Assembly: GCF_040954645.1 (NCBI RefSeq)
Contig: NC_092807.1
Coordinates: forward strand, 76,648,021 to 76,712,020
Source of the DNA: Diabrotica undecimpunctata
Lineage: Eukaryota > Arthropoda > Insecta > Coleoptera > Chrysomelidae
Direction: 5' to 3'
Length of the DNA: 64,000 nt
In this document: positions 1-64,000 of the stretch, in pieces
How the letters are laid out: each line of letters starts with the position of its first letter
Numbering within the stretch: the stretch's first letter is position 1
Notes under the pieces: generated by a model
What the model saw: only the letters and a program-made list of their open reading frames with translations
Told to the model about the DNA's origin: nothing
Databases searched by the model: none
Made by a program: the position numbers and the translations under genes

Positions 1-968
1 ATTATCAGCTTCCACCAATTTAAGATATTTTTCTTCACAGCATTTATAAACCACCAAGCAAACCAGCAAAACAGCATTTCTATTTATTCTTCTTTTTAAT
101 ATACCAATATCCAATTATGATAAGTTGATTTATACTGATCTCCAATCATAATATAATTTTAATTTCTTCCAATATCCATCCAATATTCTTCTAATATACT
201 TTTTTAATCTTCAATAATTATTTGTGTATAATTATAAATGTGCATTAAAATATATGCATAATTTTTAATCTTCATTTAACTCACTATATTAAACAATTTG
301 ACTATTTGTAACTGATTGACTAACTGAATGGACTGGACCTACTTTCTTACTAAACTGCTTGACTGACTGACTTACTAAAACTGTCCTCTTGAATCCAAAT
401 CACGGGTATTTATATCTTTTTGGATGTTCCAGAACCATCTGGTAAGAGATCATGTTCCATTTGTTCTATTACTTCTATATGGATGTTCTCGAAAAAAGTA
501 TATGTTCGTTCCACAGACATAACCATTATTTCGAGAATGTTCGACCGTAAACAATGGTCAAATTCTGCATTCTGGAGAATTCGTTAATTTTCTATTAATA
601 ATTTTGTTGACATTTAGGCTTTTCAGATCAGAATAAACACTTAAATCAGTAAATATATATAAATTAAACATTTTAAACTAACATTATTATTATAACCCCA
701 CTTAAATTCGTAAAATGATTAATTTCTGTCTGTCACTTACTGTATAGTTGGTTGCCTATGCACATGGCTCACTTAAATATATTTACAACATTAAAATACA
801 ACTTTTTACAATTATTATATGCTAATTTCTTAAAAAATGCCCTCACATAAATAATTTTTATTAAATTCTATAGTATATAACTTCTTAAAATAACCAAATA
901 CTTTTTTATATCTAATATTATCTAGTATATAATTTATAAATTATTTTCTTTAACCACCAATCATCACA
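1..968 (-). repeat. 3' LTR of element A (partial)
   Basis: Bases 1-968 repeat 6932-7900 with about 11 differences, one a single-base indel in an A run. The element-side edge reads TGTGATGATT on the minus strand. The U3 TATA-like motif is at 417-424. The outer end and the target duplication are beyond the window. Confidence 0.95.
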
Positions 969-1494
969 ATACCCCAAAATAATATTTAAAACAAATAATT
1001 TACTTATTATTTCCTTTAAATATTAATTTTCTCATACCTTATTAAATTTAATAAATCAATTTTTTTTTTATTTAAAATGTAATAAATACATCCCTGTTCG
1101 CTGTCTATGTCAAACTGTCATGTCAAATAAAGCCATGGATGGCTACAGAGAAAATAAACATATAATCTAATCATCTATTATTGTGTTATGTTTATTTATA
1201 GACAAAATCTAGGAATTATTTCCATTTAACAGGCTTTCATCCATATGAATTGGTAAGTTTTACACTTTATTATATCAGAAAGACATTTACACAATCAATT
1301 CTGTATCTAACCCCAAAATTATGATTTTTAGGGTACACAATAATTTCCATATGTATAAGACAATAAGTATGATGTCAAATTGATTCACAACAATAAAATC
1401 TACCATCTATTTAACAAATCAAGTCTATTGAATAAAATGGATATATCAGTGAATTGTTAGTGTTTTTATATTTGTGTTAAAGGTATAGAAAACA
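969..1494 (-). other. Element A 3' untranslated stretch between integrase and 3' LTR
   Basis: No convincing ORF. Next to the LTR, on the minus strand, TTTTGGGGTAT stands where the polypurine tract that primes plus-strand DNA should be. The rest is AT-rich. An env gene is not visible. Confidence 0.5.
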
Positions 1495-1689
1495 TTATTC
1501 AATCTCTTCATGATATTGAAAAATGTCGTTGATATGAAACATGCCTCTTAGTCTGTTATCTGCATCTATTAACACATAACTATTTAGTCCATTCTGATTT
1601 TCAATTCTGTGTGGACCTTCAAACATTGGTTGTAATTTCTTACAACGGTTTTCTCTAACATTACTTTTTCTAAGTGAACGAATTAACAC
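1495..1689 (-). pseudogene. Element A integrase C-terminal piece, frameshifted
   Basis: This 64-residue frame contains FEGPHRI, a form of the GPY/F module that follows the integrase core in many gypsy elements. It overlaps the end of the upstream integrase frame by 20 bases and is shifted by one base from it, near a T-rich run at about 1713-1725. It is best read as the tail of the same integrase after a frameshift. The C-terminal module normally contacts DNA or chromatin during insertion. Confidence 0.65.
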
Positions 1690-2596
1690 TTGGTCTTTTT
1701 TGAAATGTGATTGGTTTTTTTATTTTTCGATTTTGTCTTCTGATATATTTTTCAGCTTTCCTCCTAATTCGGTTATTCACTTTCTGCATTACTTGTTCTA
1801 ACATATCCTGATTATATTCACTAATCCACTTTCTGTTTCCTATATGGCCAAACATTAAATATTCTGGTACTTCCTCTGTATTCAAATTATGTGTATTATT
1901 TAAAAAATATTCTACTTGTGGTATATGTTGCTGCCAAGTTTCATGTTGATTTTGGCACAGTATCCTTAAATATTTTATAACTTCTTTAATATATCTTTCT
2001 GCAGGATTTGCCTGAGGATGTCTGATACTTGTAAAATGAATGTTGATTCCCTTTTTCTCACAAAATGCCCGAAATTTTTGGTTGTTAAAATATGTAGCAT
2101 TATCTATTATGCAATTTCTAAATGGTCCTATTTCTTCGAAAAATTGATTAATATATAATTTTAATGTTTTAACATTTGTTCTGGAGCAGGGATATAGTTT
2201 AATAAATTTTGTATATAAATCAACTATCACTAGTATATGCTTTTTTCCTGTTGGACTGAGAACTAAATTTGAAATAAAATCCATGGAAACTGTATTTAGT
2301 TTTTCATATACAACATTAGATTTATATGTGTTCTGGTTTTTGAAATTCTTTTCTTTGTTTAGTTGACATATTGGGCATTGGGTAGTAGTTTCTTTTGCTA
2401 TACTTATGTCATTCTTTGCAAAATAATTGTCCCTAAATAGCATCCATAGCTTTCTTGAACCAATATGCATATAATTGTTATGTACATGTTTCAATATTTT
2501 CTTTGCTAAAGTTCTAGTTATTACATATACTTCTATGCCATTTATTATTTTATAATAAACTCCATCTTTCTTAAGGACTTTTTGTTTTTCACTCAA
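1670..2596 (-). CDS. Element A integrase (zinc finger and DDE core)
   Basis: 308 residues in the RT frame, separated from it by an in-frame TAG at 2681-2683. An H2C2 zinc-binding region (two His in HVHNNYMH, then CPIC) is followed by a DDE core: Asp in VSMDFI, Asp in IIDNATYF and Glu in NPAERYI. All three catalytic positions are present. The enzyme would process LTR ends and insert the cDNA in the nucleus. The first Met is probably not the true start, because the frame is open upstream and integrase is normally cut from a polyprotein. The C-terminus is lost to a frameshift at about 1680. Confidence 0.88.
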   Translation of the reverse strand: MSEKQKVLKKDGVYYKIINGIEVYVITRTLAKKILKHVHNNYMHIGSRKLWMLFRDNYFAKNDISIAKETTTQCPICQLNKEKNFKNQNTYKSNVVYEKLNTVSMDFISNLVLSPTGKKHILVIVDLYTKFIKLYPCSRTNVKTLKLYINQFFEEIGPFRNCIIDNATYFNNQKFRAFCEKKGINIHFTSIRHPQANPAERYIKEVIKYLRILCQNQHETWQQHIPQVEYFLNNTHNLNTEEVPEYLMFGHIGNRKWISEYNQDMLEQVMQKVNNRIRRKAEKYIRRQNRKIKKPITFQKRPSVNSFT

Positions 2597-2680
2597 ATTG
2601 ATCTGATCTCTTATAATTTCTTCTTTAGAATATAATCCAGTACTTTCTACTAATTGATTTAATCCAATTTTTATTGTTCG

Positions 2681-4033
2681 CTACCCTTTTTGTGATGTAT
2701 TTTCTAACCTTGATAAAGCATCTGCCACTATATTGGATTTTCCAGAAATGTATTTAATTTCAAATGAGTATTCACTCAATATTAGACTCCACCGATGTAT
2801 TCTACTGTTTCCATATTTGTTAATTAATATAGATGTTAAAGCTTGGTGATCTGTTTCTATTGTAAATTCATTACCCAACAAATAAAATCTTAATTTTGTG
2901 ACACAGTGTATTATACTTGCTAGTTCTAATTCTGAAACTGAGTAACCCTTTTCATGTGGCTTTGTAATTCTTGAAATGAATTGTATTGGGTATTCGACCC
3001 CATCATGTATTTGTAATAATACCCCTGATAATCTCTCTATGGATGCATCTGTTCTTAATATGAATGGCTTTGTGTAGTCTGGATAGTATATTTTTAAATT
3101 TGACAGAAAAATGTTTTTGATTTCTTGGAATGCTAGTTCTCTTCTCTGATCCCATCTCCATTTTACACCTTTTTTGAGTAGTTCAAGTAATGGAATTTCT
3201 TTTATACTTAGATCTGGTATCATCCTTTTATAATAATTAATTATTCCAATAAATCCTCTTAAAGCTCTTAAATTGTGTGGTGTTTTATATTCCTGAATGA
3301 CCTGTGTCCGTTCTGGATCCATTTCGATTCCCTTAGTATTAAGTTTATAACCTAGATAAATTACTTCTTTTTGAAAAAATGTACATTTTTCTTGATTTAT
3401 TTTTAGTCCAACTTTGTCTAATCTATTTATTATAATTTTTAGGTGTTTCTCGTGATCTTCAGCCGTTTTAGAAAAAATTAATATGTCATCAACGTAGTGA
3501 ATTACAAAATGTTCATATTGATCCAAAATATCATGAAGACATCTACATAGAGCACTACAAGATGATTGAAGTCCAAATGGTACTACTTTGAATTGATATA
3601 CTACTCCATCTATCTGAAATCCTGTATACTGTCTACTTTTTCTTTCTAGAGGTATTAACCAAAAGCTATGCTGTAAATCGATTTTAGTGAAAAATGACAT
3701 TCCTGTAATTCTTCCTAGTATTCCATCTATACTCATTGGTGCTTCAAATTGCTTTTCAGTAATCTTGTTAATATTCCTTGCATCCAAACATAACCTGATT
3801 TCACCTGATCTTTTACGTACTACTACTATAGGATTTATAAAACGTGTGTCTGCCTTCTCAATGATTCCATCTTCTAACATATTATTAATTGTTTTGTTTA
3901 CTTCTTCTCTGTATTTATATGGTATTGGGTATGATTTTGTTTTAAAATCTTTTTCTTCTTTAACTTTTATACTATGGATATAATTTTGTGCAATTCTATT
4001 TTCTTTATTGACAAGTCCCTTGTGTTGCTGCAA
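2681..4033 (-). CDS. Element A reverse transcriptase-RNase H
   Basis: 450 residues. RT fingers and palm include INPIVVVRKRSGEIRLCLDA, the first catalytic Asp in FFTKIDL (about residue 119), VPFGLQSS and the catalytic YVDD box at about 180-183. The RNase H part has RTDAS, ETDHQAL and ADALSR. It would copy element RNA into DNA in virus-like particles. It ends at an in-frame TAG before integrase, which in an intact copy would be one polyprotein. Upstream the frame links poorly to the protease at 4433-4681. Confidence 0.93.
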   Translation of the reverse strand: MQQHKGLVNKENRIAQNYIHSIKVKEEKDFKTKSYPIPYKYREEVNKTINNMLEDGIIEKADTRFINPIVVVRKRSGEIRLCLDARNINKITEKQFEAPMSIDGILGRITGMSFFTKIDLQHSFWLIPLERKSRQYTGFQIDGVVYQFKVVPFGLQSSCSALCRCLHDILDQYEHFVIHYVDDILIFSKTAEDHEKHLKIIINRLDKVGLKINQEKCTFFQKEVIYLGYKLNTKGIEMDPERTQVIQEYKTPHNLRALRGFIGIINYYKRMIPDLSIKEIPLLELLKKGVKWRWDQRRELAFQEIKNIFLSNLKIYYPDYTKPFILRTDASIERLSGVLLQIHDGVEYPIQFISRITKPHEKGYSVSELELASIIHCVTKLRFYLLGNEFTIETDHQALTSILINKYGNSRIHRWSLILSEYSFEIKYISGKSNIVADALSRLENTSQKG

Positions 4034-4432
4034 TATGGAAATGACTATTGATTTATATTCTTCAGGGCAATTTAAAAACTTTCATCATATCTTCTTCTTT
4101 ACAAATAACATTATTCTTCATTATGTACTCATTATTCCTTGCTTCCAATTTTACGCACTCCACCTCGTAGGCATCCATCTGCTTAAAATTTCCATTCCTT
4201 AAATATTCACTACAATAATTATTCTTTACATTCTTTTGGACATTTCCCTATCATCAAAATACATTTCTTCTTCATAAACATCATTATTTTCTTTTAATAA
4301 TATCCTATCAACTCTTATTCCTTCTTCCACCTCATCTTTCTGCATAAATTTAATTATTTGCCCTTCCAAAGTTACCATTTTTTTCTTCAAAATCTATCTT
4401 TACTCTCTTCTTTTCCAATTCATCATTTCCCA
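4034..4432 (-). pseudogene. Degenerate linker between protease and RT of element A
   Basis: About 400 bases that should encode the protease C-terminus and the connection to RT. No long frame survives, although short pieces in the RT frame run directly into the first Met of the RT ORF. The region is damaged coding sequence rather than a separate gene. Confidence 0.55.
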
Positions 4433-4681
4433 TTAATATATCAACACATAAATCCTTGACAATAAATCCTTGCATATTAATTTCTTTATTAAGAATATTA
4501 ATTTAAAATTGGCTAGTTTATCAATTTCACCCAACTTCTTATTATTTGCACCAACAATTTTAATTTTTGGAATCTTTATTATATCTGATAGTTTTAATGT
4601 ATTAAAAATAAAATTCTCCGAGACTAAAGTACTTTCTGAACCAGTATCTATCATAATTTTAATCATTTTATTTTTGGCCAA
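4433..4681 (-). pseudogene. Element A aspartic protease fragment
   Basis: 82 residues with the retropepsin active-site triad in MIDTGSESTL near the N-terminus. It is in the same frame as RT and integrase and lies between gag and RT, as expected. Retropepsins dimerise and cut Gag-Pol. At 82 residues, with a degenerate downstream stretch, the flap and C-terminal half are incomplete. Confidence 0.75.
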
Positions 4682-4794
4682 AGCATTTATATAAATTAAA
4701 TTAATAGATTCAATAATTTTCTCTTCATCTAAAGAAATAAATTCAGAAGGTTTTTCATAATAGCAATGGCCTAACTTGTAATTCAGAAAGTTTA

Positions 4795-6366
4795 CTACAC
4801 AAAATTTTGATTATTAGAATTGTCAGATTGTATCTGACCACTTGGATCTGATGTCCTATGTCTTTCCCTACTATGACTTCTACTCACATTTTCCTGCCTT
4901 GTACTACTTCGTTCCCTGTCTTCGCAGCTCCTATTCCTTCGAACACAATTTATCTGTCTGTTATAATTAGGTCGTTCTGTATTTCTTCTATTGTTAAAAT
5001 CTTGTCTATTATTATTAGTACTGTTATTAAAATGTTGTCTATTATAACTAGTATTGTTATTACAATTCTGTCTATTTTGATTACTGTTATTATTATTAAA
5101 ATTTTGTAAATTATTACCATATCTATAATTATTGTTATATGATTGTCTATATTGTTGATTATCATTTTTATTATATTGAAAGTTATTATTGTTTTTTCTG
5201 TTGTTATTATTACTTGTCATATTGCCTCTTTGTATTTTTTGAATAAAATTAATAAAACTATCTATTGTTTGAATATTTTGTACAGTTACTGTTTGCACAA
5301 CATCAGCATCAATATGTCTAGATACATTTAAGACTGTTTCTTCCTCTCTAAGTGGTGGTTCCAAATATTTTGCAACCGTTATCAGTTTCAATGCATAATC
5401 TACCATATTTGATTTTAAATTGTGATTATACTTTCCAATATATAGAATTTCTCTAAACTTGGCTTGCTCTAATTCACCCCAATAATAATTTAAAAATTTT
5501 TTTTCAAATGTTTGAAAATTATCTAAATCATTTTCAATACTAGCAAACCAAGTTGCTGCATTGTCATTTAATGTCATTCTAATATAATCTTTAATATCAT
5601 TAATATTATTCACAAATCTTAATTTATGTTTTAAACTATTTATGTATACCCTGGGATGCAAATTTTTTATATTACCAGTGAATTTAATCCCAGTCTCATT
5701 TGTTAAATTTAAGTAAGGTCTCCCTATGTCTCTCATTTGTGAAATATCATCTATTCTCTGTTCCACATTTCTTATTTGATTACTATTTATTTGGATATTT
5801 TGTTGTATATCGTCTAATTTTTCTCCTGTGTTTCTCCTGTCTTCGTTAATTTTTACTTCTAAGTTACATTTCTGCAATTCTATTTTCTGTTCTATATCTA
5901 TCTTATTATCTTGAATAATCCTCTTTACTTCTGTCCTCTCATTGTCTATCCTTTTCTTGTAGTCATTCCGTATATTTTTTATTTCATTTGCTACTTTTTT
6001 CTCTGCAGTTTCAAGTTTTTTATCCATTTGTTTTTCTATTTGTTTTACAATTTCATTATTATTATCTTCTATTTTCTTTTCTAATTTTCTATAATTTTCT
6101 TCTAATTTCTGTTCCAATTTTTTCATGTCTTCTTTGATTTCTTTTGAATTCTCTTCCATTTTTTTCGTATTCTCTTCCATTGTCTTGTTCATCTGCATCA
6201 TTAATGACATCAAGGTTGCCATATTGACATTTTCCTCTCTTTCTGGGTTCATTTCTGCAGTATCTTGTGGAACTTGAACTAAACTCTCCTCTTGTATAAG
6301 TTGTGTTTCTACTTCCACATCTTCTTCATTCTTTTTGCTTCTTGTACCTTTCTTTCCTTGAGACAT
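4795..6366 (-). CDS. Element A gag-like protein with long coiled coil
   Basis: 523 residues, first frame after the primer-binding site. Residues about 50-215 are a highly charged Lys/Glu/Asn-rich coiled coil. About 220-375 look like the retrotransposon gag core (AATWF and LEQAKFREIL fit the fold). From about 378 the chain is dominated by Asn with Arg, Tyr and Gln. No CCHC zinc knuckle is seen, so RNA binding is probably through the basic Asn/Arg-rich tail. It starts at an ATG about 120 bases inside the LTR, a normal leader. It would form the virus-like particle. Confidence 0.85.
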   Translation of the reverse strand: MSQGKKGTRSKKNEEDVEVETQLIQEESLVQVPQDTAEMNPEREENVNMATLMSLMMQMNKTMEENTKKMEENSKEIKEDMKKLEQKLEENYRKLEKKIEDNNNEIVKQIEKQMDKKLETAEKKVANEIKNIRNDYKKRIDNERTEVKRIIQDNKIDIEQKIELQKCNLEVKINEDRRNTGEKLDDIQQNIQINSNQIRNVEQRIDDISQMRDIGRPYLNLTNETGIKFTGNIKNLHPRVYINSLKHKLRFVNNINDIKDYIRMTLNDNAATWFASIENDLDNFQTFEKKFLNYYWGELEQAKFREILYIGKYNHNLKSNMVDYALKLITVAKYLEPPLREEETVLNVSRHIDADVVQTVTVQNIQTIDSFINFIQKIQRGNMTSNNNNRKNNNNFQYNKNDNQQYRQSYNNNYRYGNNLQNFNNNNSNQNRQNCNNNTSYNRQHFNNSTNNNRQDFNNRRNTERPNYNRQINCVRRNRSCEDRERSSTRQENVSRSHSRERHRTSDPSGQIQSDNSNNQNFV

Positions 6367-6486
6367 TTTGAGACTTTACTTCAAATATAAATTAAAAATA
6401 AAATCTATAATTTTTTCTTTCTAATGATAATTAATTTAATTATATGAGAGCACTTATCTTCCCAAACTAATTCTTTTAAATAGAGA

Positions 6487-6504
6487 GCCCCGCGGTGGGC
6501 GCCA
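6487..6504 (-). other. Primer-binding site of element A
   Basis: On the minus strand TGGCGCCCACCGCGGGGC follows the 5' LTR after three bases. The TGGCGCCC start matches the primer site of many insect gypsy elements, where a tRNA 3' end primes minus-strand DNA. Which tRNA cannot be settled from the window. Confidence 0.75.
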
Positions 6505-6507
6505 AAT

Positions 6508-7897
6508 TGTTATGATGTATTGTTTGTTTGAATGATGAGCAATGAGTATTTTTAATATTATAATATATAGGGTTTTTATCGCGGTTCTCAAAGAATTAGT
6601 TTGTAAGTACTTTTTTAAATTATCTTTATTATAACTACTATGAAACACACATATATATCTAACCTAGCCAATGTAAATTTAAAATAAACTATCTTTAAAT
6701 TGATATTCTTATAAAACTAATTAAATTCTATAGACAATGTAAAATTTAAACAAACTATCTTCAAAATTGAAATTGTTATGACTCTAACTAAATTATATTA
6801 ACAAAATTTTTGTACCTTTCTGTCACTGAATGCCTAAATGAACTGTTTTCCACTATATAGATTATAATCACCACTCAAATGTCTTCTTCTCAGCTTCGGT
6901 TATCCTTGTTTTTATGAAATTACTTTTTCCAATTATCAGCTTCCACCAATTTAAGATATTTTTCTTCACAGCATTTATAAACCACCAAGCAAACCAGCAA
7001 AACAGCATTTCTATTTATTCTTCTTTTCAATATACCAATATCCCATTATGATAAGTTGATTTATACTGATCTCCAATCATAATATAATTTTAATTTCTTC
7101 CAATATCCATCCAATATTCTTCTAATATACTTTTTTAATCTTCAATAATTATTTGTGTATAATTATAAATGTGCATTAAAATATATGAATAATTTTTAAT
7201 CTTCATTTAACTCACTATATTAAACAATTTGACTATTTGTAACTGATTGACTAACTGAATGGACTGGACCTACTTTCTTACTAAACTGCTTGACTGACTG
7301 ACTTACTAAAACTGTCCTCTTGAATCCAAATGACGGGTATTTATATCTTTTTGGATGTTCCAGAACCATCTGGTAAGAGATCATGTTCCATTTGTTCTAT
7401 TACTTCTATATGGATGTTCTCGAAAAAAGTATATGTTCGTTCCACAGACATAACCATTATTTCGAGAATGTTCGACCGTAAACAATGGTCAAATTCTGCA
7501 TTCTGGAGAATTCGTTAATTTTCTATTGATAATTTTGTTGACATTTAGGCTTTTCAGATCAGATTAAACACTTCAATCAGTAAATATATATAAATTAAAC
7601 ATTTTAAACTAACATTATTATTATAACCCCACTTAAATTCGTAAAAATGATTAATTTCTGTCTGTCACTTACTGTATAGTTGGTTGCCTATGCACATGGC
7701 TCACTTAAATATATTTACAACATTAAAATACAACTTTTTACAATTATTATATGCTAATTTCTTAAAAAATGCCCTCACATAAATAATTTTTATTAAATTC
7801 TCTAGTATATAACTTCTTAAAATACCCAAATACTTTTTTATATCTAATATTATCTAGTATATAATTTATAAATTATTTTCTTTAAACACCAATCATC

Positions 7898-7900
<3 letters not shown>
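6508..7900 (-). repeat. 5' LTR of element A
   Basis: 1393 bp, starting TGTGATGATT and ending CATCATAACA on the minus strand (TG...CA ends). A TATAAATA box on the minus strand at 7338-7345 lies in front of a run of GTCAGTCAGT-like motifs, so U3/R lies around 7250-7345. Its outer end abuts (AT)n at 7901. Confidence 0.93.

Positions 7901-7955
<55 letters not shown>
7901..7955. repeat. (AT)n microsatellite
   Basis: Pure AT dinucleotide run between the LTR of element A and the TIR of the next transposon. It is one of about ten such tracts that mark element borders in this window. Confidence 0.98.
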
Positions 7956-8788
<833 letters not shown>

Positions 8789-10076
8789 CAGGGTGGTCCT
8801 TAAATAATTGTACAAAAAGAAACAGTAGATTCTACACTTCAAAATATTACGATTTAAGCAAAATTGCTTTAATAAAATATTGATATTAAGAAAGATACAG
8901 GGTGTTAAATTGCAAATTTAAAATTTTATTTTTCCCTATAACTTTCATGTTTGTAAACATTTATGCATAAAAATTTACAATTGGGTACTTTTAAATATGA
9001 GAAATTATAATTTGATGCACACTTTAATGTAGCTGATAGAGGGCGCCAGATATGCCACGTATGTGGCATAAATTTGCACTTAACTTTTTTCATCTTTGAG
9101 TTACCTGTATTTGTGACAAAAAATGTTAAAGATACATTATTTCAACAAAAAAAGGTATACCTGTTAATAACTTCAAAACTCAACAGTTTTCGAGATAATC
9201 GCGTTTTACAAATCAGCTGCATAATTCTGGTTTAAGGCAATTACTCCAGGTGTAATAAATATCGCTTCGATTATGGTATCGTATGGTACATTTATTTAAA
9301 ATACTACTATACACTCTTACAAAGTTACTTATCTTAAATGTAATAGTACTTAGTTGAAGTTGCTATGAGACTACTTCATAATTACTAATACGCGATATAT
9401 CAACTTGCTATCTTGACGTTAATTTAGTTCTGATCTCCAAGATAAAAGTCGTTGTCTCTTTTATAATAGTCCTTGCTACAGTCAGCAGTCATTCATTAGT
9501 GGGTCAAGTTTGTTTTACACAACCTACGACAACTTTGCGTACGCGATTCACAATTCTGCTGACTTACACATTCTAATCGAGGCTATTTTTATGAATGTCC
9601 TCGATTCGAATTATTAAACATATTCTATACAAACAAATGCGAAATGTGTTACACGTTCCTTTTAAACTTAATCTTTTTATGAATTGTAATATTTCAGGGA
9701 TAATACCACATAGGCAACGAAGGAAAAATAGACAAAAACATAAATAAATCTAAATTTTGGTATAAAATACTTTTAACTAAAGTTAATAGTTAACGAAATA
9801 TTAAATAAAATAAATATATCAGCAGGATAATTAATAACAGGATTTGGCAAAAAACAGAATAATAGGATTTTACATCAAACATTTTACGTTTTATGTTAAA
9901 TTAAAGTCATAATCAAAACATCTTGTTTACAAACCAAATTAAAAAATAGTTAAACTAAATAACATAACTTTTTGTCAAAGTAAGTGTTCGATATGTCCAC
10001 CATTTTCTTTAATTCATTTGTCAATATATTCCATAAAAGATCGTCTCATATTAAATAGCCTCATTGTCTCTAAAGA

Positions 10077-10827
10077 GTCAAGTAGTCATCGCACAAGATG
10101 AAGAAGATCTCAGCTTTATGCTCAGAAAACTAGAAGAGGAATATAAAAACAACGGAATGGAAATAAACTTAGAGAAAACCGAATACCTAACAACAGAAAA
10201 CAAGGATATGAGAAACCTAGAGATAGACGAGGGAAGACAAATAAATGGAACAGATAAATTCAAGTATTTAGGAACCATAATATCGAACCAGGGAACAACA
10301 GAAGAAGATATAAACAACAGACTGAGACAAACAAGAAACTGTATATAAGACAACTAAACTCAGTGTTGTGGGATAAGAACATTACGATAAAGACAAAAAA
10401 GAGAATATATAACACCCTGACAAGAAGTATCCTGACATATGGGTCCGAAAACTGGACAATAAACAAGAGAAATAGAGGTAGAATAAGAGCAGTAGAAATG
10501 GAGTTCCTGAGGAGAAGCTGTAGACTTACAAAAAGAGACAGAATTGAAAACGCAGAGATTAAGCGGAGAATGGGAGTGCAATCAGACATAATCGACTATA
10601 TAGAGGAGAAGAGACTATCCTGGTACGGCCACGTCAGAAGAGCGGACAGAGGACGCTGGATAAACAAAATCACAGAATGGAGCCCGATTGGAAGAAGAAA
10701 GAGAGGAAGACCCCGAAGGTCATTCAGAGATGAAATCGACGAGGCTATGGAGAAAAGAACCCTGCGAGATGGAGACTGGAATGACAGGGAAAATTGGAGA
10801 AAACGGTTGAGTGAAGGAAGACAGTGA
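10077..10827 (+). pseudogene. Non-LTR reverse transcriptase 3' half, frameshifted
   Basis: Two overlapping frames (to 10348, and 10363-10827) together cover the region after the catalytic palm: MEINLEKTEYL, FKYLGTIIS, then LTRSILTYGSENWTI, WYGHVRRADRGRW and a basic GRRKRGRPRRS tail. This is the thumb and C-terminal part of the endonuclease-reverse transcriptase proteins common in insects. A frameshift at about 10345-10365 breaks it. The catalytic YADD box and endonuclease are absent through 5' truncation. Confidence 0.8.
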
Positions 10828-10857
10828 AAACTGTGGAAATCCTTAGTAGTAGTAGTA
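10077..10857 (+). mobile_element. 5'-truncated non-LTR retrotransposon with 11-bp target duplication
   Basis: The insertion is bounded by the direct repeat GTCTCTAAAGA at 10066-10076 and 10858-10868. It ends in a short TAG repeat at 10844-10857 instead of poly(A), as some RTE/I-type elements do. Only the 3' end of the element was inserted. It sits inside the mariner-like element and is therefore younger than it. Confidence 0.88.
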
Positions 10858-12332
10858 GTCTCTAAAGAAACTGCTGCAGTATTTATTTCTTCCCATAGTT
10901 GGTTGCGAATGTTTATGGGAATCTTATAGACACGTTGTTTTAATACGCCCCATACACCAAAATCAAGCGGATTAAATTCTGGGCTACGTGGTGGCTATAA
11001 TGTATAATGGATGAATATATTATTTTGGATACATATCCAAATCTTATGTTATATTATGGAACTACGTCTTATTTGTCGCAGAAGCTAAATAATGTATTAA
11101 ACTGTGATGTGTCTTGTTCATTGATTACTTATATACACACACGGAATAATCTATCGATGACATTACTTATTTATATGATTACGTTACAGCTTACGAGTAA
11201 TCTCGAACAAATGGACTATTATGATCAAGCAACGAACTAATATGCTGAACTAAATTGCCTGTGTGTTTACTGGTTATTAGGCCAACGATGATGTTTTTGT
11301 AAAAATGCTGAGTCTTTAAGGTTAGATTTGTAGCAAAAGTATTATGTAACAAAGCACATATGTGTTATTCAATACCTATGCTTAGGTTCTAATTGTCCTA
11401 ATAAAAATGGGTAAACAATTTATAAGTAATGAATAATAAGTATTCTTTTGGGATTTTTTATATATTAAATAATTATATCAATATCTCACCACATTGTCAA
11501 GTAATATGACTGCCACGACCAATCCAAAGTTCAGAAAAGTTATACTTAAGTATGTTCTCACTGCCTTCTCTCTAGAATGTGGTGGTGTACCATCTTACAT
11601 AAACCACATATTTTGGGTTTTCAGTATTTTACAATAGGGAAAAAGTAATACAACGCCAGTAGGTATAGAAACTTAAGAAGCGATAGAAAAAGGAAATTGT
11701 AAACATGATGACGGCCAACGTCTGAATACGGACACGGCATCTAAAGAAGAAGATGAAGAATATTTTCTCCAATAAGACATTTAGCAGCCATAAGAAAAAT
11801 TTTATAATGTTACATTATCATCTTTAAGTTGTTTTAATAAGAATAAACTATGAATTATGCTTATCTACAGATATTTAGTGCTTTACCGCACATATATCAC
11901 AACTAAGAATTATTATGCAGCTGACTTATAAAATGCGATTACCTCGAAAACGGTTAGATTTTGAGCTTACTAACAAGTATACCTTTTCTTGGTAAAAATA
12001 ATGTGTCTTTAATATTTTTTAACACAAATAGAGCTAACTTAAAGAGCAAAAAAGTTAAGCGCAAATCTATGTGTGTGCCGCCCTCTATCAGTTACATTAA
12101 AGTATGTATAAAATTATAATTTATCCTACTTAAGAGCACCCAATTATAAATTTTTGTCCAAAAATATTTACAAATGTAAAAGTTATAGCAAAAAATAAAA
12201 TTTTAAATTTCCACTTTAACACCCTGTATATTTCTTAATATCAACATTTTATTAAAGCAAGTTGGCTTAAAGCGTAATATTTTAAAGAGCAGAATCTAAG
12301 GTTTATATTTGTACAATTACTTAAGGACCACC

Positions 12333-12335
<3 letters not shown>

Positions 12336-12397
<62 letters not shown>
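12336..12397. repeat. (AT)n microsatellite
   Basis: AT run between the mariner-like element and the foldback element. Confidence 0.97.
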
Positions 12398-12401
<4 letters not shown>

Positions 12402-13896
12402 TTGAACGAATTTAAAACGGAACATACAATTTAATATATGTCTGTTTGAACTGCATTTGAAATAGTGGACCAATATAAAACTTGGACAAAAATAAATCCA
12501 TACCCGGTGATAGACATTGTATAAAATATCGTTCAACTATCTGTCTCCTTTAAAGGAAAGAGCAGCTTGCCTAATAGTCGGAGAGATAGAGCCGAAATTT
12601 TGAACTGATCAGTAATATGACATTTCTCCATTGGAATATATTCATTGTAACTGGGTTAAGACTTTGTATTACAGGCGGACGCCCCTCGTGCTACAGGGGG
12701 TGGCTATACAGGGATGAAGTTGTAATTTTTTTAGGAAAAATTAACGATCGATAATATGGCTGAAAATTTGCCCAGAGTAAGATCTTGGTATAACTAGACG
12801 AAATCCCAAAGGGCGGACGCGAGAGTGGATACATAAGGGGTGGCGGACAGGGATGAAATTGCAATTTTTTGGGGAAAAATTAACGATAAGTAATATGTCC
12901 GCCATTTTCATGGCTCATTATTTAGCCCCTAAAAACTCTAAATCCAAAAGAGCGGACAGCTGGGTTGGTACAGAAAGCCATAAAACGGGGTCAAATGTAC
13001 CACTTTTACTATGTATGTAAATTAGATTTTACCTCAAAAAATTACGAAAATTTTCATTTACGGAAATTTTTTTGGAAAATTTTGAGGAAAACTCTACTTG
13101 ACGGTTCTCAGAATAGTAACAGAAGGGAGCATACAAATTTTCAAATCAATCGGTATAAAAATATCATAATAAAATCAGTTTGAAAATTGTTACCGAGACC
13201 TAAAATGCGCAGGCAAGTGGTACATTTGACCCCGTTTTATGGCTCTCTGTACCAACCCCGCTGTCCGCCCTTTTGGATTTAGAGTTTTTAGGGGCTATTT
13301 CATGCTTTTAGGCATGAAAATGGCGGACATATTACTTATCGTTAATTTTTCCCCAAAAAATTGCAATTTCACCCCTGTCCGCCACCCCTTATGTATCCAC
13401 TCTCGCGTCCGCCCTTTGGGATTTCGTCTGGTTAAACCAAGATCTTACTCTGGGCAAATTTTCAGCCATAGTATCGATCGTTAATTTTTCTGAAAAAAAT
13501 TACAACTTCATCCCTGTATAGCCACCCCCTGTACCACGAGGGGCGTCCGCCTGTAAGGCAAAGTCTTAACCCAGTTACAATGAATATATTCCAATCGAGA
13601 AATGTCATATTACTGATCAGTTCAAAATTTCGGCTCTATCTCTTGGACTATAAGGAAGCGATAAGTGGTTTGACAGCATAATAACTGCTTGTGTAGTCTA
13701 GTTTTCACAGTGATTCTAGGCAACCTATTTGGGTGGAGTTTTGACTTGTTCTTGAATGAATTCAGAATCCAGCAGCCCGCTGAAGTATTGGATTTTTATA
13801 ATATAATTATTTGACAACCTTTTGTTGGCCAACCACCTAGAGCGGAGTTGAGCCGAAATACATTGATTTCGTATGTTCCGTTTTAAATTCGTTCAA

Positions 13897-13900
<4 letters not shown>
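12398..13900. mobile_element. Foldback-type element, 1.5 kb
   Basis: The ends read CAGATTGAACGAATTTAAAA inward on both sides with TA outside. Inside, 12545-13015 is matched by the reverse complement of 13209-13650 with few mismatches, leaving a loop of about 190 bases. The arms contain GC-rich blocks (GGCGGACGCCCCTCG) unlike the AT-rich surroundings. The outer 150 bp on the left and 220 bp on the right do not pair beyond the terminal 30 bp, so a foldback may be nested in another MITE. No coding sequence. Confidence 0.8.
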
Positions 13901-13974
<74 letters not shown>

Positions 13975-13979
13975 TATAT
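13901..13979. repeat. (AT)n microsatellite
   Basis: AT run at the right border of the foldback element, with one interruption (AAATATATATAC) at its right end. Confidence 0.97.
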
Positions 13980-14760
13980 ACGAAAAATATATAAGTAAAA
14001 TAGAACATAAAACAGAAAAATAAAATAGGTATATTGTTGGAAAGCAACCGTACATACGTATTTCTGACTATTGGTTGTATTGTCGTACGGCCGTAGCGTC
14101 CTTTCGAAGAGGATCTCAAGTTTCGAGAGCCCATCTTCGTTTTAAGGAGTTAAATTGAGATACCGGCCTCTACGGGCAAGAAGTTCCGCCGAGCCTTTGT
14201 GGTAGGTGAGGGGACACTGGCAATCAGAATTCTCTAACAATTCGAGCTTTCTTACAGACAAAATATTCTTACAATGACTTAATATGTGTTAGAATTCTGA
14301 TGCGTGGTGTATAACTCAAGTTCCACAAAGATGTCGGCCTTCTCGCTTCGTGTAGCCGCGTTCCGTCTCCTCGAGAGAGGTACAAGAATGCCGGCAATGT
14401 CGACTCTTCCTGCTGCCAGTCGCTTCGTATAGCTACCTTTTTGTTAATTCTTATAGTTACTATTTACATAAGGTTTTGGAGACGAAGTGTTATTGCAACT
14501 CAACCTGATCGGAAAAGCAATTACAAGTCCCCGTCGAGGCTTTCATTCGCTCTTTACCGTGACAGGCCCAAATAACGCTGTGGTCAGTTCGACACGATTT
14601 GAAATAGTTCTAAGACCAATGTCTGTTCTATCTCAGAAAGTCGTGTTCTACTGTCAGGAAGCGTTTTGTAGTCGACACGCCGGTTCTCGTACACTTGATG
14701 ATTTAACTTCTGAAATTGGATAACTATTATTGGATAACTATTCTTTAATCTTAGTAGAGT
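13980..14760. other. Unassigned, comparatively GC-rich stretch
   Basis: About 780 bases with more G and C than the neighbours (for example around 14090-14420). Two short ORFs exist but match nothing I recognise. AATTCTCTAACA at 14232 and its near reverse complement TGTTAGAATTCT at 14288 form a small inverted pair. It could be an LTR fragment or a diverged SINE/LTR of unknown type. Confidence 0.3.
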
Positions 14761-15095
14761 ATGGGTCACTCAAACCAGACAGACACACTGCGCATGAGCC
14801 GACACAGACCCAAGACACAGCCCAATGTCGGTAAGCATTGGATCTGCATTACCGGCCAACGTGTAACTTAGCATGGTTCCGAACCTTTTAGTCATGACCG
14901 AAACCATTTCAATTCTTTTAATTATATTTTAATTTCTGTTAACCAGTTTTTATTCTTATATTATTTTTAATTAATTAATTAATTTTTTAAATTAAAGAAA
15001 AAGTCTTTCAGAGGTAGGATTTGAACCCGTATGAAATATTTACTAGACCAGCTTACTGCACGCGACACCACGAGCGATTAATGTTATGCGCTCAA
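14761..15095 (-). mobile_element. Candidate tRNA-headed SINE
   Basis: On the minus strand GTGGTGTCGCGTGCAGTAAG (A-box-like) is followed about 30 bases later by GGTTCAAATCC, a good pol III B box. An AT-rich linker and a GC-richer body down to about 14761 follow. The same plan (tRNA-like head, AT-rich linker, GC-rich body) recurs at 55930-56250. The head does not look like a full functional tRNA. Boundaries are approximate. Confidence 0.5.
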
Positions 15096-15640
15096 AAGAG
15101 TATAATACTATAATCCGGTTAGCAGCTGTGTAGGAATTTTAAACATATAGGTACTCCTCGTTGTTATTGCTGACAAATTAAGTGACTAAGATGAATTATA
15201 CTAAGAGATAGAAAAAAATAGCAGGTTAGGTTCTCGAAATAAATCAGTGCGGTAACAACTCATTTATATTTTTTTAAATAAAAATTATATAATATAAAAA
15301 AAAAGGTATTAATTAGTACTAATAAACGAAAACTATCATTAACCCGGCAATATTAAATTGATATATATAGTGGTAAACCGCCGTACAGGATTTTAAATGG
15401 ACAACTTAAAGAAATATCAGTTTCTAGTTGTTGGATATTTAACGAGATGACCCAACTGGTTGACTTTAAATGAATATTAATATAGATACTACCCCTACAA
15501 TTCATTGAACGTCTGCTGCTTGACAAAGGCGTACATTGACCTTTAATGCACACTGGTTGACACAGTTCTCTCATGCACACATATCTCGTACACTGCTCAA
15601 TATAGACATACAATTTCGTCATACACTCCCAATCAAACAA
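15096..15640. other. Intergenic/repeat sequence, nothing recognised
   Basis: AT-rich bases with no recognisable frame, TIR or repeat. They end exactly where the large inverted repeat begins. Confidence 0.5.
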
Positions 15641-16299
15641 CCAGTTTGAATGCTAACAATAATTTTTAGGAATTTACTCACAACGGGGTACTCAGAAACT
15701 TCATTTGCTTAATACACTTTTTGTTATCCTAAACCATTGTCTTTTTTAAATGCAACACAGATAAATGTCGTTCCATCCTGTCAAAAAACATCTTACTTTC
15801 ACTCTCTTATACTTTAACTTTATTGTTGGAAAAACTTTTAAATATTCGGAATTTAATAACATTTATTCAATCTAGCTATTGGAATGATACCAAAAATAAT
15901 TTTTGTGCACAGGGTTTTCAGAACTTTCATTTGCCGTTGCTATTCTAAACCATTGTCATTTTAATGACAGCACAAACATGTGCGCGCGCGACGACCATCG
16001 CATCAACCTTTCAATGAACGATTCTTACTATATTACTTAATCGTGTTACCAATAAAAATCGCCCGTGCAAGACGGAATAAGAACAGAGATGGTAAAAAAG
16101 GTGGATAACTCTAGAATCAATAAAAATCCTTAACAGATGCATAACAAATTATAGTCGTGGCACAACACACAAAAAGAGAGATCGAATAAACATGAACCGA
16201 CCAATTAGTCTTTTACCACACCCATGTAAATTATTAACAAAGATTACAACAAATAAATTAGATTTATACCAAAGACGGATTCCACAAAGGATACAGTAC

Positions 16300-16830
16300 G
16301 AATGATCATCACAGACACTCAGAAAAAAGCAAAAATTCCACTCAAGTTGGCATTTTTTAATAACGCTTGCGATTCCATAGAACAATGGGTGGCAATGGGT
16401 AGTTTATGCATTAGACAACGGCAGAATAGACCCCGATATAAAAAGCTCTTGGAAAACATTTATAGGAAAGTAAAATTTAAAGTTAAAATCTGTGAAAGCT
16501 CAATAAGGCACTATTAATGGGGAGAGGTGTCAGACAAGAAGATACGATGTCAGATAAGTTCTTTTCACTTGCTTTGGAGGATATTTTAAAAAACTGGAAT
16601 TGGAACAAAAAATGAAGGTATTAACATCGATGGACGCTACTTAAATCACTTGCGATGTTTAGATGACATTATACTGATTAGCACTTGTGCACAGGAGTTA
16701 CAAGAAATGTTAACAGACTTAAGCATTGGAGATAGTACCACTAAATATTGAGAAAATTAAGGTCATGTTAGCTACAAAGGTTGAAAATGTAGAAGAATAT
16801 GTGTATGAACAGTGTGTAACAGATTATGTG
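16300..16830 (+). pseudogene. Decayed non-LTR reverse transcriptase (left arm copy)
   Basis: Pieces in shifting frames recall a non-LTR RT: GRYLNHLRCLDDIILIS near 16635-16690, where LDDI stands for the catalytic FADD box, then QELQEMLTDLSI. Upstream stretches around 16300-16520 would be the preceding palm and fingers. Stops and frameshifts are numerous. The mirror copy is at 43010-43500. Confidence 0.6.
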
Positions 16831-17939
16831 TCCTACTAACTATCTTGCCGTTGGTAGGTACGTACTTCTTTATAAAAAGGTATATAGATACAAAAGGACT
16901 TGGGTTTATTTTTTTAATGGAATTTTCACTTGCATAGGAAATTTAATACTGTATTTTTAAAAACGTTATTTTTTTTATTGAACATAATTTTATTATTTCA
17001 TTGCCGAATTAGATGTTTTTTTTTTATTTGCGGAAATTTCGTAATGTATTTTATGTGTATTATGTATTTTTATGTAAGAATCCGATTAATAAGAGCTGCT
17101 TTTATTTCATCCATTATTTTATGTTATCTTGTATATCGCTTTTTTAATATTTATGTTTTGGTCTCATTTGTGTACTACATATGATATCTGGATAGAAGGT
17201 TATCCCAAAACAAATATGGTTAAGTGGTAAAATAGGTATTTGTGTTCAAATGGGTAGTAGTGCTCATGCAAAAAAGAAAGAATAGTTAATTTATTTAACA
17301 AAAATATACTACTTTGACCAATATTGTATACTTCTGAATGTTTTATCTCCTATTCAGGGGTAATAAGTAATCAATATAAGTAGTTAGTGTCAAATGTGCA
17401 ATTATCTTTATAAGCAATAGCTTACTGACTTCACTCTACATGTTGAGTCCAAATAATTAAACCTTGTCTCTTCAGAAAAGAGCACTTTAAATTGCAAAGT
17501 AAATTGCGTGCAGGCGATCGTGTTTTGTGCAAGCTTTTTCTAGCCTATGACAACTAAGGTGTGATGAATCTTGCACCACCCCACATTTATAAAGATTATC
17601 GGTATTTACGGACAAGAATCCTCCAGGCAGAATGAGAATAATAACTACCAGAAGGAAGTTCCTCATGAGAATTCAATTGGCGGGGATCAACTTCTTTTTT
17701 TTTTTTTGCATGATGAGTTTTTCTGGTATATCTTACAGTTTTTTCTTGATTTGAGTCGGCATACAAAGGGCTGGTATTTGTGGAATGGATTTTACGAATC
17801 TAGACTTTGTTTGTTTCGTTCTCTAGCGAGTTATCTTCGAATATTAGGTATGGTGATAGCTACGATATGGTAGAGCTTATGTATGGATCTGAGTCTTATT
17901 GTAACAAACTTCCGCTGGTGATTTTTGTTGACTCACTTA

Positions 17940-18400
17940 TAACTAAATATACGTGACAAGTATGTGTTGATATCACCCATGCTGGCAAGGTATATTCGGC
18001 AGCAGAACCATATAGTGCAAGCGTCTATGTTTTAAGGGTGGAAGGATGTGCGCCCCATTTTTAGCTGACAAGCTTGCGGAGAATATTATTTCTGGTCCTC
18101 AGTTTGCCTTTTAGTTTTAAACAATGTTCTGTAAATGACAGCGTGCGATATAAACTATCTTCAAGGTATTTATAGGAAGTCCAGAGTTCAAGGTTTACAT
18201 AACACTATTGAATGTTAAGTTTTGTAAAAGCGTCTGTATTACGGAAATTTAAGAAGTACAACTGAGTTTTTCCGAAGTTTGGCTTAAAATTCTTTCGTAG
18301 TGTAATACCAATTACCCTAGGTTTGGCGTAATTCAGTCTTCTATGTGTTTCCTGCACTAAAAATATATCACATTTGTATAAGCGCATATGTCTCATAAGG
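17940..18400 (-). pseudogene. Jockey-like non-LTR remnant with internal deletion
   Basis: On the minus strand an endonuclease-domain piece (CDIFLVQETHRRLNYAKPRV) runs directly into an RT thumb piece (NFKPNFGKTQLYF), skipping everything between. The right arm copy (40540-41880) still has about 865 bp at this junction, so the left copy suffered a deletion. Further thumb sequence continues to about 17940. Confidence 0.65.
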
Positions 18401-20329
18401 TTAACTAAAGTAAAGTTTCTTTATCTCTAGATATGTCCTCAATATTTATAGACATAATTAGAATAGTTGATCCTAAAAAGAACCGATTTGACCAAATTAT
18501 ATTGAACAGAAGGCTCCTTCTTTGAACCCCATAAGTAATGGCTATTCTTTTTATTTTTTATTAAAAATTTAAATTTTACATACTGACTATTACTTTTCGA
18601 CGATTTTTCAAATCAAATTTGTATAGTATCTGTTGGTAAAAAAAGAGTCTCTTTGTGAAAAGTAAATAAGTTTGTAATATTGGTCAGAACTCATATATGG
18701 ATAATAAGCAAATCAACAGTTACATTGAGTGTATAAAATTTCAATTACATAATATATTATATCGGCGCAGGAGATAGGTTTATATCAGAGATCAAAAGTT
18801 ACATGTCTATTCCGGGTTCTATTTAGTCTTTACGTATTTTCATTACTTAAAGAGTGCGAAAAGGCATGCTTATGCTTTTTATTTTTTTAAATATTTTCTA
18901 CTACGTCCTCTCTACAGTCCCCTCTTTTTTGAACAACCTGTGTTATTTTTTTTAATTAAGCACTTGTCCAGAGCTATTTAAAATACTCTGTCCTCTGCTA
19001 TTACATTAATATGACTGGTTCATTATTTCCTTTCTTTCTTGCAGCCATTAATGAATGTTGTTTATCCTGAGTATCTTCCGCGTATCACTATTTCTTCTGT
19101 GTATTAGGATTTTTAATTTTGGTTGTTATTAAGATTCTCATTTCAAGTGTATCTAAATATAAATATCACCTCGACGTGTTTACTACTAGTCTTGTTTCTG
19201 CGGTACGAATATCCATGTATCATGATAGGTGGTAACGCGTAGTTTATTTAATGTATTTAAAGTATCTTTTGCCAATTGCTTTCTTACTTTATTTAATGTA
19301 GTTAAAGTACCCTTCACTTTTGAAAATTTCTTTCTCACTTCTTCAGCAATAGGTCTCTTTTCCTCATCAATACTGTTCTCGCTCGATACAGTTATTCCAA
19401 GACATTAAGATTTCACTATATGCTCTATCATTTGGTTTTTATCTAAAATTTACACCTATAGCAAATTTTTTATAATATCTGATATATTGGTATTAAACTG
19501 GAGTAGAATATTTTTTAGACAATATTTGTTTTGATTATGCCTGTTTTACAATCTAGTGCACAAAAGAATAAATGTTTATGTGTTCAGTGTTTTCTAATAC
19601 TGCAAAACTTAAACAGGCCTACATATTAGAATATACAGGGTAATTTATGAAGAATGTCCAATTTCTTAATTGAAGTTTTATACCTCAAAATATGCCTACA
19701 GGCCTTATACAAATATTACTCTTTTCTGAGATACGGGAAGTATAAATAAATATGGATTTTAAATTTCACAATGATTTTTTATTATTTTTTAATTATTTTC
19801 TTGTGGCGTTTTGTAACTGTTGAAGTTTTTTCTTGGGAATAAGATTCAACATGATTTTATATTTTATTTGACGTTTTAATCTTCAAATCGGAGTTCATTT
19901 TTCGAAAAACTATAAAATTGTGACACAAATTACTATATAAATATATTCTCATGCGGTAAGCTTATGCTGCTCTGCTTCTTTTATATATGTCTCCCCCCAT
20001 TTCTATTCACAATTCTTTTAATTTTTTCAATGCTTAAGCCATTTTGGTATATTGTCAATATTTTTGAGGTGCGTTATTTTTAGATGACTGTGTTTAAGGA
20101 TGGTGCATTTGATTACATGAAATTGACTTTAATTTAATAGTTTTCATTCGATTAGTATAAAATTAGTATGATGATAAATGACTGGCATATGTTGGTACTA
20201 TATATAAAGTTCAACATATGGGAATAAGAGCATTATGTTAGTAATTTCAGGGTAAATTATGACGAAACCAAAAATAACCCATGATATTCTTCCCTTGATC
20301 TTAAGTACTTTGCAGTGATTTTTATTAAT

Positions 20330-20335
<6 letters not shown>
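18401..20335. other. Arm sequence without recognisable genes
   Basis: Apart from its match to the right arm, no gene or transposon end is seen. A 190-bp stretch at 18396-18586 is unique to this arm. Confidence 0.5.

Positions 20336-20373
<38 letters not shown>
20336..20373. repeat. (AT)n tract at the insertion point of element B
   Basis: AT run cut by the left LTR of element B. The ATAT at 20370-20373 and the ATAT after the right LTR at 26716 fit a 4-bp target duplication. Confidence 0.95.
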
Positions 20374-20379
<6 letters not shown>

Positions 20380-20723
20380 GAATTTATTAATTGTTATGTC
20401 TTTAATTTATAATGCCTTTATCGAAGGGTTCTTATCGTAATTTATTAAAAAGCACAATAACTGATATTAATTTATTTATCACTAAAAATACATAATTTAT
20501 TAAAAGGCGAGCGTAACAATAAATATCGCGAGCGCGTCTTCAGAATTAACTGTTCTCTTCAATCAAAGTTCGGTTATTTTATATGAAATCCTGATATACT
20601 AGAATAGTCGAGAACATCTAGTTGGAGGATTCACCATAATTTGATTCTAGACCTCCACCGAAATTTCTACAACAAAACAAAATAATTAGTCATAAAATTT
20701 AGGCCAGTATATTTATGGTAACA
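20374..20723 (-). repeat. 3' LTR of element B
   Basis: 350 bp, TGTTACCATA to ATTCACAACA on the minus strand, with three differences from the 5' LTR. The stop codon of pol (20713-20715) lies inside this LTR. Confidence 0.98.
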
Positions 20724-23700
20724 TTGCCCCCCTCTTAAAAGATGGTTCCTCCTGGAACCTTGTCGGGACTGGAACCGGAACTGTATGCTGGTATCGGCAA
20801 CTGGACCCTCTTTTACAACTTCCAGTTGTATAAAAATGACAAGGGACGGTTTTCTCTCCGAACAAGGTACTTAGCGGATTGCAACAGACTAACACCTGGA
20901 CTTCGGTGTCTTTGAAGATCTCCTCCACCATATTTCGGATAACCCTCCAATCTAATTGGCGGCACTCCAACTTTGGCATGGCTAACTTTTGCACGTCGGA
21001 CTCTAGTACGTGCTCTCTCAATTGAAGTAAGGCTTCCCATACATCTCGGTACGTAGGTTGGTCACGGGCAGTGTCTTTTGTTACCAGGTAGAAAAGGTAA
21101 CGTGATGCATCTTGGAGCTTCAAGGTTTTACCGGGAGCTGGCACTTGGCATTGAAGTTCTGCAACTCGACCAAACTTCCTTCGAAAGACGGATGCCAACC
21201 CTGGTGCGTCTTTGATACTGGCCGGGATGGTAAGGGCCAGCGAGTAGTCATCGGGGAGCGCGAGTAGATCTTGCTTTTCTTCAGTGGTAACACCATGTCT
21301 TGCTTTACCGGTACCTCCATAGGCACCCATGAATTCCTTAAACGTGAGGTCAGACACGTCTTGGACTTGGTTTACTTCCACTTCTTCATCTACGTCGTGG
21401 TCACCTTCGAAAGACGCTAGCCGGTTATGGTGTACTATCATCGGCTTTCCCCTCGGAATCTTGCTTATTCGGTAGATGACATCGTTGATCTTCTCCATAA
21501 TTAGGTATGGGCCTTCCCAAAACTGCTGCAATTTGGGAGAACAACCTTTTCGCTTCTTGGGATTATAGAGCCAGACCTTGTCGTTCTTCTTAAAGCAACC
21601 CTTTTCGGCTTGTGTATCGTACCGTTTCTTCATTCGGTCGCTAGCGATCTGAATGTGGGAACGGACCAACTCATGTACATCGTCCATTCTTCTTCGTAAT
21701 TCGGTCACATAATCTTCACCTGCTACATCTTCTCCAGGTCGACACCCAAATTCTAGATCACAAGGTAGTCGCATTTCGCGTCCGAATAGGACTCTGGCTG
21801 GTGTCTGGCCTGTTGATTCGTTAACAGCAGATCTGTAGGCCATTGTGAAGAACGGAAGGTATTGGTCCCAGTCTCGCTGATGATCGGACACCATCTTTGT
21901 CAAATACTTGCCGACTGTCCTATTCATCCGTTCTACCATACCATCAGATTGCGGATGATATGCTGTAGTTCTTGTTTTCTTCATGCCTAGTCTATCACAT
22001 ATTCCTTGGAATATATCGCTTTCGAAGTTCCTGCCTTGGTCACTATGTATCTCCAAAGGCACTCGAAATCGGCTGATATATTCTTGGATCAATTTATCTG
22101 CAACGGTGGCGGCCTTCTGGTCTGGAAGTGCGTAAATCTCGACCCACTTAGTAAAGTAATCCATTACTACCAACATGTACTTGCCTCCATTTTCACTTTC
22201 TGGAAATGGCCCAGCGATATCCAAAGCTATTCTTTCAAACGGGCTTCCAACATTATATTGTCTCATAGGAGCTCCCCTTTTTCGGTAAGGCCCGTTACTC
22301 GTGGCACAAATAGTACATTTCTTACACCAGTCTTTTACATCGTCGGAACTGTTCATCCAATAAAACCGTTCCCGAATTCGCTGAAGGGTTTTCTTTACAC
22401 CAAAATGCCCTCCCGATGGACTGTCGTGTAACTGACGAAGTACTTCGGCTATTCTGCTCTTTGGGATCACCAACTGTCTTCTCTTCTCTGAACCGTCATC
22501 ATTTTCTAGGACTCGTTTGAGCAAGCCATCTTCGATGATAAATGAGTCCCACTGGGCCCAATACGTCTTAACTACTGAGCATAGGTTTGATATTTCCTGC
22601 CAAGGTGGTCGACGGTTTTCCTCTTTCCATTTTCGGATTTTCTGTATAACTGTATCTCTCTCTTGTTCTTCCCTTATCTTAGTAGGCGTCCAGTCGTCGT
22701 TGACAATCGTCGTTCTTAGCACTGCTGCTTCCTTGGATTCCGTTTTGTTGCAGTGGGAACACTCTGCTGGGCATGGCCTTCTGGAAAGAGAATCAGCGTT
22801 TCTATGGCTAACTCCGGCCCGGTGCTCAATCTTAAAATCGTATTCTTGGAGTCGTTCGATCCACCTGGCTATCTGACCCTCTGGATTCTTAAACTGCATC
22901 AACCACTTAAGGGCGGCATGGTCGGTTCGGATTAGAAACTTTCTGCCATAGAGGTATTGATAGAAGTGCTCTACTGATTTCACTACTGCCAGAAGTTCTC
23001 TTCTCGTGACGCAATAATTCCGTTCTGGTTTTGAAAGAACTTTACTAAAATATCCGAGGACTCGTTCCTGTCCTCCTTGAATCTGAGACAGCACTCCTCC
23101 AATTTCCACATTACTTGCATCCGTATCTAAGATGAACTCTCCTTCTGGCAGTGGATACCCCAAAATTGGTGCTGTTATTAAATGCTTTTTCAACGTTTCA
23201 AAGGCATTTTGGCAGTCTATATCCCAGCGGTATTCTCTTGCTTCCTCTGTAAGTCGCGTTAATGGCTTAGCGATATCTGCAAACTTCTTAATAAACCTCC
23301 GGTAGTAAGTACATAGTCCAAGAAAACTTCTCACTTGATGTTTGTCAGTTGGTTTTGGCCATTCCTTAATGGAATCGATTTTTCCCTTATCCACGGCCAC
23401 TCCTTCTTTACTGACTATATGACCCAGATAATTGACTCTACCTTGAAATAGCTGGCACTTCTTGGGGTTTAGCATCAATTGGGCAGCTTTAAGTCGATTA
23501 AAAACGTTTTCTATATTCCTCAAATGATCTTCAAATGTCTCCCCCAAGACGATTATGTCATCTAAATAAACCAGGCATGTTTTCCAAGATAACCCTCTCA
23601 ACACATTTTCCATAAGCCTCTCAAATGTCGCAGGAGCATTACAGAGTCCAAATGGCATAACGTTGAATTGCCACAATCCAGATCCTGTGGTGAAGGCTGT

Positions 23701-24567
23701 CTTTTCTTTATCTACTGGGTCCATTTCTACCTGCCAGTATCCAGACTTCAAATTCAAAGTAGAAAACAATTTACTTCCAGCCAATGTGTCCAATGTATCA
23801 TCGATCCGAGGCAGAGGATAACTATCTTTCTTGGTAACGTTGTTCAGCAAACGGTAATCCACACAGAACCTCGTCGTTCCGTCTTTCTTCTTAACCAGGA
23901 CCACCGGAGAGACCCATGGGCTCGTAGAAGGTTCTATCACCCCGTCTTTCTTCATTTCCTGAACAATCGTTTCAGCTTCCTCTCTTTTCGCCTGTGGTAA
24001 TCGTCGAGCTGTTTGACGAATTGGCTTAGAATTACCAGTATCGATTTTATGCTTAACAACCGTAGTTCTTCCCGTCTTTCCTCCTTTCGGTACGAAAATA
24101 TCACGATACTGCCGAAGAAATTCCCTTAATTTCCTTTTCTCCATCTGATTTAGAGACTGTCCTGCAACTGCAACCATTTGGTCGAATTTGTCGTTGGAAT
24201 TATCAGATGTTGTCGCCTGACGGATTATGGATGTCACAGGTACACAAGTTCCTACTTTTGTCTCTTTCTTTATGGTCACTGGGTAGTCGTTGACATTGAT
24301 AAGTCTCACAGGAATTTCCTTAGCCGAAGTCACCAATTCTTTTCCAATTATGATTCCACGGCCAACCTCATCGTCGTGGTTCCAAGGCTCCATCATAACA
24401 GGTCTCCCTTCGTCCACCATTCCCTGTAGCCGCGCTACTATGATCGTTTCGCTTCTCGCAGGCACGACTGTATCTTCTGTAATGGCTGCTTGCACAGTGT
24501 TGTCATTATGTAGATGGAGAAATACCTCCTCGTTGCCAACTTTGATTACCTTATTCTTAAAATCCAA
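20713..24567 (-). CDS. Element B pol: RT, RNase H, integrase, macro-like domain, CCCH finger
   Basis: 1284 codons, uninterrupted. RT about 200-380: SPVVLVKKKDG, FSTLNLKSGYW, MPFGLCNAPATF, catalytic YLDD at 334-337. RNase H about 478-600: DTDAS (481-485), RTDHAAL, ADSLSR. Integrase: H2C2 finger about 714-754, catalytic Asp783, Asp843 and Glu879 (35 residues between the last two, as in the family), then a GPY/F module near WEGPYLI (1017-1023). Residues about 1100-1228 read as an OARD1/TARG1-type macro domain and 1243-1261 as a CCCH zinc finger. The listed TTG start is not a real initiator: the frame continues upstream through one TGA into the protease. The polyprotein would act in virus-like particles and the nucleus. 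Confidence 0.95.
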   Translation of the reverse strand: MDFKNKVIKVGNEEVFLHLHNDNTVQAAITEDTVVPARSETIIVARLQGMVDEGRPVMMEPWNHDDEVGRGIIIGKELVTSAKEIPVRLINVNDYPVTIKKETKVGTCVPVTSIIRQATTSDNSNDKFDQMVAVAGQSLNQMEKRKLREFLRQYRDIFVPKGGKTGRTTVVKHKIDTGNSKPIRQTARRLPQAKREEAETIVQEMKKDGVIEPSTSPWVSPVVLVKKKDGTTRFCVDYRLLNNVTKKDSYPLPRIDDTLDTLAGSKLFSTLNLKSGYWQVEMDPVDKEKTAFTTGSGLWQFNVMPFGLCNAPATFERLMENVLRGLSWKTCLVYLDDIIVLGETFEDHLRNIENVFNRLKAAQLMLNPKKCQLFQGRVNYLGHIVSKEGVAVDKGKIDSIKEWPKPTDKHQVRSFLGLCTYYRRFIKKFADIAKPLTRLTEEAREYRWDIDCQNAFETLKKHLITAPILGYPLPEGEFILDTDASNVEIGGVLSQIQGGQERVLGYFSKVLSKPERNYCVTRRELLAVVKSVEHFYQYLYGRKFLIRTDHAALKWLMQFKNPEGQIARWIERLQEYDFKIEHRAGVSHRNADSLSRRPCPAECSHCNKTESKEAAVLRTTIVNDDWTPTKIREEQERDTVIQKIRKWKEENRRPPWQEISNLCSVVKTYWAQWDSFIIEDGLLKRVLENDDGSEKRRQLVIPKSRIAEVLRQLHDSPSGGHFGVKKTLQRIRERFYWMNSSDDVKDWCKKCTICATSNGPYRKRGAPMRQYNVGSPFERIALDIAGPFPESENGGKYMLVVMDYFTKWVEIYALPDQKAATVADKLIQEYISRFRVPLEIHSDQGRNFESDIFQGICDRLGMKKTRTTAYHPQSDGMVERMNRTVGKYLTKMVSDHQRDWDQYLPFFTMAYRSAVNESTGQTPARVLFGREMRLPCDLEFGCRPGEDVAGEDYVTELRRRMDDVHELVRSHIQIASDRMKKRYDTQAEKGCFKKNDKVWLYNPKKRKGCSPKLQQFWEGPYLIMEKINDVIYRISKIPRGKPMIVHHNRLASFEGDHDVDEEVEVNQVQDVSDLTFKEFMGAYGGTGKARHGVTTEEKQDLLALPDDYSLALTIPASIKDAPGLASVFRRKFGRVAELQCQVPAPGKTLKLQDASRYLFYLVTKDTARDQPTYRDVWEALLQLREHVLESDVQKLAMPKLECRQLDWRVIRNMVEEIFKDTEVQVLVCCNPLSTLFGEKTVPCHFYTTGSCKRGSSCRYQHTVPVPVPTRFQEEPSFKRGAMLP
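20724..20740 (-). other. Polypurine tract of element B
   Basis: On the minus strand AAGAGGGGGGCAA stands immediately before the 3' LTR. The pol reading frame runs through it. Confidence 0.85.
20785..20841 (-). other. CCCH zinc finger at the pol C-terminus of element B
   Basis: CHFYTTGSCKRGSSCRYQH has the C-X7-C-X5-C-X3-H spacing of single-stranded-RNA-binding CCCH fingers. It differs from the CCHC knuckle that gag already supplies. It lies about 15 residues after the macro-like domain and 23 before the stop. Binding to element or host RNA is inference. Confidence 0.85.
20884..21270 (-). other. OARD1/TARG1-type macro-like domain within element B pol
   Basis: Pol residues about 1100-1228. Segments that match the family layout: DDYSLAL, then a Gly-containing loop, GLASVFRRKFG, ASRYLFYLVTK, QPTY, LAMPKLEC, QLDW, and the final strand VQVLVC. 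The Lys of YLVTK (residue 1164) corresponds to the catalytic Lys of TARG1-type ADP-ribosyl hydrolases. The loop after LEC is about two residues shorter than in the hydrolases and lacks the usual Gly-x-Asp, and the first loop lacks the usual Asp. Binding of ADP-ribose is therefore possible, but hydrolase activity is doubtful. Confidence 0.72.
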
Positions 24568-24573
24568 TTGGAA

Positions 24574-24870
24574 TCAATGCATATTCATTACGTCCATTCC
24601 TAATATAACATCCTCTTCGATGTCAGCAACTATAACAGTATGGACAAACTTTTCTGCCCCAATTCCCAATTGTACCTGGATTTCTCCATTAATGTTGGCA
24701 TTTTCACCTGTAGCGGTCCGAAGTCGCAACCTCGTTGGTAACAGTTTCTTACGGCTGTTTATAACTGTCGGGCGTATAATGGTTCTGGTCGCTCCGGTAT
24801 CCACCAACAACGTATGCTTTTTACCATTTATGTCTCCATCTACATATACACTATCTTCACGACATTTCAA
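24574..24870 (-). CDS. Element B aspartic protease
   Basis: 98 residues with LLVDTGATRTII (active-site Asp) and VILGMD, the two signatures of a retropepsin. It shares the frame of RT and is separated by a single TGA at 24574-24576 right after MNMH. The TGA could be a mutation of an Arg codon or a readthrough point. Translation probably enters from gag by frameshift or recoding. The frame is open upstream to about 24922. Confidence 0.88.
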   Translation of the reverse strand: MKCREDSVYVDGDINGKKHTLLVDTGATRTIIRPTVINSRKKLLPTRLRLRTATGENANINGEIQVQLGIGAEKFVHTVIVADIEEDVILGMDVMNMH

Positions 24871-24940
24871 AGAAGCTATTAGTATGAGAGGGTCTTTGGA
24901 AAAGTTCTGGGTCGAGGCTGCCCCCTAAGGCTGACCCGTT

Positions 24941-25234
24941 CTAGTTTTCCTGATGGTGAGTTTCTTGATTTGCGTCGTACCTAGGGTGCTTACAGGAGCT
25001 TCGTACGTGTCCTATTTCGCCACAATTCCAGCATCTGATGGTCTTCGTTTTCTTGTATGTCATGCTTTTTATCATATTAACGAGCTGGTCAAGTTTATCT
25101 TCATCTCCTTCCTCTTTTACAGTCCGAACTTTACTGTACCCGCCAGAGGCCTGCGTAGCTGACTCGTATTCGAGGGCGGCGGATAAGACATCAACCAGCG
25201 TCTTGTGACGAGCTAATCGTAGTGTTCTCTGCAT
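24941..25234 (-). CDS. Element B gag C-terminus with CCHC zinc knuckle
   Basis: 97 residues ending in a nucleocapsid region with CWNCGEIGHVRSSC, a canonical C-X2-C-X4-H-X4-C knuckle that binds RNA. The start of this frame (around QRTLRLARH) continues the gag core of 25254-26294 after a one-base shift near 25250-25265. In an intact copy both would form a single gag of about 440 residues. It ends at a TAG some 20 bases before the open protease frame. Confidence 0.85.
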   Translation of the reverse strand: MQRTLRLARHKTLVDVLSAALEYESATQASGGYSKVRTVKEEGDEDKLDQLVNMIKSMTYKKTKTIRCWNCGEIGHVRSSCKHPRYDANQETHHQEN

Positions 25235-25253
25235 TTCATGATCACGAAGACCA

Positions 25254-26294
25254 TCAATAAACCGGCCAATTTTCCATCATGTCTTCGGGAGCTGTTGGAT
25301 AAGCATATCGTACTAATCTGGCAATATCTACCTCATATTCTTGAAGAGCCTCATCTTTCTTCTGTCTACGATTTTTAAGCTGCGACTGATATACATGCTC
25401 CAAATGTTCGTGGCCATATCGCATATTTAACCTCTTCTTCAGTTGTTCGAAATCATCGGTCTCCTCTACGGCTATGGTCTGAAGCACATCTAAGGCATCT
25501 CCTCGAAGAGCGATAGTCAGGTTTACCGCCTTTTCTTTTTCAGACCATCCATTTGCTCTTGCGGCTGATTCGAACTGTTTCATGTAGTTGTTCCATGACG
25601 ATTTTCCATCGAAAGTTGGGACTTTAACATGAATAGAACCTCCACTTCCTTCAAATTTCGGCCGTGTCTCCAACTTACATTTCGTCTCGTCTTCTTTTAT
25701 CTCCACTGTAATCGGATTGTTACCTCTCTCTGCTGTCCCTGTTTTCTCCATCTTCCTTTCCATTTCTTTCATCTTTTCTTCGAAGGCCAACATATCGGCA
25801 GCAACTTGATTTTTTAACGAAGATATTCTATCGTCGAGGGCAGACATCTCAGAAGTGACTTTAGAGATTTCCGAAGAGATGTTAGCAGAGACTTTGCTTT
25901 CCAGCGAAGAAATCTCGTTAGAAACTTTGTCTTCCAACGAAGCGATGTCGCCGGAAACTTTGGCTACATCACCAGAAACTTTGGCTACATCAGAAGAAAC
26001 TTTCGAAATATCGTCAGAAACTTTGTTCTCTAATGATGCGATGTCACCATAAACTTTCGAAATATCGCCAGAAACTTTGTTCTCCAATGATGCGATGTCG
26101 CCGGAAACTTTCGAAATCGACGAGAGGACAGCATCTTCAAATATATAGGTCTCTGGATCTAGTCCTTCTTCTAGCAAAGTGTTCTTTAGTCGTTGGACTA
26201 ACTCAGCCTTTTTTCCGGTAGAAGCTAATTCTCTGTCTTCAAGATGTCTTCTTAAATTAGTCACTGTCAGCTCATAAATCGTAGCCATTTTCAC
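25254..26294 (-). CDS. Element B gag: SAP-like motif, repetitive coiled coil, gag core
   Basis: 346 residues. Residues about 5-40 (LTVTNLRRHLEDRELASTGK, then LVQRLK) fit the SAP helix-turn-helix motif that binds AT-rich DNA or chromatin. Residues about 55-185 form a coiled coil built of short repeats such as KVSGDIASLEN and KVSSDVAKVSG. About 225-346 is the retrotransposon gag core, with MKQFESAARANGW and QLKNRRQKKDEALQEY. The frame ends early at ENWPVY through a frameshift. It starts at an ATG 72 bases inside the 5' LTR. Confidence 0.9.
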   Translation of the reverse strand: MKMATIYELTVTNLRRHLEDRELASTGKKAELVQRLKNTLLEEGLDPETYIFEDAVLSSISKVSGDIASLENKVSGDISKVYGDIASLENKVSDDISKVSSDVAKVSGDVAKVSGDIASLEDKVSNEISSLESKVSANISSEISKVTSEMSALDDRISSLKNQVAADMLAFEEKMKEMERKMEKTGTAERGNNPITVEIKEDETKCKLETRPKFEGSGGSIHVKVPTFDGKSSWNNYMKQFESAARANGWSEKEKAVNLTIALRGDALDVLQTIAVEETDDFEQLKKRLNMRYGHEHLEHVYQSQLKNRRQKKDEALQEYEVDIARLVRYAYPTAPEDMMENWPVY

Positions 26295-26345
26295 AATTTA
26301 TTTTATATTCACTTGTAATTTATTTTCGCAATTTATCTTAAGTAT

Positions 26346-26363
26346 TCCACTATTCTGACACCA
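26346..26363 (-). other. Primer-binding site of element B
   Basis: Minus-strand TGGTGTCAGAATAGTGGA two bases inside the 5' LTR, in the standard position. It differs from the primer sites of A, C and D, so a different tRNA is used. Confidence 0.7.
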
Positions 26364-26365
26364 TT

Positions 26366-27160
<795 letters not shown>

Positions 27161-27777
27161 ATTGTCTTAGATTCCAGGTTTATAAAGGTTCGAGTAACAT
27201 CTGGTCGATTCGCGTTTGAGTTTAATTCTTAGAATGGATATTTTTTGTTTAGTTTTTGGATTTACAATATATTATTGGTTTTATCTTACTTTCTTGTTAT
27301 CTGCAGTCTTTTATTCTTTTTGAAAGGTTTTATAACCTTATTTCTCAGCGCCATGTGTATAATTTTTTGAAGCACATTGCTAAAACGTTGTGTATTAAAA
27401 AGCATTTAATGTTAGGGGTTGTAAATGCATTAAAAATGTTGTGAATTTTGAAAATGTGGTTTGGCGCTGTGTTAATAAGATTCTTTCGTTAAGATGCTTA
27501 GTTTTTATCTATCTCTGGTTATGCTTTGTCTTTTTTTCTGTGAAAATATTAACTAATATTATAAATGTGAGTGTAAGGTGTTTGTCGGCTTGTTTTTTTT
27601 CGCATTCCCTGTTTAACTTTTTAACCGATCATATTGATTATTTTTGCAATTTTGACAGGGACACAAATAAGCACAGATGATACATTTTATTAAAAAAAGT
27701 TGTATTTTCAAGGGATACTTCTCGGCAGAAGACACCATCACAATCGAATCGAGGATAAAAGCTAGTATTTTATATGT
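27161..27777. other. AT-rich spacer, nothing recognised
   Basis: Two short ORFs of hydrophobic, Phe/Leu-rich composition are products of T-rich sequence. No repeat or gene is visible. Confidence 0.4.
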
Positions 27778-28896
27778 AAATGAGAATGCAATCCACTCTT
27801 AACTGATCAACATTTAATATATGTCATCACAGGTGTTCCGTGTGCAATGCTGCTAGGTCACCTATGTGATCAGTTAAGAGTGGATTGCATTCTCATTTAC
27901 ATTTGAGATTCAGAGGACCTTGTCCCCTTAAGCAGAACGGACAACTTTCCAATGGAGAAGCCAAGCGTCACTGATGAGGTCTGGCGGACCGAAACTGCTG
28001 TTTGGCGTTTCACACTTGATGGGTTGTGTTGATCTGCGACCATTGGATCAATAGTATAATTCAATGCCAGTAGGTGTATTACCCCTCGGAGTAGTGGTTT
28101 TTGTTGATCCAAACATAATTGGTTGGGTTTCGGTGACCTAAACCGATCAGCAAAGGGCTCTTGTTGTTCCAAGTTGTACATGGGTGACCTGGCAGCATTG
28201 CACACGGAACACCGGTGATAACATATTAAATGTTGATCAGTTAAGAATGGATTGCATTCTCATTTACATTTGAGATGCAGAGGACCTTGTCCCCTTAAGC
28301 AGAACGGACAACTTTCCAATGGAGAAGCCAAGCGTCACTGATGAGGTCTGGCGGACCGCAACAACTGTTTGGCGTTTCACACTTGATGGGTTGTGTTGTG
28401 CTGCGACCATTGGATCAATAGTATAATTCAATGCCAGTAGGTGTATTACCCCTCGGAGTAGTGGTTTTTGTTGATCCAAACATAATTGGTTGGGTTTCGG
28501 TGACCTAAACCGATCAGCAAATGGCTCTTGTTGTTCCAAGCTGTACATGGGTGACCTGGCAGCATTGCACACGGAACACCTGTGATGACATATTAAATGT
28601 TGATCAGTTAAGAGTGGATTGCATTCTCATTTACATTTGAGATTCAGAGGACCTTGTCCCCTTAAGCAGAACGGACAACTTTCCAATGGAGAAGCCAAGC
28701 GTCACTGATAAGGTCTGGCGGACCGAAACAGCTGTTTGGCGTTTCACACTTGATGGGTTGTGTTGTTCTGCGACCATTGGATCAATAGTATAATTCAATG
28801 CCGGTAGGGGTATTAGCCCACGGAGTAGTTGTTTCTGTTAATCCAATCATAATTGGTTGGGTTTCGGTGACCTAAACCGATCAGCAAATGGCTCTT
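27778..28896. repeat. Tandem repeat of about 367 bp with an inverted lead-in
   Basis: Three head-to-tail copies begin GATCAGTTAAGAGTGG (or a one-base variant) at 27868, 28234 and 28602; the third stops at about 28896. Copies differ by a few per cent. Bases 27778-27866 are the reverse complement of the repeat-to-repeat junction, so the array starts with a hairpin-forming palindrome. Each full unit has a 102-codon minus-strand frame that resembles no known protein. Confidence 0.9.
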
Positions 28897-28925
28897 GTTG
28901 TTCTTAATATATTTAAATGCTGGTG

Positions 28926-29447
28926 TTATTCTTTTCTTTTGATCTGTCTGGCTATTTTAGTTAATATATTACCTGTATATGACGTGATCGAGCAATATAT
29001 TGTATTGGGCTTTTTCTCTTGTGGTGGGAAGATTGATTTAAGGGCTTTCTTGAGTAGTTTTTGCTGTAACATTTTGTTTATTATGTGTTCGTTGTATCCA
29101 ATATTTATTGCTATAAGTTTAATGATATTCAATTCTACTTCGAAGTTATTATTTGACATTGGGATTTCTGTCAATCTGTGGAACATACTATAGTAGGCTG
29201 CTAATTTATGTTGTGCAGGATGGGATGAAGTACTGTGTATGGTTGTGTCAGTATGTATAGGTTTATGAAATACAGAGAACTCGTGTTTGTTTTCAATTCT
29301 TATAATTTTTAATTCTAGAAAATTTATTGACTGGTTTTGTTTTATTTCTCTTGTAAATTTAATATTACTATGGATTGAATTAACGTATGATAAGATTTGG
29401 CCAAATTCATGAAACATAAAATAATGCAATGTCAAAACATGTAGCAT
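28926..29447 (-). pseudogene. Penelope-like element RT fragment
   Basis: 173 residues with INFLELKIIR, FHKPIHTDTTIH, SSHPAQHKLAAYYSM and LIAINIGYN, the region after the catalytic palm of Penelope-like reverse transcriptases. The YADD palm motif and the GIY-YIG endonuclease are missing. It is cut at about 29450 by the start of the recombinase-like ORF on the other strand and at about 28897 by the tandem array. Confidence 0.82.
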
Positions 29448-29470
29448 GTTATTAATTATTCATACTTTAT

Positions 29471-30445
29471 ATGGAGGTGCAGAGATTACCTTTAGATATT
29501 TATTTAAAACATCATGATTCTCAATCTTCTAAAGAGTTTGAGAAAGTCCTAACAGAAACCGAGAAAATTTTAGTTCACTCTTTAAAACGCATAGTAATAA
29601 GAGGTAAGAGAGGTAGAGGCGTACCTGTTCTGTTTGACAAATTGACCAAAAGTGGAGTTGACACTTTAATTAAATATAGGAATAATTTTTTTACCTCTTA
29701 CAACGAATACCTATTTGGCATACCGAATACTATTAACTGCATCAGTGGATATCATGTTCTCAGAAAGCATGCTTCTAAGGTGTTGAATGATGCAAACAAA
29801 ATCACTACCCTCACGTCAACTCGCCTCAGAAAACACTTAGCAACAATAATACAAATTTTAAAAATGGAAAAGGGTGAACTAGAACAACTAGCAAAATTTA
29901 TGGGGCATACCTCAAAAACTCATGATGAGTGGTATCGTCTCCCGTCAGACATTTACCAAACCGCAAAAGTTTCCAAAATATTATTGCTCGCTCAAAACAC
30001 TAATATTGACCAATATAAAAATCGAAATTTAAATGAGATTGAAGTCGATAACGAGATATTGGAAGACGCAGAAGAAGCTGATAGTGACGAAGAAAATACT
30101 AATCAACCTATTCTTCAACAAAATGAAGTAAACATCCCGTCACAAAATAGAATACAGGAGAAAGGTAAACGTATTTTAGTTCCATGGACAAAAGAGGAAA
30201 AAGAACTTACGCAAAAATTCTTTGCACGTCATATTAAGAAGAAAATTCCGCCAAAAAAAATGGAAGTTTTAAATTTGGTAGAAAAGTATCCCAATGTTTT
30301 TAAAAACAGGAAATGGGACACAATAAAAGTATTTGTACAAAATAAATATAAATCACAATATTTCATTCAAGTGATTACGAGTTTCAATAAAATATTCTAT
30401 TACAATCCTATAGTTTTAATGTATCCTTCATTACTTTCTTATTGA
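29471..30445 (+). CDS. Tyrosine-recombinase-like protein with C-terminal Myb/SANT-like domain
   Basis: 324 residues. IVIRGKRGRGVPVL (41-54) matches the beta-hairpin carrying the active-site Lys of tyrosine recombinases. TSTRLRKHLAT (115-125) matches the second Arg box, AKFMGH (141-146) the conserved His, and EWYRLP (153-158) the nucleophile Tyr155. Residues about 237-294 (PWTKEEKELTQKFFARHI, then NRKWDTIKVFV) look like a Myb/SANT-type DNA-binding helix set. The first catalytic Arg should lie just before MEVQRL; the preceding sequence is Penelope DNA, so the gene looks 5'-truncated or lacks an upstream exon. Crypton-type transposases are the nearest known idea. The family is not certain. Confidence 0.62.
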   Translation: MEVQRLPLDIYLKHHDSQSSKEFEKVLTETEKILVHSLKRIVIRGKRGRGVPVLFDKLTKSGVDTLIKYRNNFFTSYNEYLFGIPNTINCISGYHVLRKHASKVLNDANKITTLTSTRLRKHLATIIQILKMEKGELEQLAKFMGHTSKTHDEWYRLPSDIYQTAKVSKILLLAQNTNIDQYKNRNLNEIEVDNEILEDAEEADSDEENTNQPILQQNEVNIPSQNRIQEKGKRILVPWTKEEKELTQKFFARHIKKKIPPKKMEVLNLVEKYPNVFKNRKWDTIKVFVQNKYKSQYFIQVITSFNKIFYYNPIVLMYPSLLSY

Positions 30446-30737
30446 ATTAAACCTAATTTTATTAACGTTTTAAAACGTCGTCATATTAATATTTTCTCTT
30501 GGATTTTGTAAATCCAATGAAATGTTGTAGATAGAATTTGAGGTTGGACAAACATTCATTTTTTCTTAGCTGTTCTAGTTTTAAAATAAAGTTTCTAACT
30601 AGTCTATGTTTCTAATGGTAATAGTGGGTTTTGTACAATTGCTAACGTATAGACTTTACCTATTTTACGTTTTTATCGAGGCTATTTTTTTTTAAATAAA
30701 CCCGGTGTGGTCAATGTTGATTATTTCCATACGACAT
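30446..30737. other. Short AT-rich spacer
   Basis: Downstream of the recombinase-like ORF. AATAAA occurs near 30588 and 30695, but no terminator or gene can be assigned. Confidence 0.35.
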
Positions 30738-31692
30738 GTGAGTCCTAAAGTAACGGATAAATTCAATATTTTTGTAACTAAAAATATTTTGACGAAATCC
30801 TCGTACAGGTCGATTTTTGTTTTTTGTTGTGCATTTTTTCAATATAATCTTTTTATACAGGGCGTGTCGTGTAAGAGTGGCCAATACCAACTTTCTTATT
30901 TTAAATACAACACCCTGTATATTATTATATCTTTTGATTTCTAAGAATATTCTAGATAAAATTTATATTCAATCTTCTATTCCTATCTTTAACTGTTTTT
31001 GAGTAATCGAGGTTGGAAAAGTGACAATTGCTCACAAAATCTAAACAGTTCGATCTAGAGTAAAATGGTTTTTATATTAAGACAAAAGCTTTTTGTATTT
31101 ACAAAAAGCTTTTGTCTTTATATTGATTCAGGGTATACAGCCAACTATTGGATTTGGTCCATTTTAATTAGTTTTTATATTACTATCTTAGTTTTTAATA
31201 TGCTATCTAGTGGTATTAAATAAAAATAAAATACGAAAATTGTCGTGGTCGGCCCTAAATTTCAAAATTTGTCATTTTGAATATAATCCTATCATCTCTG
31301 GGTTTGATACCACTAGATAGCATATTAAAAAGTAAGATAATAATGTAAAAACCATTTTACTCTAGGTCGAACTGTTTAGATTTTGTGAGGAAAAATACAC
31401 GAAATGTCACTTTTTCAACCTCGATTACTTAAAAACGGTTAAAGATAAGAATAGAAGATTAAATATAAATTTTACCTAATATTCTAAGAAATTCAAAAAT
31501 ATAATAATACACAGGGTGTTGTATCTAAAATAAGAAAGTTGGTATTGGCCACTGTTACACGACACGCCCTGTATAAAAAGATTCTATTGAAAAAAATGCA
31601 CAACAAAAAATAAAAACCGACCTACATGAGGATTTCGTCAAAAGATTTTTAGTTACAAAAATATTGAATTTATCCGTTACCTTAGGACCTCA
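30738..31692. mobile_element. Foldback/MITE, 955 bp
   Basis: The ends read GTGAGTCCTAAAGTAACGG and, on the other side inverted, GTGAGGTCCTAAGGTAACGG. Almost the full length pairs: 30738-31075 with 31345-31692, and 31150-31215 with 31300-31340. Both arms carry an ACAGGG/CCCTGTAT motif common in insect MITEs. A perfect 19-bp hairpin lies near the middle (31079-31118). No coding capacity. Confidence 0.8.
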
Positions 31693-33289
31693 CTGTATAT
31701 AAATCACAATGGATCATTTTATGTACCATTATAGGTATGTGCCATGTATAGCCTTGATAAAGACTTAAAATAAAGTAAAAACATTGGCAAATTTTAAACA
31801 TTAACTAGGTTTTAATTGTCCCTAACCCACTATTACCATTAGAAGCTATTAAGTGGACACTACTCCTAAAACTTTGTTTACGTTGTAAGCTATGTATCGC
31901 CATTTTAAAAAGAGAGACCAAGAAATTTTGTAAATTATATGTTTGCAACTGTGTTTCTTACAAAAACCTTTTGTATGTATATAACTTCTTTATTATTCAC
32001 TTCTAATGAAGTTAAGAGATAAAATACTGATTCTGAATTTTGTTTAAAAGAAGTGTACCTTTAAACATTTGATTTTCAACTTCTTCAAAGTTACAGTAAT
32101 TTCAACATCTTTTCAATTCTTGAGTACTTCAATTCCCAAGAGATTTCAGTAATTTTATTTTATTTTTTTCTACGTAGGGCAAACACAACCATGAGATATA
32201 ATCGAGACTCCATATATTTCAAACTAGGTTGATTTTGATAAAATTGGTTTTTGTTAGGTACAGATAATAATTACCTATGTAGTGCCTTCATAACAGGTAA
32301 TTCTTATTTTTATGTTACAGCCTTAAAATAAAACATACATTATGTCGAATAAATTTTGATATATTATTTATTAACAAACGGTTAAAGAAAAACAAATATG
32401 TGTTAAAATACGACTCTTTTTTAATTATTGCTTTTCATAGTATATGGACATAATATTTTATCTCTTTTTAATGTAAAAGAATCTGGTTCGTTTTGATTGT
32501 GCATCTATTATTATATATTACCACATCAAACCAGATTCAGTGACGTACGAGAAGTATGGGCAGAGGAAAGAAAAATACACACAGTTGTAAGAAGTCAGAT
32601 ACCAAAAAATAAAGGAGAAAGTTATGTGCACTTTGCGTTCGGCAATAATGTGCCTGTTGTCTTAAACATCTTCACTTGCAAAAATTTTCACAGTGAGTGT
32701 TATCAAATGGTCGTATACTCTTATAAGTACTTTTGTTTGCTTTCTAAGTATTTTTCATGGACTTTGAATTTGCTAAAATATTGGAAAGTGTCATCGAAAA
32801 TGCAAATCGAAGAGAAATACGAACAAGAACGAGAAAATACAGCCCATATAGCCCATAATGCGACGTAACAGCCCAAGACATGAAGTTACAATCATTGTAA
32901 CATTTAATTTTAACATTTAATCCTACTATACCAGAATTTCTTTAGTAATACCAAATAATTCATTACAACAGAGCTCTTTTACTCAGGGAATAATCAGACT
33001 AGAAGTTGTTAAAAGACGATAAAACATTTTTAAATTACTGAGCTTAAAAAATGTAAAATAAAAGTATTTAGCAAATTAAATCAAATTTGAAGCTGTCATA
33101 ATTTTAAAAGAAAAATATTCAATCTCGAAAAAAGCAATAACTACCTGCCTACAATTTATGGATAAAGAGTAATATACTCTAACAAGTTAAATTTTTAAAC
33201 ATCCGTTTCGACAACAAAATATTACAATGACTGAACAGATGAATTGACTCAGGTAGAATTCCACCGAAACCTTTAGGTATTATTGTCGA
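31693..33289. other. AT-rich interior without recognisable genes
   Basis: The largest frame (32497-32868, 123 codons) has no motif I recognise and irregular composition. I see no transposon ends here. Confidence 0.45.
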
Positions 33290-33469
33290 CTTGAGTCATA
33301 AACCAATGGATGCTAAAGGTCCAAAGCCAATCGATGCCAAAGAAACCGCAACAGCGATTGATGCCAATTGGTACCGCAACAGAATTCGCTGTATATTGTG
33401 GCCCGTGAATATTCACGGATGCCAAATGGGAATACTTTTCGTCCAGAAGTCAATTGGTACTACAAAGAA
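33290..33469 (-). repeat. Right terminal region with GATGCCAATTG-type motifs
   Basis: Motif copies at about 33303, 33328, 33356, 33418 and 33449: CCAATGGATGC, CCAATCGATGCC, GATGCCAATTGG, GGATGCCAAATGG, GAAGTCAATTGG. They mirror those at 26816-27160. Confidence 0.65.
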
Positions 33470-33487
33470 ATATATATATATATATAT
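33470..33487. repeat. Short (AT)n tract
   Basis: Left-arm remnant of the AT tract seen at 38718-38814 in the right arm. Confidence 0.9.
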
Positions 33488-35448
33488 TTGAAAAAATAGA
33501 GGAGAAAATTCTGTACAGGCGGTTAAACAGCTGATCTGTCAATTTAGAAATGAGAAAAAGTACCAACTTGCTAAAAAGCATACCCATACACAAAAGTGAT
33601 GATAAATGTATTGTGCAAATTTTAGAGTTATATTACTTATTAACATAGGATATAAAGTATTTTAAACTATCAAATAGGGATTATTAGTGTGGAATTAGAA
33701 AAACTTAATAAACCGTTGATCAAGTATTCACTATTAGGCAGTTAATGAGACATGTTGGGAATACGATAAAAAAACATTAAACTAGTTATTTATATATTTT
33801 AATTAACAAACATATGATATAATCATAAGATTAAAACTATGAAATGACATGGCAGAACTTACCTAAGAAATTAATTAATTTAACAAGCAGTAGGTAATCT
33901 ACAAGTAAAGTAACATTTGAAAGAAAGCTGTCGACTTATTTTTAAATGAACATTGAGCTTAAACAGGAATATTCCATGTTTCCACTAGTCTTTAACATCG
34001 CTTTGGAGAACATCGCCTGGAAAGCAAATACAGAAAATTTCACAGATTAATAATCAGGATCCTTATTATACGGATGTTCACCTATGACTTTAATATACTA
34101 GCGAATATAATTATTAGTAACTGTTGCTTTTTAAACATACGATGACCTTTATATAACAAATAAAGCCATTAGAAAGGGGGTATAATGTCTACTATCCATC
34201 TTGAACTGGCTGATTTTCTTCCTTTGGCATTGGGTCTATATATTACCATAGAAAATTAAAGCCATATAACAATATGAAATGCTTTTTTAACAAGTAAAAT
34301 CAATAAACAAATAATATATACATAAAGATTATATAAATTCTAAATATTTACAAATTAAAATATGCGTGGTAATGATATTAAAAAGTAGTCATAACCTAAA
34401 GTGATTTTAAAAAAGGTGAACGAATTAGCGTAACAGCTGTTCTGAGAACTAAATATGATAAGACGAATTGTGGATATCTATGATATGATACGGCAGGAAA
34501 GATTAATGACTTTACAGCTGATTGCCACATAAATATCAATGTAACGCAAATAGGATGATTTTGTATAAAAGACAAATAATATTATATAATAATCTATATA
34601 TAGATACATATAGTTAAATAAAACTACAACTATTATAAAATATAGTAAATATTTGTTTAAATAAACGTAAAATGTTCCACTGAAAGTTAACGATAAATAT
34701 TAAAAAATAAAGGTTAATAAATGTTTTTTAATTCACGGCACACGATTTAATAAAGATCAGCACACAAGATAAATTCGTAACAAAATGCATATACTACTAG
34801 TAAACGTTACTCGATGCAGCAGCAAAGTAATTCTGGAAATAAATATGTAGGTTGTACTTTACCTCAATAGAATCATAGCAACAGCTATCGAAAAAGATGT
34901 CTTCTTTGACATACATCAAACACAAAAGAATCGGCGATAGCGCAAAGGGCAGCTACCCCTTAACCAAGACACGACTGTCTTGTTTGGCAGATGGAACTCG
35001 TCTCTTCGATGACTGAGCAGCGTCCACCCCTACTCGATGGAACCACTCTTTGTTATACTGGGCTAATTATACGAAAAGAATCAAAACTAACCAAAAGTTT
35101 GTTAATATTTTAACAATGTTTTTATATAGTTTCGAAACTGCAACAATAACAACAAAAATTTACATTCAATACCAAAAAGCGCAAAAACAGGGTCCTCCAA
35201 GTAAACGAGGATAAAAATATATGACTATTATAACAATAGAACGACGAAACATGATAGGACATATTATTTCAATAGAGAGTACAACTTTGAAATGATTCAT
35301 CTGTCTAAATATGTGGTAGCTTAGATAACTTTTTAACAGAAACCTTACAAAAGATATTAACAACAGAATACAAACTAGCAATCGCTCCTTGTTTTAAGCA
35401 AAAAAAATAAAATAAAAAAATATACCATGCAATACCAAAAAAAAAATA
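33488..35448 (+). repeat. Left inner arm of the giant inverted repeat
   Basis: Reverse complement of 36755-38717 with few differences. For example the 71-codon frame 35166-35381 (minus) is repeated exactly at 36823-37038 (plus). It contains no gene I recognise. Confidence 0.93.
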
Positions 35449-35450
35449 AA

Positions 35451-36285
35451 GGTGTAAACATATTGGACAAATGAATAAATTTTAGTATTAAGTATTTTTG
35501 AGTTTTTAGTGTTACGTGATTAGGCTTCATATGATTATTTGGTTTTTATACTACACATAATGTAGATAAGAGCTGTGGTAACAATAAATACTTAAATAAT
35601 TTTAATTTTAACATACTTTTGGAGTAAAACGATGAAAGTAAGCTACAATAGTTACTTTTTTTACGTATGTTATTTACTCTTTCTATCTCAAAATTCCTTT
35701 ATTGGAGTTCTTTTACAAACACGTATATTATTGTAATAACAAATTTTTATCTCAAAATTTAGGACAAACCACTTTCACGATGTGTGGTTATATTGCCATT
35801 TCTTCTTTTTGTGGAATTAATATTGATATGAGCGTTATACATCTGTTTGCTACATAGACATATAATACAAATAGACTGATTGCTGCCATACAGTCGCGTT
35901 TTCCCAATGCGACAGAGAAAACTGATGCAAAACAGTCCCTACATATCTTTCTAATTTCCAGGTTATCTGTTGAACACTTAACCTAAATGACTTAAACGAC
36001 CAATAACCTGACATGTCACGTGAATTTTGTAACGTGTAACAGGAATTTTGAGATAGAAACGTTAAATAACATACGTAAAAGTAACTATTGTAGCTTACTT
36101 TCAGCGTTTTACTCCAAAAGTATGTTAAAATTAAAATTATTTAAGTATTTATTGTTACCACAGCTCTTATCTACGTTATGTGTAGTATAAAAACCAAATA
36201 ATCATATGAAGCCTAATCACATAACACTAAAAACTCAAAAATACTTAATACTAAAATTTATTCATTTGTCCAATATGTTTACACC
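35451..36285. mobile_element. 835-bp MITE in the palindrome loop
   Basis: The ends GGTGTAAACATATTGGAC and their reverse complement begin inverted repeats of about 230 bp (35451-35676 and 36050-36285). AAA flanks both sides. The central 370 bp is unique. No transposase; superfamily unknown. Confidence 0.75.
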
Positions 36286-36754
36286 AAATTTTATTGTATT
36301 AAAATATCGGGTAGCTCCAAATACCTGTATTCTATAGTATTTATTAATCCATCTCAGTATGTCCGACTTTATTTATTTTTTAATTTTTTTGGATAGAATG
36401 CAAGAAATATGTCAAAATATTTATTATTACGTATTTTATTTGACGTTTCGATCTTCAAATAGAAGTTAATATTAGTTCGTTCTCAAAAATGTATAATATT
36501 ATTTTTACAAGATATTATGCCCAACAAGATGTTATTTATGTTTTTACTTTACCTGGCTGGTTATATAATCAATTAGTTCTCGGTTGTTTCGCACTCTGTA
36601 TTGATTTGTGACATTATCCATAACAAATTCATATATTTCTCTAATAATTCTTCTTTCTGCGACACTCAATCAACTCTTATTTTGTTTTTTTTTGTCGTCT
36701 ATTTTTCACGTACATACGTTATTCTACGTCTTACGACTGTATGGTAAATTCTTA
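36286..36754. other. Unique part of the palindrome loop
   Basis: About 470 AT-rich bases not paired with the left side. TTTATTTGACGTTTCGATCTT near 36428 resembles a sequence at 19866 (TTTGACGTTTTAATCTT), a short dispersed motif. No gene. Confidence 0.45.
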
Positions 36755-38819
<2,065 letters not shown>

Positions 38820-40539
38820 ATTAATAAAAATCACTGCAAAGTACTTAAGATCAAGGGAAGAATATCATGGGTTATTTTTGGTTTCGTCATAATTTACCCT
38901 GAAATTACTAACATAATGCTCTTATTCCCATATGTTGAACTTTATATATAGTACCAACATATGCTAGTCATTTATTATCATACTAATTTTATACTAATCG
39001 AATGAAAACTATTAAATTAAAGTCAATTTCATGTAATCAAATGCACCATCCTTAAACACAGTCATCTAAAAATAACGCACCTCAAAAATATTGACAATAT
39101 ACCAAAATGGCTTAAGCATTGAAAAAATTAAAAGAATTGTGAATAGAAATGGGGGGAGACATATATAAAAGAAGCAGAGCAGCATAAGCTTACCGCATGA
39201 GAATATTTTTATATAGCAATTTGTGTCACAATTTTATAGTTTTTCGAAAAATGAACTCCGATTTGAAGATTAAAACGTCAAATAAAATATAAAATCATGT
39301 TGAATCTTATTCCCAAGATAAAACTTCAACAGTTACAAAACGCCACAAGAAAATAATTAAAAAATAATAAAAAATCATTGTGAAATTTAAAATCCATATT
39401 TATTTATACTTCTAGTATCTCAGAAAAGAGTAATATTTGTATAAGGCCTGTAGGCATATTTTGAGGTATAAAACTTTAATTAAGAAATTGGACATTCTTC
39501 ATAAATTACCCTGTATATTCTAATATGTAGGCCTGTTTAAGTTTTGCAGACTTAGAAAACACTGAACACACAAACATTTATTCTTTTGTGCACTAGATTG
39601 TAAAACAGGCATAATCAAAACAAATATTGTCTAAAAAATATTCTACTCCAGTTTAATACCAATACATCAGATATTATAAAAAATTTGTTATAGGTGTAAA
39701 TTTTAGATAAAAACCAAATGATAGAGCATATAGTGAAATCTTAATATCTTGGAATAACTGTATCGAGCGAGAACAGTATTGATGAGGAAAAGAGACCTAT
39801 TGCTGAAGAAGTGAGAAAGAAATTTTCAAAAGTGAAGGGTACTTTAACTACATTAAATAAAGTAAGAAAGCAATTGGCAAAAGATACTTTAAATACATTA
39901 AATAAACTACGCGTTACCACCTATCATGATACATGGATATTCGTACCGCAGAAACAAGACTAGTAGTAAACACGTCGAGGTGATATTTATATTTAGATAC
40001 ACTTGAAATGAGAATCTTAATAATAACCAAAATTAAAAATCCTAATACACAGAAGAAATAGTGATATGCGGAAGATACTCAGGATAAACAACATTCATTA
40101 ATGGCTGCAAGAAAGAAAGGAAATAATGAACCAGTCATATTAATGTAATAGCAGAGGACAGAGTGTTTTAAATAGCTCTGGACAAGTGCTTAATTAAAAA
40201 AATAACACAGGTTGTTCAAAAAAGATGGGACGGTAGAGAGGACGTAGTAGAAAATATTTAAAAAAATAAAAAGCATAAGCATGTCTTTTCGCACTCTTTA
40301 AGTAATGAAAATACGTAAAGACTAAATAGAACCCGGAATAGACATGTAACTTTTGATCTCTGGGATAAACCTATCTCCTGCGCCGATATAATATATTATG
40401 TAATTGAAATTTTATACACTCAATGTAACTGTTGATTTGCTTATTATCCATATATGAGTTCTGACCAATATTACAAACTTATTTACTTTTCACAAAGAGA
40501 CTCTTTTTTTACCAACAGATACTATACAAATTTGATTTG

Positions 40540-41880
40540 AAATATCGTCGAAAAGTAATAGTCAGTAGACATATGCGCTTATACAAATGTGACATATTTT
40601 TAGTGCAGGAAACACATAGAAGACTGAATTACGCCAAACCTAGGGTAATTGGTATTCAGCTTATCGCTGGAAATCACATGGCAATTATGGAAATGCTCTC
40701 TCTGTGGACAAAGAAACAAAGAAAAACTCAATGTGAGAGAGGACAAAACCAGTCAGCTGAGGGAACCTTTTAACGATGTTGAGCTTGCATCCAACATCTA
40801 CATGTATAATGAAAAATGATATGGCTCCCAAGATTGTGGATCTAAGCACACAGCCAATTACGAAATTTGGACCAAAACAACTACAATGGCTTTTCCGGTC
40901 CTGAATGATATACATGTACTTAAACTATGCAGAAACCAAAGTCTGGATACAAGCCAAAGTTATTACCTTGCTTAAACTCCGACGACCACAAGAGCTATCG
41001 GCCAATATCCTTATTTCGTCGGCTATTTAAAATACTTTTGCACACGGTCCTTAATATAATTTCACCGATAATAGAAGAAAAAACAGGAAAAATCATGTAC
41101 GTTAAAAATAATAAATCTTACCCAACACAGCGAAAACAGGTACGAAAGATATCAGATATCCTGGATGGTATTTGTCAATCTTAATGTCGCTTACGACACC
41201 TTAAATTAGAGGACAATGCTTCAAAAACTATATAACATTTCCTTAGATAATTAGTTCCCTTGTATTATCTGCGTATGCCTACAGAAAAGATTTTTAGTAT
41301 TACTTAATGGCAAGAATACCAGATGGAGAATGCAGAAGAACGGTCTCGCTTGAAGTAGCGTAATGCCATCTACACTGTATTACATATACACAAACGATCA
41401 ACCCATACCAGTAGATAATAGGACGAAATGTAGACGATATTGTTGCACAACCAAAAACTTTTGTTGCTGAAGTGGAGAAAAATCTAAATGATGCCGCAAA
41501 TACTATAAAAATACACTGCGAAAGAATTTTAAGCCAAACTTCGGAAAAACTCAGTTGTACTTCTTAAATTTCCGTAATACAGACGCTTTTACAAAACTTA
41601 ACATTCAATAGTGTTATGTAAACCTTGAACTCTGGACTTCCTATAAATACCTTGAAGATAGTTTATATCGCACGCTGTCATTTACAGAACATTGTTTAAA
41701 ACTAAAAGGCAAACTGAGGACCAGAAATAATATTCTCCGCAAGCTTGTCAGCTAAAAATGGGGCGCACATCCTTCCACCCTTAAAACATAGACGCTTGCA
41801 CTATATGGTTCTGCTGCCGAATATACCTTGCCAGTATGGGTGATACCAACACATACTTGTCACGTATATTTAGTTATAAG
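40540..41880 (+). pseudogene. Decayed jockey-like non-LTR retrotransposon (right arm copy)
   Basis: Successive fragments follow the order of a jockey-type ORF2: endonuclease (CDIFLVQETHRRLNYAKPRV), RT fingers (SYRPISLFRRLFKILL), palm (VAYDTL), then thumb (NFKPNFGKTQLYF, RTLSFTEHCLKLKGKLRTRN, WGAHPSTLK, ALYGSAAEYTLPVW). Stops and frameshifts separate them and the catalytic box is not clearly preserved. The element is long dead but more complete than the left arm copy. Confidence 0.78.
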
Positions 41881-43009
41881 TGAGTCAACAAAAATCACCA
41901 GCGGAAGTTTGTTACAATAAGACTCAGATCCATACATAAGCTCTACCATATCGTAGCTATCACCATACATAATATTTGAAGATAACTCGCTAGAGAACGA
42001 AACAAACAAAGTCTAGATTCGTAAAATCCATTCCACAAATACCAGCCCTTTGTATGCCGACTCAAATCAAGAAAAAACTGTAAGATATACCAGAAAAACT
42101 CATCATGCCAAAAAAAAAGAAGTTGATCCCCGCCAATTGAATTCTCATGAGGAACTTCCTTCTGGTAGTTATTATTCTCATTCTGCCTGGAGGATTCTTG
42201 TCCGTAAATACCGATAATCTTTATAAATGTGGGGTGGTGCAAGATTCATCACACCTTAGTTGTCATAGGCTAGAAAAAGCTTGCACAGAACACGATCTCC
42301 TGCACGCAATTTACTTTGCAATTTAAAGTGCTCTTTTCTGAAGAGACAAGGTTTAATTATTTGGACTCAACATGTAGAGTGAAGTCAGTAAGCTATTGCT
42401 TATAAAGATAATTGCACATTTGACACTAACTACTTATATTGATTACTTATTACCCCTGAATAGGAGATAAAACATTCAGAAGTATACAATTTTGGTCAAA
42501 GTAGTATATTTTTGTTAAATAAATTAACCATTCTTTCTTTTTTGCATGAGCACTACTACCCATTTGAACACAAATACCTATTTTACCACTTAACCATATT
42601 TGTTTTGGGATAACCTTCTATCCAGATATCATATGTAGTACACAAATGAGACCAAAACATAAATATTAAAAAAGCGATATACAAGATAACATAAAATAAT
42701 GGATGAAATAAAAGCAGCTCTTATTAATCGGATTCTTACATAAAAATACATAATACACATAAAATACATTACGAAATTTCCGCAAATAAAAAAAAACATC
42801 TAATTCGGCAATGAAATAATAAAATTATGTTCAATAAAAAAAATAACGTTTTTAAAAATACAGTATTAAATTTCCTATGCAAGTGAAAATTCCATTAAAA
42901 AAATAAACCCAAGTCCTTTTGTATCTATATACCTTTTTATAAAGAAGTACGTACCTACCAACGGCAAGATAGTTAGTAGGACACATAATCTGTTACACAC
43001 TGTTAATAC

Positions 43010-43500
43010 ACATATTCTTCTACATTTTCAACCTTTGTAGCTAACATGACCTTAATTTTCTCAATATTTAGTGGTACTATCTCCAATGCTTAAGTCTGTT
43101 AACATTTCTTGTAACTCCTGTGCACAAGTGCTAATCAGTATAATGTCATCTAAACATCGCAAGTGATTTAAGTAGCGTCCATCGATGTTAATACCTTCAT
43201 TTTTTGTTCCAATTCCAGTTTTTTAAAATATCCTCCAAAGCAAGTGAAAAGAACTTATCTGACATCGTATCTTCTTGTCTGACACCTCTCCCCATTAATA
43301 GTGCCTTATTGAGCTTTCACAGATTTTAACTTTAAATTTTGCTTTCCTATAAATGTTTTCCAAGAGCTTTTTGGATGGAATCGCAAGCGTTATTAAAAAA
43401 TGCCAACTTGAGTGGAATTTTTGCTTTTTTCTGAGTGTCTGTGATGATCATTAGTACTGTATCCTTTGTGGAATAATTCTTTGGTATAAATCTAATTTAT
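43010..43500 (-). pseudogene. Decayed non-LTR reverse transcriptase (right arm copy)
   Basis: Mirror copy of 16300-16830 with the same LDDI-containing segment (near 43140-43190) and similar damage. Confidence 0.6.
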
Positions 43501-44116
43501 TTGTTGTAATCTTTGTTAATAATTTACATGGGTGTGGTAAAAGACTAATTGGTCGGTTCATGTTTATTCGATCTCTCTTTTTGTGTGTTGTGCCACGACT
43601 ATAATTTGTTATGCATCTGTTAAGGATTTTTATTGATTCTAGAGTTATCCACCTTTTTTACCATCTCTGTTCTTATTCCGTCTTGCACGGGCGATTTTTA
43701 TTGGTAACACGATTAAGTAATATAGTAAGAATCGTTCATTGAAAGGTTGATGCGATGGTCGTCGCGCGCGCGCACATGTTTGTGCTGTGTTTAAAATGAC
43801 AATGGTTTAGAATAGCAACGGCAAATGATAGTTCTGAAAACCCTGTGCACAAAAATTATTTTTGGTATCATTCCAATAGCTAGATTGAATAAATGTTATT
43901 AAATTCCGAATATTTAAAAGTTTTTCCAACAATAAAGTTAAAGTATAAGAGAGTGAAAGTAAGATGTTTTTTGACAGGATGGAACGACATTTATCTGTGT
44001 TGCATTTAAAAAAGACAATGGTTTAGGATAACAAAAAGTGTATTAGGCAAATGAAGTTTCTGAGTACCCCGTTGTGAATAAATTCCTAAAAATTATTGTT
44101 ACCATTCAAACTGGTC

Positions 44117-44348
44117 TGCACATTATAGGAGAATAGAAACGACGCAATACAATATTATAAATAGAGGGACTTTTCAATTAATATAACTTTTGCTTCATAT
44201 GCTTTTGTCTGGTAAACTTTTGCTACTTAACTTTTGCTTCATAGTTTTTGTTTCATAACTTTTGTTTGTTAACTTTTGTAAACTTGTATTTTCAAATAGT
44301 AAATAAAATAATTTTTAAAAAATCCTTTTCAAAACACAAAGTTATAAT
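44117..44348 (+). repeat. 5' LTR of element C (boundaries inferred)
   Basis: The end is set by the primer site at 44349 and the start by the edge of the inverted repeat; no second LTR exists for comparison. TATAAATA at about 44158 is a likely core promoter. Bases 44186-44285 hold several imperfect copies of AACTTTTGCTT or AACTTTTGTTT. Confidence 0.55.
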
Positions 44349-44366
44349 TGGCGCAGTCAGTAGGAT
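44349..44366 (+). other. Primer-binding site of element C
   Basis: TGGCGCAGTCAGTAGGAT directly after the LTR. 17.6/297-type elements have a very similar site, reported to use tRNA-Ser. Confidence 0.75.
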
Positions 44367-44822
44367 ACGTGCGGATCGGAAAAGAACATTTTACACATCA
44401 AGTGATAGAACTTTTTCGGTTTTTGGTGTTTCAACATCGTAGTGCGTATCCAAATCGAACCTCTACCCTACAGTGGTATCAACGAGAAGAAGCAGAGTTC
44501 CAGAGGAAGCAAAAGTTCGGAGAAGAGAAGCAGGTGCTCCAGATAACTGTAAGTGCCTTTCCTTTTCGCCTTTCCTTTCATACATTTGTGAGGATAGATA
44601 GATTAATTTTTGAATTTTTGAATACGAATTTGAATTTTTTTAATAAGAATACTGATATTTTTTATCCATTTTAATACATATTTATGTTATTGAAAATATT
44701 TATTTATATTGAATAATTTTTTTGAAATCTTTGAAAAATATTTATATTGCGTATATATTTTTATAATACATAATTCTATACAATTTTGTGAGATATTTTG
44801 ACAAATAATTTTATTTGAAAAT

Positions 44823-46046
44823 ATGGCTACTGCAACTCAAACTCAAGCTCCCCTTAACTGGGACTTTCTCAAATCAAAATTAAAAAATATTAAACCCTAC
44901 GATGGAGATTCCAATACTCTCAACAAATTTATCTTTAGATGCAACGAACTAATACAAACATATTCTACATATAATGATCCAGATTTAAATAAACACATTT
45001 TGGAGTGCATACAAGATAAACTAGTTGGAAAAGCAGAAGCACTAGTAGGAAATCGTATGGAACTAACGACATGGAGTAGTATAAAGAGAGCATTAGAACA
45101 ATGTTTCGCAGATAGACGTGATTTAGACTGCTTAATGCAAGAACTAACACGAACTAAACCATTTAAAAATGAAACACTCCATAATTTTGGAACAAGAATA
45201 CAATTATTAAAAAGCAATGTAGCCCAAAGAATAAGTAACGATACTAGTATAGAGCATGCAGATAAATTATGCCAAATTAACCATTGTGATAAAATCGCAC
45301 TGAACACTTTTATTGCAGGATGTACAGGTGTTCTTAAAAATAATATGCACCTTAAGAAACCCAGTTCTCTTGAAGATGACATTGCATATGTCGACGAGTT
45401 TCATAATTTTGAAAATTTATATGGACATTCTAGTAACACTTTTTCAAAAAACAATCATAATTTTAAGTCACACAATTCCTTTAATCCATCTTACAGGCCA
45501 AATCAGCCTAGCAACCATTATCGTCCCCAAAATTCTAATCCCACACATCAATATCAAACAAACCCAAATTTTACATATCAAAATCAAAACCCTTTTAATT
45601 CTAACTTTTTATATCGAAATCAAGGTTATCAAAACCAAAATTCTTTAGCACCTCAACATTCTCAGAATCATTTCCCATCTCAGAATCGTTCCACAAACTT
45701 CCGACCAGAAAGTAATGTATTCAGGCCCAACCGAATTCCTAATGATCGGTTACCTAAGCCACAACCTATGTCAATAGCATCCAGAAATACATTAAATTCA
45801 AACGCTAGATCAAATCCCAATAAATACAATAATTATCGGAGAAATTATTTCCCTAGACGAATTCCTGATACTATAGCTGAGGAGCTATACACAAATAATT
45901 ATCAAAACGAAAATAATAATCCAAGAGAACCACAACATGAACAAGTAAATAGCTATTTTAGAAATTTTGAGTACGATTTACCACAAAACGGTCAAGGTGA
46001 CCAAAATTTTCAGATAGATGCCTCGGAAAGGAAACAGCCAATATAG
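44823..46046 (+). CDS. Element C gag
   Basis: 407 residues. The first about 210 are the capsid-like core (IKPYDGDSNTLNKFIFRC, KNETLHNFGTRIQLL), and about 215-400 are rich in Asn, Gln, Pro and Arg with no CCHC knuckle, as in errantivirus-type gags. The ATG follows a leader of about 450 bases that may contain an intron or a long 5' UTR. The last codons overlap the open pol frame, which is shifted by -1. Confidence 0.88.
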   Translation: MATATQTQAPLNWDFLKSKLKNIKPYDGDSNTLNKFIFRCNELIQTYSTYNDPDLNKHILECIQDKLVGKAEALVGNRMELTTWSSIKRALEQCFADRRDLDCLMQELTRTKPFKNETLHNFGTRIQLLKSNVAQRISNDTSIEHADKLCQINHCDKIALNTFIAGCTGVLKNNMHLKKPSSLEDDIAYVDEFHNFENLYGHSSNTFSKNNHNFKSHNSFNPSYRPNQPSNHYRPQNSNPTHQYQTNPNFTYQNQNPFNSNFLYRNQGYQNQNSLAPQHSQNHFPSQNRSTNFRPESNVFRPNRIPNDRLPKPQPMSIASRNTLNSNARSNPNKYNNYRRNYFPRRIPDTIAEELYTNNYQNENNNPREPQHEQVNSYFRNFEYDLPQNGQGDQNFQIDASERKQPI

Positions 46047-46102
46047 AAATAAATTCGAATAATCCCCTACCATATATTGAAGTAGGAAATTCAAAAATAA
46101 AA

Positions 46103-48556
46103 TTGCTAATTGATACCGGTAGTGCTAGGTCTTTGCTACGACCAAGTATCGCCGAAAAATATTTTCCTAATTGCATATACCAGTCAAATGTAGATATTAT
46201 AACTGCTTTTTATAATAAGACTATTAAATATCAAGCTGAAATACCAGCATTTCCAGAATCCAGAAGTAACTTTTATATTCATTATATCTTATATGATTTT
46301 CACGAATATTTTGATGGAATCTTAGGATTAGAAGATATGATGAGAATGAACTTAGTTATAGATTTTACTAATAAACGACTGTATAATAACAATGTAACGA
46401 TACCGATTAAATTTAGAGGACCAATGGATATTAAATTTGAATTTACTATAGGTGCACAGGAAAGAATGCTTTATCCTCTTCCTGTCAGTATACCTAATGG
46501 AGAAATAATGATCGAAGAAACATATTTAGAAGAAGTTTATATACCTGAAACATTAACATTAGCAAAAAATGGCTATGCTATAATGGAAATAATAAACAAG
46601 ACAGACAAACCTCTAAAGATAACTTTACTAAGACCAATAGACGTATACCCCTTTGAAAACGCAAATTATGAATTATACAACTTCAATTATTTTAACAAAA
46701 AACCTAATGAGAAATGCAATAAGAGAAACAAAATAGACTTAGGAAACCTTATAAGGACAGACCACATGAATTCAGAAGAAAGAGAAAATATAATTAAGCT
46801 ATGTAGAGAATTTTCAGATATATTCCTAAAAGCAGGAGATCCCTTGACATTTACTTCCAATGTCAGACACATCATAAAAACTACAGACGAAGTTCCTATA
46901 CATTGTAGATCTTATAGATATCCTTACTGCCACAAAGAAGAAATTCGAAGGCAAATTCAAGAAATGTTAGATAAAGGAATCATAAGGTCATCATGTTCAC
47001 CTTGGAGTTTACCCATATGGATAGTGAATAAGAAATTAGATGCATCAGGCAAGAAAAAATACCGTCTAGTCATAGATTATCGAAAGCTTAATGAAAAAAC
47101 AATTTCTGATAGGTATCCAATTCCACATATTACAGAAATTTTGGATAAATTAGGAAGAGCACAATATTTTAGCACATTAGATTTGGCCAGCGGATTCCAC
47201 CAAATCGAAATGGATCCAAAATCTGTAGAGAAAACAGCATTCAGTGTAGACAACGGTCATTATGAATTTCTAAGAATGCCTTTTGGTCTCAAAAATTCGC
47301 CGTCAACATTCCAACGGGTAATGGACGAAGTACTAAAAGATTTGCAAAACAAAATATGCATGGTCTACATGGATGATATAATTATATTCAGTACTAGCTT
47401 ACAAGAACATATTCAAAATTTAAAACTAGTATTTCATAAACTACGAGAAGCACGTTTAAAAATTCAACTAGATAAATGCGAGTTTCTACAGAAAGAAGTT
47501 GAATTTCTTGGTCACGTTGTTACACCAGAAGGAATTAAACCCAATAAAAACAAAATACTAGCTATACAGAATTTTCCAATTCCAAGAACACAAAAACAAA
47601 TTAAATCTTTTCTAGGTCTTTTAGGATATTATCGCAAATTTATAAAGAATTTCGGTAAAATAACAAAACCATTAACAGTTTGCCTGAAGAAAGACCATAA
47701 AATAGAACACACAAAAGAATTTATCGATTGCTTTAATACTTGCAAAAATTTGTTAATATCAGAACCAATTCTGGCCTACCCAGATTTTAACAAAAAATTT
47801 GAAATAATGACAGATGCATCCAAATATGCCATTGGGGCAGTATTATCACAGGATGGACATCCTATTTCATATGCGTCAAGGACCCTAAATTCAGCAGAGA
47901 TAAACTATTCTACTATAGAGAAAGAGTTATTAGCTATAGTATGGAGTTGCAAATACTTTAGACCATACTTATTTGGAAGAGAATTTATAATTTTTACAGA
48001 TCATAAACCACTACAATGGTTGTTTTCATTGAAAGAACCTAATTCACGACTAGTGAGATGGCGGTTACAACTCGAAGAACTTGATTATAAAATTAAATAC
48101 CAAAAAGGAACCCTTAATAAAGTTGCGGATTGTCTTTCACGAATAGACACCGATAATGAAATAAATGTACTAGAATCTGAATCTTTGTGTGTAAATCTTG
48201 ATGACATAGATGATGTAATACAAAAAGAAATAGAAAATTTATCAGTTCCAAATCAAGAAATTACAGATCAATTGTTTGATCCAAATGACTTCTATCTTCC
48301 TGAGTTAAGCAATGAAGAAATTTGTGAAACGTTAGATGACAAGAATGAACAAGAAAAAAGAATAAACATAATATCAGATATACAAATTAGACCCCCAAAT
48401 GTTAATCCAAGTGGAAATGAAGATACTGATGGAAACACAGTACATACTTCAGCTGAAAATCCAATTCTTAGTATACCGATCACAGACCGAGCCTTGAATT
48501 TATACAAAAATCAAATATTATTAACTTATGGAGAAACCAATGAAATAAAAACTTAA
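46103..48556 (+). CDS. Element C pol: protease, RT, RNase H
   Basis: 817 residues. Protease active site LIDTGSARS at residues 2-10; the frame is open upstream to the end of gag, so the ATG is not the true start. RT: YRLVIDYRKLNEKT, FSTLDLASGFHQIEM, MPFGLKNSPSTF, catalytic YMDD at 422-425. RNase H: MTDASKYAIGAVLSQ, FTDHKPL, VADCLSR. It ends with TAA at 48554-48556, after which the same frame continues into integrase, so one stop separates them. Otherwise intact. Confidence 0.94.
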   Translation: MLIDTGSARSLLRPSIAEKYFPNCIYQSNVDIITAFYNKTIKYQAEIPAFPESRSNFYIHYILYDFHEYFDGILGLEDMMRMNLVIDFTNKRLYNNNVTIPIKFRGPMDIKFEFTIGAQERMLYPLPVSIPNGEIMIEETYLEEVYIPETLTLAKNGYAIMEIINKTDKPLKITLLRPIDVYPFENANYELYNFNYFNKKPNEKCNKRNKIDLGNLIRTDHMNSEERENIIKLCREFSDIFLKAGDPLTFTSNVRHIIKTTDEVPIHCRSYRYPYCHKEEIRRQIQEMLDKGIIRSSCSPWSLPIWIVNKKLDASGKKKYRLVIDYRKLNEKTISDRYPIPHITEILDKLGRAQYFSTLDLASGFHQIEMDPKSVEKTAFSVDNGHYEFLRMPFGLKNSPSTFQRVMDEVLKDLQNKICMVYMDDIIIFSTSLQEHIQNLKLVFHKLREARLKIQLDKCEFLQKEVEFLGHVVTPEGIKPNKNKILAIQNFPIPRTQKQIKSFLGLLGYYRKFIKNFGKITKPLTVCLKKDHKIEHTKEFIDCFNTCKNLLISEPILAYPDFNKKFEIMTDASKYAIGAVLSQDGHPISYASRTLNSAEINYSTIEKELLAIVWSCKYFRPYLFGREFIIFTDHKPLQWLFSLKEPNSRLVRWRLQLEELDYKIKYQKGTLNKVADCLSRIDTDNEINVLESESLCVNLDDIDDVIQKEIENLSVPNQEITDQLFDPNDFYLPELSNEEICETLDDKNEQEKRINIISDIQIRPPNVNPSGNEDTDGNTVHTSAENPILSIPITDRALNLYKNQILLTYGETNEIKT

Positions 48557-48610
48557 ACACAAAAGATATTTGAGAACACAAGACTATTTGTTATCTTACC
48601 TCAAAGAGAT

Positions 48611-49249
48611 ATGCAAAAAGGAATTATAAATTTTGTTAAAGATTATATAGACCCAAGAAAATTATATGCCTTGTATTTTAGACCACCACTATCACCTGAA
48701 ACATTTGTAGTTGCATTGCAAAATTACTTCAAAAATTCTGCATTCAAATTTGTGCACTGTACAAAAATATTAGACGATATTGAGACTACCGACGAACAAA
48801 AAGAAAAACTTAACTATTATCATGTTTACAAAAAAGGACATCGTGGTATAAATGAGCTAAAATTGTCAATGAGTTCACGATACTACTGGCCCAATATGTC
48901 AGAAGATATAGAACAGTATGTCAACAATTGTCAAGTTTGCTTAAAAAATAAATATGATAGAGACCCACCAGTCATTAAATTTAATCTTACACCAACAGCT
49001 TCTAAGCCATTTGATCATATTCATATGGATGTATTTAGGATATCCAATACACCATTTCTTACAATAATTGATGCATTTTCTCGATACGGACAAGCATATC
49101 AAATTCCTAGTATTAGTGGAATTTCAATAGTCGATGGTTTGTTAAACTATATCACACATCATGGATTACCCTATAAAATAACAACTGACTCCGGTACTGA
49201 ATTCAAAAACTACGACTTAGAAGATTTTTGTAAATTACATAAAATATAA
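48611..49249 (+). pseudogene. Element C integrase, truncated
   Basis: 212 residues in the pol frame. The H2C2 finger (YHVYKKGH with CQVC) and the first two acidic residues (Asp in HMDVF, Asp in TDSGTEF) are present. A TAA at 49247-49249 ends the frame where a Glu codon would be expected; the frame then continues briefly and the element is cut at about 49288 before the catalytic Glu. Inactive. Confidence 0.85.
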
Positions 49250-49288
49250 TTACATTTTACTACTCCTAAGAACCATATTAGATAATTA

Positions 49289-49869
49289 AAATATTTTTTC
49301 GGAATATTATTAGTATTACGTATGAGATTGTCAAGATATACTTTTGGTACAAAAATTCACTTCCGGTTTTGAGATGACCGGAAGTTAAAATTTACTTTAA
49401 GTTTTAGACCCCACAATGTATATATGGATCGAAAGGTCCCGTCGAGACGAATCAAAATATGTCCTTCCGGTTGCGATCCGACACCGGAAGTGACCCGAAA
49501 CGCGCATAAAACGTCAAGATAGAGCAAATCTGACACCGGATTCGTGATCAGCATGCAAAATTAACTGCTAAATGATATCCATGTCGACATTTGATGAACT
49601 AAAAATTGCATTCCGGTTTTGAGGTCGACTTCCGGTTTCGTTTTTATTAGTCAAATCAATAGAGAATTCAACGTAGAGTTCAAAAATGTAAGTTCACGAA
49701 ATTATCATTTATAGTTTTTGAGTTATTGATAAAAATATTTTTACTTCCGGTCATTGTATATATTGTATATTTTTCTCGCAAAATAAAAATTTCATTTAAA
49801 AAACTCGATGTCGAGTTGGTCCGCTAGTTTTAGTTATAATAGTAGTTTTCTAGATACAATAGAAAAGAA
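49289..49869. other. Unassigned sequence with repeated ACTTCCGG motifs
   Basis: ACTTCCGG or its complement CCGGAAGT occurs at about 49359, 49378, 49491, 49629 and 49743, with further CCGG-containing variants between (about 49466, 49610). The spacing is irregular. It resembles no family I can name. Confidence 0.4.
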
Positions 49870-50935
49870 TTATCTAGAAATATAAAAACGGGATGTCAAT
49901 AGAAAGAATTTAACCTTTGTTCGCAGTAGAATCTTCGCGAACATGGTAATGTCTATTAAATAGAAGGATTCGAACATATTTTATTTCAAGAACATTCGTG
50001 AACAGAAAAAATGATATAAATATGATGTGATTTGGATTGAAGGTCGGTCAGTCGGTCAGTTGGTGAGATTTTCAATATAGTCAGTCAGTTAGTCAGTTGG
50101 TCAGAAGGTCAGAAGGTCGGTCAGTCGGTGAGATTTTCAATATAGTCAGTCAGTCAGTTGGTGAGATGTTCAATATAGTAAGTTCAGTAAGTTCAGAATA
50201 GTTCAGTCAAGATACACAGTTATCAGTGATTTAGTATATTAGATGAAGATTAAAAAACAGAATAAAGAGAATATTATTGAAGATTAAAAATTATGTTATG
50301 TATATTGTGATTGGAGAATGGAAGAAGAGTATTAATTGAAAATTAAAATTATATAATAGATATGGTGATTGGAGATTGGAAGAAAAAAAAGATTATTAGA
50401 AAGAAGAATAAATAGAAAAGACGAAAGAACAATATTTTACTGATTTATAAATACTATTAAGAAGAAAAATATTCTAAAATGGTGGAAGCTGATAATTAAA
50501 ACATTGTGGTGTATTTGGCAAGGCAAGTTTACAAAAGAAAGATAACCGAGGCTGACAACGAAGACATTGAGTGGTGATTAAAATCTTTATTGTGGAAAAC
50601 AGTTTCATTTAGGCATTCAGTGACAGAAACGTACCAAATTTTGTTAATATAAGTTAATTAGTGTCATAAGAATTTCAATTTAAAGATAGTTTGTTTTAAA
50701 TTTATATTGTCTATATAATTTAATTAGTGTCATAAGAATTTCAATTTAAAGATAGTGTGTTTTAAATTTACATTGTTTTGTATTAGATATATATGTGTGT
50801 TTCATAATAATCATAATAAAGATAATTTCAAAAAGTGCTTACAAACTAATTCTTTGAGAACCGCGATAAAAACCCTATATATATTATTTAAAAACACTCA
50901 TTGCTCATAAAACTATTCACAAACAAAACATCATC

Positions 50936-50938
<3 letters not shown>
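49870..50938 (+). repeat. Solo or partial LTR of the element A family, opposite orientation
   Basis: From about 50200 to 50938 this follows the element A LTR read on the other strand: AACTAATTCTTTGAGAACCG and CATCATCACA at the end, against CATCATAACA in A. It is considerably diverged and contains its own GTCAGTCGGT motif block (50042-50165) after TATAAATA at about 50022. The 5' end is uncertain. (AT)n follows directly. Confidence 0.7.

Positions 50939-51009
<71 letters not shown>
50939..51009. repeat. (AT)n microsatellite
   Basis: AT run abutting the LTR end at 50938. Confidence 0.97.
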
Positions 51010-51012
<3 letters not shown>

Positions 51013-51167
51013 ACTGATAACATACACTCACTAATATGACACTATAAAGGCTGTTATAATTTTAATATATTTTATGTGTTTGTGTTTTAATGCTTGTGCC
51101 GTCCAAAAAAAATTTATTTAATTAAATTAATTTATACATCTTATACATCTTGACACAACAGCTGGAG

Positions 51168-51234
<67 letters not shown>

Positions 51235-52377
51235 ATATAAATAAAAAAAAATAATAAAATCTTGCTATTCAGTTTAAAGTGAAGATTATCTTAAAATTCA
51301 GAAGTGCGAGTGAATGTATTCCTTAAGGGGGAGGGTGATTCTCAGAAGTACCTTAGTTTATAGAGCTTTCCTGTATCTGACATCTTTCAGTTTTTAATAC
51401 AAATAAAAATAACGTTCTGGGGCCTAATGATGGGGCAAATATTGTAAGCCTTGAAACCGGTAGCCCAAAATTTACCAACTCTATTTAACAAAAACTACTT
51501 AAGATTGTGAGTACTGATTCATTTACCATACTAAAATTACTTTAAATTGGACAACCTATCGCCCGATTTAAAGTAACCTGTTAATACTTTTTATGTTTGG
51601 TTGTTATTTTAAGTTCTACGAAGTTACAGACATGTAATACAAGTTAGTAAAAAAATATAATTAGCCAAACTAAAATAAAATCCATCACCAAGATTTCAAC
51701 ATTCACTCATTTAGACTTTCTTGTATATTTTCTTTGATGGTTAAAAATAATAGTTTTAGATATCTACGATCTGTTTTAAAGAGAGATGACAAAATAGGTG
51801 ATATGTTATATGTAGTTATGTAGATATGTAGTTAGGACGATAAATGAAAAGTAAGTGGAAACGATCTATGCCGAGATTAAAAATCATAGGTTAAGATAGA
51901 TATGGGTGGTTACATAATTCAAAACTGAAATGGTAATCACTTAATAATAAAAATCGTCAAGTTTCAAGCCGATTGAAGAAGTAGGGTATAAAGATCAAAG
52001 ATAACCTATTGCATGATAGTTACATAAGAAATTTATTTGAAGGGAATCAATATTAGTATGGTCCAATATAGAAAACTTAAGGGAAAATTTAATTAGCAGA
52101 TTTAATAAAGACAGAGAATAATAATGATGATTTCAAAAAGAAGTATCTGTTATGTATATTTAATAAATATAAACATATAAGAGCATATTACTTTTAATTA
52201 AAGTGTGTCAATAACGAAAAACATGCTTTCATTGTAAAACAGGTTTTATCGACACTTCAATTTGAACTCCTTTTAGGTAGAATGTATTGCACTTAACTGT
52301 GTGAAGTTTAAGTTAAATTATGTACATATATGTATGGGTAATGCAATATATTTAAAAATTACATAATATAATGGTAC
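51010..52377. other. Probable intron of the NDUFAF7-like gene, with a second AT tract
   Basis: No coding sequence seen. 51171-51222 is a further (AT)n run. The sequence downstream of the exon donor (minus strand) should be intron. I looked for the following NDUFAF7 exon on the minus strand down to 49300 and did not find it. Confidence 0.5.
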
Positions 52378-52526
52378 CTCTTTAATAGCACTGAAATCTA
52401 CGTCTGCTGTCAAATCAGCGGATCCAGGCTGAACTAAGGGATCTACTTGTTTGTGATTCTTAAATGCTCTAAATGAATCTGTGGCACTTCTAAAATTACC
52501 ATAATCGCAAATTAACGCCAAACCAC
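52378..52526 (-). CDS. NDUFAF7: Single exon of an NDUFAF7 (MidA family) homologue
   Basis: 149-nt exon on the minus strand. It encodes GGLALICDYGNF, then TDSFRAFKNHK and PGSADLTADVDFS, the conserved C-terminal methyltransferase segment of NDUFAF7, a mitochondrial SAM-dependent arginine methyltransferase that modifies NDUFS2 during complex I assembly. An AG acceptor after a T-rich run precedes it (52527-52528), the exon starts inside a Gly codon (phase 1), and a GT donor follows AAAGAG (52376-52377). No stop or frameshift, so it looks functional. No other exon of the gene was found in the window, so its introns must be long and full of transposons. Confidence 0.82.
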
Positions 52527-53211
52527 CTAAAAAATATTCTCTTTTATTTGTACAATATATGAAAATACCGCAATTAAAAGTTATAAATAATATCTATACA
52601 ATATAGAAATTTCAGAAAATTGTCAGGACGAAAAAAAAAATAAATCCAGTTTTTATTCGGCTTCCTTTTTCCATCTTTCATTTGCTTCTAAATGTTTCTA
52701 AAGCCATCTTTCTTGTATCTACTTTTCTCCAGTTTGACAATTAAAAAATGTCAAATACCTAGATAGTCAAATCTTAATATGACTCCCGAAAAAGTTAATT
52801 TTATAGTGGTTTAATAGCTTAGTGAATAAATAAATTTAATAACTGACTGAATAAATTTAATAACTCAGTGAATTTGTAAATTAACAAACTAAATTGTTCC
52901 CCCGTAATGGGAGAACAAAGCTTAGTAAGGACGTCCTTTCAAACGAAAGATCACTTTGTTGATGTGAATACTAAAAATTGTGCGATGGAATATAATAATT
53001 TTCAAACAAGTGATATGACTAAATACAAGTGCTACTTTGCCTATAGAAAATAGAAAAGTATATTATGTAAATGTTTCAACTTGGTCTCAGATAAGTACAA
53101 TTTAGATGATATTTGGGTATGTATTAAATAAATTAGAAGCGAAAGCTTGGGTAGACTGCATCCCATGACAGTAGGCCATATATAGTTAAAAATTTGAAAC
53201 TAACAAACATT
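52527..53211. other. Probable intron sequence
   Basis: AT-rich, no exon recognised. The last 14 bases (53198-53211, AACTAACAAACATT) are the target duplication of the next element. Confidence 0.45.
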
Positions 53212-54327
53212 CATCATCATCATGGTAAGTGGCTCGACAATCCATTGTAGATCTTGGCCTGCTGACAAAGAAGTCGCCACTCCTGTCGATTGCTGCCAAC
53301 TTTCCTCCATCTTCTAACCCTTGGAATCTGTAGGTCTTCTTCCACATCATCAATCCATCTCATTCGTGGTCGTCCTCTGCTTTTTGTGCCCTCTGGTTTT
53401 GAAAATGTTAACATTTTCGTGTATTCGTGATCTGATATCCTAGCAATGTGTTCAGCCCATCTAAGTTTCTGCACTTTAACGAATTTCACAGAATCTGGAT
53501 CGGTCTATAACTGATATAGTTCAAAGTTGTATCTTCGACGCCATAGCCCATTTGTATTTACGGCCCCAAAAATCTTTCTAAGAATTTTTCTCTCAAAAAT
53601 ACAAAGTCTCATCATTTTGAGATAAGGTCCACGTTTCAACCCCATATATTAAAACCGGTCTTATTAAGGTCTTGTATATATTAAGCTTTACTGCACGTTT
53701 TATATTTTTATTTTTTAAATGTTTCTGGAGACCGTGAACAGTTCTGTTTGCTATTGCTACGCGTCTTTTTATTTCGTCGCTTATCGTGTTTGTTGCGTTT
53801 ACTAGCGATTCAAGATATGTAAATTCTTTGACTTGCTCAAAGGTATGGTTGTTAATTTGAATTCTCTGTTGGATATTTCGAGGGTTTTTAGAAACCAACA
53901 TATATTTGGTTTTTTCCTCGTTTACCACAAGTCCTAATTCACTTGCTGCGTCCGAAAGCCTTGTAAAACACTGCACCATGTCTCTCATACTTCTGCCTAC
54001 TATAACTATATCGTCAGCGAATGCGAGAATTTGCGTCGATCTATTAAAAATAGTTCCATTCATTCTAATATTTAATTGTTTGATTGCCTTTTCCAAGGCA
54101 TTTTAAAGAGGAGACACGTCAACGCGTCCCCCTGTCTTAGTCCATTATTAATGTCAAAGAACGTAGAGTTGTCTCCTTCAATTCTAACACATGAGCTTAC
54201 GTTTTGCATTGTTAGTTGGGTCAACTTAACTAACTTAGGTGGGATCCAAAAGCCTATCATTGCATTATATAATGCAGTTCTTTTCACACTGTCATAGGCT
54301 GCTTTGAAGTCAATGAAGAGATGGTGG
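53212..54327 (-). mobile_element. 5'-truncated non-LTR retrotransposon, 14-bp target duplication
   Basis: Flanked by AACTAACAAACATT at 53198-53211 and 54328-54341. The 3' end on the minus strand is an ATG trinucleotide repeat rather than poly(A). Only the RT 3' half was inserted. Confidence 0.9.
53220..54290 (-). pseudogene. Non-LTR reverse transcriptase 3' half, broken
   Basis: Three pieces in order: 54287-54072 (NVSSCVRIEGDNS, NGLRQGDALTCLLF), 54096-53593 (catalytic box in LAFADDIVIVG, ELGLVVNEEKTKYM, YKTLIRPVLIYGVETW) and 53489-53220 (LRWAEHIARISDHEY, GRPRMRWIDDV). They correspond to RT palm, thumb and C-terminal domain of an insect endonuclease-reverse transcriptase. The catalytic ADD is intact but frameshifts break the protein and the endonuclease is gone. 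Confidence 0.85.
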
Positions 54328-54559
54328 AACTAACAAACATTAAAAAAATAAAAACTATTGGCATAACTCGTATCTAGATTTTACTATCATCACGATTAGA
54401 AGCTAATAATCTTGTTAAAATAAATTCATAAAAAATCAAAATTTAAGAGTTCACATACCAAACCATTTGTTAGAAATTGAAGGCTTAGTTGGGATTAGTT
54501 ACTCATAATGACATCAATTTTTCTCATAGAAAACATTGAATCGACGTTCAAGGTTATAC

Positions 54560-54960
54560 ATATTTAGGGAACAAAGCGTAGGGCACGAAGAGAGGATAAT
54601 ATTGACTATATAGATAAAAAACTTTAGTTTTTTAAAAACTTTTGAGGGTAATATTTTATCCAACTATATAGTTTTTAACAGAGTTTATTTCCCTGTCGAA
54701 CAATTTATTGGTAGGGTTGTTCAGTGTTATAAATGTTTTAAATTTGGACATGTTTGAAAACTGTTTAAAAGTTCCCAGGAGTTATGTATTCAGTGTGGTC
54801 AAACTAAAACTGAAAATCATAATTGTGATAAATCTATGTATTGTATAAATTGTAAAAATAATAATCATTTGACAATTTCAAAGAAGTGACCTTTTTATGA
54901 AAAACAAAGTATAATGATTCAACAAAAAACTACTTTTTAGGCCTACCCAACCTTTACCGG
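54560..54960 (+). pseudogene. Non-LTR ORF1 remnant with CCHC knuckles
   Basis: From about 54650 the plus strand reads PVEQFIGRVVQCYKCFKFGH, then ELCIQCGQ, HNCDKS and YCINCKNNNH. These are three decayed CCHC-type knuckles typical of the ORF1 protein of jockey/I/R1-type elements. Stops interrupt it. It is cut on the right by the fragment at 54982. Confidence 0.65.
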
Positions 54961-54981
54961 TTAACCCACATAAACCTAATT

Positions 54982-55905
54982 TTATTTATTTATTTATTTA
55001 TATATTTCAACGGTAGAACCATTTACAATAAAATACAACAAATAGTAAAAAGTAAAGATCATGTACAAGAAACATCAAACAATAACAAAGAAACAAGTAA
55101 ACAGTTAAAATTTGTACATTAAAACAGTATATCAAATCACAAAAGTTAAAAAAATATATATATAAAAAAAATATCACATATCTAGATTGATAATTAGACT
55201 CTTAAGTTGCCTTTTGAAAGCGTTAATGTTTGTACAGAAAGGATCCAATAGGAGGTCATTGCAAGAGCTCAGCATTCTCGACAAGGGAAAATGACGAGCA
55301 TAATCAGTCCTATGAAAAGGAATATAAAATAGTGCAGTGTGTCGAGTTCTATGTATTGTGTTTAAGTGTACATTGGCTAATAACGAAGGACAATTAATAA
55401 AGTTGTTTATAATTTTAAACAAAAATAACATATCAGCTCTCAACCTGCGGTTCTTCAATGTAGCAATGTTAAATTGAGACATTATTATAGAATAATCTAT
55501 GAAATAATTATCAGTATTTTTTATATTAATATGCGCTTTAAAAGCTAAAGATCTTAGAAACTTCCTCTGAACGCTCTCCAATCCATCAATGTATACTTGA
55601 TGAAATGGGGACCAAACAACAGAGCAGTATTCAAGACCTGAGCGTACCAAAGAGCAATACAATAATTTAAATACAATAGGTGAGAGATCATGACTGTTAC
55701 GATAAATAAAACCAAGATTACGAAATCCTGTTTCCTTAATTTTAAGAAAATGGCTTCTAAATGTCAATGCACAATCCAATAATACACCCAAATCTCTTAT
55801 CTCAGTAACTGAATCCAAGAGTACATCATTAAGAACATATCTATTAGCTATTAGATTATTTATACGACCAAATGAAATACAAGAACATTTAGTTGGAAGT
55901 AGAAA
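54982..55905 (-). mobile_element. Jockey-like non-LTR 3' fragment with (AAAT)n tail
   Basis: On the minus strand the RT frame is followed by a short 3' UTR and a tail of AAAT repeats at 54982-55000. The 5' edge near 55905 is approximate and no clear target duplication was found. Confidence 0.7.
55174..55905 (-). pseudogene. Jockey-like reverse transcriptase C-terminus
   Basis: Open for at least 214 codons (from 55818) and in the same frame up to about 55905. IRDLGVLLDCALTFRSHF, LVRSGLEYCSVVWSP and LESVQRKFLRSL are the thumb and C-terminal region of jockey-type RTs. The palm, endonuclease and ORF1 are missing. It has its natural stop at 55174 and no internal damage in this stretch, so the insertion is fairly young. 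Confidence 0.82.
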
Positions 55906-55929
55906 GGGATACGATTCAGTCCACTTTGA

Positions 55930-56250
55930 CCTTTGACCCCCCTGACGTCACAAGCCCCATCTGCGCTCCGGTCACGCCCCGTGATGACGTCATAGTTTGA
56001 ACGCTAGCCGGCACGGCCAGTAATAATTGGTTATTTTTAATATGAATTAATTTACATACTATTTTTGTATTTCAACTAGTTTTATTATCTACTATCGATA
56101 AGACAATTTTAATCCAAATTATTAAATTATTATTAAATAAAAAATTATAGCGTATGTAGGACTCGAACCCGCGACCCATACGTTGATGACTAGACGCCCA
56201 GACTACTAGGCCAATCGGTCATTTGAAGTAGGTAGGCGTCAATAGGTATA
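55930..56250 (-). mobile_element. Candidate tRNA-headed SINE
   Basis: Minus strand, head at 56225-56150: GGCCTAGTAGTCTGG (A-box-like) and GGTTCGAGTCC (B box) about 35 bases apart. An AT-rich linker and a GC-rich body with CpG-containing blocks (TGACGTCA) to about 55930 follow. Same plan as 14761-15095. No poly(A) tail or target duplication was found. Confidence 0.58.
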
Positions 56251-56359
56251 AAAAAAAACAAAGTCAAAGGTCGTGGTTAGAGGATATACGTTGGGAGGAG
56301 GTAACGAATACAAAAAAAAAAACATGGCGACGTAGTGAATCGAGTATCTAATTCGATTA
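56251..56359. other. Short spacer before the Tigger TIR
   Basis: AT-rich bases ending in the TA target dinucleotide at 56358-56359. Confidence 0.4.
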
Positions 56360-56627
56360 CAGTCCTCTCTCTCTATAACGATATGCAAGGAACCGGGAAT
56401 TTTCATCGTTATAAGGAGAGATCGTTATACAGAGAGAGACAAAATTCGGTACTGTAACCTATTTTAATTTAAAAAAAATTATCAAAACGAATATAAATGA
56501 ATTAACATTGTGTTCCACATAGATTTATTAACGAATAATATAAGCAATACAGTATAAAAAATGACTGTACAATTAAAACATGTATACTATACAATAAAAA
56601 AAAATAATATGCTACTGTAAAATATAT

Positions 56628-57062
56628 TTAGCCTACATTACCAAAAAAATCTGTCACCTTGGTCTGTCTTCTTTTCCTTTTCCACAAAACTGACCTAACC
56701 TTGTCCTGAAGACGCATCGAATCTTCCACAGCACTCATATCGTCTTCCTGGTGGATGAAGAATCGATGCAGTACTTTTGCCGCATCCAATGCCTGCTGAG
56801 GGGTCGGAGCTGGTTCTGGCTCTGCTTCCACTTCCAAGTCACTGTTTTCTTCTTCTTCTACACGAACTGCTTGCAGGATGTCCTCGTCAGAAAGTCCAGA
56901 TGTTGTAGCTACATTTTCATCAACTTCTTCAAAATCTGTTATCTCTTCTGGTCCTTAGGTGATAGTAAGTTCAAACTGTCTGGCCCAAACATATAATGAC
57001 AGGTCATCTTCATCATCAGTCAATCCTTGATCTTCCAGCCATCCTGCGTGTTTGAAGGAATG
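56628..57062 (-). pseudogene. Tigger transposase C-terminus (downstream of element D)
   Basis: Reading on from the duplicated AATG, the frame gives HAGWLEDQGLTDDEDD, an acidic stretch, then ALDAAKVLHRFF and VTDFFG before the stop at 56628-56630. Acidic tails with this helix are usual in Tigger/CENP-B-like transposases. One in-frame TAA near 56955 breaks it in addition to element D. Confidence 0.8.
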
Positions 57063-57695
57063 TGTGATGTCCTCTCGTGGGAGTCACTATCCGGGTAGCT
57101 TTTAGACAGTCAGAGACAGAGTTCAAAATAAAAATAAAACTTTATTGTCTTCCTTAAATTAAATTGACAAAAATCTTATGTACATATTTACAATTTGGTT
57201 TAGTCTTCTCAGTACCTGGCCTATTTATTCAAATTAAGTTTGACCTTGTCATATGAAATTAGTCTTATCGGCAAGCGAGTGTGTATTTGAAATTTTACGG
57301 GAACGTTGTATCGATTTAATAACAGCGGACGATAGGTACAAAGAAAGGAAAGGCACTCAACACGTCCCTTAAGTGATTCGGGTTAATAGGACACTCCTCG
57401 ACAGTCTCAACACGACTGCTTCAGAGTACGGGTAGTGAAGAGCTCAACACGCTCTTCGGGTAACGGCGGTATGGGACGGAACAACTTGTGAACTCAACAC
57501 GTCCACAAGCCGGGGTAGGGAAGAAGAGAACCTTCAGTCAACACCTGTCGATTCTCCTCTATGAGAAAATGTTGCGGTTTATATAGCGGAGCTTGGAAAT
57601 TAGTTTTGCCCTTTCTACTGTCGATACATTCCTACTTCATGGGTTGGTTCGCGCGCACGCTGGTTTAACGGTGATGGCTTGGACTCATCTTTACA
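57063..57695 (-). repeat. 3' LTR of element D
   Basis: 633 bp, TGTAAAGATG to GGACATCACA on the minus strand. The pattern CAACACG recurs about five times within it (57360-57500). Confidence 0.98.
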
Positions 57696-57707
57696 CCCCC
57701 TCTTCCT
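57696..57707 (-). other. Polypurine tract of element D
   Basis: AGGAAGAGGGGG on the minus strand directly before the 3' LTR. Confidence 0.88.
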
Positions 57708-57892
57708 GGAAAAAAAAATTTTGGAACAAAATTTTTTTATTTTTATTCCTTGCCAGGTACTTGGTTACCCTAAAAAATTTACAATACATCGAAATAAAAA
57801 ATGTCCGCCCTAAAAAAAAAAATAAATATCGTCTTCTTAAAAAAAAATCGTCTTCCTCTCTCTTAAAAAAAAACGTCTTCCTTCGTGGTGCT

Positions 57893-58222
57893 TCAATTAT
57901 TGGTTTTTATCCTCAGCACCCGGTTCGGGAGTCTCAGTCTGTATTTTTTTCCTTTATGCTGCGGCGGAATTAGTGAGAGCAGCGGGATTGACACTGGAAT
58001 TGACTGGACTTTCTGAATTTTTATGATGCCCATGGTTGGTTCATCGAAAAGGTTTTTAAATTTGGAAATAGCCTTTATCAGGGGCTTGCAGCCTTTGCCC
58101 GGGGTGTTAGGTTTTGGTATGTTCCCCAATGGTGATATTAATTCTGGAACGGTGTATGGTGGCGGCGTAACTGTGCCGTCCATTTCTATGTCACTGTAAT
58201 ATATTTCTAACGTGTCTGACAT
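57893..58222 (-). CDS. Element D 3' ORF of unknown function
   Basis: 109 residues between integrase and the 3' LTR, the position of env or accessory ORFs. Composition: acidic N-terminus (YYSDIEMDG), Pro-rich middle (PPPYTVPELISP), basic C-terminus (HKGKKYRLRLP). No signal peptide or membrane helix, so not an envelope protein. PPPY is a late-domain-type motif that recruits Nedd4-like ligases in retroviral Gag; relevance here is speculation. It may be the remainder of a longer gene. Confidence 0.5.
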   Translation of the reverse strand: MSDTLEIYYSDIEMDGTVTPPPYTVPELISPLGNIPKPNTPGKGCKPLIKAISKFKNLFDEPTMGIIKIQKVQSIPVSIPLLSLIPPQHKGKKYRLRLPNRVLRIKTNN

Positions 58223-58299
58223 TATATTTGAAGGTTACTGGTAAACTGTATTAAAATATACTGTCACTACTTGGTGTTGACTGTAAGTGCTTGGACTGA

Positions 58300-59451
58300 T
58301 TAAGGAGTAGGGAAATCGGTAAATGCGGGTTTTAGGTCTTTGATATGAGCTGTTATTGTACGGTTTTTATCGTCGTGTTTTAATTTGAATATTACATTAG
58401 AACACACTTTTGTTATAGTATATGGGCCTGAAAATTTCGGTGCTAATTTGGCGTTAAAATTTTTGGCGGCATTTGAGAGTTGGTATTCCCTTTTCATGAC
58501 TTTGTCGTTTATTGTGGGTTTCCACTCTCTTCGTCGTAAGTTGTAGTAATGGCTTTGAGTTGTAAAAGCTTTTGCCAGGTTTGTACGTACTAGTTCGAAT
58601 GTTTCTCGTAGTTTATGCCATTTTATGTTTTGATCGGTATGTTGTGTGTCGTTTGGGGTTTTTACGACTTTACTTGGAATTTCTAGTTCGTGTCCAAAGT
58701 TCAGGAAGGCTGGGGAGAAACCCGTTGAATCGTGTTTAGCTGTATTATATGCGAATAGTAGTTCTGGAAGGCTCGTGTCCCATTTCTTATGGTTATTATC
58801 GCAGAACTGAGCTATCATTGTTTTGATTACTCTGTTTGTTCTTTCTACTGGATTATTCTGGGGTGAATATGGCGGAATGTTTCTTTTAGAAATCTGGAAT
58901 TCGTCTAGCAACTTTCGTACTTCCCTGTTATCCTATGTTCTTGCGTTGTCTGATATTAGCTCTTTGGGTGATCCGAATCTCATAATGATTTTATCTTTTA
59001 AGTTCTGACAGACTGATTTTGCCGTTGCTGTTCTGATCGGTATGGCTTCGACCCATTTTGAAAAGGTGTCCTGGAATGTCATTATATATTTGTTTCCTTT
59101 GCTGGATGTTGGAAGGGGTCCTATGATGTCGGTTGAAACGGTGTGCCATGGATGTGGCGGAATTTGTGTAGATTGCCTGCGGCCTGGAGTTAAGCTTTGT
59201 TGCGGCTTAAATTGCTGACAGTTCTTGCAGTTCCTGACGAACTTTGCGGCGTCTTTAAACATCCCTGGCCAGTAGTATTTTCTAGCTAGGCAGGTTATTG
59301 TTTTGGCTATTCCTAGATGTCCTGCGGTCGGTTGCTCGTGGTTTTCTGCCAGGAGTTGTTGTCTCTTGTGGTTTGGGATGCATAGTTTCCAGGGGTTGGA
59401 TACCTCTGTCTCTTTTAAATCGTATTTGTCCCAGAAGTGTCGATAGAGAAG
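58300..59451 (-). pseudogene. Element D integrase, with an internal stop
   Basis: Same frame as RT. The H2C2 finger region ends with CKNCQQF (residues just after KYYWPGMFKD, about 59250). The core has the first Asp in VSTDIIGP and the second in ISDNART, followed at once by TAG (58933-58935), then resumes with NNPVERTNR (catalytic Glu). A GPY/F module (FSGPYTITKV) is near the end (about 58430). Apart from the stop codons the domain is complete. Confidence 0.85.
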
Positions 59452-61600
59452 TCAATCTTTGATAGAGTAGTCTGGAAATAGTTGCGGATTTGTCTGGATT
59501 TTATTTAAAGCTTTATTGTACCATTCGTCGGGTTCTACATCTTCTACGTTTATTATGCAAACCAGATCTACTGGTTCTCTAGAGAGCGCGTCGGCCAGGA
59601 CGTTCTGGGAGCCCTTTCTGTAAATGACATCGAAGTCAAATTGTTGCAGCAGCATTGCCCATCTAGCTATTCTACCTGTAGGGTTTTCCATTGTTTGTAA
59701 GTATCGTAGACTTTGATGATCTGTGATAATTGAAAATGGGTATCCTTCGATGTAGGGTTTCATCTTTTCTACACCGAAGATGATCGCTAGTAGTTCTTTT
59801 TCTGTCACGCTGTAATTTTTTTCGGCATTTGTTAGGGTTCGACTTGCGTAAGCGATGACTTGTTCCTGTCCTTCGTCGTTTGTTTGTACTAAAGCTACTC
59901 CTAAACCGTGGTTCGAAGCGTCCGATTGTAAAAAAAATCTTTTCTGGAAGTCCGGGCAGATCAGTATTGGAGCTTGTGTCAGTAGTAATTTTATTTTGTT
60001 AAATGCTTCCTTTTGGTCTCTGTCCCAAGTCCAATGTTGTTTTTTCTTTAGTAGCTTTGTTAAAGGGGCTGTAGTTCGTGAAAAATCTTTTATAAATCTC
60101 CTATACCATGAGATGATGCCCAAAAATCGGCGTAGTTGTTTAACGGTTTTTGGCGTGGGATATTCGACTATAGCTTTTGTCTTGTTGTCGTCCACTTTTA
60201 TTCCCGTTTTGTTTACTACATGGCCTAAATAATTTATCTCTTCTTTGCAGAATTTACATTTGTCTATATTAATTCGTAGTTTGGCCTGCTGTAGTCTGTG
60301 AAGTACTTCTTTTAAGTTTTCCATATGTTCCTCGAACGTTTTTCCCAGTACTATTATGTCGTCTAAATAGGCGAATGCATGTGGTTCCATTTCTGGGCCG
60401 ATTATTGTATCTAGTAATCGTTGAAAAGTAGCGGAGGCGGCGTGTAATCCGAATGGAAGTACTTTGAACTGGAATAGTCCTTTTCCTGGTGCTATGAAAG
60501 CGGTCAAGGGTTTGCTTGCTTCGGAAAGTGGTACTTGCCAATATCCATTTTTTAGATCTAACGTGGTAAAATATTTTGCAGATTTTAACTTTTCTAGGAT
60601 ATGATTGATGTACGGTAATGGGTAGGCATCTTTTTCTGAGATGTCGTTGATTTTCCTAAAATCGATGCAAAATCTGTATCCGTTGTTATCCTTCTTTTTT
60701 ACTAGGACGATGGGGGAACTGTACGGGCTATTAGATTTTTCTATCACGTTCTCTTCTAGCATCTTATCTATCTCATCGTTTATGATCTTCTGCATTGCCG
60801 GGTTTCGGGGCCTGTATCTTTGTTTGATCGGTGTATTATGTTTGAGTTTTATTGTATGTTCGGTTAGATGTGTTGTTCCTTTAATTTGTTTAAATTTCTC
60901 CAATTCTGTTAGTAACAATTCCTGTAATTGTTTTTTTTCGGTATTGTTTAGTGTAGTACTGATGTCGAGCTGCTCTCGTTTCGGACTGTTCGTGAATTCC
61001 GGTATGTATGACGGAATATCTTCGGTCTGGTCGTCGGCCGCGGTATCGGTCGGTAGTTCGGTATATCTTCGGTCTGGTTGTCGACCGCGGTATCGGTCGG
61101 TAGTCGGTATATTTTCGGTCTGGTCTTCGACCGCGGTATCGGTCGGTAGTCGGTAGGTCGTTTTGTTATATATTTTGCTTCTCTGTTGGAGCGGATATCT
61201 TGCGGTTGGTGTTTCGTTGACCCTGGAATTGGTCGGTATTCGGTTATTGTCTGCATTGTACGATCTGGATCCGTGTTCTGTCCTGGTTGGGTATTGTTCT
61301 CTCCTTCTTACGCGATTTCTATTTAAGATGTTTGATAAATCAAGGCCCCATCTTGTTATTTCATGCATTCCCAGTACTACTTCTGAAGCTAGGTTTGGTA
61401 AAAAATGTAGCTTGGCTTTTCTCCAAACGTTGTCTATGGAACATTTTGCTGTAAAACAGATTTCTATGTTGCTGGTTTTTCCATCTGCCAGCGTGATCTT
61501 TAAAGCTTTTCTGTCGCTTTTTGTTCCACATTGTTCCAATATTTTTTTACCTTTTTGTCCTATAAACGAATTTTGGGCTCCTGTGTCTATTAGTGCTCTT
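59452..61600 (-). CDS. Element D pol: protease, RT, RNase H
   Basis: The protease active site LIDTGAQNSF lies at 61576-61587, upstream of the first ATG (61539), so the frame starts earlier, in overlap with gag by a -1 shift. From the ATG: 695 residues. Residues about 129-177 are a repeat-derived linker. RT about 255-440 with IVLVKKKDN, FTTLDLKNGYWQ, LPFGLHAASATF and catalytic YLDD at 391-394. RNase H with QSDASNHGLGVAL, TDHQSL and ADALSR. TGA at 59452-59454 cuts it from integrase. Confidence 0.93.
61020..61165 (-). repeat. 46/47-bp tandem repeat inside element D pol
   Basis: Three copies of TTCGGTCTGGTCGTCGGCCG... (plus-strand reading) with units of 47 and 46 bp. Because units are not multiples of three, the outer copies encode LPTDTAxxDQTExIP while the middle copy is read in another frame (DRYRGRQPDRRY). 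It lies between protease and RT. Confidence 0.9.
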
Positions 61601-61685
61601 AACTTTTTACCGTTGCTGAACGTTATCGTTGTGTGGGGTCGTTGATCTGTATAGTGTGCGTAGCTGGATGTTGTTAGGGAGGACT

Positions 61686-62660
61686 CTAAATGCTGACTGG
61701 GTTGCCTCCTTCTTGTCCAGTCCTGTTGGAGTTTTCCGGTCGGCTTCTACATTGGCAGTTATTGGAAGTTGTTCCTCGGGTTCCGCAATGGCTGCAGAAG
61801 AGTACAGCGATAGCTCTGCAGTTTCTTCTATTGTGGCTTCTGCGGCCGCATCTCCAACAACAAGTCTGTCTGTCGAAATTCTGTATTTTGTTATTACGAC
61901 TATTTGCCTGTGTCCAGTCACACCTTGTATTGTTTCTGTTATATATTTCTTTTTGGACCATATCATATTCTTCCGCTAGTCTGATGATGTCCTGTGTTGA
62001 CGATACGTCTTGCCTCTTTATATACAACTTGTATTTCGGGTTCATATTGGTGTATATCCTGTTTAGTTCTTCTTGGTGATTGAATTCACCATGTCTTCTG
62101 ATCATTGTTTGAATATCAATGATGTAGTCTTTTACACCTTCGTTGTTTCGTTGGAGTCGGTTCCGGATTTGAGCTTCCAGAGATTGCGTGAGAACGGAGG
62201 AAACGAAGAAATTGCGGAAATCTTGTTCGAAGTCTTTTAATTCGTTCCAATATTTATTATTGTTTCTGTACCATAGTAATGCTTTCCCGTTTAATGTTTC
62301 TGGTAGAGCTTGTAAAACGTGGGTGTCTTGTAGGCCGTAAGCTGTCTGGAGTTCTTTCAACCGTTCTATGAATTCTATTGGGTCTCTTGAACCGTCAAAG
62401 TGTAACCCCCATTTGCGTACTATTTCCATCTTTCTTTGTCTGTCTTCCATCTGGTTTTCTTCTATTTCCTCTGGGTTTTGGCCTTTTTGGGTTGGTGCCT
62501 TGATGATCGCAACTAATCTCGCTCTTAGCTCGCTGAAATTCCCTTCCGTCGGCTGTTCTCTGTTTGTTAATTCGGCTATAAGTTCGTCTTTCTTTAATAG
62601 GTACACCCAACTAACCTTCGACGTCTCCGGAGCGTCTGTCATTTTTGAACTGTGAATCAC
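61686..62660 (-). CDS. Element D gag
   Basis: 324 residues. An N-terminal segment with ELTNREQPTEGNFSELRARL resembles a SAP-like helix pair. The gag core is about 85-225 (WGLHFDGSRDPIEFIERL, FRNFFVSSVL). CWRCGRRSHNRRNC is a canonical CCHC knuckle; a second, CSHCGTRGTTSNNC, has Thr where the His should be. It starts at an ATG about 105 bases inside the LTR and overlaps the pol frame at its 3' end. Confidence 0.9.
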   Translation of the reverse strand: MIHSSKMTDAPETSKVSWVYLLKKDELIAELTNREQPTEGNFSELRARLVAIIKAPTQKGQNPEEIEENQMEDRQRKMEIVRKWGLHFDGSRDPIEFIERLKELQTAYGLQDTHVLQALPETLNGKALLWYRNNNKYWNELKDFEQDFRNFFVSSVLTQSLEAQIRNRLQRNNEGVKDYIIDIQTMIRRHGEFNHQEELNRIYTNMNPKYKLYIKRQDVSSTQDIIRLAEEYDMVQKEIYNRNNTRCDWTQANSRNNKIQNFDRQTCCWRCGRRSHNRRNCRAIAVLFCSHCGTRGTTSNNCQCRSRPENSNRTGQEGGNPVSI

Positions 62661-62746
62661 CTTGTATTTGATTAAAATTTGAAATGTAGTACTGACTCAT
62701 GAAAATAAAATTCGGAATTCGGTCGGTATTATTGTTTAAAACGTAT

Positions 62747-62764
62747 TTTTCTGCTCGGGCGCCA
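62747..62764 (-). other. Primer-binding site of element D
   Basis: TGGCGCCCGAGCAGAAAA on the minus strand, two bases after the 5' LTR. Confidence 0.75.
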
Positions 62765-62766
62765 TT

Positions 62767-63399
62767 TGTGATGTCCTCTCGTGGGAGTCACTATCCGGGT
62801 AGCTTTTAGACAGTAAGAGACAGAGTTCAAAATAAAAATAAAACTTTATTGTCTTCCTTAAATTAAATTGACAAAAATCTTATGTACATATTTACAATTT
62901 GGTTTAGTCTTCTCAGTACCTGGCCTATTTATTCAAATTAAGTTTGACCTTGTCATATGAAATTAGTCTTATCGGCAAGCGAGTGTGTATTTGAAATTTT
63001 ACGGGAACGTTGTATCGATTTAATAACAGCGGACGATAGGTACAAAGAAAGGAAAGGAACTTAACACGTCCCTTAAGTGATTCGGGTTAATAGGACACTC
63101 CTCGACAGTCTCAACACGACTGCTTCAGAGTACGGGTAGTGAAGAGCTCAACACGCTCTTCGGGTAACGGCGGTATGGGACGGAACAACTTGTGAACTCA
63201 ACACGTCCACAAGCCGGGGTAGGGAAGAAGAGAACCTTCAGTCAACACCTGTCGATTTTCCTCTATGAGGACATGTTGCGGTTTATATAGCGGAGCTTGG
63301 TAATTAGTTTTGCCCTTTCTACTGTCGATACATTCCTACTTCATGGGTTGGTTCGCTCGCACGCTGGTTTAACGGTGATGGCTTGGACTCATCGTTACA
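62767..63399 (-). repeat. 5' LTR of element D
   Basis: 633 bp, direct repeat of 57063-57695 with nine substitutions. Minus-strand TATATAAA at 63282-63289 is the likely TATA box. Confidence 0.98.
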
Positions 63400-64000
63400 A
63401 ATGTTTTATTGTATTGCTCGTCACCTCGTCCCAGGATTTACTAATCATTAGGATGGCGTCAAGAATGTTCAGTTTAAGATCTCCATTATTCTCAACCAAT
63501 TCCATCAAAAGTCTTTTCCTGTAATGGCTTTTCAAACTCTTGATGACACTTTGGTCCATGGGCTGAAGGGCACTCGTTGTGTTTGCTGGTAGAAAACAGA
63601 GTTCGATGTTTTGAAGGTCGCGCAATACAGGATGAGCAGGACAATTGTCTACAAGCAAAAGAATTTTTTTCCCTTTAAGCTCGATATCCCACTTTCTCAT
63701 CGCTTCTTCAAAAATTTCCGAGGTCATCCACGCACTCTTGTTTGCTTTATAGGTCACCGGTAGATTTTTTATGTTTTTAAAGCAACGCGGGTTTTTCGAC
63801 GTCCATATCACTAACAATTTTCGCTTCACCAAACCTGTCATGTTAGCGGCCACTAAAACTGTAATGCGTTCCTTAGAGAGCTTTCCACCAACGCACTTTT
63901 CCAATTTAAATTTTAAAGTTCTGTTTGGTGTCATTTTAAAAAACAATCCAGTCTCATCCGCATTGAAAATGTCGTCTGACGCATATCGTTCCTTCAGTCC
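63400..64000 (-). CDS. Tigger/pogo transposase DDE domain (partial)
   Basis: The frame is open from the window edge to the insertion site of element D. IFNADETGL (63965-63991) carries the first catalytic Asp, LLLVDNCPAHP the second, and LQPMDQSVIK the third, in the DDE_1 family order. It would cut and paste the element at TA sites. Identifiable sequence stops at NTIKH where element D begins; the chain resumes at 57062. The N-terminal CENP-B-type DNA-binding domain is beyond the window. Confidence 0.92.

Follow-up and report, generated by a model that had tools for sequence, protein, structure and literature searches.

Layout and state of the retrotransposon

The window, a stretch of 64,000 nucleotides from Diabrotica undecimpunctata (contig NC_092807.1, positions 76,648,021 to 76,712,020), carries on its reverse strand an LTR retrotransposon (element B) whose pol frame continues beyond integrase into a macrodomain and a CCCH zinc finger (Table 1). 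The LTRs, the polypurine tract and the order of reverse transcriptase (RT), RNase H and integrase place it in Ty3/Gypsy, an assignment based on these features. The gag ORF matches SAP (PF02037, E 2.7e-6) and Retrotrans_gag (PF03732, E 2.2e-6). To our knowledge, a DNA-binding SAP domain inside a Gag seems unusual; as in the window, it stands at the Gag start in many of the relatives from the beetle Aromia described below.

The sequence-only reading had described the element as very young, with an intact frame. Its youth stands, the two LTRs being 99.1% identical over 351 bp, and the macro segment is open; the copy as a whole is not intact. Side-by-side comparison of the reading frames showed a frame change at the end of the gag ORF and an in-frame stop between the protease part and the pol ORF, and the macro segment retains its open frame despite these lesions.

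The element sits in a (TA)n run (window positions 20335-20372 and 26716-26730). Its left side is flanked by large inverted near-copies that are 98-99% identical (15640-20373 and 38776-44115), and there is a second inverted pair, 33470-35449 with 36755-38733.

Table 1. Features of the retrotransposon in the window.
Feature	Position	Strand	Remarks
3' LTR	20373..20723	-	TGTTAC...ACAACA; inner end certain to about 1 base
Polypurine tract	20724..20736	-	AAGAGGGGGGCAA; within translated pol
pol ORF	20713..24567	-	RT, RNase H, integrase, linker, macrodomain, CCCH finger
CCCH zinc finger	20785..20841	-	CHFYTTGSCKRGSSCRYQH; pol residues 1243-1261
TARG1/OARD1-type macrodomain	20878..21297	-	pol residues about 1091-1230
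Shortened loop PKLECRQLDW	20947..20976	-	shorter than in TARG1 by two residues; no Asp125 counterpart
Lys codon matching TARG1 K84 (FYLVTK)	21076..21078	-	from alignments
Integrase p58-type C-terminal (GPY/F) module	21415..21513	-	pol residues 1019-1051; PF22938, E 8.9e-13
gag ORF	25254..26294	-	N-terminal SAP domain and Retrotrans_gag; 3' end frame-broken in window copy
5' LTR	26365..26715	-	then primer-binding-site-like TGGTGTCAGAA

The macrodomain and its catalytic residues

The sequence-only reading also held that pol is fused, behind the GPY/F module, to an OARD1/TARG1-type macrodomain. Matches to TARG1 bear this out (E 5.7e-22 with the single sequence, 3e-45 with a profile), and neither profile nor fold searches gave another fold. 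The sequence relationship to TARG1 and the macrodomain fold together place the domain in the ALC1-like (TARG1) class. The general Macro model of Pfam did not list the window copy, and with proteins P0009, P0014 and P0019 it gave only weak matches below the cut-off, so that its silence was not taken as absence. Unlike TARG1/OARD1 (C6orf130) itself, the beetle domain is fused to pol and has a CCCH finger behind it. That finger, which the sequence-only reading had passed over, exceeds the curated cut-off of PF00642 (29.3 against 20.5 bits, E 7.7e-7, in the tail piece), has the spacing C-x7-C-x5-C-x3-H, and among PDB sequences matched a finger of CPSF4 (E 2.1e-6).

Structural matches to the macrodomain from viruses were alphavirus nsP3, rubella virus and VP8 of Kadipiro virus, an insect-borne reovirus. 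These viruses likewise carry the domain within a protein of their own, in many cases one for replication; the alphavirus and rubella domains come from RNA viruses, belong to a different macrodomain class and are only 9-15% identical to the beetle domain. The top-ranked match in BFVD was the Kadipiro VP8, a putative macrodomain (29% over 205 columns, rmsd 16 over the whole).

TARG1 uses Lys84 together with an acidic partner, and mutation of the partner leads to a covalent intermediate, according to the work reported in PMC7050489. In the window family the Lys is kept in all 83 unique copies. The acidic partner, D125 in the GCGLD loop, is missing from this family: compared with TARG1 the loop is two residues short, its glycines are gone, and the alignments leave nothing at the position of Asp125. 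The shortened loop noticed from the letters alone is therefore real, but the conclusion drawn from it there, that the domain is a reader and not an eraser, does not follow, because DarG, where the Lys stands without an acidic partner, is described as still removing ADP-ribose from DNA (PMC7050489). The beetle domain is not itself a DarG, the bacterial antitoxin of DarTG that is paired with a DNA-modifying toxin; its match to the NCBIfam model NF048014 was far below the cut-off (30.2 against 250 bits). The residues are compatible with a binder as well as with an eraser.

Copies in the Diabrotica genome

The assembly that contains the window is 1.74 Gb in size. Searching it with the tail protein gave 5867 first-look candidates, of which the 150 best matches, not a random sample, were scored; all 150 cover at least residues 1-194, with 97-100% identity, and three contain a stop. 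As a check independent of the macrodomain, we took the 40 best matches to integrase-core DNA alone (out of 2176 candidates, the window included) and cut out the expected place of the macro segment for the other 39 copies. The segment was at that place in 39 of the 40, the exception being one stretch (L041). The CCCH end was reached in 37 of the 40, two of them late-starting, and five of the 39 macro segments have a stop and five have gaps. Further copies with the same fusion are thus plentiful, and the possibility that only the window copy carries the domain, which together with a lack of constraint the sequence-only reading had named as fatal to its claim, does not hold. The macrodomain fusion is a family trait and not an oddity of one copy.

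The flanks of the insertions showed no clear target bias, with the LTR end alignable at 21 of 33 loci, many of them badly. A preference for (TA)n targets was considered and dropped: the window copy and L030 lie in (TA)n, unlike the remaining copies whose LTR end is clear.

Selection on the macro segment

Among 28 copies ranked by protein similarity of the macro-bearing segment itself, the macro part had a pN/pS of 0.20 and integrase one of 0.14-0.15. The integrase-selected copies gave 0.44 for the macro part (bootstrap 0.23-0.93), and in these copies variation is free in the short stretches that border the domain (hinge 1.83, tail 0.82). Clusters were also drawn from integrase DNA alone, and two of them, with at least four copies each, took in 51 of 55 unique copies; within these two the values were 0.27 and 0.18 for the macro part and 0.28 and 0.14 for integrase. 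The CCCH finger gave 0.19 in the integrase-selected copies (bootstrap 0.08-1.53) and 0.73 in the first 28 copies, hinge included; its own constraint is uncertain.

Across the 83 unique copies, which are mostly best-match copies, position 91 of the piece (TARG1 K84) is always Lys, D27, L28, Y87, L88, V89 and T90 are invariant, and six copies are interrupted by a stop within the segment. Comparison of singleton with shared variants gave no significant difference. In the integrase-selected set the shared ratio was the higher one (0.79 vs 0.50, p 0.74), which speaks against selection, at low power; with all copies it was 0.28 vs 0.56 for singletons (p 0.09), also at low power. When pairs of copies were binned by silent distance, the closest pairs gave a ratio of 1.14 and all the others 0.19-0.29, a trend that is made in part by the binning itself. 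Net divergence between the two clusters in the macro part (net dN about 0, net dS 0.005) is too small for use.

Purifying selection on the macro segment is moderately well supported by the ratios below 1 and the invariant residues, and to that extent the earlier proposal that the domain has been kept under selection is upheld, with the singleton comparison against it. For the youngest copies the case for constraint is no more than moderate, because the ratio in the integrase-selected copies is higher and the singleton-shared difference is not significant.

Relatives in databases

A protein database search with a short query returned seven matches: 'OARD1-like' models of D. virgifera and D. undecimpunctata, an 'OARD1-like' model of Nilaparvata, P0001, which is a 299-residue integrase-macro-CCCH piece, and two chimeric-looking models. 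With a long query from integrase to the tail, scored on the tail, there were 12 matches, 11 of which have an integrase p58 domain. This query found P0008 (1339 residues, 67% identity) and P0009 (47%), both from contigs of the source 'lgn', taken as Logan, and nine proteins of Aromia moschata at 42-47%. Aromia is a longhorn beetle (Cerambycidae) and Diabrotica a leaf beetle (Chrysomelidae). Using an Aromia sequence as the query, 169 proteins passed, of which 120 were listed. Among the 121 listed Aromia proteins, FYLVTK is present in 116, GxDxLxW in 117, both motifs in 113 and the CCCH finger in 105. Judged by this motif, the loop Asp is kept in 117 of the 121; it is also kept in P0009. The catalytic Lys is found in all 119 Aromia segments that cover its position (of 127 segments). 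A scan of viral contigs confirmed no relative.

Pieces of the element tail also occur inside the Diabrotica gene models P0002, P0003, P0005, P0006 and P0007, under the names OARD1-like, tachykinin receptor 86C and LOC114337827. Judging from their content, these host-gene annotations probably represent fragments of the element. The macrodomain of the 'OARD1-like' model P0004 from the planthopper Nilaparvata lugens clusters with the beetle element macrodomains and not with host-type TARG1, which hints at a wider spread or at horizontal transfer.

A second Diabrotica family, a host-like gene and the origin of the fusion

The host-like macro piece P0019, used as a genome query, found one best locus, L103, and a separate set of element copies. 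At L103 (G000:C3:100934206-100934619, minus strand) the dyad is intact, with GCGLDRLDW and FYLITKK, and an uninterrupted frame of 760 residues runs past the macrodomain; we read this locus as a probable host gene. The nine further loci that were cut (L104-L112, from 149 further rows) are all element copies, with an integrase C-terminus visible in eight of the nine stretches read. In this second family the catalytic Lys of TARG1 is replaced by Arg in 15 of 15 sequences, and the loop Asp is kept in 14 of 15 (L104-L112 plus six further pieces). An Aromia query against the genome gave rows at 46-47% over about residues 4-200, many of which are the second family, as judged by shared places. With P0009 as the query, rows came up at 47-49%; 20 of these loci were cut, and they belong to the window family. 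Among the best candidates scored for the P0019, Aromia and P0009 queries, no Diabrotica family with a full dyad was seen.

In a tree of 13 macrodomains, the element domains and the Nilaparvata model separate from L103, P0019 and human OARD1 (split support 98/96), and the same split between element and host types appears in a tree of ten rows (99/98). A small tree of integrase C-termini supports two groupings, that of the window copy with P0008 and that of the Aromia rows. It does not contradict joint inheritance of integrase and macrodomain, and is too small to serve as proof. On the simplest reading of these sequences, we infer one capture before the lineages parted, with the full dyad as the starting state. 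The Asp loop would then have been lost on the line to P0001, P0008, the window and D. virgifera, and the Lys would have changed to Arg on the other line.

Proposed function and alternatives

TARG1-class enzymes are described as taking ADP-ribose off phosphorylated DNA and RNA ends (PMC8385414) and, in the case of TARG1, off thymidine (PMC8501950). In Drosophila without PARP-1, several mobile elements, including members of the gypsy superfamily, tend to be up-regulated; the statistical support is weak for some of them, and according to the authors the effect is possibly indirect (PMC7712786).

The reading we favor, with a probability of roughly 0.6, is that Ty3/Gypsy elements of chrysomeloid beetles captured a TARG1 macrodomain once, and that the domain is under selection and most likely engages ADP-ribose near the integrase complex. 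A host-type macrodomain of the ALC1 class would have entered the slot behind the GPY/F module, adjoining the 3' LTR, either with the CCCH finger or with the finger arriving later. From then on the module would move with integrase, and selection would keep it for its benefit to the element. Its ligand would most likely be ADP-ribose on proteins or on nucleic-acid ends near the integrase-cDNA (or RNA) complex, with the CCCH finger keeping RNA or DNA close. PARP-type silencing or repair signals may thereby be countered, or may be used as a docking point; the steering of integration or blunting of a host response put forward in the sequence-only reading is conjectural. The Aromia-type lineage possibly has a full Lys/Asp hydrolase. 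For the window family (Lys only) and the second family (Arg/Asp), the altered dyads would leave either a binder or an eraser that is slowed, works for a single turnover or resembles DarG. The integrase complex would in this way have a means of binding ADP-ribose, or of removing it, in the vicinity of its cDNA or of target chromatin, from which the element would profit. The loss of one dyad residue in both Diabrotica families, together with the missing loop glycines in the window family, could also mean that ligand binding has been lost.

A more pointed version, in which the integrase-linked domain from a single TARG1-like capture perturbs host ADP-ribose signalling in the manner of viral macrodomains and the Lys-only/Asp-only split within one genome reflects an arms race, is tentative, and we would sooner bet against it than for it; its target would be PARP silencing or ADP-ribosylated cDNA ends. 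We consider it rather unlikely that the domain is a pure binder, a non-catalytic ADP-ribose dock holding the integrase complex at PARylated chromatin or at sites of repair after catalysis was lost twice by different routes. Such a dock fits the complementary losses in the two Diabrotica families, and the window copy retains the fold and the other pocket residues. DarG argues against it by working on DNA with the Lys only, as does the TARG1 partner mutant, whose covalent intermediate means that it is still reactive (PMC7050489). The full dyad in 113 of the 121 listed Aromia proteins implies that docking may not be what the domain does throughout the lineage, and the insertion flanks, as far as they could be aligned, lack a clear target bias.

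An eraser acting on the element's own nucleic acids, which would remove ADP-ribose from phosphate ends of cDNA or RNA or from thymidines and be DarG-like in the window family, seems improbable. The second family has Arg at the catalytic position, the loop deletion in the window family takes out the glycines beside the Asp, and a search for evidence of DNA ADP-ribosylation in beetles found none. We are equally doubtful about a tail that has a vestigial pocket and only stabilizes pol or, with the CCCH finger, packages RNA. The dyad has indeed been eroded twice, and the low CCCH ratio in the integrase-selected copies would suit such a tail; the higher CCCH ratio in the first 28 copies, hinge included, would not, and the invariance of the Lys and its neighbors in the window family, with the Lys in every covering Aromia segment, is hard to explain without a function of the pocket. 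Almost no weight is left for a passenger, a piece of a host gene caught by read-through in one copy and now drifting. The gag and protease lesions of the window copy and the stops in five of 39 integrase-selected segments are what drift would give, but the segment is present in 39 of 40 integrase-chosen copies, in the second family and in another beetle family, pN/pS is below 1, and all 150 scored best matches are full length.

Known systems and significance

The layout resembles that of chromodomain-bearing Gypsy elements (chromoviruses), which also have a reader domain behind integrase; the chromodomain reads histone methylation and is not homologous to the macrodomain. In fish, epsilon-like endogenous retroviruses with macro-domain ORFs have been reported (Basta et al. 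2009, cited in PMC4977317). These too are retroelements with a macro domain, but as described there the domains are in additional ORFs, whereas in the beetles the domain is fused in frame to a Ty3/Gypsy pol. Capture of enzymes that modify or demodify nucleic acids by retrotransposons is likewise on record, namely of a DNMT (PMC5890265) and, in orchid Gypsy elements, of an AlkB m6A demethylase (PMC9289625); these act in methylation chemistry and in other hosts. A screen of 121 angiosperm genomes reported 15 extra domains in retrotransposons, and a macrodomain is not named in the account of it that we consulted (PMC9289625). In open-licence papers, a search for macro domains in Ty3/Gypsy or LTR elements gave only the mention of fish retroviruses. 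Macro ORFs in retroviruses and captured enzymes in retrotransposons are thus already known, and a macrodomain fused to a Ty3/Gypsy pol was not found in this literature.

Several 'OARD1-like' models in beetle and planthopper annotations would, on the present results, appear to be pieces of elements and not host genes. The natural series of full dyad, Lys only and Asp only provides a handle on the purpose that TARG1-type catalysis serves. RNA viruses use macrodomains against host ADP-ribosylation. That numerous beetle elements have one joined to their integrase suggests that for retrotransposons, too, ADP-ribose is a battleground, and that such elements may tamper with a tag that serves insect cells in repairing DNA and in keeping jumping genes silent.
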